Assembly: GCF_003627075.1 (NCBI RefSeq)
Contig: NZ_CP032630.1
Location: forward strand, 2,294,001-2,358,000
Source of the DNA: Protaetiibacter intestinalis
GTDB taxonomy: Bacteria > Actinomycetota > Actinomycetes > Actinomycetales > Microbacteriaceae
DNA: 64,000 bases
Direction: 5' to 3'
The notes beneath the pieces were generated by a model, which saw nothing but the letters and a program-made list of their open reading frames with translations, was not told the origin of the DNA and did not search any database. This document shows positions 1-64,000 of the stretch, piece after piece. Position numbers and translations under genes: made by a program. Each line of letters starts with the position of its first letter. Positions within the stretch are counted from its first letter, which is position 1.

Positions 1-146
1 CCTTGGGCTGCCTCGCAACCGACAGTTTTTTCCTCTGCTCGACTGCAAGTTGGGGCCTGCACGCTCGCCGGCAAGATAGCGCTCACGGCCAATGCAGCCG
101 CGAGGAAGACGATCGCCGGGGTCAGCAAACCCCCGACCCTTCCCAT
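1..146 (-). CDS. Secreted hypothetical protein, N-terminal fragment
   Basis: An open frame starts at an ATG (146-144) and runs off the left edge, giving 48 codons without a stop. The predicted N-terminus has a hydrophobic stretch (LLTPAIVFLAAALAVSAIL) followed by an Ala-x-Ala-like region (PASVQA) and then two Cys residues, which reads as a signal peptide of an exported protein. It overlaps the 3' end of the lipoprotein gene by 25 bases on the same strand, so the two are probably translationally coupled. An internal TTG at 128 is another possible start. Function unknown; the remainder lies outside the window. Confidence 0.55.
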   Translation of the reverse strand, partial: MGRVGGLLTPAIVFLAAALAVSAILPASVQAPTCSRAEEKTVGCEAAQ

Positions 147-649
147 GGATCGTCGGTCTCCACGGTGAACCTTCTACCGTCGTAGGCGAGCGACGACTCG
201 AAAGTTGTCGTGGTCGGACGATCCGCTGACACTTGTGAAACCCCTTCTGCATCCACGACGTCAACGTCGCTCACGTCAGAGCACACATACAAGACGAGCA
301 TCGACTCTCCATCGAACTGCTGGAGTGTGAAGTTCCGAAGTATCGTGCTTCCAGTCGCACGCCACCCGAGATCACGGAATTGCTGGAAGCCCTCTTCTTG
401 AACTGCTAGGACCTCGGGAGAGACAAGGCCATCGAGTTGGCCAGAATCGACACCCCCACTCGCCAGAATGTCGTCGACCGCCGAGATGTACGCACGGTAC
501 GCCTCTTCCGCCGCCGCAAGCGCCTCCTCGTCGGAGGCGAACACGGGGTCCGCCGAGGTCGGCGGGGGAGTGACGGGTGGGTCGCTCGGCACGCAGCCGA
601 CGAGCGTGAGCAGCAGCACGGCGGGGAGTAGACGGGCCGTTCTGCGCAT
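122..649 (-). CDS. Putative lipoprotein, hypothetical
   Basis: This is a 175-residue protein with a lipoprotein signal peptide: basic MRRTAR, a hydrophobic core, and lipobox LVGC with Cys19 as the predicted lipidated residue. A Pro/Ser/Thr-rich tether (residues about 20-35) follows, then a mixed alpha/beta domain with no motif I recognise. It is expected on the outer face of the membrane. The ATG at 649 lies 6 bases after a TAGCGT -10 box, suggesting a leaderless mRNA. It is followed by the exported-protein fragment with a 25-base overlap. Confidence 0.75.
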   Translation of the reverse strand: MRRTARLLPAVLLLTLVGCVPSDPPVTPPPTSADPVFASDEEALAAAEEAYRAYISAVDDILASGGVDSGQLDGLVSPEVLAVQEEGFQQFRDLGWRATGSTILRNFTLQQFDGESMLVLYVCSDVSDVDVVDAEGVSQVSADRPTTTTFESSLAYDGRRFTVETDDPWEGSGVC

Positions 650-655
650 GCCGAC

Positions 656-661
656 ACGCTA
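656..661 (-). promoter_or_regulatory. -10 box of the lipoprotein gene, leaderless
   Basis: TAGCGT on the minus strand ends 6 bases before the ATG at 649. Transcription would start at or next to the start codon. No clear -35 box was seen. Confidence 0.45.
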
Positions 662-903
662 GGGCACGCGCGCGCCCGGCGGGAATCTCATCCACAGGTC
701 CTCGCATCCGCCGACCCGGGTCGGGGAGCGGGGCATCCCATCTCAAGGATGTGGAGCACCCGTGCCAAGGAGTCGGCCCGGCAGCTGCGGCTGATGAGGC
801 GCACGGGCCACACCACTCACACGACCTCCTTGATTCGGGAAGCACGACTCCGACGCGGGGGAGGGTGGGGAGGGGGAGCGCGGCCCGGGTCGGCCGTCGC
901 GGG

Positions 904-909
904 TACGCT
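904..909 (+). promoter_or_regulatory. -10 box of murI
   Basis: TACGCT lies 8 bases before the murI GTG, fitting a leaderless or nearly leaderless transcript. The 270-base gap before it otherwise shows only GC-rich sequence and no gene. Confidence 0.4.
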
Positions 910-917
910 GGGGCATC

Positions 918-1772
918 GTGACCGCAGCAGTGCCCACCGACGCACCCCTCGGGGTGTTCGACTCCGGGGTCGGCGGGCTCACGGTGGCGCGGGCGATCCT
1001 CGACCAGCTGCCCAACGAGGCGATCCTCTACGTCGGCGACACCGCCCACACCCCCTACGGCCCGAAGCCGATCGCCGAGGTGCGCGCCTACGCGCTCGCC
1101 GTCATGGACGACCTCGTCGCGGAGGGGGTGAAGGCGCTCGTCATCGCCTGCAACACCGCGTCTGCCGCCGTGCTGCGGGATGCGCGCGAGCGGTACACGG
1201 TCGGCGCCGGCATCCCGGTGGTGGAGGTCATCCAGCCGGCGGTGCGCGCCGCGGTGCGCGCCACCCGCAACGGGCGGGTCGGCGTGATCGGCACGGCGGG
1301 CACCATCCAATCCCGGGCGTACGACGACGCCTTCGCCGCCGCCGACGGACTGCAGCTGTTCAGCGAGGCCTGCCCCCGCTTCGTCGAGTTCGTGGAGGCG
1401 GGCGTCACGAGCGGGCCCGAGCTGTTCGAGGCCGCCCAGGGCTACCTGACCCCGCTCATCGAGGCGGATGTCGACACCCTCGTGCTCGGCTGCACCCACT
1501 ACCCGCTCATGTCGGCCGCCATCCAGTACGTGATGGGTCCCGGCGTGCGGCTCGTCTCGAGCGCCGAGGAGACCGCCGCCGACGTCTACCGCACGCTCGT
1601 CTCGCACGGTCTCGAGCGCACCGCGGGCACCCCGCCCGTGCACCGCTTCGAGTCGACGGGCGACGACGAACGCGCCTTCCGTGCCCTCGCCGCGCGCTTC
1701 CTCGGGCCCGAAGTGCGGCACGTCGAGAACTTCCCCACCGGCGCCATCACGGTGCCGGCCCCGCCCGCCTGA
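918..1772 (+). CDS. murI: Glutamate racemase
   Basis: This 284-residue cytoplasmic enzyme converts L-glutamate to D-glutamate for peptidoglycan. The family signature FDSGVGG is at residues 14-20, and both catalytic cysteines are present, in ACNTA (Cys78) and GCTHYP (Cys192). Length is normal for the family. The GTG at 918 is chosen because it follows a -10 box at leaderless distance; a second GTG at 930 is possible but would shorten the N-terminus. It is followed after 33 bases by rph and then, further on, rdgB; murI-rph-rdgB clusters are common in actinobacteria. Confidence 0.95.
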
Positions 1773-1805
1773 CCCCGCATCCGCATCCGCCCCGAAGGAG
1801 CCACC

Positions 1806-2537
<732 letters not shown>

Positions 2538-2562
2538 GCCGCGGGCGGCACCCGTGCCCGAG

Positions 2563-3165
2563 CTACTCCTCCTCGTCGAACCGGGGTCCGGCATCCCGCG
2601 CGACGCGTCCCGGATGCCGCAGCCGGGTGAGGAAGGCGCGCCCGAGCCGGGTGCGCGGCCGGTCCGCGTGGATGAACCCGGGCCAGCGGTTGGCCTGCTG
2701 CCAGGCGCCCGCCGCGAGCAGCAGGCACGTGGCGACACCCTGACGGCGCAGATCGGGCGCCACGTACAGGTCGACGACGAGGCCGTCCCGCAGCCAGCGC
2801 ACCGTGCCGAGCTCGTCGTCGCCCCGGATGCCGAGGGTCGCGAAGGCGAGGGGCGACACGATCGACCCCGACACGAACGGCCCGTCCGTGTAGGCCGACA
2901 GCGTGCAGGCCCGCGGGGCCGCGTGTGGCTCGTCGGCGGCCGTGAACCACAGGTGCGGGACGCCCGGTGCGCGCTCCTCCGGGATCGTCACGTGCAGCAG
3001 CGCGGCATCCGTCTCCGTCGACTTCCAGACGAGCGCCGCGTCGCCCGGCACCTCGTCGAGGTAGACGCCGTCGGGGTGCTCGGCGTCCTCCCACGCCTCG
3101 GCGAGACGCAGCCCGCTCGCCGTCTGCCCGGTCTCCCGGTACCAGATGTGCATGTCCATCGACAT
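2563..3165 (-). CDS. GNAT-family acetyltransferase
   Basis: This protein of 200 residues carries a C-terminal GNAT core: a beta strand (VVDLYVAP) followed by the acetyl-CoA pyrophosphate loop RRQGVA at about residues 155-160. The N-terminal part is less conserved and probably sets the acceptor substrate, which cannot be told from sequence. The ATG at 3165 follows a GGGCGGGAG ribosome site; two more ATGs at codons 3 and 5 are alternatives. It is convergent with rph and divergent from rdgB. Confidence 0.75.
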   Translation of the reverse strand: MSMDMHIWYRETGQTASGLRLAEAWEDAEHPDGVYLDEVPGDAALVWKSTETDAALLHVTIPEERAPGVPHLWFTAADEPHAAPRACTLSAYTDGPFVSGSIVSPLAFATLGIRGDDELGTVRWLRDGLVVDLYVAPDLRRQGVATCLLLAAGAWQQANRWPGFIHADRPRTRLGRAFLTRLRHPGRVARDAGPRFDEEE

Positions 3166-3291
3166 GGCGACTCCCGCCCATGCGCGACGGTGTCGGGTGC
3201 GCCATCGTTGCCCGGCGTCGCCGGATGCGGTGCCGTCGTGCCGGATGCTACGCCCGTCCCGGCGGCGTCCTCTGCCCCCCGAACGGGGCCA

Positions 3292-3297
3292 TAGGCT
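3292..3297 (+). promoter_or_regulatory. -10 box of rdgB, leaderless
   Basis: TAGGCT is followed by 6 bases and then the rdgB ATG, so the predicted transcription start coincides with the start codon. The gene therefore has its own promoter and is not simply read through from rph. Confidence 0.5.
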
Positions 3298-3303
3298 CGG
3301 GGT

Positions 3304-3882
3304 ATGACGACCTTCGTGCTGGCCACCCACAACGCCCACAAGGTGGAGGAGTTGCGCCGCATCCTGGGGGAGCGGCTGGGGCCCCACGAGCTCGTCGGCT
3401 ACGACGGGCCGGAGCCCGTGGAGGATGGCGACACCTTCGAGGCGAACGCCCTCATCAAGGCGCGCGCGGCCAACGCGCACACGGGGCTCCCGGCGATCGC
3501 GGACGACTCGGGGATCGCGGTGGTCGCGCTCGGCGGCGCCCCCGGCATCCATTCGGCGCGCTACGCGGGCACGCGCGACGATGTCGACAACTACACCCGG
3601 CTGCTCGCCGAGCTCGACGGGGTCGCGGATCGCGCGGCCGAGTTCGTGTGCGCGGCGGCGCTCGTCGACGGCGACACCGAGCTCGCCGTGCGGGGCGTGT
3701 GGCCGGGCGAGGTGCTGACGGCGCCCTCGGGGGCGCACGGCTTCGGCTACGACCCGGTGTTCCGCCCCGAGGGCCTCGAGGTCAGCTCGGCCGAGCTCAC
3801 CCCCGACGAGAAGAACGCCGTGAGCCACCGCGCCCGCGCCTTCGGCGCCCTCGTCGAGCGTCTGCGGGAGCTCTACGGCTGA
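3304..3882 (+). CDS. rdgB: XTP/dITP diphosphatase (non-canonical purine NTP pyrophosphatase)
   Basis: This 192-residue RdgB/HAM1 enzyme hydrolyses dITP, XTP and related damaged nucleotides to monophosphates, keeping them out of DNA and RNA. The substrate-binding THNAHK motif is at residues 8-13, the metal-site DDSG near residues 68-71, and FGYDP at 147-151. Length is normal. The start is fixed by the leaderless -10 box. The next gene, a CDF transporter, begins 81 bases later with its own promoter. Confidence 0.95.
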   Translation: MTTFVLATHNAHKVEELRRILGERLGPHELVGYDGPEPVEDGDTFEANALIKARAANAHTGLPAIADDSGIAVVALGGAPGIHSARYAGTRDDVDNYTRLLAELDGVADRAAEFVCAAALVDGDTELAVRGVWPGEVLTAPSGAHGFGYDPVFRPEGLEVSSAELTPDEKNAVSHRARAFGALVERLRELYG

Positions 3883-3951
3883 GCGCTGAGAACGGTTGTG
3901 AGCAGCGTTCCCGAGAAGGCCGGGGGCGGCCTCGCCCGGCGCGCGCGGCCC

Positions 3952-3957
3952 TAGCCT
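3952..3957 (+). promoter_or_regulatory. -10 box of the CDF transporter, leaderless
   Basis: TAGCCT lies exactly 6 bases before the GTG at 3964, so no Shine-Dalgarno leader is expected. Confidence 0.45.
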
Positions 3958-3963
3958 GGTGGG

Positions 3964-4872
3964 GTGGGGCACGATCACGCGCAGCATGCGACCGGCAACC
4001 GGGCGCGACTCGCGATCGCGCTCGCCATCACGCTCACGGTGCTCGTCGTCGAGCTCGTGGGTGCCGCGGTGTCGGGCTCCCTCGCGCTGCTCGGGGACGC
4101 GGGCCACATGTCGTCGGACGCGATCGGCCTCGCGGTGGCGCTCGCGGCATCCCTCGTCGCCGCCCGGCCGGCGACCGACCGCCACACCTTCGGCTTCCAG
4201 CGGATGGAGGTGCTCGCGGCGCTCGTGAACGGCCTGATCCTCGTCGTGGTGGCCGCGGTCGTCGCGGTCGAGGCGATCGGGCGGCTCACGACACGTGCGG
4301 CCCACGTCGACGCGGGGCCCATGCTCGTGATCGCCGCCGTCGGCCTCGCCGCGAACGTCGTCGCCTTCCTCGTGCTGCGCGGCGGCGACCGCCACGCGCT
4401 CAACCTGCGCGGCGCCCTGCTCGAGGTGTTCGGCGACATGCTCGGCTCGATCGCCGCGATCGTCGCCGCGGTCGTGATCCTCGCGACCGGCTTCGTGCCG
4501 GCGGATGCGATCGCCTCGCTCGTGATCGCCGCGCTCATCGTGCCGCGCGCGGTGCTGTTGCTGCGCGACGTCGTGCGGGTGCTCACCGAGTCGGCGCCCC
4601 GCGACCGCGACGTCGCGCAGATCCGCGACCACATCCGCGAGGCGCCCGGGGTGGTGGCCGTGCACGACGTGCACATCTGGAACATCACCTCCGGCGCCCC
4701 GGTGTTCACGGCGCACGTCGTGGTCGAGCCGGAGGTGTTCTCGCGCGGCGAGACCCACGCGCTGCTGGACGCGCTCGGCGGCTGCCTCGCCCAGCATTTC
4801 GACGTGGCGCATTCGACCTTCCAGCTCGAACCGGCCGGGCACACCGAGCACGAGGAGCACGCCCATCGCTAG
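3964..4872 (+). CDS. Cation diffusion facilitator (divalent metal efflux)
   Basis: This 302-residue membrane protein has six predicted transmembrane helices and a cytoplasmic C-terminal CDF domain; His-rich segments lie at both ends (GHDHAQH, HTEHEEHAH). The helix-2 metal motif is intact (His48, Asp52 in DAGHMSSD). In helix 5 the usual His-x3-Asp reads Glu154-x3-Asp158. In this family the helix-5 residue influences metal choice, so a metal other than zinc is possible. It is followed by a MntR-like repressor and an NRAMP importer, which suggests manganese or iron balance. The start is a GTG after a leaderless -10 box. Confidence 0.88.
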   Translation: MGHDHAQHATGNRARLAIALAITLTVLVVELVGAAVSGSLALLGDAGHMSSDAIGLAVALAASLVAARPATDRHTFGFQRMEVLAALVNGLILVVVAAVVAVEAIGRLTTRAAHVDAGPMLVIAAVGLAANVVAFLVLRGGDRHALNLRGALLEVFGDMLGSIAAIVAAVVILATGFVPADAIASLVIAALIVPRAVLLLRDVVRVLTESAPRDRDVAQIRDHIREAPGVVAVHDVHIWNITSGAPVFTAHVVVEPEVFSRGETHALLDALGGCLAQHFDVAHSTFQLEPAGHTEHEEHAHR

Positions 4873-4885
4873 GCCCGCATCCTCG

Positions 4886-5479
4886 GTGATCGAGGACTAC
4901 CTGAAGACCATCTACGGTCACACCGAGTGGCAGGACGCGCCCATCACGGGCTCGCAGCTGGCCGCGCGGCTCGGCCTCGTGCCGTCGAGCGTGACCGAGA
5001 TGGTGAAGAAGCTCGTGGCGCTCGGGCTCGTGCGGCACGCCCCGTACGGGGCGATCACGCTCACGGATGCCGGTCGAGCCGAGGCGCTGCGGATGGTGCG
5101 CCGGCACCGGCTCGTCGAGACCTGGCTCGTGGAGGGCTTCGGCTACCGCTGGGACGAGGTGCACGACGAGGCCGAGGTGCTCGAGCACGCCCTGAGTGAC
5201 CGGCTGCTGGACGCGATCGACGCCCAGCTCGGGCACCCCGTCCGCGACCCGCACGGGGATCCGATCCCCGACGGCGAGGGGCGGGTGGCGCGCCCGGATG
5301 CCGTGCTCGCCTCGCGCCTGGAGCCGGGCGTCGCCGGGCGGGTGGCCCGCATCAACGACCGCGACCCCGAGGTGCTGCGGCGCATCGAGGCCGCGGGCAT
5401 CGGCCTCGACACGGTCGTGACGGTGGGGGAGCTGCCCGACGGCGCGGCCGAGTCGGTGTGGGTGGTCGTGCTCCGCTAG
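4886..5479 (+). CDS. mntR: DtxR/MntR-family metal-dependent repressor
   Basis: This 197-residue regulator has an N-terminal winged helix (residues about 1-60, recognition segment SSVTEMVKKL), a DtxR dimerisation/metal domain (DEAEVLEHALSD, then PVRDPHGDPIP) and a C-terminal beta-rich region like an FeoA/SH3 domain. The location between a CDF exporter and an NRAMP importer argues for manganese sensing, but iron cannot be excluded. The GTG at 4886 lies 13 bases after the CDF stop. The frame stays open upstream without a standard start, so the native N-terminus could be a few residues longer. Confidence 0.88.
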   Translation: MIEDYLKTIYGHTEWQDAPITGSQLAARLGLVPSSVTEMVKKLVALGLVRHAPYGAITLTDAGRAEALRMVRRHRLVETWLVEGFGYRWDEVHDEAEVLEHALSDRLLDAIDAQLGHPVRDPHGDPIPDGEGRVARPDAVLASRLEPGVAGRVARINDRDPEVLRRIEAAGIGLDTVVTVGELPDGAAESVWVVVLR

Positions 5480-5482
5480 ATT
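5477..5482 (+). promoter_or_regulatory. -10 box of mntH, leaderless
   Basis: TAGATT overlaps the end of mntR and lies 7 bases before the mntH ATG. Its last two bases are inside the palindromic operator, so repressor binding would block polymerase directly. Confidence 0.5.
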
Positions 5483-5500
5483 TTTCGGTATGCCGAAAAA
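5481..5500 (+). promoter_or_regulatory. Palindromic operator over the mntH start codon
   Basis: TTTTTCGG and CCGAAAAA are perfect 8-base arms around TATG, whose ATG is the mntH start. The site is AT-rich in a very GC-rich context and sits between the repressor gene and its expected target. MntR control is an inference from position and symmetry. Confidence 0.7.
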
Positions 5501-6710
5501 CCGCGTCGGGCTGTGGGGCGCCCTCGGCCCCGCGATGGTCGCCGGGGTCGCCTACCTCGACCCCGGCAATGTCGCGAGCAACGCGAGCGCGGGGGCCGCC
5601 TACGGCTACCTGCTCGTGTGGGTCGTGGTGCTCGCGAACGCGATGGCGTGGCTCATCCAGTACCTCTCGGCGAAGCTCGGCATCGCCACCGGCGAGAGTC
5701 TGCCCGCGCTGCTCGGCATCCGGTTCCGGCACCGCGGCGCGCGGTACGCCTACTGGGTGCAGGCCGAGCTCGTCGCGATGGCGACCGACATCGCGGAGGT
5801 GATCGGCGGCGCGATCGCCCTCAACCTGCTGTTCGGGCTGCCGCTGCCGCTCGGCGGGGTCATCACGGGGGCGGTGTCGATCGCGCTGCTCACGCTGCAC
5901 AGCCGTCGCGGTCCGCGCCTCTTCGAGAGGGTCGTGATCGGCCTCGTCGCGATCATCGCGATCGGCTTCTGCGCGGGCCTCGTCGTGGCCCCCGTCGACC
6001 CGGCGGCCGCGCTCGGCGGGCTCGTCCCGCGGTTCGCGGATGCCGGCTCGGTGCTGCTCGCCGCGTCGATCCTCGGCGCCACAGTCATGCCGCACGCCAT
6101 CTACGCCCACTCGGCCCTCACCCGCGACCGCTTCGGGCGCGTGCCGGAGGGCCCCGAGCGGCGCCGCATCCTGCGCGCCACGCGGGTGGACGTGACGATC
6201 GCGCTCGCGGTCGCCGGCACCGTCAACCTTGTGATCCTGCTGCTCGCCGCCTCCACCCTCGCCGGGGTGGAAGGCACCGACACCCTCGAGGGGGCGCACG
6301 CGGCGATCGGCGCGGCACTCGGGCCCGTCATCGCGACGCTCTTCGCGGTCGGGCTGCTCGCATCCGGACTCGCCTCGACCTCGGTCGGCGCCTACGCGGG
6401 CGCCGAGATCATGCAGGGGCTGCTGCGCGCCCGCATCCCGTTGCTCGTGCGGCGTCTCGTGACCCTCGCGCCGGCCCTCGTGCTGCTGTTCCTGGGGTTC
6501 GAACCGACGCTCGCGCTCGTGCTCAGCCAGGTGGTGCTGTCGTTCGGCATCCCGTTCGCGCTCGTGCCGCTCGTGCGGCTGACGACGCGGCGCGAGCTCA
6601 TGGGGGATGCCGCGAACCGGCCGTGGACGACGGCGCTCGCCGCGCTCGCGGCCGTGCTGCTCATCGCCCTCAACGCGACGCTGCTCGTGCTGCTCGCGAC
6701 CGGCGGCTAG
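5490..6710 (+). CDS. mntH: NRAMP-family divalent metal (Mn/Fe) importer
   Basis: This 406-residue integral membrane protein imports Mn(II) or Fe(II) with protons. The metal-coordinating helix-1 motif DPGN is at residues 24-27 and the helix-6 motif MPH at 200-202; about 11 transmembrane segments are predicted, normal for the family. It begins 11 bases after mntR, and the ATG is inside the operator palindrome, so codons 1-4 (MPKN) are also regulatory DNA. Expected to be repressed when metal is plentiful. Confidence 0.92.
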   Translation: MPKNRVGLWGALGPAMVAGVAYLDPGNVASNASAGAAYGYLLVWVVVLANAMAWLIQYLSAKLGIATGESLPALLGIRFRHRGARYAYWVQAELVAMATDIAEVIGGAIALNLLFGLPLPLGGVITGAVSIALLTLHSRRGPRLFERVVIGLVAIIAIGFCAGLVVAPVDPAAALGGLVPRFADAGSVLLAASILGATVMPHAIYAHSALTRDRFGRVPEGPERRRILRATRVDVTIALAVAGTVNLVILLLAASTLAGVEGTDTLEGAHAAIGAALGPVIATLFAVGLLASGLASTSVGAYAGAEIMQGLLRARIPLLVRRLVTLAPALVLLFLGFEPTLALVLSQVVLSFGIPFALVPLVRLTTRRELMGDAANRPWTTALAALAAVLLIALNATLLVLLATGG

Positions 6711-6727
6711 CGCCTGTGCGGCCGTCG

Positions 6728-6757
6728 CCGCAACGCCGGATTCCGCAACGCCGGATT
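6728..6757 (+). repeat. Two tandem 15-bp units
   Basis: CCGCAACGCCGGATT occurs twice head to tail (6728-6742, 6743-6757). The next hairpin element begins with the same CCGCAAC, so the tandem copies may have arisen by slippage or partial duplication of the element end. Confidence 0.7.
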
Positions 6758-6827
6758 CCGCAACTCAGGAGATCCGCGCCGACCTGCGGGCGGCATCCGC
6801 TTTTCGCCGATATCTCCTGAGTTGCGG
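6758..6827 (+). repeat. Intergenic hairpin, CAACTCAGGAG family (copy 1)
   Basis: A 70-base element with perfect 16-base inverted ends (CCGCAACTCAGGAGAT and its complement). One arm continues into GATCCGCGCC, giving the element polarity. It lies 47 bases after mntH. Other copies are at 6841, 26644 and 50271. Confidence 0.85.
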
Positions 6828-6840
6828 TCACGCGTAGTTT

Positions 6841-6909
6841 CGCAACTCAGGAGAGACGAGGGGTACGGGCCCTATCGGCCGCTCACCGGCGCGGATCTCC
6901 TGAGTTGCG
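6841..6909 (-). repeat. Intergenic hairpin, CAACTCAGGAG family (copy 2, opposite orientation)
   Basis: A 69-base element with 14-base inverted ends. Read on the minus strand it shares the first 23 bases of copy 1, including the GATCCGCGCCG extension, so the pair is inverted relative to each other, as in paired REP (BIME) arrays. The middle differs from copy 1. It lies just downstream of the convergent DedA gene. Confidence 0.85.
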
Positions 6910-6942
6910 GATGCGCGACAGCCCGGACGGCCGCGACGCGGC

Positions 6943-7713
6943 TCAGTCGTCGAGCAGCTTGGGGTCGAGGGCGGCTTCCTCGTCGGTGAGCGGCGTGACG
7001 CCCGCCTTGCGGGCGCGGCGGGCCTTCACGACACCCTGCACGTAGTGGAACACGGTCGGGATGATCGCGAGGCAGATCGCGGCGAGCAGGATGACGTCGA
7101 TGTATTCGGTGACGAAGTCGGCGAGCGGCGGGATGTAGCCGAGCAGGAAGCCCGCGAAGGTGAGCCCGGCGCCCCAGACGAACGCGCCGACCGCGTTGTA
7201 GAGCGAGTAGCGGCGATAGTCCATGTGGGCGACGCCCGCCGCGACGGGGGCGAAGGTGCGCACGATGGGCACGAATCGGGCGATGACGATCGCGATCGGG
7301 CCCCAGCGCTCGAAGAACTTGTTGGTGCGGATGACGTTCTCCTTCGAGAACAGCCCGCTCTCCTTCTGCTCGAAGATGCGCGGTCCCGCCTTGTGGCCGA
7401 TGAGGTAGCCGACCTCGCCGCCGAGGAACGCGGCCACCGCGATCGCGAGGCACACCCACCAGATCGGGATCTGGATGCCGGTGCCCGACTCGGTCATGGT
7501 GCCGGTGAAGCTCAACAGGCCCGTGATGATGAGCAGGGTGTCGCCCGGCAGGATGAAGCCGACGAGCAGGCCCGTCTCGGCGAAGACGATGAGGCACACC
7601 ACGAGCAGTGCCCACGGGCCGGCGTTGACGATGATCTCGTGCGGGTCGAGCCAGGGGATGAGTCCCATCGGCGCGGCGGCGATGAACGCGAGGGCGGCGG
7701 TGGTGAACGGCAC
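6943..7713 (-). CDS. DedA-family membrane protein
   Basis: This 256-residue DedA/VTT-domain protein has several hydrophobic helices, the conserved ETGLLVGFILPGDTLL re-entrant segment near residues 46-61, and the later G-x3-Y-x2-G and F-x-R-F-x-P-x3-F-type region (ARFVPIVRTFAPVAAG). DedA proteins act in the membrane, some as undecaprenyl-phosphate or lipid flippases; the substrate here is unknown. The GTG start follows an AGGAGAA ribosome site. It stands alone, with palindromic repeats downstream. Confidence 0.85.
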   Translation of the reverse strand: MPFTTAALAFIAAAPMGLIPWLDPHEIIVNAGPWALLVVCLIVFAETGLLVGFILPGDTLLIITGLLSFTGTMTESGTGIQIPIWWVCLAIAVAAFLGGEVGYLIGHKAGPRIFEQKESGLFSKENVIRTNKFFERWGPIAIVIARFVPIVRTFAPVAAGVAHMDYRRYSLYNAVGAFVWGAGLTFAGFLLGYIPPLADFVTEYIDVILLAAICLAIIPTVFHYVQGVVKARRARKAGVTPLTDEEAALDPKLLDD

Positions 7714-7894
7714 GAGAGGGTTCTCCTGAACGTCGGTCGCGGGGCGATCGGCGGGTGGCGGGTGCGTTCAGCGTAGCCGCTCACGGCATCCGCAACCTGG
7801 GGGTTCACCCCCGGGTTGGTGCGAGCCGACGTCGCTGAGTGGTCGGTTTCCAGCCCTAAACCGCCCGGATGAGGCGAATCACCGACCGGTCAGC

Positions 7895-7914
7895 GGGGGG
7901 GGGGGGGGGGGGGG
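7895..7914 (+). repeat. Run of 20 G residues
   Basis: Twenty consecutive G lie three bases beyond the tRNA-Leu 3' end (poly-C on the tRNA strand). The 368 bases between dedA and tadA hold this run and the tRNA; I see no other gene there. The run could be a true slippage-prone tract or a sequencing or assembly artefact. Confidence 0.9.
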
Positions 7915-7916
7915 CG

Positions 7917-7997
7917 TGCGGGAGGCGGGGCTCGAACCCGCATGCCGTGAGGCACAGGAACCTAAATCCTGCGTGTCTACCGTTCCACCACTCCCGC
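7917..7997 (-). tRNA. tRNA-Leu (anticodon UAG)
   Basis: Read on the minus strand, GCGGGAG pairs with CTCCCGC to form the acceptor stem, the anticodon stem CAGGA/TCCTG encloses loop TTTAGGT with anticodon TAG, a long variable arm (class II) follows, and GTTCGAG marks the T loop. The gene is 81 bases, CCA is not encoded, and the discriminator is A. It decodes CUA and related leucine codons. Confidence 0.95.
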
Positions 7998-8006
7998 AGG
8001 AGCTTC

Positions 8007-8012
8007 AGTCTA
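8007..8012 (-). promoter_or_regulatory. -10 box of tRNA-Leu
   Basis: TAGACT on the minus strand lies 9 bases before the mature tRNA 5' end, leaving only a very short 5' precursor to be removed. Confidence 0.45.
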
Positions 8013-8081
8013 GGAGGCGCCGCATCCGCCGGTTGTGGACAACTTCCGCGGCCTCCCGCCGCGGCCGGGCATCATGACCGG

Positions 8082-9320
8082 GTGACGAGCGCGGTCGGAC
8101 TCATCGCCGAACAGGTGCGCGAGCGCGTGCGGCGCGAGGGGGTCGACCTCCGGGCGGATGCGGCGCTCGCCGACCGCTACGTGCGCGATGAGGTGCAGCG
8201 CTACGCCGAGCTCGCGCTCGGCGGCTCCGTGCCGCTGCTCGACGACGAGGCGCACGTGGCCCGGCAGGTGGTGGCCGCCCTCACCGGCCTCGGCCCGCTG
8301 CAGCCGTACCTCGACGACCCGCGCGTCGAGGAGCTGTGGATCAACGCCCCCGACCGCATCTTCGTCGCGCGCGACGGCATCGCCGAGCGGGTGCCGCTCG
8401 CGCTCACCCCCGGCGAGGTGCGGGAGCTGCTCGAGCGGATGCTGCACCAGACCGGCCGCCGGGTCGACCTGGCCTCGCCGTTCGTCGACGCCTCGCTGCC
8501 CGACGGTTCGCGCCTGCACGCCGTCATCCCGGACGTCACGCGCGCCGAGATCTCTGTCAACATCCGCCGCTTCCGGGCGGGCATGCGCACGCTCGTCGAC
8601 CTCGTGAAGCTCGGCTCGCTCACGAGCCAGGCGGCCGGGTTCCTGCACGTCGCCGTGCGCACCGGCCACAACATCCTGGTGACGGGGGCCACCCACAGCG
8701 GCAAGACGACGCTGCTCGGCGCGCTGCTCGGCTCGTGCCGCCCGGGCGAGCGGGTCGTGACCGTCGAGGAGACCTTCGAGCTCTCGGTCTCCGCCGTCGA
8801 CCACGTCGCGATGCAGTGCCGCCAGCCGAGCCTCGAGGGCACGGGCGAGATCAGCCTGCGGCGGCTCATCAAGGAGTCGCTGAGGATGCGACCCGACCGG
8901 CTCATCGTGGGCGAGGTGCGCGAGGCCGAGTCGCTCGACCTGCTGATCGCCTTGAACTCGGGGATCCCGGGCATGTGCTCGCTGCACGCGGGCAGCGCCC
9001 GGGAGGCGCTCGTGAAGCTGTGCACCCTGCCGCTGCTCGCCGGGCGCAACATCGACGTCGGGTTCGTCACCCCGACGGTCGCCTCGTCGATCGACCTCGT
9101 CGTGCACGCCGAGCTGCAGCGCGACGGGCGCCGCCGCGTCGTCGAGGTGCTCGCCCCGAGCGGCCGGGTCGTCGACGGCGTCGTCGAGGCGACCACGCTG
9201 TTCGCGCTCGCGGGCGACCGGCTCGTGGCGACGGGTGCGTTGCCGCCCCGGATGGCGGCCTTCGAGCGGGCGGGGGTCGACCCGGCGCCCATCCTGCGCG
9301 AGAGCGCGTCGGCATCGTGA
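8082..9320 (+). CDS. tadA: Type II/IV secretion ATPase TadA (CpaF family)
   Basis: This 412-residue cytoplasmic ATPase powers assembly of Flp/Tad pili. An N-terminal helical domain precedes the RecA-like core with Walker A GATHSGKT at 202-209 and the Asp/His-box region (EEFETLS-like VEETFEL, then RMRPDRLIVGEVR and SLHAGS). The length fits CpaF. The GTG at 8082 gives the usual CpaF N-terminus; in-frame codons continue upstream through the tRNA region and are not credible. tadB starts inside its stop codon. Confidence 0.92.
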   Translation: MTSAVGLIAEQVRERVRREGVDLRADAALADRYVRDEVQRYAELALGGSVPLLDDEAHVARQVVAALTGLGPLQPYLDDPRVEELWINAPDRIFVARDGIAERVPLALTPGEVRELLERMLHQTGRRVDLASPFVDASLPDGSRLHAVIPDVTRAEISVNIRRFRAGMRTLVDLVKLGSLTSQAAGFLHVAVRTGHNILVTGATHSGKTTLLGALLGSCRPGERVVTVEETFELSVSAVDHVAMQCRQPSLEGTGEISLRRLIKESLRMRPDRLIVGEVREAESLDLLIALNSGIPGMCSLHAGSAREALVKLCTLPLLAGRNIDVGFVTPTVASSIDLVVHAELQRDGRRRVVEVLAPSGRVVDGVVEATTLFALAGDRLVATGALPPRMAAFERAGVDPAPILRESASAS

Positions 9321-10186
9321 TCGCCGTCGCGTGGGGACTGCTGCTCGGCGTCGGGCTGCTGTTCGTCGCCTCCCCGTGGCTGTGGCCCGCCGACGCGCGG
9401 GCGCCGCGGCGGGTGCGGCGCGATCCGCTGGTGCGGCTCGAGGAGCGGCTCGCGCAGGCGGGGCTCTCCCGCGTCTCGGGGCCCGTCGTGATCGCGGTCG
9501 CCGTCGTCATCGGCATCGCGGCGGGCGTGCTCGTGCTCGCCCTCACCCCCGTCGTCGCGCTCGCGGTGGCGACGGGGCTCGCGGCGACGGCGCTGCCGTT
9601 CGCCCTCATCTCGGCCCGCGCCCGGGCCCGCCGCCGCGCGATGCGGGCCGTCTGGCCGGATGCGCTCGACCACCTCGTCGCCGGGCTCCGATCCGGTCTC
9701 CCGCTCGCCGACGCCCTCTGCGCGCTCGGCGAGAGCGGCCCGACGCCACTGCGCCCCGCGTTCCTCGAACTCGCCGACGACTACCGGGCGACCGGCCAGC
9801 TCTCCCTCGCCCTCGACGAGTTGAAGGCCCGGCTCGCCGACCCCGTCGCCGATCGCGTCGTCGAGACGGTGCGGGTGGCGCGCGAGGTGGGCGGCACCGA
9901 GCTGCCGCCCGTGCTGCGGGCCCTCGCCGCGCACCTGAGAGCGGATGCCGCCATCCGCTCCGAGGTCGAGGCGCGGCAGACCTGGGTCGTCAGCGCCGCG
10001 CGCCTCGGGGTGGCGGCGCCCTGGCTCGTGCTGCTGCTGCTCGCCGCGCGTCCGGAGGCGGTGCGCGCCTACAACTCGCCGCTCGGGGTGACGGTGCTCG
10101 CGGTCGGTCTCGTCGTGACGGTCGTCGCCTACCGTCTCATGCTCGCGCTCGGGAGGTTGCCCGAGGAACGGCGGTGGTTCGCGTGA
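9317..10186 (+). CDS. tadB: Tad pilus inner-membrane protein TadB
   Basis: This 289-residue protein has two N-terminal hydrophobic segments, a cytoplasmic T2SSF (GspF-like) domain at about residues 115-250, and two C-terminal transmembrane helices. With TadC it forms the membrane platform that TadA drives. The GTG overlaps the tadA stop by GTGA, and tadC overlaps its own stop in the same way, so the three are one translationally coupled operon. Confidence 0.88.
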   Translation: MIAVAWGLLLGVGLLFVASPWLWPADARAPRRVRRDPLVRLEERLAQAGLSRVSGPVVIAVAVVIGIAAGVLVLALTPVVALAVATGLAATALPFALISARARARRRAMRAVWPDALDHLVAGLRSGLPLADALCALGESGPTPLRPAFLELADDYRATGQLSLALDELKARLADPVADRVVETVRVAREVGGTELPPVLRALAAHLRADAAIRSEVEARQTWVVSAARLGVAAPWLVLLLLAARPEAVRAYNSPLGVTVLAVGLVVTVVAYRLMLALGRLPEERRWFA

Positions 10187-11121
10187 GCCCGACGCTCGCG
10201 CTCGCCGTGGCGGCCGGGATCGGGCTGGGGCTCGGGCTCTGGACGCTCGCCGGGATGCTGCCCCGCCTCGGCGCGAGACGCCTCGCCGACCGGGTGGCCC
10301 CGTACGTGCTCGACGTCTCGGCCGAGGCCCGCGCGCTGCGCGCTCGCCGCTCGGGCGAGCCGGCATCCGTCATCGCGGGACTCGCGGGCCCCGCGCTCGA
10401 CCGGGCGCGCGGGCTGCTCGCGAACCTGCTGGGCGGCGACGTGACGGTCGCCCGCCGCCTGCGGCAGGCCGGCTCGATGCTCACGGTGGCCGGATTCCGC
10501 TCCCGGCAGCTCGCGTGCGCGGCCGCCGGTGCCGCCCTGGGCATCGTCGTGGCGTTGCTGCTGGCCCAGACGGCCGCCGTGCAGCCCGTGGTGTCGGTCG
10601 TGCTCGGGGTCGTGCTGGCCGCGGGCGGCCTGCTGCTGCCCGAGCAGCTGCTCGCCCGGCGGGCACGCGCCCGCGTGGCCCGCATCGCCGACGAGCTGCC
10701 GACCGTGCTCGAGTTCCTGAGCCTCGCGCTCTCGGCGGGCGAGACGGTGCGCGACGCCCTGCGCCGCGTCGCCCGTGTCGGCAGCGGCGAGCTCGCCGCC
10801 GAACTCGGCCGGGTGATCGCCGACGTCGACATCGGCGTGCCCCTCACCGATGCGCTCTCCCGCTGCGCCGACGCGCTCGGGCTGCCCGCCCTCAGCCGCG
10901 CGACGGAGCAGCTGGTCACCGCGCTCGACCGCGGCAGCCCGCTCGTCGAGGTGCTGCGGGCCCAGGCGCAGGATTCCCGCGAGGACGCCAAGCGGTCGCT
11001 GCTCGAGTCGGCCGGGCGCAAGGAGGTCACGATGCTCGTTCCGCTCGTGTTCCTCATCCTGCCCGTGACGGTGGTCTTCGCCCTGTTCCCGGCCACCCTC
11101 GTGCTCGAGCTGGGGTTCTAG
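10183..11121 (+). CDS. tadC: Tad pilus inner-membrane protein TadC
   Basis: This 312-residue protein is a second GspF-like platform subunit. It has an N-terminal hydrophobic segment, two helices at about residues 105-150, a T2SSF domain with LPTVLEFLSLALSAGETV near residue 170, and a C-terminal transmembrane helix ending VFALFPATLVLELGF, typical of TadC. It overlaps tadB by GTGA. An antisense lipoprotein gene separates it from the pilin-like genes. Confidence 0.88.
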   Translation: MSPTLALAVAAGIGLGLGLWTLAGMLPRLGARRLADRVAPYVLDVSAEARALRARRSGEPASVIAGLAGPALDRARGLLANLLGGDVTVARRLRQAGSMLTVAGFRSRQLACAAAGAALGIVVALLLAQTAAVQPVVSVVLGVVLAAGGLLLPEQLLARRARARVARIADELPTVLEFLSLALSAGETVRDALRRVARVGSGELAAELGRVIADVDIGVPLTDALSRCADALGLPALSRATEQLVTALDRGSPLVEVLRAQAQDSREDAKRSLLESAGRKEVTMLVPLVFLILPVTVVFALFPATLVLELGF

Positions 11122-11126
11122 GCGCC

Positions 11127-11594
11127 TCAGCGGCTGGCGTTCGACTCGAGCTGCAGCTCGCAGGAGGGCGAGGCGACGTTGAAACCGCTGGTCCATCCCC
11201 ACCCCGACGAGCCCACGTCGCGTCGGAAGAGGTACTCTTCGCCGGCGTAGTCGCCGTCCGCGGAGAACTCGTAGTCGACGCGTGCCCAATCGGAGGGGAT
11301 GCCCTCGGACCCGGGGGTCTCGACCCAGTTCTCCATCGAGACGGAGACGGGCACTCCATTGCCGAAGTCGGCCGATTCGCCCGAGGCCGAGATCCCGGAC
11401 GGAGAGGCCGGCTCTCCGGCGGGCCCGACGAAGGAGATCACCACCGAGTCAGCGGTGAAGGTGTCGCAGAACGCGATGTCGACGGTGCCGGCGGTCACGT
11501 GGTAGGCGACCGGCGTTCCCGGGGTGCAGCCGGAGAGCCCGCAGCACGACAGCGTCGCGGTGGCGACCAGTGCGGCGACTCGGCGGTGGTTCAC
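11127..11594 (-). CDS. Putative lipoprotein inside the tad locus
   Basis: This 155-residue protein has a lipoprotein signal ending LSGC (Cys23), preceded by an unusual Cys-Cys pair. The remainder is beta-rich with no recognised domain (several aromatic pairs, SGWGWTSG). It lies on the opposite strand between tadC and the pilin-like gene, so it interrupts the tad cluster and must have its own promoter. Whether it has a role in the pilus is unknown. Confidence 0.7.
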   Translation of the reverse strand: MNHRRVAALVATATLSCCGLSGCTPGTPVAYHVTAGTVDIAFCDTFTADSVVISFVGPAGEPASPSGISASGESADFGNGVPVSVSMENWVETPGSEGIPSDWARVDYEFSADGDYAGEEYLFRRDVGSSGWGWTSGFNVASPSCELQLESNASR

Positions 11595-11729
11595 GCAGTC
11601 ATCGTAGGAAGCGGAGCGGCACGGAAGGTCTCGACACGATCACCATCCGTCGTCGATCCGATAACGCGGTCGAGGAAGCCTGTGGATAACCGCCGACGCC
11701 GTCGGCGGATCCGCACCACACTGGGCGGC

Positions 11730-11894
11730 ATGCGACGCTTCCTGCTGCGGCTTCGAGACGACCGGGGCGACGTGCCGGGGTGGGTGCTCATCACCCTCAT
11801 GACCGCGGCGCTCGTCATCCTCATCTGGGCGCTCGCGGGGCCCGCACTCTCCGACATCTTCCAGAACGCCATCGACAAGGTCTCCGGGATCTGA
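11730..11894 (+). CDS. Flp pilin-like small membrane protein
   Basis: This 54-residue peptide has a basic N-terminus (MRRFLLRLRDDRG), one hydrophobic helix (WVLITLMTAALVILIWALAG) and a short amphipathic tail. The DDRG followed by a membrane helix resembles the processing region of Flp/TadE-type pseudopilins in actinobacterial tad loci. It lacks a Glu at +5, and no prepilin peptidase gene is in the window. Overlap with the next gene is avoided by one base. Pilin identity is inferred from position and topology. Confidence 0.65.
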   Translation: MRRFLLRLRDDRGDVPGWVLITLMTAALVILIWALAGPALSDIFQNAIDKVSGI

Positions 11895-11895
11895 G

Positions 11896-12300
11896 GTGGG
11901 GGCCGGCCGCATCCGTCGCGTGTTCGCCGACGACGCCGGATCGGCGCCCGTCGAGTTCGTGCTCGTCGGGGTGCTGCTGACCTTCCTCACGCTCGCGGTG
12001 CTGCAGCTCGCCCTCGCGCTGCACATCCGCAACACCGTGCTCGACGCGGCCGCCGAGGGCGCCCGCTTCGGGGCGCTCGCCGACAACGTGCCGGCGGATG
12101 CGGCGCCGCGCACCGCGGAGCTCATCGCGACCGCCGTCGGCCCCGACTACGCGCGCGACATCCGGGTGAGCGAGGGCTCGTGGATGGGCGCGCCCGCCGT
12201 CATCGTCACGGTGCGCACCACCCTGCCGCTGCTCGGACTGCTCGGCCCCGACCGCGCGCTGGAGGTCGAGGGCCATGCGGCTCGCGAGACGCTGGACTGA
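11896..12300 (+). CDS. TadE-like minor pseudopilin
   Basis: This 134-residue protein has the TadE pattern: a short basic leader, DDAGSAPVEFVLVG as the pseudopilin start, one transmembrane helix at about residues 18-42, and an extracellular domain with the AAAEGARFGAL segment. The Glu after the hydrophobic start (VEF) is the residue usually needed for pilin processing and assembly. The GTG start is one base after the upstream stop, and it overlaps the following TadE-like gene by 26 bases. Confidence 0.8.
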   Translation: MGAGRIRRVFADDAGSAPVEFVLVGVLLTFLTLAVLQLALALHIRNTVLDAAAEGARFGALADNVPADAAPRTAELIATAVGPDYARDIRVSEGSWMGAPAVIVTVRTTLPLLGLLGPDRALEVEGHAARETLD

Positions 12301-12760
12301 GGCGCTGCGGCACCGGCTCGCGCACGCGCGAACCGACGGGGGCTCCGCCTCGCTCGAGTTCATCACCGTCGGCGTGCTGCTGCTCGTGCCGCTCGTCTAC
12401 CTCGTGCTCACCGTCTCGGCGCTGCAGGCGGCGGCCCTCGGGGTCGAGGGCGCGGCGCGGCAGGCGAGTCGCGTCTTCGTGCAGGAGCCGACGCTCGAGG
12501 AGGCGCGTGCCGCCGCCGAGCGCGCGGTGGCGGTGACGCTCGCCGACTACGGGCTCCAGGCATCCGCCGCGCAGGTCGCGATCAGCTGCCGACCCGACCC
12601 CGCCGACTGCCTCGCCCGCCGCGGCTTCGTCACCGTCGAGATCGCGACGGTCGTGCCGCTGCCCCTCGCCCCACCCGTGCTGACCCTCGACGTGCCGGCC
12701 GGGGTGCCGGTGCGGGCGGTCGCGACCGAGCAGGTCTCGCGCTTCCGGGTGGGCGGATGA
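12275..12760 (+). CDS. TadE/TadF-like pseudopilin
   Basis: This 161-residue protein repeats the architecture of its neighbour: DGGSASLEFITVGVLLLVPL at about residues 21-40 as the pseudopilin N-terminus with Glu in the SLEF motif, one transmembrane helix, then an exported domain containing the GAARQASRVF segment and a Cys pair (SCRPDPADC) that may form a disulfide. It overlaps both flanking genes (26 bases upstream, ATGA downstream), marking one operon. Confidence 0.8.
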   Translation: MRLARRWTEALRHRLAHARTDGGSASLEFITVGVLLLVPLVYLVLTVSALQAAALGVEGAARQASRVFVQEPTLEEARAAAERAVAVTLADYGLQASAAQVAISCRPDPADCLARRGFVTVEIATVVPLPLAPPVLTLDVPAGVPVRAVATEQVSRFRVGG

Positions 12761-13197
12761 GGCGGCAGCGGCTCGCCGCGGACGAGGGCTCGACGCTGCC
12801 CCTCGTCATCTTCTTCGGCTTCCTCGCGCTCGCGGTCGTGCTCGTCGTGACGGCCGCCACCTCGCTCTACCTCGAGAAGAAGCGGCTGTTCACGCTCGCC
12901 GACGGTGCCGCGCTCGTCGGTGCGGAGGCCTTCGAGCTCGACGCGGTGTCGCTCACGCCGGACGGACCGCGGCCCGTGCTCGAGAGCGCGGACGTGGCAT
13001 CCGCGGTCGCCGGCTACCTCGACGGCAACCCGATGGCCGAGTTCGAGGAGCTCGCCGTCGACGAGGCGGCCAGCGTCGACGGTCGCAGCGCGACCGTCAC
13101 GATGTCGGCCACCTGGCGCCCGCCGATCGTCACCGTGTTCGTGCCCGACGGCATCCGCATCGACGCCACCGCGACCGCGAGGTCCGTCTTCGGGTGA
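12757..13197 (+). CDS. TadG-like pilus assembly protein
   Basis: This 146-residue protein has an N-terminal EGSTLPLVIFFGFLALAVVL helix and the LFTLADGAALVGAEAF segment found in TadG-related (Flp helical) proteins of actinobacteria, followed by an exported domain. It is short compared with proteobacterial TadG and has no von Willebrand domain. Overlap ATGA with the upstream gene places it last in the pilus operon. Confidence 0.75.
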   Translation: MRRQRLAADEGSTLPLVIFFGFLALAVVLVVTAATSLYLEKKRLFTLADGAALVGAEAFELDAVSLTPDGPRPVLESADVASAVAGYLDGNPMAEFEELAVDEAASVDGRSATVTMSATWRPPIVTVFVPDGIRIDATATARSVFG

Positions 13198-13237
13198 GCG
13201 TGTCAACCTCGCAGCGGTATCCACGCGTCGTGAAGGC

Positions 13238-13801
13238 ATGAAGACCACCACCACGTTCGGGGCCGCCGCGGGCGCCCTCGCCCTCCTCCTCGCGCTCAGC
13301 GGATGCGCGGGGCCCGTCGCACCGGACGACGCGTCGTCCTCCGAGACGCCCACCGCGGCCGCCTCCGACGAACCGACCGTCGAGGAGACGGACGACGGGG
13401 CCGCCGAGGAGGAGCCGGCGGACGAGCCCGTCGCCGAGGCGCCCGCGCTCGACGCGACCGAACGCGCGGCCGTGATCGCGGCCCTCAACGCCGGACGGAT
13501 CGACGACATCCGTCCCTACCTCGCCGACCCCGTGAACTACATCCTCGCCGCGAGCGAATGCTGCGGCCTCATCGCGGCGTCCGAGGTCGCGGGTGCGAGC
13601 GGCTACCTGTCGGCGAGCAGCTGGTCCTCCCCGGTTCCCGACGCCCAGCTCGACGCCTTCCGCGCCGGCTGGTACGGCGATCTGATACCCGCCGACGTGG
13701 TCTCGGCGCAGGCCGCCGACGGCACGATCGTCATCTTCGGCGTCGCCGACGGCCTCATCACCTCGATCCTGATCGGCGACGCGGTGGTCTTCACCAGCTG
13801 A
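13238..13801 (+). CDS. Putative lipoprotein, hypothetical
   Basis: This 187-residue protein has lipobox LSGC (Cys23), a long acidic Ser/Thr/Glu/Ala tether (residues about 24-75) and a C-terminal domain of about 110 residues containing a Cys-Cys pair (SECCG). The domain is not one I recognise. The ATG at 13238 follows GTGAAGGC, a weak ribosome site; it is 40 bases after the TadG-like gene and may be read through from the pilus operon. Confidence 0.72.
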   Translation: MKTTTTFGAAAGALALLLALSGCAGPVAPDDASSSETPTAAASDEPTVEETDDGAAEEEPADEPVAEAPALDATERAAVIAALNAGRIDDIRPYLADPVNYILAASECCGLIAASEVAGASGYLSASSWSSPVPDAQLDAFRAGWYGDLIPADVVSAQAADGTIVIFGVADGLITSILIGDAVVFTS

Positions 13802-13812
13802 GCGGCCGGGCC

Positions 13813-15048
13813 TCAGCGTGGACGCCGCTGCGAGTACCGCGGCACGAAGATGCGCAGATCGAGCGCGCCGAGCAGCCCGACGACCCCCATCACGCCCACC
13901 GCGATCGGCAGCGAGGCCACCGCCGTGACGCCCGCGATCGCGAGCGGGGCGAGCGCCGCTCCGGTGTCGTTCGTGAACCGCCACGCCCCGAGGAAGGGGG
14001 CCGGATGCGCGGGGTCGGCGAGGTCGGCGCCGAGCGTCATCAGGATGCCCGCCCCGATGCCGTTCGAGAGCGCCAGCGTCACCGCCACCACCACGAACCA
14101 CAGCTGGGCGTTCGGCACGTCGTGGGTGACCGCGAGCAGCAGGTGCGAGAGCCCGAGGCCGATCATCGACGGCACCGCCGTCCACAGGCGCCCGAAGCGG
14201 TCCATGATCCAGCCGCCCGCGTAGAACAGCGCGAAGTCGACCGCGGCTGCCGAGCCGATCACGATCGCCGCCGTCGCCTCGTGCATGCCGATCGACACCG
14301 CCCACAGGGGCAGGATGACGTTGCGGCTCGAGCGCAGCGCCGCCACCGTGGCGGAGCCGCTCCCGAGCGTCAGCAGCACGCGGCGGTTCGCCGCGATCGT
14401 GCGCCAGAGCCCCCGCTCGGCCTCCACCGCCTCCACGACGCCCGCCGTGGGGCCCGCGGCGGCCACCTCGGCCGGGTCGTGCAGCACGACGAGCACCACG
14501 CCGGCGGCGAGGCAGGCCGCCACCTGGATCCAGAACGCGTACGCGGCGACGCCCGTCGCCTGGATCACCCCGGCGGTGGCGAACGGGCCGATCAGGAAGC
14601 CGAGACGGAAGGTGCCCCCGAGCGTCGAGAGCGCCCGCGCGCGGAACACCGGCGGCACGAAGCTCGTCATGAAGGCGTGGCGGGCCAGCGCGAACACCGC
14701 CGTCGCGAGGCCGATCAGCAGAATCGCGACCCCCAGCATCCACGGCTCCGTCGCGAACACCGCGAGCGCACTGCCCGCGATCGACACGACGCACGCGGCG
14801 ATCATCGCCGCGCGCTCGCCGATCCGCGCCACCAGGGCGCCGCTCGGGATGTCGCCGAGCAGCTCGCCGACCACGATCATCGCCGCGATGAGGCCCGCGC
14901 CCGCGAGCCCGGTGCCCAGCTCGTGGGCCACGACGGGGATCACCGGGATGATCGCGCCCTCGCCGATCGAGAACAGGATGGTCGGCAGGAACGCCGCCAC
15001 GACGACCTGACGCCACGGGAAACGGGGATCGTCGGGGCGCGCGGTCAT
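13813..15048 (-). CDS. MFS transporter
   Basis: This 411-residue protein has about 12 transmembrane helices in two halves. The cytoplasmic 2-3 loop carries a GALVARIGER-like motif A with a preceding D/G-rich turn (GDIPSGALVARIGER), typical of drug/metabolite exporters of the DHA1 type. The substrate is unknown. It is divergent from prfB with 36 bases between starts; TAACGT 9 bases before its ATG is a plausible -10 box. Confidence 0.82.
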   Translation of the reverse strand: MTARPDDPRFPWRQVVVAAFLPTILFSIGEGAIIPVIPVVAHELGTGLAGAGLIAAMIVVGELLGDIPSGALVARIGERAAMIAACVVSIAGSALAVFATEPWMLGVAILLIGLATAVFALARHAFMTSFVPPVFRARALSTLGGTFRLGFLIGPFATAGVIQATGVAAYAFWIQVAACLAAGVVLVVLHDPAEVAAAGPTAGVVEAVEAERGLWRTIAANRRVLLTLGSGSATVAALRSSRNVILPLWAVSIGMHEATAAIVIGSAAAVDFALFYAGGWIMDRFGRLWTAVPSMIGLGLSHLLLAVTHDVPNAQLWFVVVAVTLALSNGIGAGILMTLGADLADPAHPAPFLGAWRFTNDTGAALAPLAIAGVTAVASLPIAVGVMGVVGLLGALDLRIFVPRYSQRRPR

Positions 15049-15069
15049 GGCCGGACCACGTTACTCGCC

Positions 15070-15075
15070 TAGGCT
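15070..15075 (+). promoter_or_regulatory. -10 box of prfB
   Basis: TAGGCT lies 9 bases before the prfB ATG, allowing at most a leader of two or three bases. Confidence 0.45.
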
Positions 15076-15084
15076 GTAACCGCC

Positions 15085-16191
15085 ATGCTCGATGACCTCC
15101 CCGCACAGCTCGCCGCCCTCCGCAGCACCTTCGACGACATCCGCGCCGTCGTGGGGGTGGAGCGGCTCGAGGCCGAGATCGCCGACCTCTCCGAGAAGGC
15201 CGGCGCCCCGGACCTCTGGGACGACCCCGAGAACGCCCAGAAGGTGACGAGCGCGCTCAGCCACCGCCAGGCCGAACTCACCCGCATCACCGGCGTCGAG
15301 CGCCGCATCGACGACCTCGAGGTGCTCGTCGAGCTCGCGCGCGAGGCAGAGGATGCCGACACGGCCGCCGAGGCGGAGGCCGAGTACGAGGCGCTCAAGA
15401 AGACCATCGGCGACCTCGAGGTGCAGACCCTGCTCGACGGCGAGTACGACGCCCGCTCGGCCGTCGTCACCATCCGCTCCGGCGCCGGCGGCGACGACGC
15501 CACCGACTTCGCCGAGATGCTGCTGCGCATGTACCTGCGCTGGGCCGAGCGCCACGGCTACCCCGTGAAGGTCATGGACACCTCCTACGCGGAGGGCGCC
15601 GGCATCAAGTCGGCCACCTTCGAGGTCGACGCCCCCTACGCCTACGGCACCCTCTCGATCGAGGCGGGCACCCACCGGCTCGCGCGCATCAGCCCCTTCG
15701 GCTCGGCCGACAAGCGCCAGACGAGCTTCGCGGCCGTCGAGGTGATCCCCGTCATGGAGGAGGCGCAGGAGGTGGAGATCCCGGAGGGCGACATCCGCGT
15801 CGACGTGTTCCGCTCCTCCGGACCCGGCGGCCAGTCGGTCAACACGACCGACTCGGCGGTGCGCATCACCCACCTGCCGACCGGGCTCGTCGTCTCGATG
15901 CAGAACGAGAAGTCGCAGATCCAGAACCGCGCCGCCGCCATGCGCGTGCTGCAGACCCGCCTGCTGCTGCTCAAGCGCGAGGAGGAGGCTGCCAAGAAGA
16001 AGGAGCTCGCGGGCGTCATCACGGCGAGCTGGGGCGACCAGATGCGCTCCTACTTCCTCTACGGCCAGCAGCTCGTGAAGGATCTGCGCACCGGTTACGA
16101 GGTCGGCAACCCGGCCGCCGTCTTCGACGGCGACCTCGACGGGCTCATCGCGGCCGGCATCCGCTGGCGCAAGCAGGACCACGAGGACTGA
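15085..16191 (+). CDS. prfB: Peptide chain release factor 2
   Basis: This 368-residue RF2 terminates translation at UGA and UAA. The stop-codon recognition tripeptide SPF is near residue 203 ([12 protein letters not shown]) and the peptidyl-tRNA hydrolysis motif GGQ near residue 250 (SGPGGQSVN). The reading frame is continuous, so there is no programmed +1 frameshift near codon 25, unlike in E. coli. It heads the conserved prfB-ftsE-ftsX-smpB block. Confidence 0.96.
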
Positions 16192-16264
16192 TCCGCCGAT
16201 CCCGAACAACCTCCGCTGATCGAGTAGCCGCGCAGCGGCGTATCGAGATCCGCCGATCCCGAAC
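16190..16264 (+). repeat. GATCGAGTAG hairpin with flanking 18-bp direct repeat
   Basis: The hairpin at 16218-16250 (GATCGAGTA, CCGC, GCGG, TATCGAGATC) belongs to a palindrome family also seen at 38911-38950. An exact 18-base direct repeat (GATCCGCCGATCCCGAAC) is at 16190-16207 and 16247-16264; the second copy shares four bases with the hairpin end. This looks like a duplication made when the hairpin arrived. Confidence 0.75.
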
Positions 16265-16304
16265 TGGGGGGAGTGTCGCGCCCCGGCTCCCGCGAAAGCC
16301 TGCT

Positions 16305-16310
16305 TAGGCT
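16305..16310 (+). promoter_or_regulatory. -10 box of ftsE
   Basis: TAGGCT lies 9 bases before the ftsE ATG, so ftsEX can be transcribed separately from prfB. Confidence 0.45.
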
Positions 16311-16319
16311 CGAAACGCC

Positions 16320-17314
<995 letters not shown>

Positions 17315-17315
<1 letters not shown>

Positions 17316-18223
17316 TGCGACTGGGACTCATCCTCTCGGAGGTCGGTCAGGGGTTCCGACGCAACCTCTCGATGGTCGTGTCGGTCATCCTGGTGACCTT
17401 CATCTCGCTCACCTTCTTCGGCGCAGCCGTGCTGCTGCAGCTGCAGATCGGGCAGATGAAGGGCTACTGGTACGACCGCGCCGAGGTGACGGTGTACATG
17501 TGCACCGACATCGTGAAGGCGTGCGACGGAGCCGACGCCACCCAGGAGCAGATCGACGCCGTGCAGGCGCAGCTCGACAGCCCGACGCTCGCCGACTTCG
17601 TCGAGACCGTCAACTTCGAGTCCACCGAGGAGGCGTTCGCGCGCTTCCAGGAGGAGTTCGCGGGGTCGAGCCTCGCCGAACTCGCGACGATCGACTCCTT
17701 CGGCCCGGACTTCCAGGTGAAGCTCTACGACCCGAACCAGTCGGACGTCATCATCGACTCGATCACGGGGATGCCGGGTGTCGACGAGGTGCGCGACCAG
17801 CGGGCGCTGCTGCAGCCGATCTTCGACGTCATGAACGCCGCGAGTTACACGGCCGTCGGCATCGCGGGCCTCATGCTCGTCACGGCGGTGCTGCTCATCT
17901 CGACCACGATCCGGCTGTCGGCCTTCTCCCGCCGGCGTGAGCTCGCGATCATGCGGCTCGTCGGCGCCTCGAACCGTTTCATCGAGACGCCGTTCATCCT
18001 CGAGGGCGTGCTCGCCTCGCTCATCGGTTCGGTGCTGGCGAGCGGCGCGGTCGTCGCGATCGTGCACTTCTTCGTCACGGGCTACCTCAGCGAGAACTTC
18101 ACCAACTACTCCTTCATCGGCATCCAGGATGCGCTGCTGGTCGCCCCGATCCTGGTCGGGGTCGGCGCCCTGCTGGCCGCCCTCTCGGCGAGCGTCGCCA
18201 TCCGCCGCTACCTCAAGGCCTAG
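17315..18223 (+). CDS. ftsX: Cell-division permease FtsX
   Basis: This 302-residue protein has four transmembrane helices: one near residues 22-48, then a large extracellular loop with two Cys (CTDIVKAC) that binds the peptidoglycan hydrolase partner, and three helices in the FtsX domain near residues 180-300. It works with FtsE in cell division. The ATG overlaps the ftsE stop. A palindromic repeat begins one base after its stop codon. Confidence 0.93.
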
Positions 18224-18224
18224 G

Positions 18225-18300
18225 TGTCAAACGCTGCAGCGCTTCCCCTCGCGCTGCGGTGATGTCTGCCGCGCGGAGACAGGCGCTGCAGCGTTTGACA
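18225..18300 (+). repeat. Intergenic hairpin, TCAAACGCTGCAGCG family (copy A)
   Basis: A 76-base element with perfect 18-base inverted ends (TGTCAAACGCTGCAGCGC and its complement) and a smaller inner palindrome (CGCGCTGCGG / TGCCGCGCG). It sits between ftsX and smpB, directly after the ftsX stop. Related copies are at 31031, 52911 and, split open, at 44441-45690. Confidence 0.9.
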
Positions 18301-18351
18301 TAGACTGAACGGCTGCCGCGCGCACGGCACGAGAGTCGAAGGAGGTGCGCC

Positions 18352-18828
18352 ATGCCCCGTGAGAAGGGTGAGAAGGTCGTCGCGACCAACCGCAAGGCGC
18401 GCCACGACTACACGATCGAGGACACCTATGAGGCCGGGATCGTGCTCTCGGGCACCGAGGTGAAGTCGCTGCGCGAGGGCAAGGCGTCGCTCGTCGACGG
18501 CTACGCCTTCATCGACGGCGGCGAGCTGTGGCTGGATGCCGTGCACATCCCCGAGTGGGGCTCCGGCTCGTGGACGAACCACGCCACGCGTCGCAAGCGC
18601 AAGCTCCTGCTGCACAAGGAGCAGATCGTCAAGATCAGCCACCGCACGAAGGAGGGCGGCTACACGCTCGTGCCGCTCTCGATCTACTTCAAGGACGGCC
18701 GCGCGAAGGTCGAGCTGGCGATCGCGAAGGGCAAGCGCGAGTACGACAAGCGCCAGGCCCTGCGCGAGCGGCAGGACAAGCGCGAGGCCGACCGCGCGAT
18801 GGCGAGCCGCCGCCACCTGGGGGAGTAG
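18352..18828 (+). CDS. smpB: SsrA-binding protein SmpB
   Basis: This 158-residue protein binds tmRNA and takes it to stalled ribosomes for trans-translation. It has the SmpB OB-fold ([34 protein letters not shown]) and the basic C-terminal tail ([17 protein letters not shown]) that folds in the mRNA channel. A strong AAGGAGG Shine-Dalgarno precedes the ATG, and TAGACT at 18301-18306 is a likely -10 box. The tmRNA gene lies about 800 bases downstream. Confidence 0.95.
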
Positions 18829-18832
18829 ACGC

Positions 18833-19504
18833 TCAGTCTGCCTCGAAGCGCGCGTCGACGGATGCCGACACCTCGATGTCCTCGGGGGTGAAGTCGAGGG
18901 ATGCGCCTCCCGGCGGGGGAGCGGCGAACGCGGCCGCCCGCATCATCGTCGGGGCGGGGGCGCCCGGGTCGCCCGTCACCCCCAGCATCCCGGGGTCGGC
19001 GATCGCGGTCGCCGTCACCTGGGCGAGCCCGATCGCCTGCGCGAAGACGCGCGCCTTGTCGGCGGCGTCCGTGACGGCGCGCGAGCGCACCTCGGTCGTC
19101 ACGGAGGTGCGCTTGGCCTCCGTGAGCCCCCACTCGATGCCGCTCACCTGCACACCGGGCACCGTGGCGGCCTCGGTGAGCCAGTCGGCGAGGGCGTCGA
19201 AGTCCTTGAACTTCACGGTGATCGAGATCGCCGCGTGGTGCACGGGCGCCAGCTGCTTGCCCTCGTTGTTCCAGGGACGCTGCGCCCACACCCGGATGCG
19301 GTCGCTCGCCCACCAGGTGACGGGTCCGGCATCCGGATCGTGCAGACGCTTGACGGAGTCGGTGACGGTCTGCACCGCGGCGGTCGCCGAGGCGAGCACG
19401 CCCTCGCGCTTCGCACCGTCGAAGGCGACGGCGAGACGGACGGTGGCGCGCTCGGCGGGATACCAGGCGGTGAAGTGGCCCTGAACGGTGATGACGGTGC
19501 CCAT
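18833..19504 (-). CDS. SIMPL-domain (DUF541) protein
   Basis: This 223-residue protein matches the SIMPL/DUF541 pattern: an N-terminal ITVQGHFTAWYPAERATVRLAV strand pair and the C-terminal DAADKARVFAQAIGL segment with ITPEDIEVSASVDARFE at the end. SIMPL proteins have been linked to stress or signalling complexes, but no enzymatic role is established; here no signal peptide is visible, so it is probably cytoplasmic. The ATG at 19504 is chosen because upstream codons run into the tmRNA promoter. It is convergent with smpB, 4 bases away. Confidence 0.78.
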   Translation of the reverse strand: MGTVITVQGHFTAWYPAERATVRLAVAFDGAKREGVLASATAAVQTVTDSVKRLHDPDAGPVTWWASDRIRVWAQRPWNNEGKQLAPVHHAAISITVKFKDFDALADWLTEAATVPGVQVSGIEWGLTEAKRTSVTTEVRSRAVTDAADKARVFAQAIGLAQVTATAIADPGMLGVTGDPGAPAPTMMRAAAFAAPPPGGASLDFTPEDIEVSASVDARFEAD

Positions 19505-19537
19505 CGCCTCATCCTGCCAGGCGGCGCCCTCCTCGGC

Positions 19538-19543
19538 TATGAT
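19538..19543 (+). promoter_or_regulatory. -10 box of ssrA
   Basis: TATGAT is the best -10 match upstream of the tmRNA; it would give a precursor with an 80-90-base 5' leader. No convincing -35 box was seen. Confidence 0.4.
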
Positions 19544-19582
19544 GAAGGGCTGCGCCGGAGACGGCGCGGATTCACAACTCCA

Positions 19583-20023
19583 CAGCGCGTGATGACGGCC
19601 CACCTCGAACGGGAGAGATCCCGAGGTGACCATGGGGATGATCGGTTTCGACATCGCCTGCGAAACTGCGAGAAGCGGGCCGAGGATGCGGGGTTATCTC
19701 GTTAACGCCCTCCGCAATCCATAGGTGCCAACGTTAAGCGCACCGACCTCGCTCTCGCTGCCTAAGCGGAGTAGATAGGTCCGTCAGACCGGACTCGCCC
19801 TCGATCCGGACCCTGGCGTCATCTAGAGGGCTTGCTGTGCGGCTGAGTTCCAGGGTCGCGCGGGACTTTCACTGGGGCTGGGCTCGTCGACCTAGGTGTT
19901 CGTGACGAAGGTCGGAGCCGAGTAGAACGTTTTCACGGACTGCGCCCGGAGAAGGCGCAGGCTCACAGCGATGGACGGGGGTTCAATTCCCCCCATCTCC
20001 ACCATCGGTCGTCATCACGCGCT
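19583..20023 (+). other. Inverted repeat enclosing the tmRNA
   Basis: An 18-base sequence at 19583-19600 (CAGCGCGTGATGACGGCC) is matched by its near-perfect reverse complement at 20006-20023, with one position G-T pairable in RNA. The arms lie outside both ends of mature tmRNA (3 bases beyond the CCA), so the precursor could fold into a long closing stem ahead of 5' and 3' trimming. Confidence 0.75.
19634..20003 (+). ncRNA. ssrA: Transfer-messenger RNA (tmRNA)
   Basis: The 370-base RNA begins GGGGATGATCGGTTTCGACA and ends in the matching acceptor strand and encoded CCA (GTTCAATTCCCCCCATCTCCACCA region, 19980-20003). The tag frame is at 19727-19765 and reads ANVKRTDLALAA followed by TAA, with the typical LAA degradation end. 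It works with SmpB to rescue stalled ribosomes and mark the unfinished protein for proteolysis. Confidence 0.96.
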
Positions 20024-20042
20024 GCGGGGATCTCGTGAGCCA

Positions 20043-21773
20043 CTACTCCACGAGCTTGCCCGCGGCCGAGACCTCGTGCATCCGTTCGGCGATCTCGGCG
20101 GGGATGGCGGCGATCGGCTCGCGCTCGACCGTGCCGTCGGCCGACCACACGAGGTTCACCTGCAGTGCCGGGTCGAGCTCGGGGAAGTCGGAGCGGTTGT
20201 GGCAGCCGCGGGTCTCGCGCCGCTCGAGCGCGGACTGCAGGGTGGCGCGGGCGGCGAGGGCGGAGGCCTTGAGGTCGAAGGCGTGGGCGAGGTCCTGGAA
20301 GCCGGCGATGTCGGGGTGCACGCCGACGTCGCGCATCCGCTCCTCGATCGCGTCGAGCTCGGCGAGGCCCGCGGTGAGTCCCGCCTCGTCGCGCACGACG
20401 CCGGCGTGCTCGGTCATGGTGTTGCGGACGCCGCGCTGCAGCGCCCGCACGTTCTCCGGCCCGTCGGCGGCGAGCAGGCCGTCGACCTCGGCGCGGGCGA
20501 AGGCCTCGGCGTCCGCCGAGCGGCGCTGGGCGTCGAGGCCGGATGCGTACGCTGCGGCGGCCTGCGCCGTGATGCGCCCGTAGACGAGCAGCTCGATGAG
20601 CGAGTTGCCGCCCAGTCGGTTGGCGCCGTGCAGCCCGGATGCCGCCTCGCCGATCGCGTAGAGGCCCTCGACATCCGTCGAGTGGTCTTCGGGCCGCACC
20701 CATACGCCGCCCATCGAGTAGTGCGCGGTCGGCGCGATCTCGATCGGGTCGGTCGTGATGTCGAGCATCTGCAGTTCGAGCATCGTCTGGTAGACGCGGG
20801 GGAGCTTCCGCATGATGGTCTCGCGCGGCAGGTGCGAGACGTCGAGCCACACCCCGCCCTTCGCGGTACCGCGGCCCTCCTTGATCTCGGTGTAGGCGGC
20901 GAGCGCCACGCGGTCGCGCGTGGAGAGCTCCATGCGCTCGGCGTCGTAGCGGCCCATGAACCGCTCGCCGAGCGCGTTCCGCAGGATCCCGCCCTCGCCG
21001 CGCGCGGCCTCGGAGATGAGGGTTCCCGCGGCGTTCTCGGGCTCGAGGATCCCGGAGGGATGGAACTGCACGAGCTCGGCGTCGCGGAGGCGCCCACCCG
21101 CCTCCACGGCGAGCCGGAAGGAGTCGCCCGTGTTCTCGTCGCGGCGCGAGGAGGTGCGGCGCCAGATGCGGTTGTGGCCGCCCGCGGCCAGGATCACGGC
21201 ATCCGCGTGCACGAGGAAGCGCGTGCCGTCGCCCACGTCGAAGCCGTAGGCGCCGAACACCGCCCCGTCGCGTGTCAGGAGGCGCGTGATGTAGACGGAG
21301 TCGAGCACGGGGATGTGCAACTGCGCCGCCCGGTTCACGAGCGTGCGCTGGATCTCCAGCCCCGTGTAGTCGCCCGCGAACGCGGTGCGGCGGAAGGTGT
21401 GCGCGCCGAAGAAGCGCTGCGAGATGCGACCGTCCTCCTCGCGGGCGAACGGCATCCCGTAGCGCTCGAGGTCCTCGATGCCGCGGGCCGCCTCGCGCGT
21501 GACGATCTCGACGGTGCGCGGGTCGGCGAGCAGGTAGCTCTCGGTGAGGGTGTCGGCCGCGTGCTGCTGCCACGAGTCGTCGGGGTCCATGGTGCCGAGC
21601 GCCGCGTTGATGCCGCCGGCGGCGAGCGAGGTGTGGGCGTCGGCCTGGGGGCGCTTGCCGACGACGAGCACGTCGACGCCCGCCTCGGCGAGTTCGATGG
21701 CGGCGCGGAGGCCCGAGCCCCCGGTGCCGATCACGAGCACGGTGGCGGACAGGCGGCGTTCGGTGGGGGACAC
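20043..21773 (-). CDS. Fumarate reductase/succinate dehydrogenase-type flavoprotein
   Basis: This 576-residue protein matches the SdhA/FrdA/NadB family: FAD dinucleotide fold GTGGSGLRAA near residues 16-25, a HTSLAAGGINAALG segment with the His used for covalent FAD in SdhA, catalytic-region motifs QFHPSGI and STRDRVA, TAHYSMGGV, and HGANRLGGNSL. It has no adjacent iron-sulfur or membrane-anchor subunit. Instead it follows a SIP-domain gene by 17 bases behind a DtxR-like box, so it is probably made under iron limitation. A soluble fumarate reductase or a flavin-based ferric reductase partner are both possible. The GTG start follows AAAGGA. Confidence 0.85.
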   Translation of the reverse strand: MSPTERRLSATVLVIGTGGSGLRAAIELAEAGVDVLVVGKRPQADAHTSLAAGGINAALGTMDPDDSWQQHAADTLTESYLLADPRTVEIVTREAARGIEDLERYGMPFAREEDGRISQRFFGAHTFRRTAFAGDYTGLEIQRTLVNRAAQLHIPVLDSVYITRLLTRDGAVFGAYGFDVGDGTRFLVHADAVILAAGGHNRIWRRTSSRRDENTGDSFRLAVEAGGRLRDAELVQFHPSGILEPENAAGTLISEAARGEGGILRNALGERFMGRYDAERMELSTRDRVALAAYTEIKEGRGTAKGGVWLDVSHLPRETIMRKLPRVYQTMLELQMLDITTDPIEIAPTAHYSMGGVWVRPEDHSTDVEGLYAIGEAASGLHGANRLGGNSLIELLVYGRITAQAAAAYASGLDAQRRSADAEAFARAEVDGLLAADGPENVRALQRGVRNTMTEHAGVVRDEAGLTAGLAELDAIEERMRDVGVHPDIAGFQDLAHAFDLKASALAARATLQSALERRETRGCHNRSDFPELDPALQVNLVWSADGTVEREPIAAIPAEIAERMHEVSAAGKLVE

Positions 21774-21790
21774 GGGGTTCCTTTGCGGTC

Positions 21791-22192
21791 TCAGTAGTGC
21801 GGGTGGTGCAGGTGGGCGTCGCCGAGGCGGTCGGCGAGGCGGCGGTAGAGCTCGCTCACGGGGGCGCTCGTCGAGCAGCCGATCCACATGATGTAGGGAT
21901 GCGGGCGCGTGTCGGAGTCCTCCGGCATCCATTCGGAGACCCAGGCGGCGGCGGCCCGCGCGGCGAGTTCGCCGCGCGGTGCGATGGCGCCGCTCGCGGA
22001 GGCCTGACGGTCGCGGCACAGCCAGGTCACCGAGACGCGGTCGGGGGCGGGCAGGCGACGCATCTGGATGGCGGACGCCACCTCGAGGTACACCTGGCCG
22101 AAGGAGCCGACCGGGAGACGGGTGAGCATCCCACTGATGGCGGGGATGTCCCTGCTGTCGCCGACGAGGAGGAAGTGGGGCTCGTCGATCAC
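21791..22192 (-). CDS. Siderophore-interacting protein, C-terminal (SIP) domain only
   Basis: This 133-residue protein corresponds to the NAD(P)H-binding half of siderophore-interacting ferric reductases: it starts with FLLVGDSRDIPAISGML, contains WLCRDRQ, and ends with a PYIMWIGCSTS strand-loop. The usual N-terminal FAD domain of about 120 residues is absent. The GTG start is two bases from a DtxR box and 7 bases after a -10 box inside it, so the mRNA should be leaderless and iron-repressed. The next gene supplies a separate FAD protein, which might compensate; that is inference. Confidence 0.75.
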   Translation of the reverse strand: MIDEPHFLLVGDSRDIPAISGMLTRLPVGSFGQVYLEVASAIQMRRLPAPDRVSVTWLCRDRQASASGAIAPRGELAARAAAAWVSEWMPEDSDTRPHPYIMWIGCSTSAPVSELYRRLADRLGDAHLHHPHY

Positions 22193-22211
22193 ATAGGTAA
22201 GGCTAACCTAA
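22193..22211 (-). promoter_or_regulatory. DtxR/IdeR iron box over a leaderless promoter
   Basis: The minus strand reads TTAGGTTAGCCTTACCTAT, a near-perfect match to the 19-base DtxR consensus TTAGGTTAGSCTAACCTAA. Its inner TAGCCT (22200-22205) lies 7 bases before the GTG and fits the local -10 pattern, so iron-loaded repressor would cover the promoter core. Confidence 0.85.
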
Positions 22212-22231
22212 GCAGCGCGACGCGTCGAGCC

Positions 22232-23632
22232 TCACCCGTAGTCGGGCGCCGCCCCCAAGCCGAAGTAGTCCTCGAGGGTCGTGATGCCGCGCTCGTGCAT
22301 GTCGGCGGCCACCGTCTCGCCGACGTACCGGTAGTGCCAGGGCTCGAAGCGGTAGCCGACGGTCGGCTGCCAGCCGTCGCCGTAGCGCAGGATGAAGCCG
22401 TACTTCCACGCGTTCTCGGCGAGCCAGCGCCCGCCCGCGGTGTCACGGAAGCACACGTTGAGGTTGCAGCCGGCGCCGTCGTCGAAGTCGGCCGCGAGAC
22501 CGGTCTGGTGCTCGGAGAACCCGGGACGCGCCGAGTGCTCGTCCGCTCCGGCCACGCCCTCGCGGGCGACGAAGCCGTTGTAGATGGTCTGCTGGCGGCT
22601 GTAGCTGCGGTAGCCGCTCGACATGCGCAGCTGGATGCCGACCGCGGCCATGTCGGCCGCCATCCGCTCGGCGGCGCTCGCCGCGACCGCGCGGAGGGGC
22701 AGGGCGTTGCCGACCCCCGCGGGTCGGCGCAGGTCGTTCGGGGCGTAGTTCGCGGGCAGGGCGCGCCGCTTGTTGACGACCACGGTGAGCGAGGTGGGGT
22801 CGTCGACGCCCGTGCCGATGTGCCCGCTCGCAGGGGTGCGGGCCGCGTCGGACGAGGTCACGACCGCATCCACCGCCGCGCGGTAGGCGGCGAGCGCCGC
22901 CGCGAGGGCGTCGGGTGCGGATGCCGTGAGCGCGTCGCCCGCGGCCTCGAGCGCCGCCTTCGCGTCGTCGGCCGCATCCGCGCGTTCGCCGAGCAGGGCG
23001 TCGCCCTCCTCGACGGTCGCCTCGGCGAACACGGTGAACGCCGCGGTGAGCGTGTCGGCGTCCGCGGTCGCCTGCGTGGCGGCGGAGCGCTCGGCCTCGG
23101 CGCGTCCGTCGAGGCGGTCGGCGTAGTCGTGTTGCGCCGTCGCATAGGCCCGCAGCTGCGCGGTGTCGGCCTCGTCGAGGGGGAGGGAGCCGGCCGGCTC
23201 GACCGGCGAGGCATCCACCTCGGGCACCGCGATCGCCGCGCGCGCGGCGGCGAGCTGCTCGGTCGCGGCGGGGTCGATGCCCGTCCCGGTGATCGCGGTG
23301 ACCGCATCCGCGTGGCCGAGCAGCGCCTCGAGCTTCTCGACGGCGTCGATGCGCTGCTGCTGGGCGAGGTTCAGCCCGGCCGAGGCGGCTCTCGCGTCGG
23401 CGCGGGCGGTGGCGAGCTCCGCGAGGGCGTCCTGCCGGGCGAGGTGGGCGCTCACGAGCAGCGCCGCCACGATCCCGGCCGCCACGAGCACCGCGGCGAC
23501 ACCCGCGACGAGCAGCACGGTACGGCGGCGGGGGCGCCGTGCGCGTGCGCGCCGAGGGCGCGACGCGGGCGCGTCGACGGCCGCGTCGGGCGTCGGCTCG
23601 GGTGCCAGGGGGCGGATGTCGGGTGCGGTCAT
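22232..23632 (-). CDS. D-alanyl-D-alanine carboxypeptidase, M15/VanY family
   Basis: This 466-residue protein has a cytoplasmic basic tail, one transmembrane anchor (residues about 40-63), a long Ala-rich predicted coiled-coil stalk (about 65-270) and a C-terminal M15 peptidase domain. The zinc motif SEHQTGLAADF (His and Asp ligands) and the catalytic/metal EPWHYRYV segment are both present. It should trim the terminal D-Ala of peptidoglycan stem peptides outside the membrane. It is transcribed toward the SIP-domain gene; its stop lies 21 bases from the DtxR box. Confidence 0.88.
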   Translation of the reverse strand: MTAPDIRPLAPEPTPDAAVDAPASRPRRARARRPRRRTVLLVAGVAAVLVAAGIVAALLVSAHLARQDALAELATARADARAASAGLNLAQQQRIDAVEKLEALLGHADAVTAITGTGIDPAATEQLAAARAAIAVPEVDASPVEPAGSLPLDEADTAQLRAYATAQHDYADRLDGRAEAERSAATQATADADTLTAAFTVFAEATVEEGDALLGERADAADDAKAALEAAGDALTASAPDALAAALAAYRAAVDAVVTSSDAARTPASGHIGTGVDDPTSLTVVVNKRRALPANYAPNDLRRPAGVGNALPLRAVAASAAERMAADMAAVGIQLRMSSGYRSYSRQQTIYNGFVAREGVAGADEHSARPGFSEHQTGLAADFDDGAGCNLNVCFRDTAGGRWLAENAWKYGFILRYGDGWQPTVGYRFEPWHYRYVGETVAADMHERGITTLEDYFGLGAAPDYG

Positions 23633-23645
23633 GGCCGCATCGAGG

Positions 23646-25403
23646 CTACCGCTTGCGGAACAGTCCGTTGATCACGTCGCGTGCGATGCGCAGGCCGCCC
23701 GAGACGACCTCCTTCTGGATGCGGTCGGCCTGCTTCTTGCGCTCGCGCGCCTCGCGGGCCGCCTCCTGCTCGAGGCGCTTCTTCTCGCGCGCGGCCTCCT
23801 GCTCGGCCTTCTTCTGCGCGCGGGCGATCTCGGCGGCCGTCGCCCCGGATGCCGCGCCGGCGGCCGCATCCGTCGCGCCGGCCGCCTGGCCGGCCGCGGC
23901 GGCCCGCTCGGCGAGCACGGCGGCCGCGCCCTTCGTCTCGGCCCCCGCGTACTTCGCCGACAGCGGCGACGCGGCGACCGCGGCCTGCAGCGTCGCATCC
24001 GGGGTCGGATCCATCGACCCCTCGGGTGCGCGCAGCCGCGTCCAGGCGACGGGCGTCGGCGCCCCCTTCTCGTTCATGACGGTCACGATCGCCTCGCCGA
24101 TCGCGAGGGTCGTGAGCACCTCGCCGAGCTCGTAGGCCGAGTTCGGGTAGGTCGACACGGTCGACTTGAGGGCCTTCGCGTCGTCGGGCGTGTGGGCGCG
24201 CAGCTGGTGCTGCACGCGGCTGCCGAGCTGGGCGAGCACGTCGCCCGGCACGTCCTTCGGGGTCTGGGTCACGAAGAAGATGCCGACCCCGCGCGAGCGG
24301 ATGAGGCGCACGGTCTGGGTGACGATGCTCAGGAAGTCGTCGCTCGCATCCGCGAACAGCAGGTGCGCCTCGTCGAAGAAGAACACGAGCTTGGGCTTGT
24401 CGACGTCGCCCACCTCGGGCAGCGACGCGTACAGCTGCGTGAGCAGCCACATGAGGAACGTCGAGAACAGCTCGGGGCGACCGAGCTGGCTGCGCACCTC
24501 GAGCAGGCTGACGACGCCGCGCGTGACGCCGTCCGGCCCGAGCTCCGTGCGGAAGAAGTCGGCCGTGTCGATCTGCGGCAGGCCGAAGAACACATCCGCG
24601 CCCTGCTCGGCGAAGGCGACGAGCTCGCGCAGGATGACGCCCGCGGTCGCCTTCGAGAGCCCGCCGAGGTTCTCGAGCTCGGCCTTGCCCTCGGGGCTCG
24701 TGAGGTACTGCAGCACCGCGCGCAGGTCGTCGAGCGTCACGAGGGGCAGCTGCTGCTCCTTCGCGTAGTGGAACACGAGGCCGAGGCTCGACTCCTGGGT
24801 CTCGTTGAGGCCGAGCACCTTGCTGAGCATGACCGAGCCGAAGCCCTCGACGCTCGCGCGGATCGGCACGCCGATGCCGTCGCCGCCGAGCGCGTAGAGC
24901 GCGGTCGGCGAGGGGTGGGCGGTCCACTGCTGGCCGAGGCCGGCGGTGCGGGCGAGCAGCTTCTCGCTCGGCGTGCCGGGGGAGGCGATGCCCGAGAGGT
25001 CGCCCTTGATGTCGGCCGCGAACACGGGCACGCCCGCCGAGCTCAGCTGCTCGGCGAGCACCTGCAGGGTCTTCGTCTTGCCGGTTCCGGTGGCGCCCGC
25101 GACGAGCCCGTGGCGGTTGACCATCGACAGCGGGATGCGGATGGGCACGTCGGCGCGCGCGTCGCCGTTGACGAGCGCCCCCATCTCGAGCGCGGGTGCA
25201 TCGAAGGCGTAGCCCGCCCGGATCGCGTCGACGGCCGCCGCGTCGAGCGGCCCGCCCGGTGCGGATGCCGCGGGTGCCGGTTCCGCCGCGGGTGCCGGCG
25301 CGGCCTCGGCCGCCTTCGCCGCGGCCTCCGCCTGCGCGAGCGCGGCCTGCGCGTCTTCGAGAGCCTTCCGCGCGGCTGCGACCGCGTCGTCACCATCCGT
25401 CAT
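23646..25403 (-). CDS. HerA-like helicase/ATPase (DUF853, YjgR type)
   Basis: This 585-residue P-loop ATPase has Walker A GATGTGKTKT near residue 107, a Walker B-like FFFDEAHLLF near 335, and a long Lys/Glu/Ala C-terminal coiled region ending in GLRIARDVINGLFRKR. Family members are FtsK/HerA relatives of unclear role in DNA metabolism. Of two ATGs, that at 25403 is preferred because it lies 7 bases after a TAGGCT -10 box, whereas the one at 25409 lies only 1 base after it. The Ala-rich N-terminus (about 60 residues) is low complexity. It ends 13 bases before the VanY start. Confidence 0.85.
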   Translation of the reverse strand: MTDGDDAVAAARKALEDAQAALAQAEAAAKAAEAAPAPAAEPAPAASAPGGPLDAAAVDAIRAGYAFDAPALEMGALVNGDARADVPIRIPLSMVNRHGLVAGATGTGKTKTLQVLAEQLSSAGVPVFAADIKGDLSGIASPGTPSEKLLARTAGLGQQWTAHPSPTALYALGGDGIGVPIRASVEGFGSVMLSKVLGLNETQESSLGLVFHYAKEQQLPLVTLDDLRAVLQYLTSPEGKAELENLGGLSKATAGVILRELVAFAEQGADVFFGLPQIDTADFFRTELGPDGVTRGVVSLLEVRSQLGRPELFSTFLMWLLTQLYASLPEVGDVDKPKLVFFFDEAHLLFADASDDFLSIVTQTVRLIRSRGVGIFFVTQTPKDVPGDVLAQLGSRVQHQLRAHTPDDAKALKSTVSTYPNSAYELGEVLTTLAIGEAIVTVMNEKGAPTPVAWTRLRAPEGSMDPTPDATLQAAVAASPLSAKYAGAETKGAAAVLAERAAAAGQAAGATDAAAGAASGATAAEIARAQKKAEQEAAREKKRLEQEAAREARERKKQADRIQKEVVSGGLRIARDVINGLFRKR

Positions 25404-25410
25404 GCGCATG

Positions 25411-25416
25411 AGCCTA
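25411..25416 (-). promoter_or_regulatory. -10 box of the HerA-like gene, decides its start
   Basis: TAGGCT on the minus strand. The 7-base spacing to the ATG at 25403 fits the leaderless spacing seen elsewhere in this window. Confidence 0.45.
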
Positions 25417-25475
25417 GAACCCTCGCGCCTCCACGAGAACCTGGCGTGGCGGGAGCGGCGACCTCACGGCGAAGC

Positions 25476-25973
25476 TCAGGAGGAGGGCGCGTCGAAGAGG
25501 GAGGCGAAGCGCTGGTCGGGGTCGAGGGCGCGGTCGATCGTTCCGGCGATGTCGGTGAGCTGGGCGAGCTGCTCGCGGCTGAGGGAGTCGATGACGACGC
25601 GGCGCACGAGGTCGATGTGGCCGGAGGTCGCCCGCACGAGGGCACGGCGGCCCTCGTCGGTGAGGCCGACGTTGGTCGCGCGGCGGTCCTCGGCGCACGG
25701 GGTGCGCTCGACGAGGCCGCGGCGCTCGAGGCGCGTCACCACGTGCGAGAGGCGGGGGAGGGTCGCGTAGGTGCCGGCCGCGAGCTCGCTCATCCGGATG
25801 GGTCCGTCCTTCGAGAAGCGCAGCACCGAGAGCACGGCGAACTCGAAGTGGGTGAGGTCGGAGTCGCGCTGCAGCTGGGAGTCGAGTGCGCTCGGCAGCA
25901 GCTCGAGGAGCGCGACGAGCGAGATCCACGCCGCGGACTCCTCGGCGTCGAGGCGGGGCACGAGTCGGGTCAT
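25476..25973 (-). CDS. MarR-family transcriptional regulator
   Basis: This 165-residue winged-helix regulator has the MarR core: LTHFEFAVLSVLRFSKDGPIRMSELA and the wing ERTPCAEDRRATNVGLTDEGRRAL at about residues 95-118. It probably represses itself and the divergent oxidoreductase: two operator-like palindromes lie in the 85-base gap. The ATG is 6 bases after TAGGAT, so its mRNA is predicted leaderless. The effector is unknown. Confidence 0.88.
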   Translation of the reverse strand: MTRLVPRLDAEESAAWISLVALLELLPSALDSQLQRDSDLTHFEFAVLSVLRFSKDGPIRMSELAAGTYATLPRLSHVVTRLERRGLVERTPCAEDRRATNVGLTDEGRRALVRATSGHIDLVRRVVIDSLSREQLAQLTDIAGTIDRALDPDQRFASLFDAPSS

Positions 25974-25979
25974 GACGAC

Positions 25980-26038
25980 ATCCTACGGGAATGGTTGCAG
26001 AGACAACCATGTTGGGCATATCGTTGACGCAACAACCA
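25980..26038 (+). promoter_or_regulatory. Divergent MarR control region with two operators
   Basis: Operator 1 (25992-26009) is TGGTTG-CAGAGA-CAACCA, a perfect 6-base inverted repeat extended by one more pair. Operator 2 (26021-26038, minus strand) is TGGTTG-TTGCGT-CAACGA, the same pattern with one mismatch. Centres are 29 bases apart, close to three helical turns. The minus-strand -10 box TAGGAT of marR is at 25980-25985. Confidence 0.7.
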
Positions 26039-26058
26039 ATCGGAAGGAAGGTCGGGAC

Positions 26059-26631
26059 ATGACCTCGATCAGCATCATCGGCACCGGCAACATGGGCGGC
26101 GCCATCGCCGGCATCGCGGCGAAGGGCGGCGCGGAGGTGCAGCTCGTCGGACGCGGCTCCGACCAGGCGCTCACGGGCGACATCGTCGTGCTGGCGCTGC
26201 CGTACCCGGCCGTCGACGAGGTGATCGCGCAGTACGGCGCGCAGCTCGCGGGCAAGACCGTGGTCGACATCACCAACCCGCTCGACTTCTCGACCTTCGA
26301 CGACCTCGTCGTTCCCGCCGACTCCTCGGCCGCCGCCGTCATCGCCGCGAAGCTCCCGGCCTCGCACGTCGTGAAGGCCTTCAACACGAACTTCGCCGCG
26401 ACCCTCGCCTCGGGCGCCGTCGGCGACCAGCCGACGACGGTGCTCGTCGCGGGCGACGACCAGGCCTCGAAGGACGCCCTGCTCGCCGTGGTGCGCGCGG
26501 CCGGACTCCGCGGCGAGGATGCCGGATCGCTCAAGCGCGCCCGCGAGCTCGAGGCGCTCGGCTTCCTGCAGCTCACGCTCGCCGTGGCCGAGAAGACCGC
26601 CTGGACCGCCGGTTTCGCCCTCGTCAAGTAA
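26059..26631 (+). CDS. NADPH-dependent F420/NADP oxidoreductase-like protein
   Basis: This 190-residue Rossmann protein starts ISIIGTGNMGGAIAG (NADP-binding GxGxxG at residues 8-13) and contains VVLALPYPAVDEV, VVDITNPLDF and the HVVKAFNTNF segment, all typical of F420H2:NADP oxidoreductase (Npd/Fno) relatives. Whether it uses F420 or is a general NADP-dependent reductase cannot be decided. A good GGAAGGAAGG ribosome site precedes the ATG. Divergent from the MarR gene, hence probably its target. Confidence 0.8.
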   Translation: MTSISIIGTGNMGGAIAGIAAKGGAEVQLVGRGSDQALTGDIVVLALPYPAVDEVIAQYGAQLAGKTVVDITNPLDFSTFDDLVVPADSSAAAVIAAKLPASHVVKAFNTNFAATLASGAVGDQPTTVLVAGDDQASKDALLAVVRAAGLRGEDAGSLKRARELEALGFLQLTLAVAEKTAWTAGFALVK

Positions 26632-26643
26632 CCCCTCACCTCC

Positions 26644-26723
26644 AGAAATGCAGGAGGCTCCCCGGCGGTGACCCGGATCCACGGGTATGCGGCCCGTCGC
26701 CGCGGCGGATCTCCTGCATTTCT
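26644..26723 (-). repeat. Intergenic hairpin, variant of the CAACTCAGGAG family
   Basis: An 80-base element with 13-base inverted ends (AGAAATGCAGGAG). On the minus strand the inner part CAGGAGATCCGCCGCG matches the core of the copies at 6758 and 6841, but the arm tips read GAAATG instead of CGCAACT. It lies 12 bases after the oxidoreductase stop. Confidence 0.75.
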
Positions 26724-26743
26724 CCGGTGGGGAGACGGACACA

Positions 26744-26779
26744 CAGAAGGCCCCGCTTGTATACAAGCGGGGCCTTCTG
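26744..26779 (+). terminator. Perfect 36-base palindrome, probable terminator
   Basis: CAGAAGGCCCCGCTTGTA is followed at once by its exact reverse complement, making a spacer-free palindrome. As RNA it would form a stem of about 16 pairs, able to end transcription from the left and insulate the prp promoter. Its centre GTATAC equals the centre of the GntR operator 45 bases further on, so weak regulator binding is conceivable. No U-run follows. Confidence 0.65.
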
Positions 26780-26803
26780 GGGCTATTCCGTAGCGTAACC
26801 GGG

Positions 26804-26823
26804 GTTCAATGTATACATTGAAC
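26804..26823 (+). promoter_or_regulatory. GntR operator and -10 box of the prp operon
   Basis: GTTCAATGTATACATTGAAC is a perfect 20-base palindrome. It contains TATACA (26812-26817), which lies 8 bases before the GTG of the regulator gene, so the operator covers the -10 box and the predicted leaderless start. ATGTATACAT is of the FadR-subfamily GntR site type. Confidence 0.8.
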
Positions 26824-26825
26824 CT

Positions 26826-27491
26826 GTGAGCATGCCCAGCGGACGCGCGAGCGACCGTGCCTACGAGGTGCTGCGGGAGGAGATCCTGCAGTGGCGCCTC
26901 GCGCCCGGAACCGTGCTCGGCGAGGTCGAGCAGGCCGCCCGGCTCGGCGTCTCGCGCACCCCCCTGCGCGAGGCGCTGTCGCGGCTGTCGGCCGAGGGGC
27001 TCGTCGAGGCGCAGTCGGGCCGCGGCCTCGTGGTGTCCTCCGCCGACGTCTCGGATGTGCGGGGCCTGTTCGAACTGCGCGTCGCGCTCGAGACCGCCGC
27101 CGCGGCGCTCGCCGCCGAACGCCGCGACCCCGAGGTCTTCGCCGCGCTCGCGCGCGAGTTCGCGGATGCCGCCGAGCTCGCACGACGCCGTGAGCTCGAG
27201 GCCTACTACGGCCTCGTCGGCCGCTTCGACGCCGCGATCGACGCGAGCATCGCCAACCCCGCGCTCGTAGGCGCGCTGCGCGGCGTGCGCACCCACCTCA
27301 CGCGCATCCGCCGCCTCGCGCAGGACGACCCCGCGCGGCTCGAGAGCGCCGCGGCCGAGCACCGCCTCATCGCCGAGGCGATCCGCGACGGCGCCCCCGA
27401 CCTCGCCCGCCATGCGACCGCCGTGCACCTGCACGCGAGCCTGAACCACATCCTCGAGGCCACCGCCTCGCACACGAAGGAGAGCCGATGA
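26826..27491 (+). CDS. GntR/FCD-family regulator of the prp operon
   Basis: This 221-residue regulator has an N-terminal GntR winged helix (residues about 8-75, [20 protein letters not shown]) and a C-terminal all-helical FCD ligand domain. It overlaps prpD by ATGA and stands first in the operon, so it most likely senses a methylcitrate-cycle intermediate and controls gntR-prpDBC, itself included. Starts at GTG 26826 or ATG 26832; the GTG fits leaderless spacing. Confidence 0.88.
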
Positions 27492-29002
27492 AGCTCCACA
27501 CCGTCCGCACCCACCGCAGCGACGAGCACCTCCCGCGCGAGGAGGAGCTCGCCTGGAAGGTCGCCCAGGTCGCCGCCGACCCCGTCGCGGTCGAGTCCGA
27601 GGTGGCCGAGATGATCGTCAACCGCGTCATCGACAACGCCTCCGTCGCGGTCGCCTCGCTCTCCCGCGGCCCCGTCGTCGCGGCCCGCGGGCAGGCGCAG
27701 TCGCGTCCGCAGGCGGATGCGCGCCCGGGCCGCGCGGGATCCGCCGTCTTCGGCGTCGAGGGCGTCCACGACCCCGAGTGGGCCGCCTGGGCGAACGGGG
27801 TCGCCGTGCGCGAGCTCGACTACCACGACACCTTCCTCGCCGCCGAGTACTCCCACCCGGGCGACAACATCCCGCCGATCCTCGCGGTCGCCCAGCACAC
27901 CGGTGCCGACGGGGCGGCCCTCGTGCGCGGCATCGCGACCGGCTACGAGATCCAGATGGACCTCGTGCGCGCCATCAGCCTGCACAAGCACAAGATCGAC
28001 CACGTCGCCCACCTCGGCCCCTCGGCCGCCGCCGGCATCGGCACCCTCCTCGGCCTCGCCCCGGAGACCATCTACCAGGCGATCGGCCAGGCGCTCCACA
28101 CGACCACGGCGACCCGCCAGTCGCGCAAGGGCCAGATCTCCACCTGGAAGGCGCACGCCCCCGCCTTCGCCGGCAAGATGGCCGTCGAGGCGATCGACCG
28201 CGCGATGCGCGGGCAGACCTCGCCCGCTCCCATCTGGGAGGGCGAGGACGGCGTCATCGCCTGGCTGCTCGACGGCCCGGACGGTCGCTACGAGGTGCCG
28301 CTGCCCGAGTGGGGCGAGCCGAAGCGCGCCATCCTCGACAGCTACACGAAGGAGCACTCGGCCGAGTACCAGGCGCAGGCCTGGATCGACCTCGCCCGGC
28401 GCCTCGGCCTCGAGCACCCGGAACTGCGCAACCCGGATGCCGTGCGCCAGGTCGTGCTGCACACGAGCCACCACACGCACTACGTGATCGGCTCGGGCTC
28501 GGGTGACCCGCAGAAGTACGACCCCACGGCGAGCCGCGAGACCCTCGACCACTCGATCCCGTACATCTTCACCGTCGCCCTGCAGGACGGCGCCTGGGAT
28601 CACGTGGGCTCCTACGCCCCCGAGCGCGCCGGCCGCCCCGACACCGTCGCGCTCTGGCACAAGGTCACGACCGCCGAGGACGCCGAGTGGACGCGCCGCT
28701 ACCACTCGGAGGATCCGGCCGAGAAGGCCTTCGGCGGCCGCGTCGAGATCGAGCTCGCCGACGGCTCCCGCATCGTCGAGGAGATCGCCGTCGCCGACGC
28801 GCACCCGCTGGGCGCCCGCCCCTTCGCCCGCGCCGACTACGTGAAGAAGTTCCGCACCCTCGCCACGGGTGTGCTCGCGGACGCCGAGATCGAGCGCTTC
28901 CTCGGCCTCGCCGAGCGCCTGCCCGAGCTCACCGCGGCCGAGGTCGCCCGGCTCAACGTCGTGGCGAGCGGCCTGCCGACCCCTCCGGAAGGACTGTTCT
29001 GA
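27488..29002 (+). CDS. prpD: 2-methylcitrate dehydratase
   Basis: This 504-residue MmgE/PrpD-family enzyme dehydrates 2-methylcitrate to 2-methyl-cis-aconitate in propionyl-CoA breakdown. Features seen: [28 protein letters not shown] near residues 100-130, [22 protein letters not shown] near 210, and the C-terminal [13 protein letters not shown] segment. Full length for the family. It overlaps gntR upstream by four bases and prpB downstream by one base. Confidence 0.93.
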
Positions 29003-29910
29003 TGCTGCACGCGAAGCTCACCGCATCCGCCAAGCGCCAGGGGCTCCGCGCGCGACTCGCCTCGGGCGAGCTCGTGCGGATGCCGGGCGCGTTCAACCCG
29101 CTCTCGGCGAAGCTCATCGAGGACAAGGGCTTCGAGGGCGTCTACATCTCGGGCGCCGTGCTCTCGGCCGACCTCGGGCTGCCGGACATCGGCCTGACGA
29201 CGCTCACCGAGGTCGCCGGGCGTGGCGGCCAGATCGCGCGCGTGACCGAGCTGCCGACCCTCATCGACGCCGACACCGGCTTCGGCGAGCCGATGAACGT
29301 CGCCCGCACGGTGCAGATCCTCGAGGACGCCGGGATCTCCGGCATGCACCTCGAGGACCAGGTCAACCCCAAGCGCTGCGGCCACCTCGACGGCAAGGCG
29401 GTCGTCGACGAGGCGACCGCGCTCAAGCGCATCCGGGCCGCCGTCGAGGCGCGTCGCGACCCCGACTTCCTCGTCATGGCGCGCACCGACATCCGCGGCA
29501 TCGAGGGGCTCGAGGCGGCGAAGGACCGCGCGAAGAAGCTCGTGGATGCGGGCGCCGACGCGATCTTCCCGGAGGCGATGGCCGACCTCGCCGAGTTCGC
29601 CGCCATCCGCGAGGCGGTCGACGTGCCGATCCTCGCCAACATGACTGAGTTCGGCAAGTCCGACCTCTACACGACGCAGCAGCTCGCCGACGTGGGCGTG
29701 AACATCGTCATCTTCCCGGTGAGCCTGCTGCGGCTCGCCATGGGCGCCGCCGAGCGCGGACTCGACACGATCCTCGCCGAGGGCAGCCTCACGAGCCGGG
29801 TGCCCGAGATGCAGACCCGTGCGAGGCTGTACGAGCTGGTCGACTACGCCGGGTACTCGGAGTTCGACGCGGGCGTCTACACCTTCGATCTGACCAACAA
29901 CAGGAGCTGA
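29002..29910 (+). CDS. prpB: 2-methylisocitrate lyase
   Basis: This 302-residue TIM-barrel enzyme cleaves 2-methylisocitrate to pyruvate and succinate. The Mg-binding DADTGFGEP segment is near residues 89-97 and the catalytic-cysteine motif EDQVNPKRCGHL near 117-128, both diagnostic of the isocitrate lyase/PEP mutase family. The ATG overlaps the prpD stop (TGATG). Confidence 0.94.
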   Translation: MLHAKLTASAKRQGLRARLASGELVRMPGAFNPLSAKLIEDKGFEGVYISGAVLSADLGLPDIGLTTLTEVAGRGGQIARVTELPTLIDADTGFGEPMNVARTVQILEDAGISGMHLEDQVNPKRCGHLDGKAVVDEATALKRIRAAVEARRDPDFLVMARTDIRGIEGLEAAKDRAKKLVDAGADAIFPEAMADLAEFAAIREAVDVPILANMTEFGKSDLYTTQQLADVGVNIVIFPVSLLRLAMGAAERGLDTILAEGSLTSRVPEMQTRARLYELVDYAGYSEFDAGVYTFDLTNNRS

Positions 29911-29911
29911 C

Positions 29912-31021
29912 ATGGCAGAGGCCGACATCAAGAAGGGGCTCGCGGGCGTCGTCGTCGACGTGACCGCGATCTCGAAGGTCAACCCCGAGACGAACTCGCT
30001 GCTCTACCGCGGCTACCCCGTCCAGGAGCTCGCCGCGAACTGCACCTTCGAGGAGGTGGCCTACCTGCTGTGGCACGGGGAGCTGCCGACGCCGGTGCAG
30101 CTCGAGGAGCTGCAGACCTTCGAGCGCGCGCACCGCGAGCTGAGCCACGTCGCGAAGCACGCGATCGACCTGCTGCCGCTGGACGCGCATCCGATGGATG
30201 TCGTGCGCACCGCCGTCTCGGCGTACGGTGCGGCCGACCCGAGCGTCGCCGACCCGAGCCCCGAGGCCCAGCTCGACCAGGCGAAGCGGCTGTGGGCCCA
30301 GCTGCCCGCGATCGTGGCCTACACGCAGCGGCGCCTGCGCGACGAGGAGCTCGTCGAGCCGCGTGACGACCTCGGCTACTCGGCGAACTTCCTGCACATG
30401 ACCTTCGGCGAGGTGCCGGATCTGGTGGTCGTCACCGCCTTCGACGTCTCGATGATCCTGTACGCCGAGCACTCCTTCAACGCCTCGACCTTCACGGCGC
30501 GCGTCGTGACCTCGACCCTCGCCGACCTGTACTCGGCCGTCACCGCGGCGATCGGCGCCCTCAAGGGGCCGCTGCACGGCGGGGCGAACGAGGCCGTCAT
30601 GCACATGTTCGACGAGATCGTCTTCGCCGACCGGGCCGAGGGCTGGCTGGATGCGGCCCTCGCCGAGAAGCGCAAGATCATGGGCTTCGGACACCGCGTC
30701 TACAAGAACGGCGACTCGCGCGTGCCGACCATGAAGGCGTCGCTCGACACCCTTCTCGTCGAGTACGACCGCGCCGACCTCGGCGAGCTCTACACGGCGC
30801 TCGAGCAGGCGATGGACGCGCGCAAGGGCATCAAGCCGAACCTCGACTACCCCTCGGGGCCCGCGTACCACCTGATCGGCTTCGACACGGAGCTCTTCAC
30901 CCCGCTGTTCGTGGCGAGCCGCGTCACCGGGTGGACCGCGCACATCCGCGAGCAGGCGGCGGCCAACGCCCTCATCCGACCGCTCTCGGAGTACGTCGGC
31001 CCCGAGGAGCGCCACCTCTGA
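29912..31021 (+). CDS. prpC: 2-methylcitrate synthase
   Basis: This 369-residue citrate-synthase-family enzyme condenses propionyl-CoA with oxaloacetate, the entry step of the methylcitrate cycle. The catalytic His residues are in GGANEAVMH and GFGHRVYK, and the catalytic Asp in the DYPSGPAY region. It begins one base after the prpB stop, with a GGAGCTGAC ribosome site. Its position beside prpD and prpB makes methylcitrate synthase more likely than citrate synthase. A palindromic repeat follows 9 bases after the stop. Confidence 0.93.
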   Translation: MAEADIKKGLAGVVVDVTAISKVNPETNSLLYRGYPVQELAANCTFEEVAYLLWHGELPTPVQLEELQTFERAHRELSHVAKHAIDLLPLDAHPMDVVRTAVSAYGAADPSVADPSPEAQLDQAKRLWAQLPAIVAYTQRRLRDEELVEPRDDLGYSANFLHMTFGEVPDLVVVTAFDVSMILYAEHSFNASTFTARVVTSTLADLYSAVTAAIGALKGPLHGGANEAVMHMFDEIVFADRAEGWLDAALAEKRKIMGFGHRVYKNGDSRVPTMKASLDTLLVEYDRADLGELYTALEQAMDARKGIKPNLDYPSGPAYHLIGFDTELFTPLFVASRVTGWTAHIREQAAANALIRPLSEYVGPEERHL

Positions 31022-31030
31022 GCCCCGGTT

Positions 31031-31106
31031 GGTCAAACGCTGCAGCGCTTGCCCGCGCGCGCCCGGTATTGCCGGCGCGGCGGGGCAAGCGCTGCAGCGT
31101 TTGACC
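31031..31106 (+). repeat. Intergenic hairpin, TCAAACGCTGCAGCG family (copy B)
   Basis: A 76-base element with perfect inverted ends of 24 bases, beginning GGTCAAACGCTGCAGCGCTT, and an inner palindrome (CCCGG-TATT-GCCGG). It lies between two convergent genes, prpC and the sugar permease, and could end transcription from both. Confidence 0.9.
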
Positions 31107-31120
31107 CGAGAACGGATGCG

Positions 31121-32437
31121 TCAGGTGCGCATGAGCGAGCCGCCCGCCCGCACCCGGGAGACCGCGTCGACGGTCGCCGCGAGCACGAGCACGCTGCCGG
31201 TCACGATGTAGTTGACGCCCGCGGGCAGGTTCAGCAGGCCGAGCCCGTTCGCGATGACGGCGATCACGAGCGCGCCGATCGCGGCGTGGATGAGACGCCC
31301 GCGTCCGCCGAAGAGGCTCACGCCGCCGACGACGGCCGCCGCGACGCCGCTCAGCACCGTGTCGGTGCCGAATCCGGCGTTGACCGAGCCGACCTTGCTC
31401 GCGCTGAACACGCCCGCGACGACCGCGAGCAGCGAACACACGACGAAGGCGAGCCAGCGGATCGTGATGACCTTGATGCCGGAGCGCCGCGCCGCCTCGG
31501 CGTTGCCGCCGATCGCGTAGATGTAGCGGCCGAACTTGGTGCGGTCGAGCACGAAGGTGCCGATCCAGAGGATCGCGAGCACGATCGGCACGACGATCGG
31601 CACGCCCTCGATGACCTTGATGCTCGAGGAGCGGTTGTCGCTCAGCACCGCGATCACGAAGCCGCCGATCACCGCGATGACGGCGAGCTTGGCGATCACG
31701 AGCGCGAAGGTGCGGTTGGGCACCCCGGCGCGGTTGCGCAGGTACCGGTCCCACATCGAGGTCGCGAAGGAGATCAGCAGGATGACCGCGAGCATCGTCC
31801 AGCCCGCCCAGATCGGCAGGTTGGCGTTCTGGATCGCGAGGAACTCGGGGATCTGGATGCGGAAGACGCCGCCCGCGCCGAGCAGGATGAGGGTCACGCC
31901 CTGCAGGCCGATGAACAGACCCAGCGTCACGACGAACGAGGGGATACCCACCCGCGCCACGAAGAAGCCGATGAAGGCACCGATCACGAGACCCACGGCG
32001 AGCGCGATGACGAGCGCCAGGATCCAGTTCATGTTGATGCCGTCGGGCTTGGTCAGCACGACGAAGGCCGAGAGCGCGACGCCCGAGGTGACACCGGCCG
32101 AGAGGTCGATCTCGCCGAGGAGGATCACGAACACGAGCGCCATCGCGAGCATCACGAGCGACGCGGCCTGGGTGAGCAGGTTCGCGAAGTTGCGCTCGGT
32201 GAGGAAGTACTGCTGGCCGAGCATCGCCTCGCTGAGGATCGTGAACAGGATCACGAGCACGAACAGTCCGCCGATGGCGGGCAGGGCGCCCATGTCGCCG
32301 TGGCGCACGCGCTGGATGTACGCGCGCACCTGGTCGAGGATCCCGCCCTCCTGGCCGCTGCCGATGAAGCCGCCCTCGGCGGGGAGGCTTGTCGTGTCGG
32401 TGGGGGAGGGATGCGGGGTGCCGGGGGTGGTGGTCAT
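31121..32437 (-). CDS. Monosaccharide ABC transporter permease (RbsC/XylH type)
   Basis: This 438-residue membrane protein has about ten hydrophobic helices after a polar N-terminal extension of some 55 residues. The BPD_transp_2 family segment GEIDLSAGVTSGVALSAF near residues 112-130 and FGRGRLIHAAIGALVIAVIANGLGLLN near 385-412 place it with ribose/xylose/galactose permeases. It overlaps the ATPase gene by ATGA; the operon order is binding protein, ATPase, permease. Confidence 0.9.
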   Translation of the reverse strand: MTTTPGTPHPSPTDTTSLPAEGGFIGSGQEGGILDQVRAYIQRVRHGDMGALPAIGGLFVLVILFTILSEAMLGQQYFLTERNFANLLTQAASLVMLAMALVFVILLGEIDLSAGVTSGVALSAFVVLTKPDGINMNWILALVIALAVGLVIGAFIGFFVARVGIPSFVVTLGLFIGLQGVTLILLGAGGVFRIQIPEFLAIQNANLPIWAGWTMLAVILLISFATSMWDRYLRNRAGVPNRTFALVIAKLAVIAVIGGFVIAVLSDNRSSSIKVIEGVPIVVPIVLAILWIGTFVLDRTKFGRYIYAIGGNAEAARRSGIKVITIRWLAFVVCSLLAVVAGVFSASKVGSVNAGFGTDTVLSGVAAAVVGGVSLFGGRGRLIHAAIGALVIAVIANGLGLLNLPAGVNYIVTGSVLVLAATVDAVSRVRAGGSLMRT

Positions 32438-33186
32438 GCGTTGACTCCGTCGTAGGTCTTGCTGCCGGTGATGTAGCCCACGACGTCGTCGCTCGTGGTC
32501 TCGCTCGTCGGGATGGCGGCGACCATCGTGCCGAGGTAGAGCACGTTGATGAAGTCGGCGACCTTGAATACGTCCTGCAGGTTGTGGCTGATGATGATGA
32601 CGGCGACGCCCTGGTCGGCGAGTCGCCGCACCAGGTTGAGCACCTGCTCGGTCTGGGCGACGCCGAGGGCGGCGGTCGGTTCGTCGAGGATGACGAGCTT
32701 GGCCTTCTTGAGCACGGATCGCGCGATGGCGACGGTCTGGCGCTGGCCGCCCGAGAGGGAGGAGACCTTCTGGCGCACCGACTTGACGGTGCGCACCGAG
32801 AGGGAGCGCAGCGTCTCGCTCGCCTCGCGCTCCATCTGCCCCTCGTCGAAGGTGAGACCGGCGGTCTCCTCGCGGCCGAGGAACATGTTCTGCACGATGT
32901 CGAGGTTGTCGCAGAGCGCGAGGTCCTGGTACACGACCTCGATGCCGAGGTGGGAGGCGTCACGCGGCGTGTGCAGGTGCACGACCTCGCCCTCGAAGCG
33001 CACCTCACCGCCGTCGTAGGGCTGCACGCCCGCGAGGCCCTTGATGAGGGTCGACTTGCCGGCGCCGTTGTCGCCCACGAGGGCGGTGACCTTGCCGGCG
33101 TAGGCCTTGAGGTTCACACCCTTGAGCACGCTCACCGGGCCGAAGCTCTTGACGATGTCAGAGAGTTCGATGAGGGGCGCATCCAC
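32434..33186 (-). CDS. Sugar ABC transporter ATP-binding protein
   Basis: This 250-residue protein is a single ABC domain, unlike the double-domain RbsA/XylG, so it probably acts as a homodimer. Walker A GDNGAGKST is near residues 38-46, signature LSGGQRQTVAIARS near 145-158, and Walker B LVILDEPTAALG near 165-176. Start GTG at 33186, preceded by GAAAGGAGG. The 126-base gap to the binding-protein gene contains a stem-loop. Confidence 0.9.
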   Translation of the reverse strand: MDAPLIELSDIVKSFGPVSVLKGVNLKAYAGKVTALVGDNGAGKSTLIKGLAGVQPYDGGEVRFEGEVVHLHTPRDASHLGIEVVYQDLALCDNLDIVQNMFLGREETAGLTFDEGQMEREASETLRSLSVRTVKSVRQKVSSLSGGQRQTVAIARSVLKKAKLVILDEPTAALGVAQTEQVLNLVRRLADQGVAVIIISHNLQDVFKVADFINVLYLGTMVAAIPTSETTSDDVVGYITGSKTYDGVNA

Positions 33187-33260
33187 GGGGCCCCCTCCTT
33201 TCTGGGACGTCCTCGTCCCGTGATGTCATGTTCCCACTCGAGGTGGGTTCCGTCGTGGGA

Positions 33261-33301
33261 AGGGCCCCGCGCCGTGGAATCTCTCCCGACGCGAGGCCCC
33301 T
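33261..33301 (-). terminator. Intercistronic stem-loop
   Basis: GC-rich arms (GGCCTCGCG and CGCGGGGCC on the transcribed strand, one G-U pair) flank about 18 bases just after the binding-protein stop. Such a stem often lowers expression of the ATPase and permease relative to the binding protein; partial termination is inferred. Confidence 0.4.
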
Positions 33302-33312
33302 CCTCGCGGGTG

Positions 33313-34374
33313 TTACTTGACGCCGTACTCGTCGCACTTGGCGGCGACGTCGCCGGTGCAGAGCTCCGACGCCTTCGCGTTGCCGTCGTCGATCACCGAC
33401 TGCACGTCACTCGGTCCGACGAGGACCGGGGTGACCGCGATGTACGGGGTGCCGTCGTCGAGCTTCTTGTCGGCCGTCGGGGTCTCGCCGTTGAGCAGCG
33501 CGATCGCGAGGTCGGAAGCAGCCTTGGCCTCGAGCTGGAACGGCTTGTAGACCGTGGCGGTCTGCTTGCCGAGGAGCACGTTCTGCAGACCCGCGACCGA
33601 GGCGTCCTGACCCGAGACGGGAACGGTGAGGCCGTTCTTGTCGAGGATCGAGATCACGCCGGCGGCGTTGGCGTCGTTCGCGGACCAGACCGCGTCGACC
33701 TTGCCGCCGAGCGAGGTGAGCGCCTGCTCGAAGTTGTCAGCCGACTTCTCGGTGTCCCAGACGCCGGTGGGCTCGGCGGCCGGCTTGATGCCCGCGGCCT
33801 CCATGACCTTCACGGCGCCGTCGTGGAACATGGCCGCGTTGCCGTCGGACGGGTCGCCGCCCATGTAGACGACGATCGCGGTGGCCGGGTCCTTGCCGGC
33901 GGCCTCGAGGCCGTCGACGACCGACTGGCCCTCGAGCTCGCCGACCTTCTCGTTGTCGAACGAGACGTAGTAGTCGGCACCCGAGATCGGGCGGTCGTAG
34001 GCGATGACCGGGATGCCCTCGGCCTTGGCCTTCTCGGTGACGGCGACGCCGGCACCCTGGTAGTCGACGACGAGCATCACGCCGCAGCCCTTGGAGAGCT
34101 GCTGGTCGGCGATGGTCGCCATCTTGTCGGTCGAGCCCTGGGCGTTCTGGATGTCGGCCTCGAAGCCGGCGTCGGTGAACGCCTTCTCGAGCGCGGGACG
34201 GTCACCGTTCTCCCAGCGGTCCGACGACTCGGTGTCGGGGAGGATGACGCAGGCGCGCGTGGAGGCGGTGCCTCCCTCGTTGCCTCCGTCGCCCGACGGG
34301 GTGGAACATCCGGCCAGAACCAGTGCGGATGCACCGGCGAGTGCTGCGAGCGAAATCATCGATGACTTCTTCAC
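33313..34374 (-). CDS. Sugar ABC transporter substrate-binding lipoprotein
   Basis: This 353-residue protein has a lipoprotein signal (lipobox LAGC, Cys23), a Gly/Ser/Thr tether and a periplasmic-binding-protein-like fold of the Peripla_BP_4 sugar type: VMLVVDYQGAGVAV, VIAYDRPISGADYYVSFDNEKVG and VDAVWSANDANAAGVISIL. The order and the DYYVSFDN segment resemble xylose-binding proteins, but the sugar is not proven. The GTG at 34374 follows AAAGGGAG. Two Cys near the C-terminus may be disulfide-linked. Confidence 0.88.
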   Translation of the reverse strand: MKKSSMISLAALAGASALVLAGCSTPSGDGGNEGGTASTRACVILPDTESSDRWENGDRPALEKAFTDAGFEADIQNAQGSTDKMATIADQQLSKGCGVMLVVDYQGAGVAVTEKAKAEGIPVIAYDRPISGADYYVSFDNEKVGELEGQSVVDGLEAAGKDPATAIVVYMGGDPSDGNAAMFHDGAVKVMEAAGIKPAAEPTGVWDTEKSADNFEQALTSLGGKVDAVWSANDANAAGVISILDKNGLTVPVSGQDASVAGLQNVLLGKQTATVYKPFQLEAKAASDLAIALLNGETPTADKKLDDGTPYIAVTPVLVGPSDVQSVIDDGNAKASELCTGDVAAKCDEYGVK

Positions 34375-34460
34375 GTCACTCCCTTTCTCATTGGTGTGAG
34401 GGGGAACTTCCTCGAGTGCCGCTCTCGGCATTGAACAGCGGCAGTGTGATTGTGCACTGA

Positions 34461-34514
34461 CTTCAAGACTTGAAGATACCTGGCGCGGCTGAAATTCGGT
34501 AACTATTCGGTAAC
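34461..34514 (-). promoter_or_regulatory. Promoter and operator of the sugar ABC operon
   Basis: Read toward the genes: a tandem direct repeat GTTACCGAAT (34505-34514 and 34494-34503, 11-base spacing), a possible -35 TTACCG within it, -10 TATCTT 18 bases on, and a palindrome CTTCAAG-T-CTTGAAG (34461-34475) overlapping and following the -10 box. The palindrome is a likely repressor site and the one-turn direct repeat may bind an activator; the regulators are not in this window. Confidence 0.6.
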
Positions 34515-34590
34515 AGCGCAGCTTTTCGGCGGAAGTGGACGGCCTAACGCGCCGAGCCGACGTGTTGAGTTCAGTTCACGATGTGAAGGA

Positions 34591-35388
34591 TTAGCCCCGG
34601 AGGCGCGTCAGTACCGCGTCGTGAAGCACGCCGTTGCTCGCGATCACGCTCAGCTCCGACAACGAGGAGCTGCCGCTCGCGCTCGTCACGCGACCGCCCG
34701 CCTCCGTTACGACCGGCACGAGGGCCGCGATGTCCCACGGCTTCACGTCGAACTCGCCCGCGACGTCGATCGCGCCCTCCGCGAGCAGCATGTACGACCA
34801 CAGGTCGCCGAAGGCGCGCGTGCGGCCCACCGATCTCGAGAGGGCGACGAGGTGGTCGAGGTGACCGTACTGGTCCCACGTCTGCAGGTTGTTGTAGCTC
34901 AGGGTCGCGTCCTCGAGGGCGTCGACCGCGCTCACCCGGATGCGCCGCGGCTCGCCGCCGTGCTCCTGCACCCAGGCGCCGTGCCCGGTCGCGCCCCACC
35001 AGCGGCGCCCGAGAGCGGGGGCGCTCACGACGCCCACGACGGGCACCTCGTCCACGACGAGCGCGATGAGCGCCCCCCAGATCGGCACACCGCGCGCGAA
35101 GTTGCTCGTGCCGTCGATGGGGTCGACGATCCAGCGGCGGTGGGAGGAGCCCGCATCGCCGAACTCCTCGCCGAGCACCGCGTCGTGCGGGCGCGCCTCG
35201 GCGAGGTGGTCGCGGATCATCCGCTCGACGCGCGTGTCGGCGTCGGTGACGATCGACTTGTCGGCCTTGAGCTGGATGCCGAGATCCTGCGAGCGATAGC
35301 GGTCCATCGCGATGAGGTCGGCCTCGGCGGCGAGGGTCAGCGCGACCGCGAGGTCGTCGGCGACGGTGTAGTCGGGGGAGTCGCTCAC
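34591..35388 (-). CDS. hisN: Histidinol-phosphatase, inositol monophosphatase family
   Basis: This 265-residue Mg-dependent phosphatase has the family motifs GEEFG (about residues 73-77), WIVDPIDGTSNF (86-97) and WDIAALVPVVTEAGG near residue 218. In actinobacteria this subtype (HisN) removes phosphate from histidinol phosphate in histidine synthesis; a broader inositol-phosphatase role cannot be excluded. It is the last gene of the aroA-rsgA-hisN run, a conserved actinobacterial order. Confidence 0.87.
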   Translation of the reverse strand: MSDSPDYTVADDLAVALTLAAEADLIAMDRYRSQDLGIQLKADKSIVTDADTRVERMIRDHLAEARPHDAVLGEEFGDAGSSHRRWIVDPIDGTSNFARGVPIWGALIALVVDEVPVVGVVSAPALGRRWWGATGHGAWVQEHGGEPRRIRVSAVDALEDATLSYNNLQTWDQYGHLDHLVALSRSVGRTRAFGDLWSYMLLAEGAIDVAGEFDVKPWDIAALVPVVTEAGGRVTSASGSSSLSELSVIASNGVLHDAVLTRLRG

Positions 35389-35397
35389 GCTCCGAGC

Positions 35398-36438
35398 CTA
35401 GCGAAGCGCCTCGGGGCCGATGCTCGCGAGCAGGCGGCGCAGCGAGTCGACGCGGGCCGGGTCGACTCGCCCGTCGGCGACGGCCTCGTCGAGCGCGCAG
35501 TCGGGCGCGTCGGCGAGGTGGGTGCAGCCGCGGGGGCAGTCCTCGGCGACGGCGTCGAGGTCGGGGAAGCCGCGCAGGATGTTGGCCGGGTCGACGTGCC
35601 CGAGCCCGAAGGAGCGCACGCCGGGGGTGTCGATGATCCAGCCGCCCGTCGGCACCCGCAGCGACACGGTCGACGAGGAGGTGTGGCGGCCGCGGCCGGT
35701 GACCGCGTTGACGACGCCGGTGGCACGGTCGGTGCCCGGCACGAGCGCGTTGACGAGCGTCGACTTGCCCACCCCGGAGTGGCCGACCGCGACGGTCGTG
35801 TGCCCCGCGAGCAGCGGGGCGAGCTCGGCGACCGGCCAGGCGTCGCGGGCGCTGCGCACCACGGGGATGTCGAGCCCCGCGAAGTTGGCGAGGAACGGCT
35901 CCGGATCGGCCAGGTCGGTCTTCGTGATCACCATGAGCGGGTGGATGCCGGCGTCGTACGCAGCGACGAGGTAGCGGTCGACGAGCCGCGGGCGCGGCTC
36001 GGGGTTCGCAGCCGCCACCACGATGAGCAGCTGGTCGGCGTTCGCGACGATGACCCGCTCCACGGCATCCGTGTCGTCGGCGCTGCGGCGCAGCAGCGTC
36101 GTGCGCGGCTGCACCCGCACGATGCGGGCGAGGGTGCCCGCCTCGCCCGTGGCGTCGCCCACGAGGTCGACCCGGTCGCCCGTCACGATCGCCACGTCGC
36201 GCAGCTCGCGGGCGCGTGTCGCGGTCGCGGTGCGCTCGTCGGCCGCATCCTCGTCGACGAGCACCGTGTAGCGGCCGCGGTCGACCGAGAGCACGCGCCC
36301 GTCGACGGCGTCGTCGTGACTCGGGCGGATCTTGGTGCGGGGCCGGTTGCCCTTCGGGTTCGGACGGATGCGCACATCCGTCTCGTCCCACGCGTCGAAG
36401 CCCTCCGGCTCCTCGTCGTCGTCGCTCAGCCAGCTCAC
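35398..36438 (-). CDS. rsgA: Ribosome small-subunit GTPase RsgA
   Basis: This 346-residue circularly permuted GTPase checks late 30S assembly. An N-terminal OB-fold (about residues 45-115) is followed by the permuted motifs in order G4 ITKTD, G1 GHSGVGKST, G3 DTPGVRSF, and a C-terminal zinc site (CPRGCTHLADAPDC). The acidic N-terminus (SDDDEEPEGFD) is an extension common in actinobacteria. GTG at 36438 lies 22 bases after aroA, so the pair is likely cotranscribed. Confidence 0.93.
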   Translation of the reverse strand: MSWLSDDDEEPEGFDAWDETDVRIRPNPKGNRPRTKIRPSHDDAVDGRVLSVDRGRYTVLVDEDAADERTATATRARELRDVAIVTGDRVDLVGDATGEAGTLARIVRVQPRTTLLRRSADDTDAVERVIVANADQLLIVVAAANPEPRPRLVDRYLVAAYDAGIHPLMVITKTDLADPEPFLANFAGLDIPVVRSARDAWPVAELAPLLAGHTTVAVGHSGVGKSTLVNALVPGTDRATGVVNAVTGRGRHTSSSTVSLRVPTGGWIIDTPGVRSFGLGHVDPANILRGFPDLDAVAEDCPRGCTHLADAPDCALDEAVADGRVDPARVDSLRRLLASIGPEALR

Positions 36439-36460
36439 CGGGACGGCCCCACCGTCTGCC

Positions 36461-37903
36461 TCACAGGGGCAGCGACTCCCAGTGCGTGCCCTGCGCCGAG
36501 CGCCCCAGCATCCGCCCCCAGAGCTCCGGGAACTCGGGCAGCGTCTTCGCCGTGGTGCCGATGTCGTCGACCGTGACGCCCGGCACGACGAGGCCCGCGA
36601 GCGCACCGGAGGTGGCCATCCGGTGGTCGGCGTAGGCCTCCCAGGCGCCGCCGTGCAGCGGGCGCGGGTGGATCTCGAGCCCCTCGTCGAGCTCGACGAC
36701 CTCGCCGCCGAGTCGTCCGAGCTCGGCCGCGAGCGCCGCGAGGCGGTCGGTCTCGTGACCGCGCAGGTGGCCGATGCCGGTCACCGTGCTCGGACCGTCG
36801 GCGAAGGCGAGCAGCGTCGCCACGGTGGGGGCGAGCTCGCCCCCGATCGCGAGGTCGATGTCGGTCGCGGTGACCGTGCCGCCCGCGCGGACCCCCGCGC
36901 CGCCGTCGACCGTCACCGCATCCCCGTCGACCGTGACGGTCGCGCCGAGCCGCGGCAGGATGCGCAGGAACTCGTCGCCCACCTGCGTGGTCTCCGCCGG
37001 CCAACCGCCGATCGTCACCGTGCCGCCCGCGAGCAGGGCCGCGGCGAGGAAGGGGCCCGCGTTCGAGAGGTCGGGCTCGATCGTCACGTCGACCGCGCGG
37101 ATCGGCTGCGGTGCCACGACCCAGACGCCGGGCTCCGGCTCCTCGACGGTGACCCCACGCGCGGCGAGGCACGCGATCGTCATGCGGATGTGGGGGAGGC
37201 TCGGCAGCCGCTCGCCCGTGTGGCGCAACGTCAGCCCCTCCGCGAAGCGCGGCGCCGCGAGCAGCAGACCGGAGACGAACTGGCTCGAGGCGGAGGCGTC
37301 GATCGCGAGCTCACCGCCGCGCACGGCGCCCGTGCCGTGCACCGTGAACGGCATCGTGCCGCGGCCGTCGTCGCTCACCTCGACGCCGAGGCCGCGCAGC
37401 GCCTCGATCGTGACGTTCATGGGGCGCTTGCGCGCGTACGGGTCGCCGTCGACGCTCGTCGGGCCGAGGGCGAGCGCCGCGACGATCGGCAGGAAGCGCA
37501 TGACCGTGCCGGCGAGGCCGCCGTCGATGCTCGAACCGAGCAGCTCGCCCGGGGTGATCCGCAGGTCCGGCCCGAACTCGCCGTCGCCCGGGACCTCGAC
37601 GATGCCCACGCCCAGATTCCGCAGGCCCTCGATCATGAGCGCGGTGTCGCGCGAGTGCAGGGGCCGCCGGATCGTGGACGGACCGTCGGCGAGCGCCGCG
37701 AGCACGAGCTCGCGGTTGGTGAGGCTCTTGGAGCCCGGGAGGGTCAGGTGCGCGGCGAGCGGGCCGTCGGCGAGCGGCGCGACCCACGGGCCATCCGCGA
37801 TCGCGGGAGCGAGCGCGTCGCCCGGCAGCACGAAGGGATCCTCCGCACGGCCCGGAAGCTCGGGGATCAGCTCGTCGCGACCGGAATACCTGAGAACGCC
37901 CAT
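36461..37903 (-). CDS. aroA: 3-phosphoshikimate 1-carboxyvinyltransferase (EPSP synthase)
   Basis: This 480-residue enzyme makes EPSP in the shikimate pathway to aromatic amino acids. The substrate-binding LPGSKSLTNRELVLAAL segment is near residues 54-70, with HSRDTALMIEGLRNLG, SNAGPFLAAALLAGG and the C-terminal ADHRMATSGAL. It is about 45 residues longer than usual at the N-terminus; a -10 box TACCCT 9 bases before the ATG at 37903 supports the long start. Its first codons contain the outward-facing sigR promoter. Confidence 0.93.
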   Translation of the reverse strand: MGVLRYSGRDELIPELPGRAEDPFVLPGDALAPAIADGPWVAPLADGPLAAHLTLPGSKSLTNRELVLAALADGPSTIRRPLHSRDTALMIEGLRNLGVGIVEVPGDGEFGPDLRITPGELLGSSIDGGLAGTVMRFLPIVAALALGPTSVDGDPYARKRPMNVTIEALRGLGVEVSDDGRGTMPFTVHGTGAVRGGELAIDASASSQFVSGLLLAAPRFAEGLTLRHTGERLPSLPHIRMTIACLAARGVTVEEPEPGVWVVAPQPIRAVDVTIEPDLSNAGPFLAAALLAGGTVTIGGWPAETTQVGDEFLRILPRLGATVTVDGDAVTVDGGAGVRAGGTVTATDIDLAIGGELAPTVATLLAFADGPSTVTGIGHLRGHETDRLAALAAELGRLGGEVVELDEGLEIHPRPLHGGAWEAYADHRMATSGALAGLVVPGVTVDDIGTTAKTLPEFPELWGRMLGRSAQGTHWESLPL

Positions 37904-37908
37904 CGGTT
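37883..37908 (+). promoter_or_regulatory. SigR-type promoter of sigR
   Basis: GGAAT (37883-37887) and GTT (37906-37908) are separated by exactly 18 bases, matching the SigR consensus GGAAT-N18/19-GTT of Streptomyces. It lies on the plus strand inside the start of aroA, 38 bases before the sigR GTG, and predicts autoregulation under thiol oxidative stress. Confidence 0.7.
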
Positions 37909-37912
37909 GTCA

Positions 37913-37918
37913 AGGGTA
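37913..37918 (-). promoter_or_regulatory. -10 box of aroA
   Basis: TACCCT on the minus strand lies 9 bases before the aroA ATG. It nearly abuts the SigR-type promoter pointing the other way, so the two promoters may interfere. Confidence 0.4.
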
Positions 37919-37946
37919 GTGCCCGTGAGGGCGGGAAGGAGTCGAG

Positions 37947-38630
37947 GTGCTGGTGCTGGACGTGCCGACGACGGCCGAGCTCACGGCGATGCTCGGCATA
38001 GACTCGACCGCGATGGCTGACAGCGCACGCACCGAGCCCACCCCCGACGAGCTGCGGGGGCTGTTCGCCGAGCAGGCGATCCCGTTCATGGACCAGCTCT
38101 ACGCGGCCGCCATGCGCATGACGCGCAACCCGGCGGATGCGGGAGACCTCGTGCAGGAGACCTACGCGAAGGCGTTCGCGGCGTTCCGCGGATTCGAGCA
38201 GGGCACAAACCTCAAGGCGTGGCTCTACCGCATCCTCACCAACACCTACATCAACAGCTACCGCAAGAACCAGCGCACGCCGTACCAGGGCGCGATCGAC
38301 GAGCTCGAGGACTGGCAGCTGGGCTCCGCGGAGTCCCTCACCCAGGGGCGCACCACCCGCTCGGCCGAGGCCGAGGCGATCGACCACCTCCCCGACAGCG
38401 ACGTCAAGGAGGCGCTGCAGTCGATCCCCGAGGACTTCCGCCTCGCCGTCTACCTGGCCGACGTCGAGGGCTTCTCCTACCAGGAGATCGCCGACATCAT
38501 GAAGACCCCCGTCGGCACCGTCATGAGCCGACTCCACCGCGGACGCCGCCTGCTGCGCGAGCGCCTCGCCGACTACGCCCGCGAGCGTGGGTACACCGCC
38601 GCGGACACACCCTCCGGGAGCACGAGATGA
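37947..38630 (+). CDS. sigR: ECF sigma factor SigR/SigH (thiol-oxidative stress)
   Basis: This 227-residue sigma factor has region 2 (residues about 40-105, [25 protein letters not shown]) and region 4 (about 150-205, [28 protein letters not shown]), closest to SigR of Streptomyces and SigH of mycobacteria. The GTG at 37947 has an AAGGAG ribosome site; in-frame ATGs at 37989 and 38013 would give shorter forms, recalling the two SigR isoforms in Streptomyces. It overlaps rsrA by ATGA, and a SigR-type promoter is upstream. Confidence 0.92.
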
Positions 38631-38854
38631 CCGACTGCGGCTGCGAGAAGGCGAAGGCCGAGCTCGAGGAGTTCCTGCACCGGGAGCTCTCCGAGCAGGA
38701 CCTCGTCGACATCCAGGAGCACCTCGACGGCTGCGAGGACTGCTCCGGCGAGCACCTCGTGGGGCTGACGCTCACCCAGAAGGTGCAGCGCGCCTGCCAG
38801 GAGAAGGCCCCCGAGGAGCTGCGGGCCTCGATCCTCGCCTCCCTCGACAGCTAG
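38627..38854 (+). CDS. rsrA: Zinc-binding redox-sensing anti-sigma factor RsrA
   Basis: This 75-residue anti-sigma factor has the ZAS motif His32-x3-Cys36-x2-Cys39 plus Cys4 and Cys6 near the N-terminus, matching the zinc ligands and redox Cys of RsrA. Disulfide stress should release zinc and free SigR. It is somewhat short at the C-terminus relative to Streptomyces RsrA. ATG overlaps the sigR stop, giving tight coupling of sigma and anti-sigma synthesis. Confidence 0.92.
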
Positions 38855-38910
38855 CCTCACCCCGCTCCGCGGGGGAGCGGATCCGCACCCCCGCTACGCT
38901 CGCCGGCCCG

Positions 38911-38950
38911 CTGGTCGAGTGCCGCGCGCAGCGCGGTGTATCGAGACCAG
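38911..38950 (+). repeat. GATCGAGTAG-type hairpin (second copy)
   Basis: CTGGTCGAGTGCCGCGC pairs with GCGCGGTGTATCGAGACCAG, the same plan as the element at 16218-16250 (NGATCGAGTAGCCGC...GCGGCGTATCGAGATC). It lies between convergent rsrA and kgd. Confidence 0.7.
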
Positions 38951-38981
38951 AGAGGACGCCCCTCGACGGGGCGTCCTCTCT
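38949..38981 (+). terminator. Bidirectional terminator between rsrA and kgd
   Basis: AGAGAGGACGCCCC (38949-38962) and GGGGCGTCCTCTCT (38968-38981) form a perfect 14-pair stem with loop TCGAC between two convergent genes. Confidence 0.8.
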
Positions 38982-39001
38982 CCGTGGTGGCCTCTCGCCG
39001 G

Positions 39002-42000
39002 CTACAGCTCCAGCGCCGCCGCGATGAGCGCCGTCTGCTCGGCCGCGCTGCGCTTCGAGGAGCCCGTCGCGGGCGAGGCGGATGCCGCGCGCGAGGAGAC
39101 CAGCAGCTGACGGTCGCCGAGCAGCGGTGCCAGCTCGATCGCCAGGAACGGCCAGGCGCCCTGGTTGGCCGGCTCGTCCTGCACCCACATGACCTCGGCA
39201 TCCGGGTAGCGCTCGAGGATCGGCAGCAGCTGCTCGGTCGGCAGCGGGTAGTACTGCTCGAGCCGCACGAGCGCGAACGCTCCCGCGTCGCCGCGCTTCT
39301 CGACCTCGTTCAGCAGGTCGTAGTGGATCTTGCCGGAGTGCAGCAGCACGCGCTTCACCGTCGACGGGTCCTGGATGCGGGCGTCGTCGATGACGGGCTC
39401 GAAGCGGCCCTGCGTGAAGTCGGCCACCTCGCTCGTGGCACCGCGCAGGCGCAGCATCGACTTCGGCGTGAAGACGATGAGCGGACGCCGCGGGCGCGCG
39501 TACGCCTGGCGCCGCAGCAGGTGGAAGTACGACGCCGGCGTCGAGGGGCGCGCGATCGTCATGTTGTTCTCCGCCGCGAGCTGCAGGTAGCGCTCGATGC
39601 GGGCCGAGGAGTGGTCGGGGCCCTGGCCCTCGTAGCCGTGCGGCAGCAGCATGACGACGCCGGAGCGCTGGCCCCACTTCTGCTCGGCGCTCGAGATGAA
39701 CTCGTCGATGACCGTCTGGGCGCCGTTCGCGAAGTCGCCGAACTGCGCCTCCCACAGCACCAGCGCATCCGGCCGCTCGACGGAGTAGCCGTACTCGAAG
39801 GCGAGCGCCGCGTACTCCGACAGCAGCGAGTCGTAGATCGCGAGCCGGGCCTGGTTGTCGGCGAGGTTGCCGAGCGGCAGCCACTCCTGGCCGTTCTCGC
39901 GGTCGTGGAACACCGCGTGGCGCGACACGAAGGTGCCGCGGCGGGCGTCCTGGCCGACGAGGCGCACCGGGGTGCCCTCGAGCAGCAGCGAGCCGAGCGC
40001 GATGAGCTCGCCGAAGCCCCAGTCGATCGAGCCGTTGCGGCTCATGTCGAAGCGCTTCTTGAGCAGCTGCTGCAGCTTCGGGTGCACCGTGAAGCCGGCG
40101 GGTGGGTTGTCGTGCGCGTCGCCGATGAGCTCGACGACGCCGAGGTCGACGGCCGTCGACGCCGGCTCGCCCGCGCCGGAGTCCTCGCGCTGCTGCGCGA
40201 CGGGGCGCTCGAGGTCCGCCACGGGGCTCTGGTCGTGCGCGATGACCGGGATGGATCCGGTCTGCGCCGCGTGGGTCTCCGCGAAAGCCCGCTCCAGGCG
40301 CTCCTGGAAGTCCTTCTGCGCCTCCTCGAACTCCTCCGGCGTGATGTCGCCGCGACCGACGAGGGCCTCCGTGTAGAGGGTGCGGACGCTGCGCTTGGCC
40401 TCGATGAGGTTGTACATGAGCGGCTGCGTCATCGACGGGTCGTCGCCCTCGTTGTGCCCGCGACGGCGGTAGCAGACGAGGTCGATGACGACGTCGCGCT
40501 TGAACTTCTGGCGGTAGGCGAAGGCGTGCTCCGCGACGCGCACCACCGCCTCTGGGTCGTCGCCGTTCACGTGGAAGATCGGTGCCTGGATGGTCTTCGC
40601 GACATCCGTCGAGTACACCGAGCTGCGCGCATCCTGCGGCGTCGTCGTGAAGCCGACCTGGTTGTTGATGACGAGGTGGATCGTGCCGCCCGTCTTGTAG
40701 GCGCGAAGCTGCGACATCTGCAGCGTCTCGACCACGACGCCCTGGCCCGCCATCGAGGCGTCCCCGTGCACGAGGATCGGCAGGGTGCCGAACTGGCCGT
40801 CGCCCGTGCGGTCCTGCTTGGCGCGCACGATGCCCTCGAGCACGCCGTTGACGGCCTCGAGGTGCGAGGGGTTCGCGGCGAGGTACACCGGAACCTCCTT
40901 GCCGCTCATCGCGGTGAAGGTGCCCTCGGTGCCGAGGTGGTACTTGACGTCTCCCGAGCCCTGCACCGACTTCGGGTCCTGGGTGCCCTCGAACTCGCGG
41001 AACACCTGACCGTAGGTCTTTCCCGCGATGTTGGTGAGCACGTTGAGCCGCCCGCGGTGGGCCATGCCGATGGCGACCTCGTCGAGGCCCGCCTCCGCCG
41101 CACCCTGCAGGATCTCGTCGAGCAGGGCGATCGTCGACTCGCCTCCCTCGAGGCTGAAGCGCTTCTGGCCCACGTACTTGGTCTGCAGGAAGGTCTCGAA
41201 GGCCTCGGCCTCGTTGAGCTTGCCCATGATGCGCAGCTGCTCGTCGTGCGAGGGCTTCTCGTACTTCTGCTCGAGCCGCTCCTGGAACCAGGCGCGCTGC
41301 TCGGGGTCCTGGATGTGCATGTACTCGATGCCCACGGTGCGGCAGTAGGAGTCGCGCAGCACGCCGAGGATGTCGCGGAGGAGCGACTGGCGCTTGCCGC
41401 CGAAGCCGCCCGTCACGAACTCGCGGTCGAGGTCCCAGAAGGTGAGGCCGTGGCTCGCGATGTCGAGGTCGGGGTGCGAGCGCTGGCGGTACTCGAGCGG
41501 GTCGACGTCGGCCATGAGGTGGCCGCGCACGCGGAACGAGTTGATGAGCTCCTGCACGCGGCTCGTCTTGGAGATGCGCTCCGAGAGGTCGACGTTGATG
41601 TCCTCGGCCCAGTGGATCGGGTCGTAGGGGATGCGCAGCGCCGCGAAGATGTCGCTGTAGAAGCCGCGCTCGCCGATGAGCAGCTCGTGCACCTTCTTGA
41701 GGAACTCGCCCGAACCGGCGCCCTGGATGACGCGGTGGTCGTAGGTGCTCGTGAGCGTGATGGTCTTGCCGATGCCGAGCTCGACGAGCGTCTTCGGGCT
41801 CGCGCCCTGGAACGCGGCCGGGTACTCGAGGGCGCCCGCGCCGATGATGCAGCCCTGCCCGCGCATGAGCCGGGGCACGGAGTGCTCGGTGCCGATGCCG
41901 CCGGGGTTGGTGAGCGAGATCGTCACGCCCTGGAAGTCGGCGGCCGTGAGCTTGTTCGCCCGGGCACGCGCCACGACATCCTCGTAGGCGGTGAGGAACT

Positions 42001-42835
42001 CGGCGAAGTTCATGGTGTCGGCGCGCTTGATGCCCGGCACGAGCAGCGAGCGGGTGCCGTCGGGCTTCGGGAGGTCGATCGCGATGCCGAGCGTCACGTG
42101 GGCGGGGGCGACGACGGTGGGCTTGCCGTCGTCCTCGCGGTAGAACACGTTCTGGCTGGGGAACTCCTTGAGCGTCTTCACCATGGCCCACGCGATGAGG
42201 TGCGTGAACGACACCTTGCCGCCGCGCGCGCGGCGCAGGTGGTTGTTGATGACGATGCGGTTGTCGATCATGAGCTTCGCCGGCACGGTGCGCACACTCG
42301 TGGCGGTCGGCACGGTGAGGCTCTGGTCCATGTTCGCGGCGAGGGTCTTCGACATGCCCTTGAGCACGGTGACCGACTCCTCGGGCTCGGTCGTCGCGGG
42401 CACGACGGGCGTCGAGGCGGTCGTCGGAGCCTCGGCCGGGATCGGCTGCGGCTTCGCGGGTGCCGAGGTGGTGCGCGCGATGGGGGTCGTCGGGGGAGCG
42501 GCCTCGGATGCGGGGGCCGGCTCGGGCGCGGGCGTCGCCGCCGGGGCGGGCGCGGGTGCCGCCGCTGCGGCCGGCTCGGGTGCTGCCGCCGGCGTGGGCT
42601 CGGGCGTGGGCGCGGCCGCGGCGGGCGCCGCATCCGGGGTCACGACCGGCAGCACCTGGGTGGGTGTCGGGTCGTCGACCGGGCGGTACGACTCGAGGAT
42701 CGGCCACCAGCTGCGGTCGACCGACTCCTTGTCGACGAGGTACCGCTCGTACATCTCGTCGACGAGCCATTCGTTGGCTCCGAACTCTCCCGAGGCGTTC
42801 TCCTCGGGTGTCACACCTGTGACGGGGTTGGACAC
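39002..42835 (-). CDS. kgd: Multifunctional 2-oxoglutarate metabolism enzyme (E1/E2 fusion)
   Basis: This 1277-residue cytoplasmic enzyme combines an N-terminal segment (NEWLVDEMYERYLVD), a long Ala/Pro linker (about 60-130), a succinyltransferase domain (about 155-380, with SLTNPGGIGTEHSVPRLM and the catalytic YDHRVIQGAGSGEFL) and a thiamine-diphosphate E1 domain (about 420-1270, with GMAHRGRLNVLTN and GDASMAGQGVVVETLQ). This fusion is characteristic of Actinobacteria (Kgd/OdhA), where it joins the TCA-cycle oxoglutarate dehydrogenase complex. No lipoyl domain is present. GTG start. Confidence 0.95.
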   Translation of the reverse strand: MSNPVTGVTPEENASGEFGANEWLVDEMYERYLVDKESVDRSWWPILESYRPVDDPTPTQVLPVVTPDAAPAAAAPTPEPTPAAAPEPAAAAAPAPAPAATPAPEPAPASEAAPPTTPIARTTSAPAKPQPIPAEAPTTASTPVVPATTEPEESVTVLKGMSKTLAANMDQSLTVPTATSVRTVPAKLMIDNRIVINNHLRRARGGKVSFTHLIAWAMVKTLKEFPSQNVFYREDDGKPTVVAPAHVTLGIAIDLPKPDGTRSLLVPGIKRADTMNFAEFLTAYEDVVARARANKLTAADFQGVTISLTNPGGIGTEHSVPRLMRGQGCIIGAGALEYPAAFQGASPKTLVELGIGKTITLTSTYDHRVIQGAGSGEFLKKVHELLIGERGFYSDIFAALRIPYDPIHWAEDINVDLSERISKTSRVQELINSFRVRGHLMADVDPLEYRQRSHPDLDIASHGLTFWDLDREFVTGGFGGKRQSLLRDILGVLRDSYCRTVGIEYMHIQDPEQRAWFQERLEQKYEKPSHDEQLRIMGKLNEAEAFETFLQTKYVGQKRFSLEGGESTIALLDEILQGAAEAGLDEVAIGMAHRGRLNVLTNIAGKTYGQVFREFEGTQDPKSVQGSGDVKYHLGTEGTFTAMSGKEVPVYLAANPSHLEAVNGVLEGIVRAKQDRTGDGQFGTLPILVHGDASMAGQGVVVETLQMSQLRAYKTGGTIHLVINNQVGFTTTPQDARSSVYSTDVAKTIQAPIFHVNGDDPEAVVRVAEHAFAYRQKFKRDVVIDLVCYRRRGHNEGDDPSMTQPLMYNLIEAKRSVRTLYTEALVGRGDITPEEFEEAQKDFQERLERAFAETHAAQTGSIPVIAHDQSPVADLERPVAQQREDSGAGEPASTAVDLGVVELIGDAHDNPPAGFTVHPKLQQLLKKRFDMSRNGSIDWGFGELIALGSLLLEGTPVRLVGQDARRGTFVSRHAVFHDRENGQEWLPLGNLADNQARLAIYDSLLSEYAALAFEYGYSVERPDALVLWEAQFGDFANGAQTVIDEFISSAEQKWGQRSGVVMLLPHGYEGQGPDHSSARIERYLQLAAENNMTIARPSTPASYFHLLRRQAYARPRRPLIVFTPKSMLRLRGATSEVADFTQGRFEPVIDDARIQDPSTVKRVLLHSGKIHYDLLNEVEKRGDAGAFALVRLEQYYPLPTEQLLPILERYPDAEVMWVQDEPANQGAWPFLAIELAPLLGDRQLLVSSRAASASPATGSSKRSAAEQTALIAAALEL

Positions 42836-42980
42836 AGCCGACCGCCCACTCTCACTACTCGCCGATGCCAGGGATCCGGGTGATCCCCGCTGGTCACACC
42901 GACGTCAAGCCTAACCCGGGTACCCGCCGGATGCGGACTCCCGGCGGCACGATCCAGCAAAACAGAAGGCTGCGAACGCG

Positions 42981-42986
42981 TAGCGT
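42981..42986 (+). promoter_or_regulatory. -10 box of guaB1, leaderless
   Basis: TAGCGT lies 6 bases before the ATG at 42993, so the transcript should begin at the start codon. Confidence 0.45.
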
Positions 42987-42992
42987 GAGGGT

Positions 42993-44432
42993 ATGCGATT
43001 CACGGGACAGGTTCCGGCCCACGATCTGACCTACTCCGACGTGTTCCTCGTGCCCAGCCGCTCGGGGGTGACGAGCCGGCTCTCGGTCGATCTGGCGCCC
43101 ACCGACGGCACCGGTGCGACCATCCCGATCGTGTCCGCGAACATGAACTCCGTCACCGGCCCGCGCCTCGCGGCGACCCTCGCGCGGCGCGGCGGACTGG
43201 GGGTGCTGCCGCAGGACCTGCCGCTGCAGGAGCTGGATGCGGCGATCCGCTGGGTGAAGGCGCAGCCGGTCGGCTGGGACGCCCCCGTCGAGCTGCCCGC
43301 GCACACGACCGTGCTCGAGGCGCGGCGCGTGGTGCCGGCGATCTCGGCGGGCGTCATCGTGCTGCGCGCCGAGGACGGCTCCGAGGCCGGATCGGTGCCC
43401 GCCGCGCGGCTCGGCACGGCCCTCCCGGATGCGCGACTCGGCGACCTCGTGCACGGCACCGTGGCCTCCCTCGACGCCGACGACCTGACCGGACCGCGCG
43501 CCGCCTTCGACCTGCTCGTCGAGGCCGGCCTCGACGTCGCGCTCGTGCGGCACCACGGCCACCTCGTCGGCGCGGTCACGCGCCGCAGCGCGCTGCGGTC
43601 GACGCTCTACGCACCCGCGCTCGACGCCGACGGACGTCTGCGGGTGGCCGCGGCCGTCGGCATCAACGGCGACGTTGCGTCGAAGGCGCGCGCGCTCGCC
43701 GACGCGGGGGTCGACGTGCTCGTCGTCGACACCGCCCACGGACACCAGGAGGGCATGCTCGCGGCGCTGCGCACCGTCGCCGGGCTCGGCCTCGGCATCC
43801 CGATCGCGGCGGGCAACGTCGTCACCGCCGAGGGCGTGCGTGACCTCGTCGAGGCGGGGGCGGACATCCTCAAGGTCGGTGTCGGCCCGGGCGCCATGTG
43901 CACGACGCGCATGATGACCGCCGTCGGGCGGCCGCAGTTCTCGGCCGTGCTCGAGACCGCCGAGGCGGCTCGCGCGCTCGGCGCCCACGTGTGGGCGGAC
44001 GGCGGCGTGCGCTACCCGCGCGATGTCGCGCTCGCGCTCGCCGCGGGGGCGGCATCCGTCATGGTCGGCTCGTGGTTCGCCGGCACCATCGAGGCGCCCG
44101 GCCTGCTCGAGACGGATGCGCAGGGCAAGCTCTACAAGGAGAGCTGGGGCATGGCCTCCACGAAGGCCGTGCAGGAGCGCTTCGGGCGGCTCGACCCCTA
44201 CGAACTGGCGCGCAAGGAGCTGTTCGCGGAGGGCATCTCGAGCTCGAAGATCTACCTCGACCCGCTGCGCCCCTCGCTCGAGGACCTGCTCGACATGATC
44301 ACCTCGGGTGTGCGCAGCTCCTTCACCTACGCGGGCGCGGCATCCCTCGCCGAGTTCCACGAGCGCGCCGTCGTCGGCTTCCAGTCGGCCGCCGGCTACG
44401 AGGAGGGCAAGGCCCTCCCCGTCTCGTGGTGA
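42993..44432 (+). CDS. guaB1: GuaB1-family IMPDH-like protein, probable GMP reductase
   Basis: This 479-residue TIM-barrel protein has a CBS-domain pair inserted at about residues 95-205 and the catalytic loop GVGPGAMCTTR near residue 290-300 (IMP dehydrogenases read GSICTTR). In mycobacteria the GuaB1 paralogue of this type has been shown to be a GMP reductase that recycles GMP to IMP, so that role is preferred over IMP dehydrogenase. It is divergent from kgd, alone, and followed after 8 bases by an inverted repeat. Confidence 0.88.
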   Translation: MRFTGQVPAHDLTYSDVFLVPSRSGVTSRLSVDLAPTDGTGATIPIVSANMNSVTGPRLAATLARRGGLGVLPQDLPLQELDAAIRWVKAQPVGWDAPVELPAHTTVLEARRVVPAISAGVIVLRAEDGSEAGSVPAARLGTALPDARLGDLVHGTVASLDADDLTGPRAAFDLLVEAGLDVALVRHHGHLVGAVTRRSALRSTLYAPALDADGRLRVAAAVGINGDVASKARALADAGVDVLVVDTAHGHQEGMLAALRTVAGLGLGIPIAAGNVVTAEGVRDLVEAGADILKVGVGPGAMCTTRMMTAVGRPQFSAVLETAEAARALGAHVWADGGVRYPRDVALALAAGAASVMVGSWFAGTIEAPGLLETDAQGKLYKESWGMASTKAVQERFGRLDPYELARKELFAEGISSSKIYLDPLRPSLEDLLDMITSGVRSSFTYAGAASLAEFHERAVVGFQSAAGYEEGKALPVSW

Positions 44433-44463
44433 CGGTCTTCTTGTCAAACGCTGCAGCGCTTGG

Positions 44464-45522
44464 TCACCCGCGGTAGGGATGTGTAGCGCCACTTGCCGAA
44501 GACTGGCGCGCGTCGCTCGGCCGGAGGCGCGCGGCCGCGAGCGCCACGTCAGGGGATGACCAGCTCGTGAAGCGTGGACGGGGCAGCCTGGTCGGAAGAC
44601 CCGCTGCGCGCAGGATGTCGTAGAACTTCGCGGGAGAGTACAACTCGGCAGGTTCCCAGTGGGTGATGCCGTCGACCTCGGGCAGGGCGAGCAGCTCACG
44701 GTCGCGCTGCTTCTCGCGACGGAACACCTCATCGGGGGAGCGGCCGCGAAGGAGGGCCGGATCGGTGTACTTCGCCCGCCCGTCGCTCTCGCCCACCCGT
44801 CCGAAGGCTCCCCACCACAGGTCCACGCGCCGTCGCCCGCTTGCGGTCGCGAACTCCTTCTGCGGTTCGGGCGGAGGAAACCCGAGAACCGTCGCCCCCA
44901 CGCGCGAGACCGTCTCGGGGGGAGCTTCGGCCCGGCGGTCGGCGAAGGCGAGTGCCGCGCGTGCCCGCGCAACGCCGCGGCCCCGACCCGCCGCGCGGAC
45001 GATCTTGGAGATCTCGTCGAGGGTCGTCAGCGGCGCGCGACCGAACGCGGTGCCGAGAGCCGAATCCGCGGCGACCACCGCATCCATGAACGGCAGCATG
45101 CGGGCGAGATCCACCACGGTTTGGGCGGGGGAGGTCACGAGGATGCCGTCGAGCTCGACCACGTCGCGGTCGTCGTAGCCGATCGCATGACGGCGGAGTC
45201 GTCCGCTCGATCGGCCGCCGGAGGATCGGGGAACGAGCACATCGACGCGCGTCGGCCACGTGCCGAGGATGCGGATCCCCCAGAGCGCGGCGGCGGCGAG
45301 GTGCGAGTACACCTGCGGCTCGGCGACCCTCTCGGACGTGCGCAGCACCAGTTCTCGGTGCCGCTCGTGGGGTTCCGCGGTCGTCCATTCCTCGGGGAGC
45401 GCGTACTCGCCGGGGCGGACGCGATGGAGTTGCTTGAGGCGGATGAGCGCGGCGACCTGACGGTCCGTGAAGCCCTGGTCGAGCGCTTCGGGGCGGGTGA
45501 TGCGGTGGAGTCGTGTGTTCAT
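44464..45522 (-). CDS. AbiEi-like winged-helix protein with a possible PD-(D/E)XK nuclease domain
   Basis: This 352-residue protein has an N-terminal AbiEi-antitoxin-like region (RITRPEALDQGFTDRQVAALI, LHRVRPGEYALP, then VYSHLAAAALWGI), a middle region with TSPAQTVVDLARML, and a C-terminal part where VDLWW (Asp234), VGESDGRAKY (Glu245, Asp247, Lys251) and EKQRDREL resemble a DUF559/Vsr-like endonuclease core. No AbiEii toxin gene is adjacent, so it is solitary. Its stop is one base from the left inverted repeat and its start 146 bases from the right one. Function unknown; DNA binding and perhaps cleavage of the flanking palindrome is a hypothesis. Confidence 0.75.
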   Translation of the reverse strand: MNTRLHRITRPEALDQGFTDRQVAALIRLKQLHRVRPGEYALPEEWTTAEPHERHRELVLRTSERVAEPQVYSHLAAAALWGIRILGTWPTRVDVLVPRSSGGRSSGRLRRHAIGYDDRDVVELDGILVTSPAQTVVDLARMLPFMDAVVAADSALGTAFGRAPLTTLDEISKIVRAAGRGRGVARARAALAFADRRAEAPPETVSRVGATVLGFPPPEPQKEFATASGRRRVDLWWGAFGRVGESDGRAKYTDPALLRGRSPDEVFRREKQRDRELLALPEVDGITHWEPAELYSPAKFYDILRAAGLPTRLPRPRFTSWSSPDVALAAARLRPSDARQSSASGATHPYRG

Positions 45523-45668
45523 CGCTGTAGCGTCACGCGCACGCCGAGGCCGGCGGAGGGCGGATGCCGCCATCCGTGGATACGCGACCCTGAGTCCGGG
45601 TTGGGGAGGAGGGCACGTCGCGCGCCATCTCTTGACGCCGCGCGGCGGCATTGTCTGGCGCGCGAGGG
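45523..45668. other. Upstream region of the AbiEi-like gene inside the repeat unit
   Basis: No gene is seen here. It holds short palindromes (GCGGATG-CCG-CCATCCG; GACGCCGCGCGGCG) and the inner-core remnant of the hairpin family next to the right arm. Confidence 0.5.
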
Positions 45669-45741
45669 CAAGCGCTGCAGCGTTTGACAACAACGGTCGG
45701 GGCTTCGGGCGATCGCCCAGGCGCGGGGGCGGGCGGGCCGC

Positions 45742-45747
45742 TAGGCT
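45742..45747 (+). promoter_or_regulatory. -10 box of the CorC operon
   Basis: TAGGCT lies 8 bases before the ATG at 45756, which starts a 26-codon frame, not the CorC gene itself. Confidence 0.4.
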
Positions 45748-45755
45748 GGCCGATC

Positions 45756-45836
45756 ATGGGTGACCCTCCGTCTTCGACGTCAGAGCCAGACCACAATCCC
45801 ACGCCGGTGGCCGCCGCAGGGGGTGATGCGCGATGA
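45756..45836 (+). CDS. Possible 26-residue leader peptide
   Basis: The ATG follows a -10 box at leaderless distance, and the frame (MGDPPSSTSEPDHNPTPVAA..., 26 residues, Pro/Ser/Thr-rich) ends in an ATGA overlap with the CorC-like gene. It may serve to couple translation of a leaderless mRNA to that gene. No homology is claimed; it could be chance. Confidence 0.35.
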   Translation: MGDPPSSTSEPDHNPTPVAAAGGDAR

Positions 45837-47155
45837 CCACCGAATGGTGGATGTTCATCGCGGGCCTCGTCCTCACGGTCGGCACCGGCTTCTTCGTCGC
45901 GAGCGAGTTCGCGCTCGTCAACCTCGACCGGCACGAGCTCGAGGACCGCCAGTCCAAGGGCGAGACGATGCTCGGCCCCACGATCGGGGCGCTCAAGGTC
46001 ACCTCGACCCACCTCTCCTCCGCGCAGCTCGGCATCACCCTCACGACCCTGCTCGCCGGCTTCACCCTCGAACCCGCGTTCAGCGGATGGCTGCGCCCCC
46101 TGTTCGACGCCTGGGGCCTCGGGGCGGCCACCTCGCGCGTCGTCGCGACCATCGTCGCGGTGTCGGTCGCCACGCTGCTGTCGATGATCATCGGCGAACT
46201 CGTGCCGAAGAACTTCGCGATGGCGCTGCCGCGTCAGACGGCGAAGGTCGTCATCCCCTTCCAGGTGGTGTTCACCGCCGTCTTCCGGCCGTTCGTCGCC
46301 CTGCTCAACGGCACCGCCAACGCCGTGCTCCGCGGCATCGGCATCGAGCCGAAGGAGGAGCTGAGCTCGGCCCGCACCGCCGACGAGCTGAAGAGCCTCG
46401 TGCGCCGTTCCGCGAGCGAGGGCGCCCTCGACCGCGACACCGCGACCCTGCTCGCGCGCACCCTCGCCTTCTCCGAGCACACCGCGGCCGACGTCATGAC
46501 GCCGCGCCCGCGGCTCGCATCCGTCGAACGCACCGACACCGCCGAGACGGTGGTCGAGCTCGCCCGCCGCACCGGCTACTCGCGCTTCCCCGTCGTCGAG
46601 GACGACGTCGACGACATCGTCGGCGTCGTGCACGTCAAGCAGGCGGTCGCCGTGCCGCGCGATCGGCGCGCATCCGTTCCCGTCTCCGCGCTGCAGACCG
46701 AGGCGCTGCGGGTGCCCGAGACGATGAGACTGGATGTGCTGCTCGGCGAACTGCGCGCGCGCAGCTACCAGCTCGCCGTCGTCGTCGACGAATACGGCGG
46801 CACCGCGGGCGTCGCCACCCTCGAAGACCTCGTCGAGGAGCTCGTCGGCGAGGTCTCCGACGAGCACGACCGCTCGCTCGCCGGCGTCGTGCGCAGTCGC
46901 GACTGGCTCACCTTCCCCGGCGCGCTCCGGCCCGACGAACTGCTCGAGCGCGCGGGTGTGACCGTGCCCGACGACGGCCCCTACGAGACCGTCGCCGGCT
47001 GGATCATGAGCGAGCTCGGTCGCATCCCCGCCGCCGGCGACACCGTCGACATCGACGCCGGCACCTTCCGCGTCGAACGGATGGACGGCCGCCGCATCGA
47101 CCGGCTGCGGTTCACGCCGCGCCCCGTCGAGACCGACGAGGGGGCCGAGGCATGA
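45833..47155 (+). CDS. CNNM/CBS/CorC-domain membrane protein
   Basis: This 440-residue protein has an N-terminal CNNM domain with about four transmembrane segments (residues 1-190, VASEFALVNLDRHELE and GELVPKNFAMALP), a CBS pair (about 205-325, with VMTPRPRLASVE) and a C-terminal CorC_HlyC domain. Relatives export or regulate Mg or Co; older names (hemolysin) are misleading. Overlaps the next paralogue by ATGA. Confidence 0.88.
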   Translation: MTTEWWMFIAGLVLTVGTGFFVASEFALVNLDRHELEDRQSKGETMLGPTIGALKVTSTHLSSAQLGITLTTLLAGFTLEPAFSGWLRPLFDAWGLGAATSRVVATIVAVSVATLLSMIIGELVPKNFAMALPRQTAKVVIPFQVVFTAVFRPFVALLNGTANAVLRGIGIEPKEELSSARTADELKSLVRRSASEGALDRDTATLLARTLAFSEHTAADVMTPRPRLASVERTDTAETVVELARRTGYSRFPVVEDDVDDIVGVVHVKQAVAVPRDRRASVPVSALQTEALRVPETMRLDVLLGELRARSYQLAVVVDEYGGTAGVATLEDLVEELVGEVSDEHDRSLAGVVRSRDWLTFPGALRPDELLERAGVTVPDDGPYETVAGWIMSELGRIPAAGDTVDIDAGTFRVERMDGRRIDRLRFTPRPVETDEGAEA

Positions 47156-48201
47156 GCGGCTCCGACTGGTGGGGCATCGCGTGGCTGTTCATCCTGCTCG
47201 CGGTGAACGCCTTCTTCGTCGGCGCCGAGTTCGCCGTCATCTCCGCGCGCCGCTCCCAGATCGAGCCGCGGGCGGAGGCCGGATCGCGCGCCGCCCGCAC
47301 CGCGCTCTGGGCCATGGAGCACGCGACCCTCATGCTCGCGACGAGCCAGCTCGGCATCACCGTCTGCTCGCTGCTCATCCTCAACGTCTCCGAGCCGGCC
47401 ATCCACCACCTGCTCGAGGTGCCGTTCGGGCTCACCGGATGGCCCGAGGAGGTCATCGGCACGGTCTCGTTCATCGTCACCCTCGTGCTCGTGTCGTTCC
47501 TGCACGTGGTGTTCGGCGAGATGGTGCCGAAGAACATCTCCTTCTCGGTGCCCGACCGCTCCGTGCTGCTGCTCGCCACCCCGCTGGTCGCCGTCGCCAC
47601 CGTGTTCCGCCCCATCATCCGGGCCCTCAACGCGACCGCCAACGGTGTGCTGCTGCTGTTCCGGGTGCAGCCGAAGAACGAGGCCACGAGCGCCTTCACG
47701 GTCGAGGAGGTCGAGCTCATCGTGCGCACCTCCACGCGCGAGGGCGTGCTCACCGACACCACCGGCACCCTCAGCAATGCCTTCGAGTTCACGACCAAGA
47801 AGGTGAAGGATGTCGCGGTCGGCATGGACGAGCTCGTCACCCTGCCCGAGGACGCCGCCCCCGCGGACGTCGACCGCGCGGTCGCCCAGCACGGCTTCAG
47901 CCGCTACGTGCTCGTCGACGAGGCCGGCGAGCCGACCGGGTACGTGCACCTGAAGGACGTCATCGACCTCGACGACGACGAGTACACCGAGCCGGTGCCG
48001 CCCAAGCGCATCCGCCAGCTCATCTCGCTCTATCGCGGGATGGAGCTCGAGGACGCCCTCGCGACCCTCCGCCGCGCCGGCAGCCACGTGGCGCGCGTGT
48101 TCGACCAGAACGGAGCCACCCGCGGCGTGCTCTTCCTCGAGGACATCATCGAGGAGCTCGTCGGAGAGGTGCAGGACGCGACCCGTCGCAACCCGGGCTG
48201 A
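47152..48201 (+). CDS. CNNM/CBS-domain membrane protein (paralogue)
   Basis: This 349-residue paralogue of the upstream gene has the same CNNM membrane domain (GAEFAVISARRSQIEP, GEMVPKNISFSVPD) and a CBS pair with FLEDIIEELVGEVQD, but stops before the C-terminal CorC_HlyC domain. The tandem full-length/short arrangement is common in actinobacteria and suggests a heteromeric transporter or regulator of divalent cations. ATG overlaps the upstream stop. Confidence 0.87.
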   Translation: MSGSDWWGIAWLFILLAVNAFFVGAEFAVISARRSQIEPRAEAGSRAARTALWAMEHATLMLATSQLGITVCSLLILNVSEPAIHHLLEVPFGLTGWPEEVIGTVSFIVTLVLVSFLHVVFGEMVPKNISFSVPDRSVLLLATPLVAVATVFRPIIRALNATANGVLLLFRVQPKNEATSAFTVEEVELIVRTSTREGVLTDTTGTLSNAFEFTTKKVKDVAVGMDELVTLPEDAAPADVDRAVAQHGFSRYVLVDEAGEPTGYVHLKDVIDLDDDEYTEPVPPKRIRQLISLYRGMELEDALATLRRAGSHVARVFDQNGATRGVLFLEDIIEELVGEVQDATRRNPG

Positions 48202-48361
48202 ACCGCCCGCTTCCCCCGGCCCGCATCCGCCTCTGGCAGGCGGGGACGCGGCCTGGAAGCTCATGCCCTCTATGCGCGCAGTCGTAGCTGACCGTCAGAT
48301 AGTCGAGGGGGCTCCTTCACGGGTGGACCCGTCTCGCAACCGCCGTCGGAGGCTGCCCCTA

Positions 48362-48428
48362 CTTTCGGGTAGTGCGTTCATAGGCGGATGCTGAGACACT
48401 CGCTGTGGATCCGCGCGCTACCCGAAAG
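48362..48428 (+). promoter_or_regulatory. Spaced inverted repeat upstream of the GTPase gene
   Basis: CTTTCGGGTAG (48362-48372) and CTACCCGAAAG (48418-48428) are perfect 11-base arms 45 bases apart; with one mismatch the match extends to 15. The right arm ends 8 bases before the ATG. Possible paired operator half-sites for a looping regulator, or an element boundary. Confidence 0.55.
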
Positions 48429-48436
48429 GCGTCACC

Positions 48437-49579
48437 ATGTCATCCGAGCCCACCGAACCGATTGACACCTGGTTCGAGACCCAGTTCCGGGAAAAGTACC
48501 AGGAGCACGCTGACAAGCTCGGCCGATTCAACCTCGCGATCTTCGGAAAGACAGGTGTCGGCAAGTCGACGCTCATCAATGCTGTCTTCGGCGAGGATGT
48601 CGCGGCGACGGGCATTGGGCGACCTGTCACTATGGACAGCCATCTTTACCTCAGCAGCGCGGACTTCCTCGGCATCTATGACACCCGTGGCGTCGAGATT
48701 GGTGACGACTCCGACACCATCATCAAAGCTCTCGAGGAACTGATTCACGAGAACCGCAAGAAGCCGCTGTCCGACCAGATTCACGCGGCTTGGTACTGCG
48801 TGCGTGCGATGGATCGCCGCTTCGAGCCGACCGAAGCGGAGTTCATTCGGCGTCTTGGCGAGCTGGATCTCCCCGTCATCGTGGTGCTGACACAAGTCCC
48901 CGCGCGCGACGGTCAGCGGCATGCGCACGCCATTGCGATGGCCGACGAGATCGCGAAGGAGAACCTCCCGATCGAGGGAGAGCCGATAATGCTGATGGCC
49001 ATGGCCGACGAGTTCACGGGCCAGACCCAGCACGGCCTCGAGGAACTTCTCGATGCCACGTTTCGCGTCGTTCCGGAGGCGGTTCGAGACGCGTTGATCG
49101 CGGCACAGAAGATCGACTTGGCGCGCAAGCGTACCAAGGCGACGACAGCGATCGGCGCCGCTATTGGGACGGCTGGCGGTATCGGCGGAATTCCCATCCC
49201 CTTCTCTGACGCGTTGCTCCTCGCACCACTGCAAGTGGGCCTCATCGCGTCTATCTCGGCGATCTACGGAATCAAGCCGGACAAAGCGGCCATGGCGGCG
49301 ACCTTGATGCCTGTCATCGCGACTAACGCGGGCAAGGCCGCCGTCGTCGGACTACTCAAGCTCATCCCTGTCGGCGGCTCTATCGTGGGCGGCATCATCA
49401 GTGGTGTCACGGCAGGCGCCATCACGGGAGCGATCGGGTACGCCTGGGCGGCAGTGTGCGAGCGCCTTGTCGAAGGTGGTGACGAGGCGCTCGACGGCGA
49501 CGCTCTGGGCGCGTTGTTCAATGCGGAGTTTCTGTCTCAGTTCACCAAACTGATGCCCGCGAAAACCACAGCGAAGTGA
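48437..49579 (+). CDS. GTPase with C-terminal membrane-type (DUF697-like) domain
   Basis: This 380-residue protein has a dynamin/Era-type G domain (about residues 30-225): G1 FGKTGVGKST at 36-45, G3 DTRG, and a T-Q (VVLTQVPARD) in place of the usual NKxD at G4. The C-terminal half is Gly/Ala-rich and hydrophobic (AAIGTAGGIGGIPIPFSDALLLAPLQ, VGGSIVGGIISGVTAGAITGAIGYAW), like DUF697 proteins that dip into membranes. Codon and base use is less GC-biased than the neighbours, suggesting acquisition. Paired with the next gene, 7 bases away. Confidence 0.8.
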   Translation: MSSEPTEPIDTWFETQFREKYQEHADKLGRFNLAIFGKTGVGKSTLINAVFGEDVAATGIGRPVTMDSHLYLSSADFLGIYDTRGVEIGDDSDTIIKALEELIHENRKKPLSDQIHAAWYCVRAMDRRFEPTEAEFIRRLGELDLPVIVVLTQVPARDGQRHAHAIAMADEIAKENLPIEGEPIMLMAMADEFTGQTQHGLEELLDATFRVVPEAVRDALIAAQKIDLARKRTKATTAIGAAIGTAGGIGGIPIPFSDALLLAPLQVGLIASISAIYGIKPDKAAMAATLMPVIATNAGKAAVVGLLKLIPVGGSIVGGIISGVTAGAITGAIGYAWAAVCERLVEGGDEALDGDALGALFNAEFLSQFTKLMPAKTTAK

Positions 49580-49586
49580 GAAAAAG

Positions 49587-50267
49587 TTGAGCGAATACGG
49601 TCCTTCCGCGAGTGGGTGGTATCCAGATCCAGTCACGGGCGGCGCGAGGTACTGGGACGGCTCGCGCTGGACGGGTGACGCCAGGCCGCGGCGTAGGCCG
49701 TTCGCTGCGGCCTCGCACGAGACCACGTGGGCGACCGTCGTCACTGGCACGGGCGGAGGGTTCAGTCTGTTGATGATCCTCGGGTTCGCCGAGTCGCAGA
49801 ACGCCATCTATCTAGTCCTGGGGATCGTCGTGCTGTTGGTCGCGGGGGCGGCCTGCGTTTATTTCCTTCGCGGTCAAGGTCCGACCACACAAGAGGTCGA
49901 GACTCGCCTCGCAGAGGAGCGCAAGGTGGCGGCGGCGAAGAGGCGAAGGGCGAACGCGTGGGGGATCGTGGCGGGCATCGAGCGGGTGATTCGACCTCGA
50001 TCGACAGCGACTAATGCGGAGTCTGCTGCCGCCGCACAGATCGACGCGCTCTCCGATCCGGCAACCGCGCAGGCGATCCAGAACCTGCAGAAGCTGCTCT
50101 ACACGCGGGCAATCACGGATGCAGAGTTCGAGGCCGCGAAGAACAAGATCGTGGGGCGAGTGGATGACCAGTACTCGCAGATCCTGAAGCTCGCCGAGTT
50201 GCACGAGGCCGGCATCTTGGGCGATGTCGAGTTTGCGGCGGCCAAGTCGCGCGTGCTCGGCCTGTAG
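49587..50267 (+). CDS. DUF2510 membrane protein with two SHOCT-like motifs
   Basis: This 226-residue protein has an N-terminal DUF2510 tryptophan motif (GWYPDPVTGGARYWDGSRWT at residues 9-28), two transmembrane helices (about 45-95), a basic cytoplasmic segment and two SHOCT-like repeats at the C-terminus (LLYTRAITDAEFEAAKNKI; LAELHEAGILGDVEFAAAKSRVL). SHOCT motifs are thought to mediate oligomerisation. The start is TTG with a poor ribosome site (GAGAAAAAG). It probably works with the upstream GTPase at the membrane; role unknown. Confidence 0.75.
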   Translation: MSEYGPSASGWYPDPVTGGARYWDGSRWTGDARPRRRPFAAASHETTWATVVTGTGGGFSLLMILGFAESQNAIYLVLGIVVLLVAGAACVYFLRGQGPTTQEVETRLAEERKVAAAKRRRANAWGIVAGIERVIRPRSTATNAESAAAAQIDALSDPATAQAIQNLQKLLYTRAITDAEFEAAKNKIVGRVDDQYSQILKLAELHEAGILGDVEFAAAKSRVLGL

Positions 50268-50270
50268 CCT

Positions 50271-50339
50271 CGCACGTCAGGACGGAGCTCGGACTTGAAG
50301 TTCCTCTACCCGGCTTGGGGAACCCTCTCCTGAGTTGCG
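50271..50339 (-). repeat. Degenerate hairpin of the CAACTCAGGAG family
   Basis: One arm (CGCAACTCAGGAGA on the minus strand) is intact; the other (CGCACGTCAGGACGGAG on the plus strand) carries mismatches. Total length 69 bases equals the copy at 6841. It lies 3 bases after the SHOCT protein stop. Confidence 0.6.
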
Positions 50340-50352
50340 AGACTGCCCGTCC

Positions 50353-51432
50353 TCAACGCCAGCGAGCGCGGAGGTACTGCGGCGGCCAGTAGGGGAGGTC
50401 GACGCCCAGCTCGTGGGCGGCGCGGAGCGGGAAGTGCGGGTCGCGCAGCAGCTCGCGGCCGAGCAGCACGGCATCCGCTCGGCCCTCGCGGATGACGGCA
50501 TCCGCCTGGGCGGGGGTCGTGATGAGGCCCACCGCGGCGACCGGCACCTCGGCGTCCTCGCCGACCGACTCGGCCAGGTGCACCTGGTAGCCCGGGCCGA
50601 GGGGGATGCGGGCGCCGGCGACGAGGCCGCCCGAGGAGATGTCGAACAGGTCGGCGCCGGCCTCGCGTGCCCAGGCGGCGACCGTGGCGGTCTGCTCGGG
50701 ATCCCAGCCGTCCTCCACCCAGTCGGTGGCGGAGAAGCGCACGAGCACGGGCAGCTCCGGGCCGACCGCCTCGCGCACCGCGCGCACCACCTCGAGCAGC
50801 AGGCGGGCGCGGTGCTCGAGCGGACCGCCGTAGGCGTCGTCGCGCCGGTTCGAGAGCGGGGAGAGGAACTGGTGCAGCAGGTAGCCGTGGGCGGCGTGCA
50901 CCTCGACGAGGCCGAAACCGGCGCGCACGGCGCGGACCGCGGCATCCGCGAAGGCCCGCACGACGTCCGGCAGCTCGGCGAGCTCGAGCGCGCGCGGCTC
51001 CGCGTAGCCCTCGAAGGCGATCGCCGACGGGGCGAGAGTCTGCCAGCCGCCCTCGTCGAACGGCACCGAGCCGTCCCGCTCATCGCCCCACACCGAGAAC
51101 GTCGAGGCCTTGCGGCCGGCGTGCGCGAGCTGGATGCCGGGGATCGCGCCCTGGCCGCGCACGAAGTCCGCGATCCGCGACCAGGCGGCCTCCTGCGCCT
51201 CGTTCCACAGTCCGGTGTCCTCGGGCGAGATGCGGCCCTCCGGCGCGACGGCGGTGGCCTCGGCGATCACGAGCCCTGAGCCGCCGCGGGCGAGCGAGCC
51301 GAGGTGCACGAGGTGCCAGTCGGTCGGCACGCCGTCGCGCGCCGGCACCGAGTACTGGCACATCGGCGCGACCCACAGCCGGTTGCGGAAGGTCGTTCCG
51401 CGCAGGGTGAGCGGGTCGAACAGGCCGGGCAT
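50353..51432 (-). CDS. Old yellow enzyme-type NADH:flavin oxidoreductase (YqjM class)
   Basis: This 359-residue FMN TIM-barrel enzyme reduces activated C=C bonds using NAD(P)H. It has the YqjM-class start RNRLWVAPMCQYS (Cys near residue 25), the HxxH substrate-binding pair in the VHAAHGYLLHQFLSP region, and the FMN-binding ISSGG and GRELLRDPHFP segments. ATG overlaps the stop of the HAD gene (TGATG), so the two are coupled. The physiological substrate is unknown. Confidence 0.9.
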   Translation of the reverse strand: MPGLFDPLTLRGTTFRNRLWVAPMCQYSVPARDGVPTDWHLVHLGSLARGGSGLVIAEATAVAPEGRISPEDTGLWNEAQEAAWSRIADFVRGQGAIPGIQLAHAGRKASTFSVWGDERDGSVPFDEGGWQTLAPSAIAFEGYAEPRALELAELPDVVRAFADAAVRAVRAGFGLVEVHAAHGYLLHQFLSPLSNRRDDAYGGPLEHRARLLLEVVRAVREAVGPELPVLVRFSATDWVEDGWDPEQTATVAAWAREAGADLFDISSGGLVAGARIPLGPGYQVHLAESVGEDAEVPVAAVGLITTPAQADAVIREGRADAVLLGRELLRDPHFPLRAAHELGVDLPYWPPQYLRARWR

Positions 51433-52073
51433 CAGGCCTCCGCCGCGAGCGAGTCGAGGAAGCCGCGCAGCTCGGCGACGCCCGTGAAGACGTGACCGGT
51501 GGCCCCGAGTGCGGTGGCGCCCTCGACGTTGACGGCCTTGTTGTCGATGAACACGAGCTGCGCGGGCTCGATGCCCAGCTCGGAGGTCACGTGCCGGTAG
51601 ATCTCGGCGTCCGGTTTCAGCATCCCGAGCTCCGCGCTCACGAAGATGCGCTCGAAGAGGGTGGCGAAGGGGGCGTTCCGGAAGGCGTCGCCGAAGTCGA
51701 AGCCCGCGTTCGAGAGCAGCGCGATGCGCGTGCCGCCGTCGTGCAGCTCCTGCAGCACGCGCACGGTTCCGGGCTCGACGCTGATCCAGCTGCGGAAGTC
51801 GATCGCCCAGAGCCGCTGCACCGTGGGCAGATCCCAGCTGACGCCGAGCTCGTCGGCCACCGCCCTCCAGTACTCCACGACGCGCAGCTCGCCCTTGTCG
51901 AGTGCGTCGCGGTGGCGCCAGTAGACGGGCCAGAACGCCTCGGCCGTCTGCGAGGCGGTGCCGAGCAGGGCGAGACGGTCGTGCTCGCTCTGCGACATCG
52001 AGATCACCTCGCCGTAGTCGAAGACGACCACCCGGTCGGGGATGCGGATGGGACCATGACCTCCGGAGTTCAC
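51432..52073 (-). CDS. HAD-superfamily hydrolase-like protein
   Basis: This 213-residue HAD subfamily IA protein has motif I VVFDYGEV, motif II ALLSNAGF, and motif III/IV KPDAEIY then VFIDNKAVNVEGA. The second Asp of motif I (DxD) is replaced by Gly, a change also seen in members that are not simple phosphatases; activity is therefore uncertain. The ATG at 52073 is divergent from nnrD with 22 bases between starts. Confidence 0.82.
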   Translation of the reverse strand: MNSGGHGPIRIPDRVVVFDYGEVISMSQSEHDRLALLGTASQTAEAFWPVYWRHRDALDKGELRVVEYWRAVADELGVSWDLPTVQRLWAIDFRSWISVEPGTVRVLQELHDGGTRIALLSNAGFDFGDAFRNAPFATLFERIFVSAELGMLKPDAEIYRHVTSELGIEPAQLVFIDNKAVNVEGATALGATGHVFTGVAELRGFLDSLAAEA

Positions 52074-52083
52074 CTCGCCAAAC

Positions 52084-52089
52084 TATCGT
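52084..52089 (+). promoter_or_regulatory. -10 box of nnrD, leaderless
   Basis: TATCGT lies 6 bases before the ATG at 52096. Confidence 0.45.
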
Positions 52090-52095
52090 GGCCGC

Positions 52096-52911
52096 ATGGA
52101 CGCATCGTTCGGCCCCGAGCAGGCGGCCCGGTGGATCGCCGTGCCGGGCCCGGCGGACGACAAGTACTCGCGCGGCGTGGTCGGCTTCGTGACGGGCTCG
52201 GCACGCTACCCGGGCGCCGCCGTGCTGGGGGTCGAGGCGGCGTTGCGCACCGGCGTCGGCATGGCGCGCTACCTCGGCGCGGGTCGCCCGACGCGGCTCG
52301 TGTTGCAGCGCCGGCCCGAGGCGGTCACGGCGGAGGGGCGCGTGCAGGCGTGGGTCGTGGGCTCTGGCCAGGATCCCGACGACGTCGACGAGCTCACCGC
52401 GGCGCTGCGTGAGCGGGCACTCGCCGACCCCGTGCCGACGGTGCTCGACGCCGGCGCACTGTCGTTCGCGGGCCGCGCGACCGGCACCCGCGTGCTCACC
52501 CCGCACGCCGGCGAGCTCGCCCGCCTGCTCGGTCGCGACCGCGCCGAGGTCGAGGCGGATGCCGCCGGCGCCGCCCTCGAGGCCGCCTCCCGCCTCTCGG
52601 CGGTCGTGCTGCTGAAGGGCCACACCACGTATGTCGCGGATGCCGACGGCGGCCTGCTGAGCGCCGCATCCGCCCCCGCCTGGACGGCGACCGCAGGCAC
52701 CGGAGACGCGCTCGCCGGCATCCTGGGCGCGCTGCTCGCGACGCACGCACTCGAGCTCGAGGCCGACCCGGGCATCGCCGCGCCCCTCGCCGCGACCGCC
52801 GCCGTGCTGCACGGCCTCGCCGCCGAGCGGGCGAGCGGCGGCGGCCCCTTCACCGTGCTCGACCTCTGCGCCGAGTTGCCCGCCACGATCCGTTCCCTCC
52901 TCGCGGGGTAG
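52096..52911 (+). CDS. nnrD: ADP-dependent NAD(P)H-hydrate dehydratase
   Basis: This 271-residue ribokinase-fold enzyme repairs hydrated NADH and NADPH. It has the YjeF C-terminal domain marks KYSRGVVGFVTGSARYPGAAVL, VLTPHAGELARLLG, LLKGHTTYV and the catalytic TAGTGDALAGILGALLA loop. The N-terminal epimerase domain (NnrE) is not fused and is not in the window. A palindromic repeat overlaps the last base of its stop codon. Confidence 0.9.
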   Translation: MDASFGPEQAARWIAVPGPADDKYSRGVVGFVTGSARYPGAAVLGVEAALRTGVGMARYLGAGRPTRLVLQRRPEAVTAEGRVQAWVVGSGQDPDDVDELTAALRERALADPVPTVLDAGALSFAGRATGTRVLTPHAGELARLLGRDRAEVEADAAGAALEAASRLSAVVLLKGHTTYVADADGGLLSAASAPAWTATAGTGDALAGILGALLATHALELEADPGIAAPLAATAAVLHGLAAERASGGGPFTVLDLCAELPATIRSLLAG

Positions 52912-52984
52912 TCAAACGCTGTAGCGGCCGGCCCCCCGCGCCGGCAACTGCTGCCGCGCGTGGAGAACCGCTACAGCGTTTGAC
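52911..52984 (+). repeat. Intergenic hairpin, TCAAACGCTG family variant (copy D)
   Basis: A 74-base element with perfect 17-base inverted ends, GTCAAACGCTGTAGCGG; both arms carry the compensating change GTAGC for GCAGC, which keeps the pairing. Inner palindrome GCGCCGGC...GCCGCGCG. Lies between convergent nnrD and the ABC ATPase gene. Confidence 0.88.
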
Positions 52985-52990
52985 CGGAAC

Positions 52991-53725
52991 TCACGGGGCG
53001 AGGCGGGCGAGGAACTCGCGGGTGCGCGGGTGTCGGGGGGACGTGAAGAGCTCGGCGGGCGGGCCCTGCTCGACGACCACGCCGCCGTCGAGGAACAGCA
53101 CGTGGTTCGCGACGTCGCGCGCGAACGCCATCTCGTGCGTCGCCATGAGGATCGTGGCGCCGTCGGAGGCGAGCTCGCGCACGAGCTCCAGCACCTCGCC
53201 CACGAGTTCGGGGTCGAGCGCCGAGGTGATCTCGTCGAGCAGCAGCACCTCGGGGTCGGTCGCGATCGCCCGCACGATGGCGGCGCGCTGCTGCTGGCCG
53301 CCCGAGAGCCGGTCGGGATGCTCCCGCGCCTTGTCGGCGAGCCCGATGCGCTCGAGCAGCGCCATCGCGCGCTCCTCGGCCTCGCCGCGGGGCACCCGGT
53401 GCACGACACGGGATGCCAGGGTCACGTTGTCGAGCACCGAGAGGTGCGGGAACAGGTTGTAGGCCTGGAACACCGCCCCGAACCGCGCCCGCACGCGGTT
53501 GCCGTCGACGCGGGGGTCGGAGATGTCCTCCTCGCCGAGGAAGATCTGGCCGTCGTCGATGGGCTCGAGCAGCCCGAGGCAGCGCAGCAGCGTCGACTTG
53601 CCGGAGCCGCTCGACCCGATGAGCGCGACCACCTCGTGCCGCGCGAGGGCCACATCCACGCCGCGCAGCACCTCGCGCTCGCCGAACGCCTTCCAGAGGC
53701 CCTCGGCCCGCAGCACCGCGCTCAC
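52991..53725 (-). CDS. Polar amino-acid ABC transporter ATP-binding protein
   Basis: This 244-residue ABC ATPase has Walker A GSSGSGKST near residue 38, a VFQAYNLFPHLSVLDNV Q-loop typical of GlnQ/HisP-type ATPases, signature LSGGQQQRAAIVRA near 140, and Walker B VLLLDEITSALDP. The GTG overlaps the permease stop by GTGA. Third gene of an operon with a binding protein and a permease. Confidence 0.9.
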   Translation of the reverse strand: MSAVLRAEGLWKAFGEREVLRGVDVALARHEVVALIGSSGSGKSTLLRCLGLLEPIDDGQIFLGEEDISDPRVDGNRVRARFGAVFQAYNLFPHLSVLDNVTLASRVVHRVPRGEAEERAMALLERIGLADKAREHPDRLSGGQQQRAAIVRAIATDPEVLLLDEITSALDPELVGEVLELVRELASDGATILMATHEMAFARDVANHVLFLDGGVVVEQGPPAELFTSPRHPRTREFLARLAP

Positions 53726-54597
53726 AGCGCCGACCCCGTCTGCTCGCGCTCGCGCAGCCGCGCCGTGTACCAGTCGGCGAGCCGGATGCTGGGGATCGCG
53801 AGCAGGATGAACAGGATGCCCGCGACGATGTACGGCGTGAAGTTGTACGTCTGCGAGGCCTCGATGTTCGCCGCGCGCACGGCGTCCACGGCCCCCAGGA
53901 TCGAGACGAGCCCCACATCCTTCTGCATCGAGATGAAGTCGTTCATGAGCGGCGGCGTCATCTTGCGCAGCGCCTGCGGCAGCACGATGCGCCGCAGCGT
54001 CTGCACGTAGCCGAGCCCGAGGGCGCGCGCCGCGAGTCGCTGCGAGGGGTGCACCGCCTCGATGCCGGCCCGGATCACCTCCGACACGTACGCCGAGTAG
54101 GTGAGCGTGATGGCGAGCACACCGAGCCAGAGGGGAGGGATGCGGGCCTGCAGGATCGTCGGCAGGCCGAAGCCGATAAGGTAGGCGACGATGATGAACG
54201 GCAGTCCGCGGAAGATGTCGGTGTAGGCGGCGACGAGCGCGCGCACCGGGAAGAACACGGGGCCGCGCAGCGTCCGCAGCGAGGCGAGCAGCAGCGCGCT
54301 GATGCCGACGGTGACGACCGAGATGCCGAGCACCTGCAGGTTGAAGAGGAAGCCGTCCCACACCCGGGGGAGGGAGCGCAGCGCGATCTCCGGATTGAAG
54401 AACGCCTGCTGCACGGCCGCCCAGCCGGGGGTGTTGACGACGGTCGCCCACACGAGCACCGCGAACACCAGGGTGGAGGCGATCGCGAGCAGCACCGAGC
54501 GCCGCTCGCGGGCGCGGCGGAAGGCGCGACGTTCGACCTCGAGCCGACTCGGCTCGTGGGGAGCCGGTCGGCTCGAGGCCGGAACGGAGGAACTCAC
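53722..54597 (-). CDS. Polar amino-acid ABC transporter permease
   Basis: This 291-residue membrane protein has about five to six transmembrane helices and the HisMQ-type EAA loop (RAGIEAVHPSQRLAARALGLGYVQTLRRIVLPQALR, quoted here only in part: AARALGLGYVQ). One permease polypeptide probably forms a homodimer. It lies 24 bases after the binding-protein gene; the first 40 residues are a basic cytoplasmic extension. Confidence 0.9.
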   Translation of the reverse strand: MSSSVPASSRPAPHEPSRLEVERRAFRRARERRSVLLAIASTLVFAVLVWATVVNTPGWAAVQQAFFNPEIALRSLPRVWDGFLFNLQVLGISVVTVGISALLLASLRTLRGPVFFPVRALVAAYTDIFRGLPFIIVAYLIGFGLPTILQARIPPLWLGVLAITLTYSAYVSEVIRAGIEAVHPSQRLAARALGLGYVQTLRRIVLPQALRKMTPPLMNDFISMQKDVGLVSILGAVDAVRAANIEASQTYNFTPYIVAGILFILLAIPSIRLADWYTARLREREQTGSAL

Positions 54598-54621
54598 GGT
54601 GACGACGCTAGCGGGCGCCGG

Positions 54622-55461
54622 CTACTGCAGCTGCGGGACGCCCTCGCTGAGCACCGACAGCCACTTGTCCTGCAGCTCGGCGAGGGTGCCGTCCTCGCGG
54701 AGCTTGTCGACGGCCGCCGTGACGGCCGGCGTCAGCGGCGAGTCCTTCGCCAGCAGCAGGCCCCACTGGTCGGGCACGCCTGCGGCGGGGAGCTCGCCGA
54801 CGAGGAAGGCGTTCTCGATGTAGAAGTTGGCGGCGACGTAGGCGGTCGGCAGGTCGAGCACGAGCGCGTCGATCTGACCCGCGTTGAGCGCCGCGACGGC
54901 GTCCTCGTTGGAGTTGTACAGCTGCGGGTCGCTGTCGGGCTCGATGGCCTTCTCGATCGTGGTCGCGCTCGTCGAGCCGGCCATCGCACCGAGCACGAGG
55001 GGCTTGAGGTCGGCGATCGACGCGACACCGTCGGCCGCGCCGCCCTTCAGCGCCACGATCGCCTGGCTCGCCTCGAAGTACGGGCTCGAGAAGTCGACCG
55101 CCTGCTTGCGCTCGTCGGTGATCGTGTACTGCTGGATGTTGAAGTCGAAGGTCTTCGGCCCGGGCGCGATGGCCGCCTCGAAGCTCGTGCGCACCCAGAC
55201 GACGTCCTCCGGGGCGAAGCCGAGCTCCGCGGCGACCGCGTACGCGACCGCCGCCTCGAAGCCCTCGCCGGATTCCGGATTGTCGTCGATCACGTAGGGC
55301 TCGTAGGCGGTCTCGCCGGTCGCGATGGTGAGCTTGCCGGGCGTGATGTAGCCCTCGTCGGCGCCGTCGGACGACGGGGCGTCGCTCGCGCAGGCGGCGA
55401 GGCTGAGGGCGATCGCGGCCGCCGAGGCCACGGCGGCCAGGCGGGTGCGGATGCGGGTCAT
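54622..55461 (-). CDS. Polar amino-acid ABC transporter substrate-binding lipoprotein
   Basis: This 279-residue SBP_bac_3 protein has a lipoprotein signal (LAAC, Cys24), a short acidic tether and the binding fold with LTIATGETAYEPYVI, GFEAAVAYAVAAELGF, FDFNIQQYTITDERKQAVDFSSPYF and WLSVLSEGVPQL. The family binds polar amino acids or opines; the ligand cannot be read from sequence. It is the first gene of the operon. Confidence 0.9.
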   Translation of the reverse strand: MTRIRTRLAAVASAAAIALSLAACASDAPSSDGADEGYITPGKLTIATGETAYEPYVIDDNPESGEGFEAAVAYAVAAELGFAPEDVVWVRTSFEAAIAPGPKTFDFNIQQYTITDERKQAVDFSSPYFEASQAIVALKGGAADGVASIADLKPLVLGAMAGSTSATTIEKAIEPDSDPQLYNSNEDAVAALNAGQIDALVLDLPTAYVAANFYIENAFLVGELPAAGVPDQWGLLLAKDSPLTPAVTAAVDKLREDGTLAELQDKWLSVLSEGVPQLQ

Positions 55462-55554
55462 GGGGGCCTCCAGATGCTGTGTCGGGACCTCCATCTTCCC
55501 GTGCCCGGTCGGCGCGCGCTGCCTCGCCGCGTCATGCGGTGTCATGCGCGCCGG

Positions 55555-55560
55555 TACGCT
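55555..55560 (+). promoter_or_regulatory. -10 box of the membrane glycosyltransferase, leaderless
   Basis: TACGCT lies 7 bases before the ATG at 55568. Confidence 0.4.
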
Positions 55561-55567
55561 GGAATCC

Positions 55568-56827
55568 ATGACGGATGCGGCGACCGGCTCCGGCATCCGG
55601 TCCCGCGTCGCGTCCGTCGCGTCGCATCCCGCGGTGCTGTGGGCGGCCTTCGTGCTCGTGCATCTCGTGCTCGGCCTCATCTGCCTCACGCATCCGAGCC
55701 TGCCGATGGGCGACGTCACGATCGTCTACGAGTACTGGATGCGGCAGGGGCTCGAGGCCGACGTCTGGGTCGGCATCGACACGGCCTGGGTCTATCCGCT
55801 GCTCGCGATCGTGCCGATGGCGGCGTCGGCCGTGTTCGGCTGGACGTTCTACGCGAGCACCTGGCTGAGCCTCGTGATGGCGGTCGACGCGGCCGCCTTC
55901 GCGGTGCTGCTGCACCGCGGTCGACCCGAGCGGGCGACGGCCCCCGTGGCGTGGTGGTGGCTCGCGTTCCTGGCGGCGGTGGGACCCGTCGCGCTCGGCC
56001 GGATCGACTCCTTCGCGACCGCCGTGGCGATCGTGGGGGTGCTCGTCATCGTCGGTCGTCCCGTGCTCGGCTCGGTGCTGCTCTCGATCGCGGCGTGGAT
56101 CAAGGTGTGGCCCGCGGCGCTCGTCGCAGGGGCGGTCATCGCGCTGCGGCAGCGGGTGACGGTGCTCACCGCCGCGGTCGCGACGAGCGCCGTGGTGCTG
56201 CTGATCGGCCTCATCCTGGGTGGCGGCACCGGGCTGCTGAGCTTCATCACGCAGCAGAGCGGCCGCGGTCTACAGATCGAGTCGCCGCTCGCGATCGTCG
56301 CGATGTGGACGGCGTGGGCGCACGGCGGCACCTCGATCTACTACGACCGGCAGATCCTGACGTTCCAGCTCCAGGGTCCGGGCACCGAGTTCGCCGCGAG
56401 CCTCTCGACGCCCCTGCTGGCCCTCGCCGTCGGCGCCGTCGCCGCGCTCGGCGTGGTCGGTGCCGTGCGACGGCGTCCGTCCGCCGTGCTGCTGCCCCCG
56501 CTGCTGCTCGCGCTGACCGCCGTGCTCATCCTGTTCAACAAGGTCGGCTCGCCGCAGTTCGCCGGCTGGCTCGCCGCGCCCGTGCTGTTCGGACTCGTCA
56601 CCGCACGGCTCGAGGGCGGGCGATCCTTCCGCGTGCCCGCGATCCTCGCGCTCGTGATCGGGGCGCTCACCCAGGTGGTGTACCCGTACCTGTACGGGAA
56701 GCTTCTGGGCCTCGACACGGTTGTCCTCATCGCGCTGACCGCGCGCAACGTGTTCTACGTCATCCTCGTCGGCTGGGCCGTGACGGCCCTCGTCGACGCC
56801 GTCAGATCGGATTCCGAGCCCTCGTGA
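55568..56827 (+). CDS. Polytopic membrane glycosyltransferase (GT87/DUF2029-like)
   Basis: This 419-residue protein has about 11 transmembrane helices. The pattern YEYWMRQGLEADVW after helix 1, the GRIDSFATA and WIKVWPAALVAG segments and a YYDRQ loop resemble polyprenol-phosphate-mannose-dependent (GT87/DUF2029) transferases of actinobacteria, which build lipoglycans outside the membrane. Acceptor and sugar are unknown. It overlaps the following MFS gene by GTGA. Confidence 0.75.
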   Translation: MTDAATGSGIRSRVASVASHPAVLWAAFVLVHLVLGLICLTHPSLPMGDVTIVYEYWMRQGLEADVWVGIDTAWVYPLLAIVPMAASAVFGWTFYASTWLSLVMAVDAAAFAVLLHRGRPERATAPVAWWWLAFLAAVGPVALGRIDSFATAVAIVGVLVIVGRPVLGSVLLSIAAWIKVWPAALVAGAVIALRQRVTVLTAAVATSAVVLLIGLILGGGTGLLSFITQQSGRGLQIESPLAIVAMWTAWAHGGTSIYYDRQILTFQLQGPGTEFAASLSTPLLALAVGAVAALGVVGAVRRRPSAVLLPPLLLALTAVLILFNKVGSPQFAGWLAAPVLFGLVTARLEGGRSFRVPAILALVIGALTQVVYPYLYGKLLGLDTVVLIALTARNVFYVILVGWAVTALVDAVRSDSEPS

Positions 56828-58032
56828 CCGCCGCGCCTCCCGTGCTCTCGCCCGCCCGCACCCGTCTCGCGCTGCTCGCGCTCGCCCTCGGCGGATTCGG
56901 GATCGGCGCGACCGAGTTCGTCGCCATGGGCCTGCTGCCGCAGATCGCGCAGGACCTGCTGCCGGGCGTCTGGGCCTCGTCCTCGGATGACGCGATCGCC
57001 CAGGCGGGCGTCATGATCGCCGCCTACGCCCTCGGCGTCGTGGTGGGCGCGCCGACCATCGCGGTGTTCGCGGCCCGGGTGCCGCGCCGCATCATCCTGC
57101 TCGCGCTGACGGTCGCGTTCACCCTCGGCACGGTCGCCTCGGCGCTCGCGCCCACCTTCGGGCTCGTCGTGCTGTTCCGTTTCGTCGCGGCGCTGCCGCA
57201 CGGCGCGTACTTCGGCATCGCCGCCCTCGTGGCGGCCTCGCTCATGGGCCCGGGCAAGCGCGGCCAGGGTGTCGCGCTCGTGCTCTCGGGTCTCACGGTC
57301 GCGAACGTCGTGGGCGTGCCGCTCATCACGGCGCTCGGGCAGTCGGCCGGCTGGCGCATCGCGTATCTCGTGGTCGCCGCGATCTTCGCGGCGTCCGTGG
57401 TCGCCATCCGCCTCACCGTGCCGACGCAGCCGGGCGACCCGGATGCGACGCCGCGTCGCGAGCTCGGCGCCTTCGCGCGCCCCGCGGTGTGGTTCGCGCT
57501 GCTCACCGGTTCGGTGGGCTTCGCGGGCTTCTTCGCGGTCTACAGCTACGTCGCCCCGCTCACGACCGAGGTCACGGGGCTGCCCGAGTCGGCCGTGCCG
57601 TGGGCGCTCGTCACGCTGGGCGTGGGCATGACGCTCGGCAACCTGCTGGGGGGTTGGGCGGCGGATCGCGGGGTGCTGCGGGCGTTGTTCCTGTGCTTCG
57701 GCGTGTTCGCGGTCGTGCTGCTCGGCCTCGCGCTGACGGCGGCGCAGCCGCTCGGCCTGTTCGGCTTCCTGTTCGGGGTCGGTGGCGCGGCGGCGGCGCT
57801 CTCGCCGGCCATCCAGACCCGTCTCATGGACGTCGCGGGCGACAGCCAGACCCTCGCGGCGGCCGTCAACCACTCCGCGCTCAACATCGGCAACGCGCTC
57901 GGCGCGTTCCTCGGCGGCGCCGTGATCGCGGCCGGCTGGGGCTACCTCGCGCCCACCTGGCTCGGCCTCGTGCTCTGCGCCCCGGGCATCCTGCTCGCCC
58001 TCGCGGGCGCCTGGGTCACCTCGCGCAGGTAG
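56824..58032 (+). CDS. MFS exporter, DHA1 (AraJ/NepI-like)
   Basis: This 402-residue transporter has 12 predicted helices. The opening GIGATEFVAMGLLPQIA is typical of the arabinose/purine efflux (AraJ, NepI, YdhP) group of proton-driven exporters; later landmarks are RFVAALPHGAYFGIAALVAA and AAAVNHSALNIGNALGAFLGG. Substrate unknown. It is translationally coupled to the glycosyltransferase and convergent with the response-regulator gene, 4 bases apart. Confidence 0.87.
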   Translation: MTAAPPVLSPARTRLALLALALGGFGIGATEFVAMGLLPQIAQDLLPGVWASSSDDAIAQAGVMIAAYALGVVVGAPTIAVFAARVPRRIILLALTVAFTLGTVASALAPTFGLVVLFRFVAALPHGAYFGIAALVAASLMGPGKRGQGVALVLSGLTVANVVGVPLITALGQSAGWRIAYLVVAAIFAASVVAIRLTVPTQPGDPDATPRRELGAFARPAVWFALLTGSVGFAGFFAVYSYVAPLTTEVTGLPESAVPWALVTLGVGMTLGNLLGGWAADRGVLRALFLCFGVFAVVLLGLALTAAQPLGLFGFLFGVGGAAAALSPAIQTRLMDVAGDSQTLAAAVNHSALNIGNALGAFLGGAVIAAGWGYLAPTWLGLVLCAPGILLALAGAWVTSRR

Positions 58033-58036
58033 CGGA

Positions 58037-58699
58037 TCAGAAGGAGCCGGTGGGGGCGTCCTGGATGAGGATGCCGTCCTGGATGGCGCGACGGCGCAGG
58101 GCCACCTTGGTGCCCACGTCGATGCCCGCCACACGGTACTTCTCGCGGATGCGCTTGAGGTAGCTCTTGGCGGTCTCCTCCGAGATGCCGAGCTGGTAGG
58201 CGACCGACTTGACGGGCTCGCCGCCGCCGTAGAGCGCCATGACACGGCGCTCCTGCGCCGAGAGCTTGGGGGCGCCGCCGATGTCGGAGGCGTTGATCGC
58301 GAGGTCGAGCTCGGCCGAGACGAAGCTCTCGCCCTGCGCTGCCGCGCGGATCGCCTCCACGATCATCTCGGCATCCTCGCTCTTCACGAGATACCCGAGT
58401 GCGCCGGCCGCGAGCGCCTCGCGCACGACGTTCGGCTCCGAGTAGGTGCTCATGAGCACGACGCGCACGCCCGTCGACTTGAGGGCCGAGATCTTCACGG
58501 CGACCGGGATGTTGTCCTTGAGGTCGAGGTCCAGCAGCACGACGTCGACGGGGAACGAGGGGTGCGTGAGCAGCTCGGGCCAGGTCGCGAGCTCGGCGAC
58601 GACGTCGATCTCGTCGGTGGCGTTCCGGATCCAGTTCGCGAGTCCGCTCAGGATCATGCGGTGGTCGTCGACGACGGCGAGTCGGATGGGGGCTGCCAT
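58037..58699 (-). CDS. NarL/LuxR-family response regulator
   Basis: This 220-residue regulator has a receiver domain (Asp11, Asp12 and phospho-acceptor Asp57 in LLDLDL) and a C-terminal LuxR helix-turn-helix (about residues 150-210, LSAQERRVMALYGGGEPVKSVAYQLGISEETAK). It is the third gene of a run with a histidine kinase and a kinase-like membrane protein on the same strand. Target genes unknown. Confidence 0.9.
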   Translation of the reverse strand: MAAPIRLAVVDDHRMILSGLANWIRNATDEIDVVAELATWPELLTHPSFPVDVVLLDLDLKDNIPVAVKISALKSTGVRVVLMSTYSEPNVVREALAAGALGYLVKSEDAEMIVEAIRAAAQGESFVSAELDLAINASDIGGAPKLSAQERRVMALYGGGEPVKSVAYQLGISEETAKSYLKRIREKYRVAGIDVGTKVALRRRAIQDGILIQDAPTGSF

Positions 58700-58725
58700 C
58701 TGCGCGTCTCCTTCTGTGGTGGGGG

Positions 58726-59982
58726 TCAGACGTCGGCCGGGTTGTCGACGATCGTCTCGATGTCGACCCGCAGGCTGCCGTCCTCCGTGGAGTCAGAGTA
58801 GCGGCCCACCCGTCCCAGTGCCGCCCAGATCGCGGGATCGACACGATTGCGGCTGATGCCGGTGCTCGTGATCCGGATCGGGATGACGATCTTGCGGTCG
58901 GTGCGGGCCTCGGGGCTCGGGGCGAGCGGCCCCACCTGCACCGTCACGGTGCGGTGCGGGCTCGACTTCTTGCGGGTGTCGCTCACGAGCAGCCACGCGG
59001 TGGACAGCAGGCCGTCGCGCTGGGTCGGGTCGAGCAGGCCCGCGAGCGAGGACTTGTCGACGAGGGTCACCGACTTGCCGAGCATCTCCGACTCGCTCAC
59101 CGCGTGGTAGAGCCACGTCTCGCGGCGGCCCTCGATGAGGTGCAGTCGCAATTCGGTCGCGAGGGATGCCGCGAGCGAGGCCGTCTTGGGCGTGAGCGGC
59201 AGGGCGGTCTTCTTGGTGGCGATCGAGTCGAGCAGTCGTTCGGCGGCGAGGTCGAGGCGGGCGAGCTCCTCGGAGGCGAGCATGCCCACCGCGAAGCGCG
59301 GCGCCGACACGTTCGACTGCACGAGCACGCGGTCGAGCTCGAGCTGCACCATCTGCCGGTAGCCGTGCACGACCACGACACCGATGATCGCGGGGAGCAC
59401 GGCGAAGGCGATCGTCGCGAGGGCGGGCGCGAAGTGGTCGGAGTCGAACGGGGTGCCCGGGGGCGTGTTGAAGAAGATCAGCGCGACGAGCGTCGCCCCG
59501 AGCACGCCCGCGGCGACGAGCACCTCGGTGGCGCCGCGGTGGGTGACGACGAGCAGCAGGGTGGTGCCCGCCGCCGTCGCGGCGGTCAGCGTGCGTCCGA
59601 GGTCATGCAGCTCCCACACGGCGACGACGTCGAGCGCGACCGCCGCCGCGAGACCGCACAGCACGAGCAGGAAGGCCCAGGTCGGCATCCGGTCGCCGCC
59701 GAGCCGCGTGCCGATGATGGTGCCGGCGATCACGACGAGCAGCACGCCCCAGGCGGATGCCGCCGCCGCGGGCGCCGGGTACAGGCTCCACAGGCCGATG
59801 AACACGATGATCCCGTAGAGCGACCGCAGGACCACGAGGATGTCGGCGCCGAGGGCGAGGAAGGAGCTGCCGAGGCCCGGGCGGGCGCCGGCGCGCCCGA
59901 TCCGGCGGGCCGTCTTCGACACGGCGCGGGCCGCGTTGCCGACGACGATGCCGAGGGTGTTCTCCTCGGGGATGCCGGTCAT
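58726..59982 (-). CDS. Membrane protein with degenerate histidine-kinase-like C-terminus
   Basis: This 418-residue protein has about six transmembrane helices (residues 45-215) followed by a cytoplasmic part that looks like an eroded kinase: a helical pair (ELARLDLAAERLLDSIATKK... LAASLATELRLHLIEG) without a phospho-acceptor His at the expected place, then a region ending in GLLSTAWLLVSDTRKK without recognisable N, G1 or G2 boxes. Between kinase and response regulator, it may be a non-catalytic partner of the real kinase. ATGA overlap with the upstream kinase. Confidence 0.65.
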   Translation of the reverse strand: MTGIPEENTLGIVVGNAARAVSKTARRIGRAGARPGLGSSFLALGADILVVLRSLYGIIVFIGLWSLYPAPAAAASAWGVLLVVIAGTIIGTRLGGDRMPTWAFLLVLCGLAAAVALDVVAVWELHDLGRTLTAATAAGTTLLLVVTHRGATEVLVAAGVLGATLVALIFFNTPPGTPFDSDHFAPALATIAFAVLPAIIGVVVVHGYRQMVQLELDRVLVQSNVSAPRFAVGMLASEELARLDLAAERLLDSIATKKTALPLTPKTASLAASLATELRLHLIEGRRETWLYHAVSESEMLGKSVTLVDKSSLAGLLDPTQRDGLLSTAWLLVSDTRKKSSPHRTVTVQVGPLAPSPEARTDRKIVIPIRITSTGISRNRVDPAIWAALGRVGRYSDSTEDGSLRVDIETIVDNPADV

Positions 59983-61151
59983 CGGGGCACCTCCAGCACG
60001 ACGGTCGTGCCAGCGCCGGGGGAGGAGAACAGGCGGGCGTTGCCGCCCACCTCGCGCAGTCGGGCGACGACCGACTCCGCGAAGCCGAGCTTCGCCTCGT
60101 CGATGTCGGCGATCGCGAAGCCGACGCCCGCGTCGGTGACCATGGCGCGCACGGTGGTCTCGTCGTCGGTGATCGTGACGTGCGCCTGCGTGACGCCGGA
60201 GTGGCGTCGCACGTTCTCGAGGCACTCGGCGAGCGCGAGCAGGAAGGCGTCGAGCACCTCGCTCGGCAGCAGCACCTGCCCGGTGCCGTGCCAGCTCACC
60301 TCGAGCCCCATCCGGCCGAAGCGCTGCTTGACGGATTCGAGGGTGCGTCCGAGCACGGGCTCCGCCTCGCCGCCCGGTTCGAGCTGGTAGCTGCCGGACG
60401 ACTGCGGGGTGGGCGTCGAGCCGAGCCGCAGCTGGCGCAGCAGCCGGGCGTCGTCGGCCGCCTGCTGACGCAGGGCGTCGGGGGTGACGCCGACGCCGGA
60501 GTGGGCGAGCAGCGTGAGGGTGGCGAGCACGGTGTCGTGCAGCAGGCGGGCGGACTGGCGGCGCTGCGCCTCGAGCTCGCTCGCCTGGCGTTCGGCGCGG
60601 TGGGCGCGCCCGATGCTCGCGATGCGCTTGCTGACCTGCGGCACGCCCGCCGAGATCCACATGCCGATGCCGCCCGTGAGGAACCAGCCGAGCAGCAGCA
60701 ACCCGCCCGTGCGCAGCGGCGGCTGGGCCAGGGAGGTGAACCACAGGGCGGCGAGGGTCACGACCACGAAGGCCGCGCCGAGACCGATGATGCGCCAGGC
60801 GGTCCCCGTCAGCACGATCGCGACGGAGGCGAGGGAGCCCGACAGCAGCAGCTGGATCGCGGTGCGGCCGCCCTCGCCGAGGTCGACGGTGCCGAGGCCG
60901 GTGGCGAGCGCGACGATGCCGAGACCGGCGCCGAGCGGCAGCAGGATCCACACCGGATTGCGGCTGATGCCGAGCATGAACTGCGCGGCGGCGAGCAGCA
61001 GGTACAGCGCCAGGCCGCCCCAGAGGGCGGCGGCGCCCTCGACCGCACCCGGCAGCAGGTAGCACAGGGCCGACACGAGGGTGAAGCTCAGGCCGTAGAC
61101 GCGCGCGGTCCGCTGCAGGACGCGGTCGCGTTCCTTGGCGATCAGATCCAT
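59979..61151 (-). CDS. Sensor histidine kinase (HPK7-like)
   Basis: This 390-residue kinase has about six N-terminal transmembrane helices (residues 20-170), a dimerisation helix with the phospho-acceptor LLHDTVLATL (His205) and a C-terminal ATP-binding domain with LAECLENVRRHSG (N box), VTDAGVGF (G1) and GAGTTVVLEVP (G2). It should phosphorylate the NarL-type regulator at 58037. The ATG at 61151 is preferred; a GTG at 61160 would add three residues. Confidence 0.85.
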   Translation of the reverse strand: MDLIAKERDRVLQRTARVYGLSFTLVSALCYLLPGAVEGAAALWGGLALYLLLAAAQFMLGISRNPVWILLPLGAGLGIVALATGLGTVDLGEGGRTAIQLLLSGSLASVAIVLTGTAWRIIGLGAAFVVVTLAALWFTSLAQPPLRTGGLLLLGWFLTGGIGMWISAGVPQVSKRIASIGRAHRAERQASELEAQRRQSARLLHDTVLATLTLLAHSGVGVTPDALRQQAADDARLLRQLRLGSTPTPQSSGSYQLEPGGEAEPVLGRTLESVKQRFGRMGLEVSWHGTGQVLLPSEVLDAFLLALAECLENVRRHSGVTQAHVTITDDETTVRAMVTDAGVGFAIADIDEAKLGFAESVVARLREVGGNARLFSSPGAGTTVVLEVPR

Positions 61152-61212
61152 CGCGCACACAACCCCGCACTCGGGTGACCGGGGCCTCCTCGATCACATG
61201 CTGTCAGATCGC

Positions 61213-61232
61213 GGCACCCGAACGGGGGTGCC
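61213..61232 (-). terminator. Short hairpin after metX
   Basis: GGCACCC and GGGTGCC form a seven-pair stem with a six-base loop, 12 bases after the metX stop and before the histidine kinase start. A weak terminator candidate. Confidence 0.4.
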
Positions 61233-61243
61233 ACGCCCGCGCG

Positions 61244-62449
61244 TCACGCGTCGAGCAGCCGCGCGATCTGCGCGCCGACGAGCGCGTCCTCGATGAGGAA
61301 GGCGTCGTGGCCGAACGGCGAGGAGATGACGACGGGCTCGCTGCCGGTCAGGCTGTTCGGCAGGCCTGCCGCGATGACCTCCTGGCCGGGCACCGGGAAC
61401 AGCCGGTCGGAGTCGATGCCGAGCACGAGGCCGAGCCCTGTCACACGACGCAGCGCCGCGGCGACGCCGTCGCGATCGCGGCCGATGTCGTGCGAGTTCA
61501 TGGCGTCGACGAGCACGAGGTAGCTGTTGGCGTCGAAGCGGCGCGTGAACTTGTTGCCGTGGAAGTCGAGGTAGCTCTCCACCGCGAACCGGCCGCCGCC
61601 GCCCATCGGGTTGAGGCCGCTCTGCCAGCTGCGCGCGAAGCGGTCGTCGAGCTCGGTGGGGGAGCGGTAGTTGAGCAGCGCCATCCGCCGCGCGAGGGCG
61701 AGCCCGCGATGCGGGCCCTCGCCGTCGGGGGAGTTGTAGTAGTCGCCGCCCGCGAAGGCGGGGTCGATGCGGATCGCCTCGGACTGCACGAAGTTGAGGG
61801 CGAGCTGATCGGCGCTCGACAGGGGCGGTGCCGCGAGCACCGCGAACTTCTCGACCCGCTCGGGGTGGGTGATCGCCCACTCGAGCACCTGCATGCCGCC
61901 CATCGAGCCGCCGACGACGGCCGCCCAGCTGCGGATGCCGAGCTCGTCGCTCAGGGCGCGCTGCGCGGCGACCTGGTCGCGGATCGTGAGGAAGGGGAAG
62001 CGGGACCCCCACTCGACGCCGTCGGGTGCGACGGATGCGGGGCCTGTGGATCCCTGGCATCCGCCCAGCATGTTGGGGGCGACGATGAACCAGCGCTCGG
62101 GGTCGAGCGTCTTGCCGGGGCCGACGAGCCCCGACCACCATCCCGCGGTCGCGTGGCCCGGTCCGGGAGGGCCCGTCAGGTGGCTGTCGCCCGTGAGGGC
62201 GTGCAGCACGAGCACGGCGTTGTCGCCGGCCTCGTTGAGGCTGCCCCAGGTCTCGTAGGCGATCGTGACGGCCGGCAGCGAACCGCCGCGCTCGAACTCC
62301 ATCGGGCCGAGGTGGGCGAACGCGCGGTCGCCGGGGTCGTCGCCGATGCGCCAGGCGCCGGAGGCGGGCGGGGCGGCCGAGATGGCGCGCCGGTTGGACT
62401 CGGTGACGAACGCGGCCTGCACCGTGTCCTCGGGGGTCTGCCAGTCCAT
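61244..62449 (-). CDS. metX: Homoserine O-acetyltransferase
   Basis: This 401-residue alpha/beta-hydrolase acetylates homoserine with acetyl-CoA, the first committed step to methionine. The nucleophile elbow GGSMGGMQ is near residue 158, the Asp is in GIDSDRLFP and the His in FGHDAFLIE. HALTGDSH and NMLGGCQGSTGP are MetX signatures. It lies 82 bases after metY, separated by a strong hairpin, so readthrough from metY may be limited. Confidence 0.93.
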   Translation of the reverse strand: MDWQTPEDTVQAAFVTESNRRAISAAPPASGAWRIGDDPGDRAFAHLGPMEFERGGSLPAVTIAYETWGSLNEAGDNAVLVLHALTGDSHLTGPPGPGHATAGWWSGLVGPGKTLDPERWFIVAPNMLGGCQGSTGPASVAPDGVEWGSRFPFLTIRDQVAAQRALSDELGIRSWAAVVGGSMGGMQVLEWAITHPERVEKFAVLAAPPLSSADQLALNFVQSEAIRIDPAFAGGDYYNSPDGEGPHRGLALARRMALLNYRSPTELDDRFARSWQSGLNPMGGGGRFAVESYLDFHGNKFTRRFDANSYLVLVDAMNSHDIGRDRDGVAAALRRVTGLGLVLGIDSDRLFPVPGQEVIAAGLPNSLTGSEPVVISSPFGHDAFLIEDALVGAQIARLLDA

Positions 62450-62484
62450 CCCGCCATTCTGTCGCGTCGGCGGACCGTGTTACG

Positions 62485-62518
62485 CACGCGGGCCCCGTCC
62501 GAGGACGGGGCCCGCGTG
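62485..62518 (-). terminator. Strong hairpin between metY and metX
   Basis: CACGCGGGCCCCGTC (62485-62499) and its exact complement (62504-62518) form a 15-pair stem with loop CGAG, 13 bases after the metY stop. Probable terminator or attenuator in a two-gene transcript. Confidence 0.75.
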
Positions 62519-62531
62519 GGAGTGACGAGGC

Positions 62532-63848
62532 CTAGGCCTGCGCGTTCGCCGTGACGACGCGGCGCGCCGCGTCGAAGCCGGCCTGCAGGTCGGCGGTGAG
62601 GTCGTCGATGTGCTCGAGGCCGACCGAGAGGCGCACGAGTCCGGGCGTGACGCCCGCCGTGAGCTGCTGCTCGGGCGTGAGCTGCGAGTGCGTGGTCGAC
62701 GCGGGGTGGATGATGAGGCTGCGCACGTCGCCGATGTTGGCGAGGTGGCTGAACAGCGTCACGTTGTCGACGAGCGCGCGGCCGGCGTCGACGCCGCCCT
62801 TGAGCTCGAACGACAGCACCGCACCGACGCCCTTCGGGGCGTACTTGTTGGCAGCCGCGTACCACGGGCTCGAGGGGAGTCCCGAGTAGTTCACCGAGGC
62901 GACGTCCGGGTGTGCCTCGAGCCACTCGGCGATGTTCTGGGCGTTCTCGACGTGGCGCTCGATGCGCAGCGACAGCGTCTCGATGCCCTGGATGAGGCTG
63001 AACGCGCTGTCGGGGGAGAGGGCGGCGCCGGTGTCGCGCAGCAGCTGCACGCGGGCCTTGATCACGTAGGCGATCGCGTCGCCGAGCACACCCGTGTAGC
63101 TCGCACCGTGGTACGAGGGGTCGGGCTCGGTGAGGCCGGGGAACTTGTCGACGTGCTGCGACCAGGGGAACTTCCCGCCGTCGACGAGCACACCGGCGAT
63201 GACGGTGCCGTGGCCGCCGAGGAACTTGGTGGCCGAGTGCACGACGATGTCGGCGCCGTGCTCGAAGGGGCGGATGAGGTACGGGGTCGCGATCGTGTTG
63301 TCGACGATGAGCGGCACCGCGTTCTCGTGCGCGATGTCGGCGACGAGCTGGATGTCGAGCACGTTGATGCGCGGGTTGCCGATCGTCTCGGCGAAGAACG
63401 CCTTCGTGTTGGGGCGCACGGCGGCGCGCCACTCGGCGGCGTCGTCCTGGTTCTCGACGAAGGTGACCTCGATGCCGAGCTTCGCGAGCGTGTACTTGAA
63501 GAGGTTGTAGGTGCCGCCGTAGATCGAGCTCGACGAGACGATGTGGTCGCCGGCCTGCGCGATGTTGAGGATCGAGTAGGTGATGGCGCTCGAGCCGGAT
63601 GCCGTGGCGAGGGCCGCGGTGCCGCCCTCGAGCGCGGCGACGCGCTCCTCGACGACCGCCTGGGTGGGGTTCTGGATGCGCGTGTAGATGTTGCCGAACT
63701 CGGCGAGCGCGAAGAGGTTCTTCGCGTGGTCGGCGTTGTTGAAGACGTACGAGGTCGTCTTGTAGATCGGGGTGGCGCGCGCGTTGGTCACCGGGTCGGG
63801 GGCGGCGCCCGCGTGGATCTGCTGGGTCTCGAACTTCCAGTCCGACAT
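62532..63848 (-). CDS. metY: O-acetylhomoserine sulfhydrylase
   Basis: This 438-residue pyridoxal-phosphate enzyme makes homocysteine from O-acetylhomoserine and sulfide, directly downstream of the MetX reaction. It has the Cys/Met-metabolism family features [34 protein letters not shown] and the PLP lysine in [10 protein letters not shown]; length above 420 fits MetY and not cystathionine gamma-synthase. The ATG at 63848 follows a GAGGAG ribosome site; the frame is open upstream but those codons look non-coding. Confidence 0.93.
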
Positions 63849-63960
63849 GTCTGCTCCTCGTTCGGGTCGGCGTGCGGGCGTGCGCCTGCTTTCCGGGAAC
63901 GTTACGTCGCCCCCGCCCGGCGGGCAATTCCCCCGAAACGCTGCGTCACATCCACTTGAC

Positions 63961-63994
63961 ACACGCGACTACTTGCGTGAAAGTAGTCGCGTGT
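63961..63994. promoter_or_regulatory. Perfect 14-base inverted repeat upstream of metY
   Basis: ACACGCGACTACTT (63961-63974) and AAGTAGTCGCGTGT (63981-63994) flank GCGTGA, 112 bases before the metY start and at the window edge. It could be a regulator site for metY, a terminator of a gene to the right, or another repeat; the missing flank prevents a choice. Confidence 0.55.
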
Positions 63995-64000
63995 CATCCA

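Follow-up and report, generated by a model that had tools for sequence, protein, structure and literature searches.

To our knowledge, no link between a dedicated protein and palindromes dispersed in intergenic DNA is better described than that of the REP/RAYT systems. RAYT proteins are held to copy REPINs, with an enzyme different from the protein described here. As excerpts of two reports describe them, RAYT genes are flanked by palindromes of which dispersed copies occur, an organisation comparable to that of the present locus (PMC3733652, PMC8049555). The locus lies within a stretch of 64,000 nucleotides of Protaetiibacter intestinalis DNA, hereafter the window, and its likeness to the REP/REPIN-RAYT "REPtrons" extends to a palindrome-flanked gene, dispersed intergenic copies, several private pairs per genome and a conserved locus in the genus. 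The differences lie in the components. The window protein shows no similarity to the Y1/HUH enzymes, such as RAYT (TnpA-REP), in family scans and is AbiEi-like and predicted to be REase-like instead; the palindromes are 72 nt long with four sites, whereas REPs measure 20-40 bp and carry GTAG tags; and the arms do not covary in three of four families. In its workings the window system resembles a REPtron, with flanking palindromes that recur in the genome, yet it does not belong to that class, because the scans reveal no Y1/HUH transposase. Rather, it is probably a two-part, REP/RAYT-like system in which an AbiEi-like and predicted Vsr/REase protein is paired with a dispersed palindrome of its own.

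The window element is bounded by two 72-nt units, the left at 44444..44515 (plus strand; outer arm TCAAACGCTGCAGCG..., followed by inner sites) and the right, inverted relative to it, at 45616..45687 (minus strand). Between them lies a solitary gene of 352 aa (44464..45522, minus strand), whose product consists of an AbiEi-like N-terminal part and a predicted Vsr/REase-like C-terminal part. The initial annotation, made from the nucleotide letters and reading frames alone, had described inverted arms around one gene that fills the space between them, and both points hold: 24 of 25 outer bases agree as an inverted repeat, the full units match at 45 of 72 positions when compared as inverted repeats (mean 21 and maximum 37 among 2000 random inverted 72-mer pairs from the window), and no second gene lies between the units. 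The longer inverted pair around the gene, I1, measures 35 nt at 86%. As had been noted, the stop codon is directly adjacent to the arm; more precisely, it lies inside the left unit, which encodes about the last 17 codons of the gene. Compact copies of the palindrome likewise exist, with a size of 72 nt and a fixed 57-nt arm offset instead of the 74-76 bases claimed before; the base just outside them is G at 56 of 58 ends, which lengthens the match on each side by one base. In the gene-flanking units of the window family, an inner-type site lies on the side facing the gene. The neighbours outside the units, which we take to be guaB1 and CorC genes as named in the earlier reading, are those conserved in the genus. 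No target duplication was seen, the flanks at orthologous sites being too diverged for base-exact comparison.

The N-terminal region of the window protein resembles AbiEi, the antitoxin of the AbiE type IV toxin-antitoxin systems. As had been proposed, the AbiEi-like part is recognised by a PADLOC AbiEi model (aa 8-156, 45055..45501, minus strand; E 1.8e-12) and by Pfam AbiEi_1 (aa 66-144; E 1.1e-4, 22.8 bits versus a cut-off of 22.2). Besides sub-threshold noise, AbiEi was the only family returned by Pfam, NCBIfam and PADLOC scans, and these revealed no Y1/HUH similarity, in agreement with the earlier statement that the protein is unlike that of the REP systems. The putative nuclease motifs occupy aa 203-274 (44701..44916, minus strand) and comprise E203, D234, E245-x-D247, K251 and E270. 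Among 29 homologues, D234, E245, D247, K251 and E270 are invariant and E203 is kept in at least 90%, in line with the C-terminal D...ExD...K pattern that had been pointed out; the window protein and these homologues display the conserved acidic/lysine active-site pattern of Vsr/REase-fold nucleases. Matches to nuclease families were obtained only with paralogues from the same genome, below the Pfam cut-offs, whereas the window protein itself gave none. Paralogue L054 matches MTES_1575 just under the curated cut-off (E 1.1e-8, 35.4 bits versus 38.2) and DUF559 at E 0.028, L055 matches MTES_1575 at E 0.0027, and L053 matches DUF559 at E 0.044. The MTES_1575 domain is described as a Vsr REase in an excerpt of PMC3710099. 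A PDB sequence search returned no match up to E 10. The Vsr/REase-like nuclease domain is a prediction, its fold being assigned only via distant paralogues.

The AbiEi similarity and a wHTH-plus-nuclease plan resembling that of defence proteins could suggest a system of defence or selfish exclusion, with the palindromes serving as marks of self against a nuclease that attacks DNA, or a derivative of a toxin-antitoxin system. We regard this as very improbable. The units enclose a single gene and no partner toxin such as AbiEii, the family scans show AbiEi only, and dozens of dispersed sites would be left unexplained; the window protein also differs from AbiEi in its extra C-terminal nuclease-like part.

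Copies of the palindrome are dispersed in the window and throughout the genome. With up to two mismatches, TCAAACGCTGCAGCG occurs 12 times in the window, where 0.22 occurrences are expected, and the genome of 3.1 Mb contains 67 occurrences of the arm core CAAACGCTGYAGCG (reversed control, 0). Three solo 72-nt copies without an assigned strand, E1 (18227..18298), E2 (31033..31104) and E3 (52912..52983), lie in the window. Genome-wide, 31 solo units of 72 nt were selected from the arm hits, 29 of them with two good arms; the hits at 165382/165624, one of which resembles coding sequence, were left out of this set. Beside the solos, the genome holds four composite elements of 216-246 nt with no gene inside (G000:C1:104691-104906, 187383-187628, 424584-424806 and 2029502-2029726, G000 being the genome of the window), and a further one lies in a congener (G005:C1:250500-250815). 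Composites (216-318 nt) have end units in common with the gene-bearing element, as deletion derivatives would.

The palindrome-gene association proposed for the window proved to be general. A first survey by tblastn at E 1e-10 gave matches in 60 of 99 genomes, the own genome included, and among 34 loci scanned, to which the own genome contributed five, flanking inverted palindromes of quite different sequences were present in many. The main sample consisted of the best 80 of at least 509 relatives, obtained from a GTDB scan with six homologues and chosen without regard to palindromes; each locus was scored by the best inverted repeat between its 350-nt flanks, with a threshold of 20 or more. 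By this measure, the family gene lies between inverted repeats at 46 of these 80 loci, some of which are cut by contig ends. The controls gave 1 of 782 for the remaining ORFs in these loci, 0 of 400 for shuffled flanks and 0 of 199 for genes bordered on each side by non-coding DNA of 80 nt or more. Related species among the 80 are not independent, 17 being Cryobacterium and 15 Cellulomonas. Nevertheless, the 46 flanked loci from this best 80 span 16 genera, namely Salinibacterium, Homoserinimonas, Lacisediminihabitans, Frigoribacterium, Protaetiibacter, Homoserinibacter, Leifsonia, Naasia, Agromyces, Amnibacterium, Cryobacterium, Cellulomonas, Cellulosimicrobium, Subtercola, Allobranchiibius and Arthrobacter. 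A nuclease-like gene between two copies of its own palindrome is thus found in many soil and water actinobacteria.

The flanking palindromes share a design even where their sequences are unrelated. Across 92 units, a median of 26 of 36 pairs are complementary (800 random windows: median 18, maximum 27). A motif of about 10 nt is repeated within the halves at a distance of 19 nt in 52% of halves at 8/10 matches or better (shuffled, 1%) and at 20 nt in 13%, while every other spacing from 8 to 30 reaches at most 5%. Since the motif repeats within each half of the palindrome, each unit has four sites, arranged forward-forward-reverse-reverse at 19-20-nt spacing. The design is most evident in the second system of G005, whose motif lies at offsets 0, 19, 40 and 59, and the spacing in the window family is 20. 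By a design score set against 231 control windows, 66 of 79 loci drawn from the best of the at least 509 relatives have a unit above the control 99th percentile on one flank or more, 48 on both and 13 on neither. Homologues without palindromes, which had been named as the finding that would speak for coincidence, are hence a minority of 13 of 79 by this score, and those loci without a recognisable unit are all that favours a chance meeting of gene and palindromes. The flanking-repeat and design counts against their controls reduce its probability to practically nothing, and we reject it.

The initial annotation had read the palindromes as hairpins. The window solos E1-E3 fold as DNA hairpins (z -6.2 to -10.2), and the 47-nt hairpins of a second system in the own genome do covary, as 0 of 2000 shuffles reach the observed value. 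In the window family, paired positions amount to 79.3% versus 79.0% in shuffles, without covariation between arms, and arm covariation is also absent in Cryobacterium (23 rows, one element counted twice) and in family B of G005 (10 elements). A stem conserved as a hairpin is thus unsupported in three of four families, and since the arms there do not covary, the main palindrome type is better read, from sequence comparison, as four putative double-stranded protein sites than as a selected stem. Integron attC sites were considered as well; the window arm ends GTCAAAC/GTTTGAC resemble attC core sites, yet attC core sequences at both ends, as expected of integron cassettes, do not occur across families, other families of the same system being without the attC-like ends, and this candidate was rejected.

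The pairing of each protein with its palindrome is private. Inside 20-kb loci fetched around homologues, most solo copies were lacking or no more frequent than in controls, and the searches therefore had to cover whole genomes; by counting copies in Cryobacterium, Cellulomonas, Homoserinibacter and the second system of the own genome, these bore out the expectation that homologues would be flanked by palindromes matching the solos of the same genome. Within nine genomes of the genus (G000-G008), window-family arms number 67 in the own genome, 52 in G005 (where a duplicated 2.7-kb stretch is counted twice) and 28 in G002; G003 and G006 hold one each and G001, G004, G007 and G008 none. The gene follows guaB1 in exactly G000, G005 and G002, so that the repeat is numerous in three of three genomes with the gene at this locus and in none of the other six. 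Elsewhere, the guaB1 locus holds a relic in G003 (judged by eye), only a short spacer in G001, G007 and G008, and other inserted DNA replacing the gene on the 3' side of guaB1 in G004 (L112) and G006 (L114). The comparison with orthologous guaB1 loci lacking the insert, suggested earlier, hence yielded gene-free loci, none of them base-exact empty.

Other members of the family behave alike. In G005, family B has 34 matches versus 3 in the control; its motif occurs 11 times (control 4) in G006 and 11 times (control 3) in G008, where the homologues carry the same motif, and in the other six genomes the matches/controls are 3/4, 4/1, 1/5, 5/9, 1/4 and 6/4. A Cryobacterium palindrome is present in 61, 40, 68, 26 and 32 copies in the five genomes that bear it at the gene, versus a single copy in each of two other genomes (controls 0 or 1), one of which has a GGGCCC-type palindrome at the gene and the other no clear flank repeat. 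A Cellulomonas palindrome reaches 36 and 10 copies (four of the 10 at the gene), versus 0 in each of two species whose flanks differ. The own genome itself harbours a second system at 1630712-1631401 (locus L342, G000:C1:1630540-1631667), with 64 arms versus 1 in the control; its copies are 47-nt hairpins (loci L333-L352), and 5 of 21 lie in unrelated places with arms identical over 22 nt, differing only in the 3-nt loop. The paralogues L052 (881594-882565), L053 (831147-832025) and L054 (1814994-1815545) in the same genome have flanking palindromes of yet other sequences.

Palindromes and proteins also diverge together. Median palindrome similarity is 0.40 at 30-50% protein identity, 0.44 at 50-60%, 0.60 at 60-70% and 0.86 above 70%, with a shuffled baseline of 0.39, and the correlation across the 46 flanked loci (from the best 80 of at least 509 relatives) is strong (Mantel r 0.76, p 0.001), part of which shared ancestry alone would explain. 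Among 30 Cryobacterium homologues, 60-100% identical, the motif shifts with the protein as judged by eye, some being without a clear unit. These observations bear on a reading in which an ordinary transposase, encoded elsewhere in the genome, moves the palindromes as MITE-like repeats and the gene is a passenger. The gene-bearing, composite (216-318 nt) and solo forms have common ends, just as autonomous elements and their MITEs do. Yet the same gene family, and no other, stands between private palindromes at the flanked loci and diverges with them; a passenger gene is accordingly disfavoured and appears improbable. Compared with MITEs and their autonomous elements, no target duplication was seen here, no known transposase lies between the ends, and the ends are themselves multi-site palindromes.

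The presence of solos at orthologous spacers varies from species to species. E1 is present in G000, G002 and G005 and absent from G001 and G007, E2 is present in G000 and G005 and absent from G001 and G007, E3 was found in none of seven relatives compared, and E4 (2360031) in none of the three relatives scorable. The E2 site holds a different palindrome family in G003 and 2.4 kb of other DNA in G002, G006 and G008. For one Cryobacterium spacer, 30 loci were fetched; 23 had both flanks, 3 with the element, 2 with another palindrome and 18 with none recognised. Spacers without an element were seen, and none was a base-exact empty site, their flanks being too diverged. At the same time, 10 of the 31 units in G000 have a counterpart at the corresponding position of G002 or G005, and in 12 pairs at 9 shared sites core identity is 97% versus 59% for non-core positions (random pairs, 54%; p 0.0005 for core conservation in place, 2000 permutations), so many copies are old, with their cores held. 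Even at shared sites, the first arm base differs between species; in G000 it is T at 17 of 18 ends, in G002/G005 at 6 of 24, a pattern that might be seen if the sites tracked changes in the protein. The gene of G005 is split over two frames, yet its 52 arms remain.

Cores conserved in place are expected of functional sites, and the strongest rival to a mobile two-part system is a host-serving binding-site system. Here, the protein would be a domesticated DNA-binding factor acting in regulation, 3'-end processing or chromosome organisation, and the palindromes its regulon or structural sites, with mobility over or incidental. The species-specific first arm base fits this reading, as do solos lying within 60 nt of 31 3' ends versus 10 5' ends of genes (rough ORF calls). 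It is further favoured by a single copy of the core motif CGCTACAGCG (45523..45532, minus strand) that abuts the ATG of the window gene and hints at self-regulation, perhaps as an operator; the motif also abuts the start of the gene in G002 and G005 and, with one base changed, of the relic in G003. The start-codon motif is no family rule, though, as only 7 of 46 loci reach 9/10 matches versus 11% of shuffled spacers. Together with the coming and going of solos, the unrelated palindromes of paralogues in one genome and the invariant nuclease-like motif, this makes a purely host-serving role unlikely, if still worth serious consideration.

The preferred two-part system comprises, first, a gene standing alone, in whose product an AbiEi-like DNA-binding region is combined with a predicted Vsr/REase-like nuclease domain and, second, the private DNA address of that protein, a palindrome some 60-75 nt long in which four putative sites of about 10 nt lie 19-20 nt or about two helical turns apart. 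Inverted copies of it border the gene on either side, and the solo copies dispersed in intergenic spacers are non-autonomous. Beyond the observed linkage, private pairing, dispersal, co-divergence and variable presence of solos, we infer that the protein binds, cleaves and mobilises the palindrome: perhaps as a dimer of dimers, it would bind the four sites, the nuclease domain may nick or cut at the bound palindrome, rare repair or replication events could place new copies of units in further spacers, and the cores would be kept constant in place by binding or by some host benefit. Simple mobility is opposed by the missing target duplication and base-exact empty site and by the cores conserved in place. 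The lack of arm covariation in three of four families also stands against it, as do three Cryobacterium drafts (G131, G133 and G142) that hold repeats but no close gene, with 9, 10 and 12 matches to the element-bearing query and best gene hits of only E 5.5e-49, 5.4e-52 and 2.0e-52, respectively. The repeats persisting beside the split gene of G005, the lack of a recent copy in family A of that genome and the 13 of 79 loci devoid of a recognisable unit likewise count against the preferred reading. Whether the family amounts to an independently evolved second class of REP-like mobile systems is evenly balanced in our judgement; in such a class, a wHTH plus Vsr/REase-type protein would copy its own four-site palindrome round the chromosome, both diverging together, so that each Micrococcales paralogue has a private address. 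The organisation of the protein-palindrome pairing has precedent in REP/RAYT; among the literature matches listed, no title or abstract start joined such palindromes to this protein family. If the reading is true, a widespread and unrelated protein family has the REP/RAYT organisation, and this way of life evolved more than once. Its many natural protein-site pairs would serve to learn how DNA recognition co-evolves, orphan palindromes in actinobacterial genomes would be given a cause, and it becomes testable whether such repeats are selfish or host-serving sites.

Some further observations concern individual loci. Recent transposition was considered for family A of G005 and rejected, since its only identical pair (17717 and 3252276) lies within an identical 2.7-kb stretch (L227, L246); this stretch is near both ends of the single contig and is probably assembly redundancy. 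At the Cryobacterium loci L306 and L318, a different palindrome family occupies the same spacer as in other species, and some intergenic spacers appear as if favoured by several such palindrome systems. Finally, at about 1280-1490 of L270, near-identical tandem segment copies with gtcgagcctgtcgag, a different repeat family, lie beside a Cryobacterium solo.
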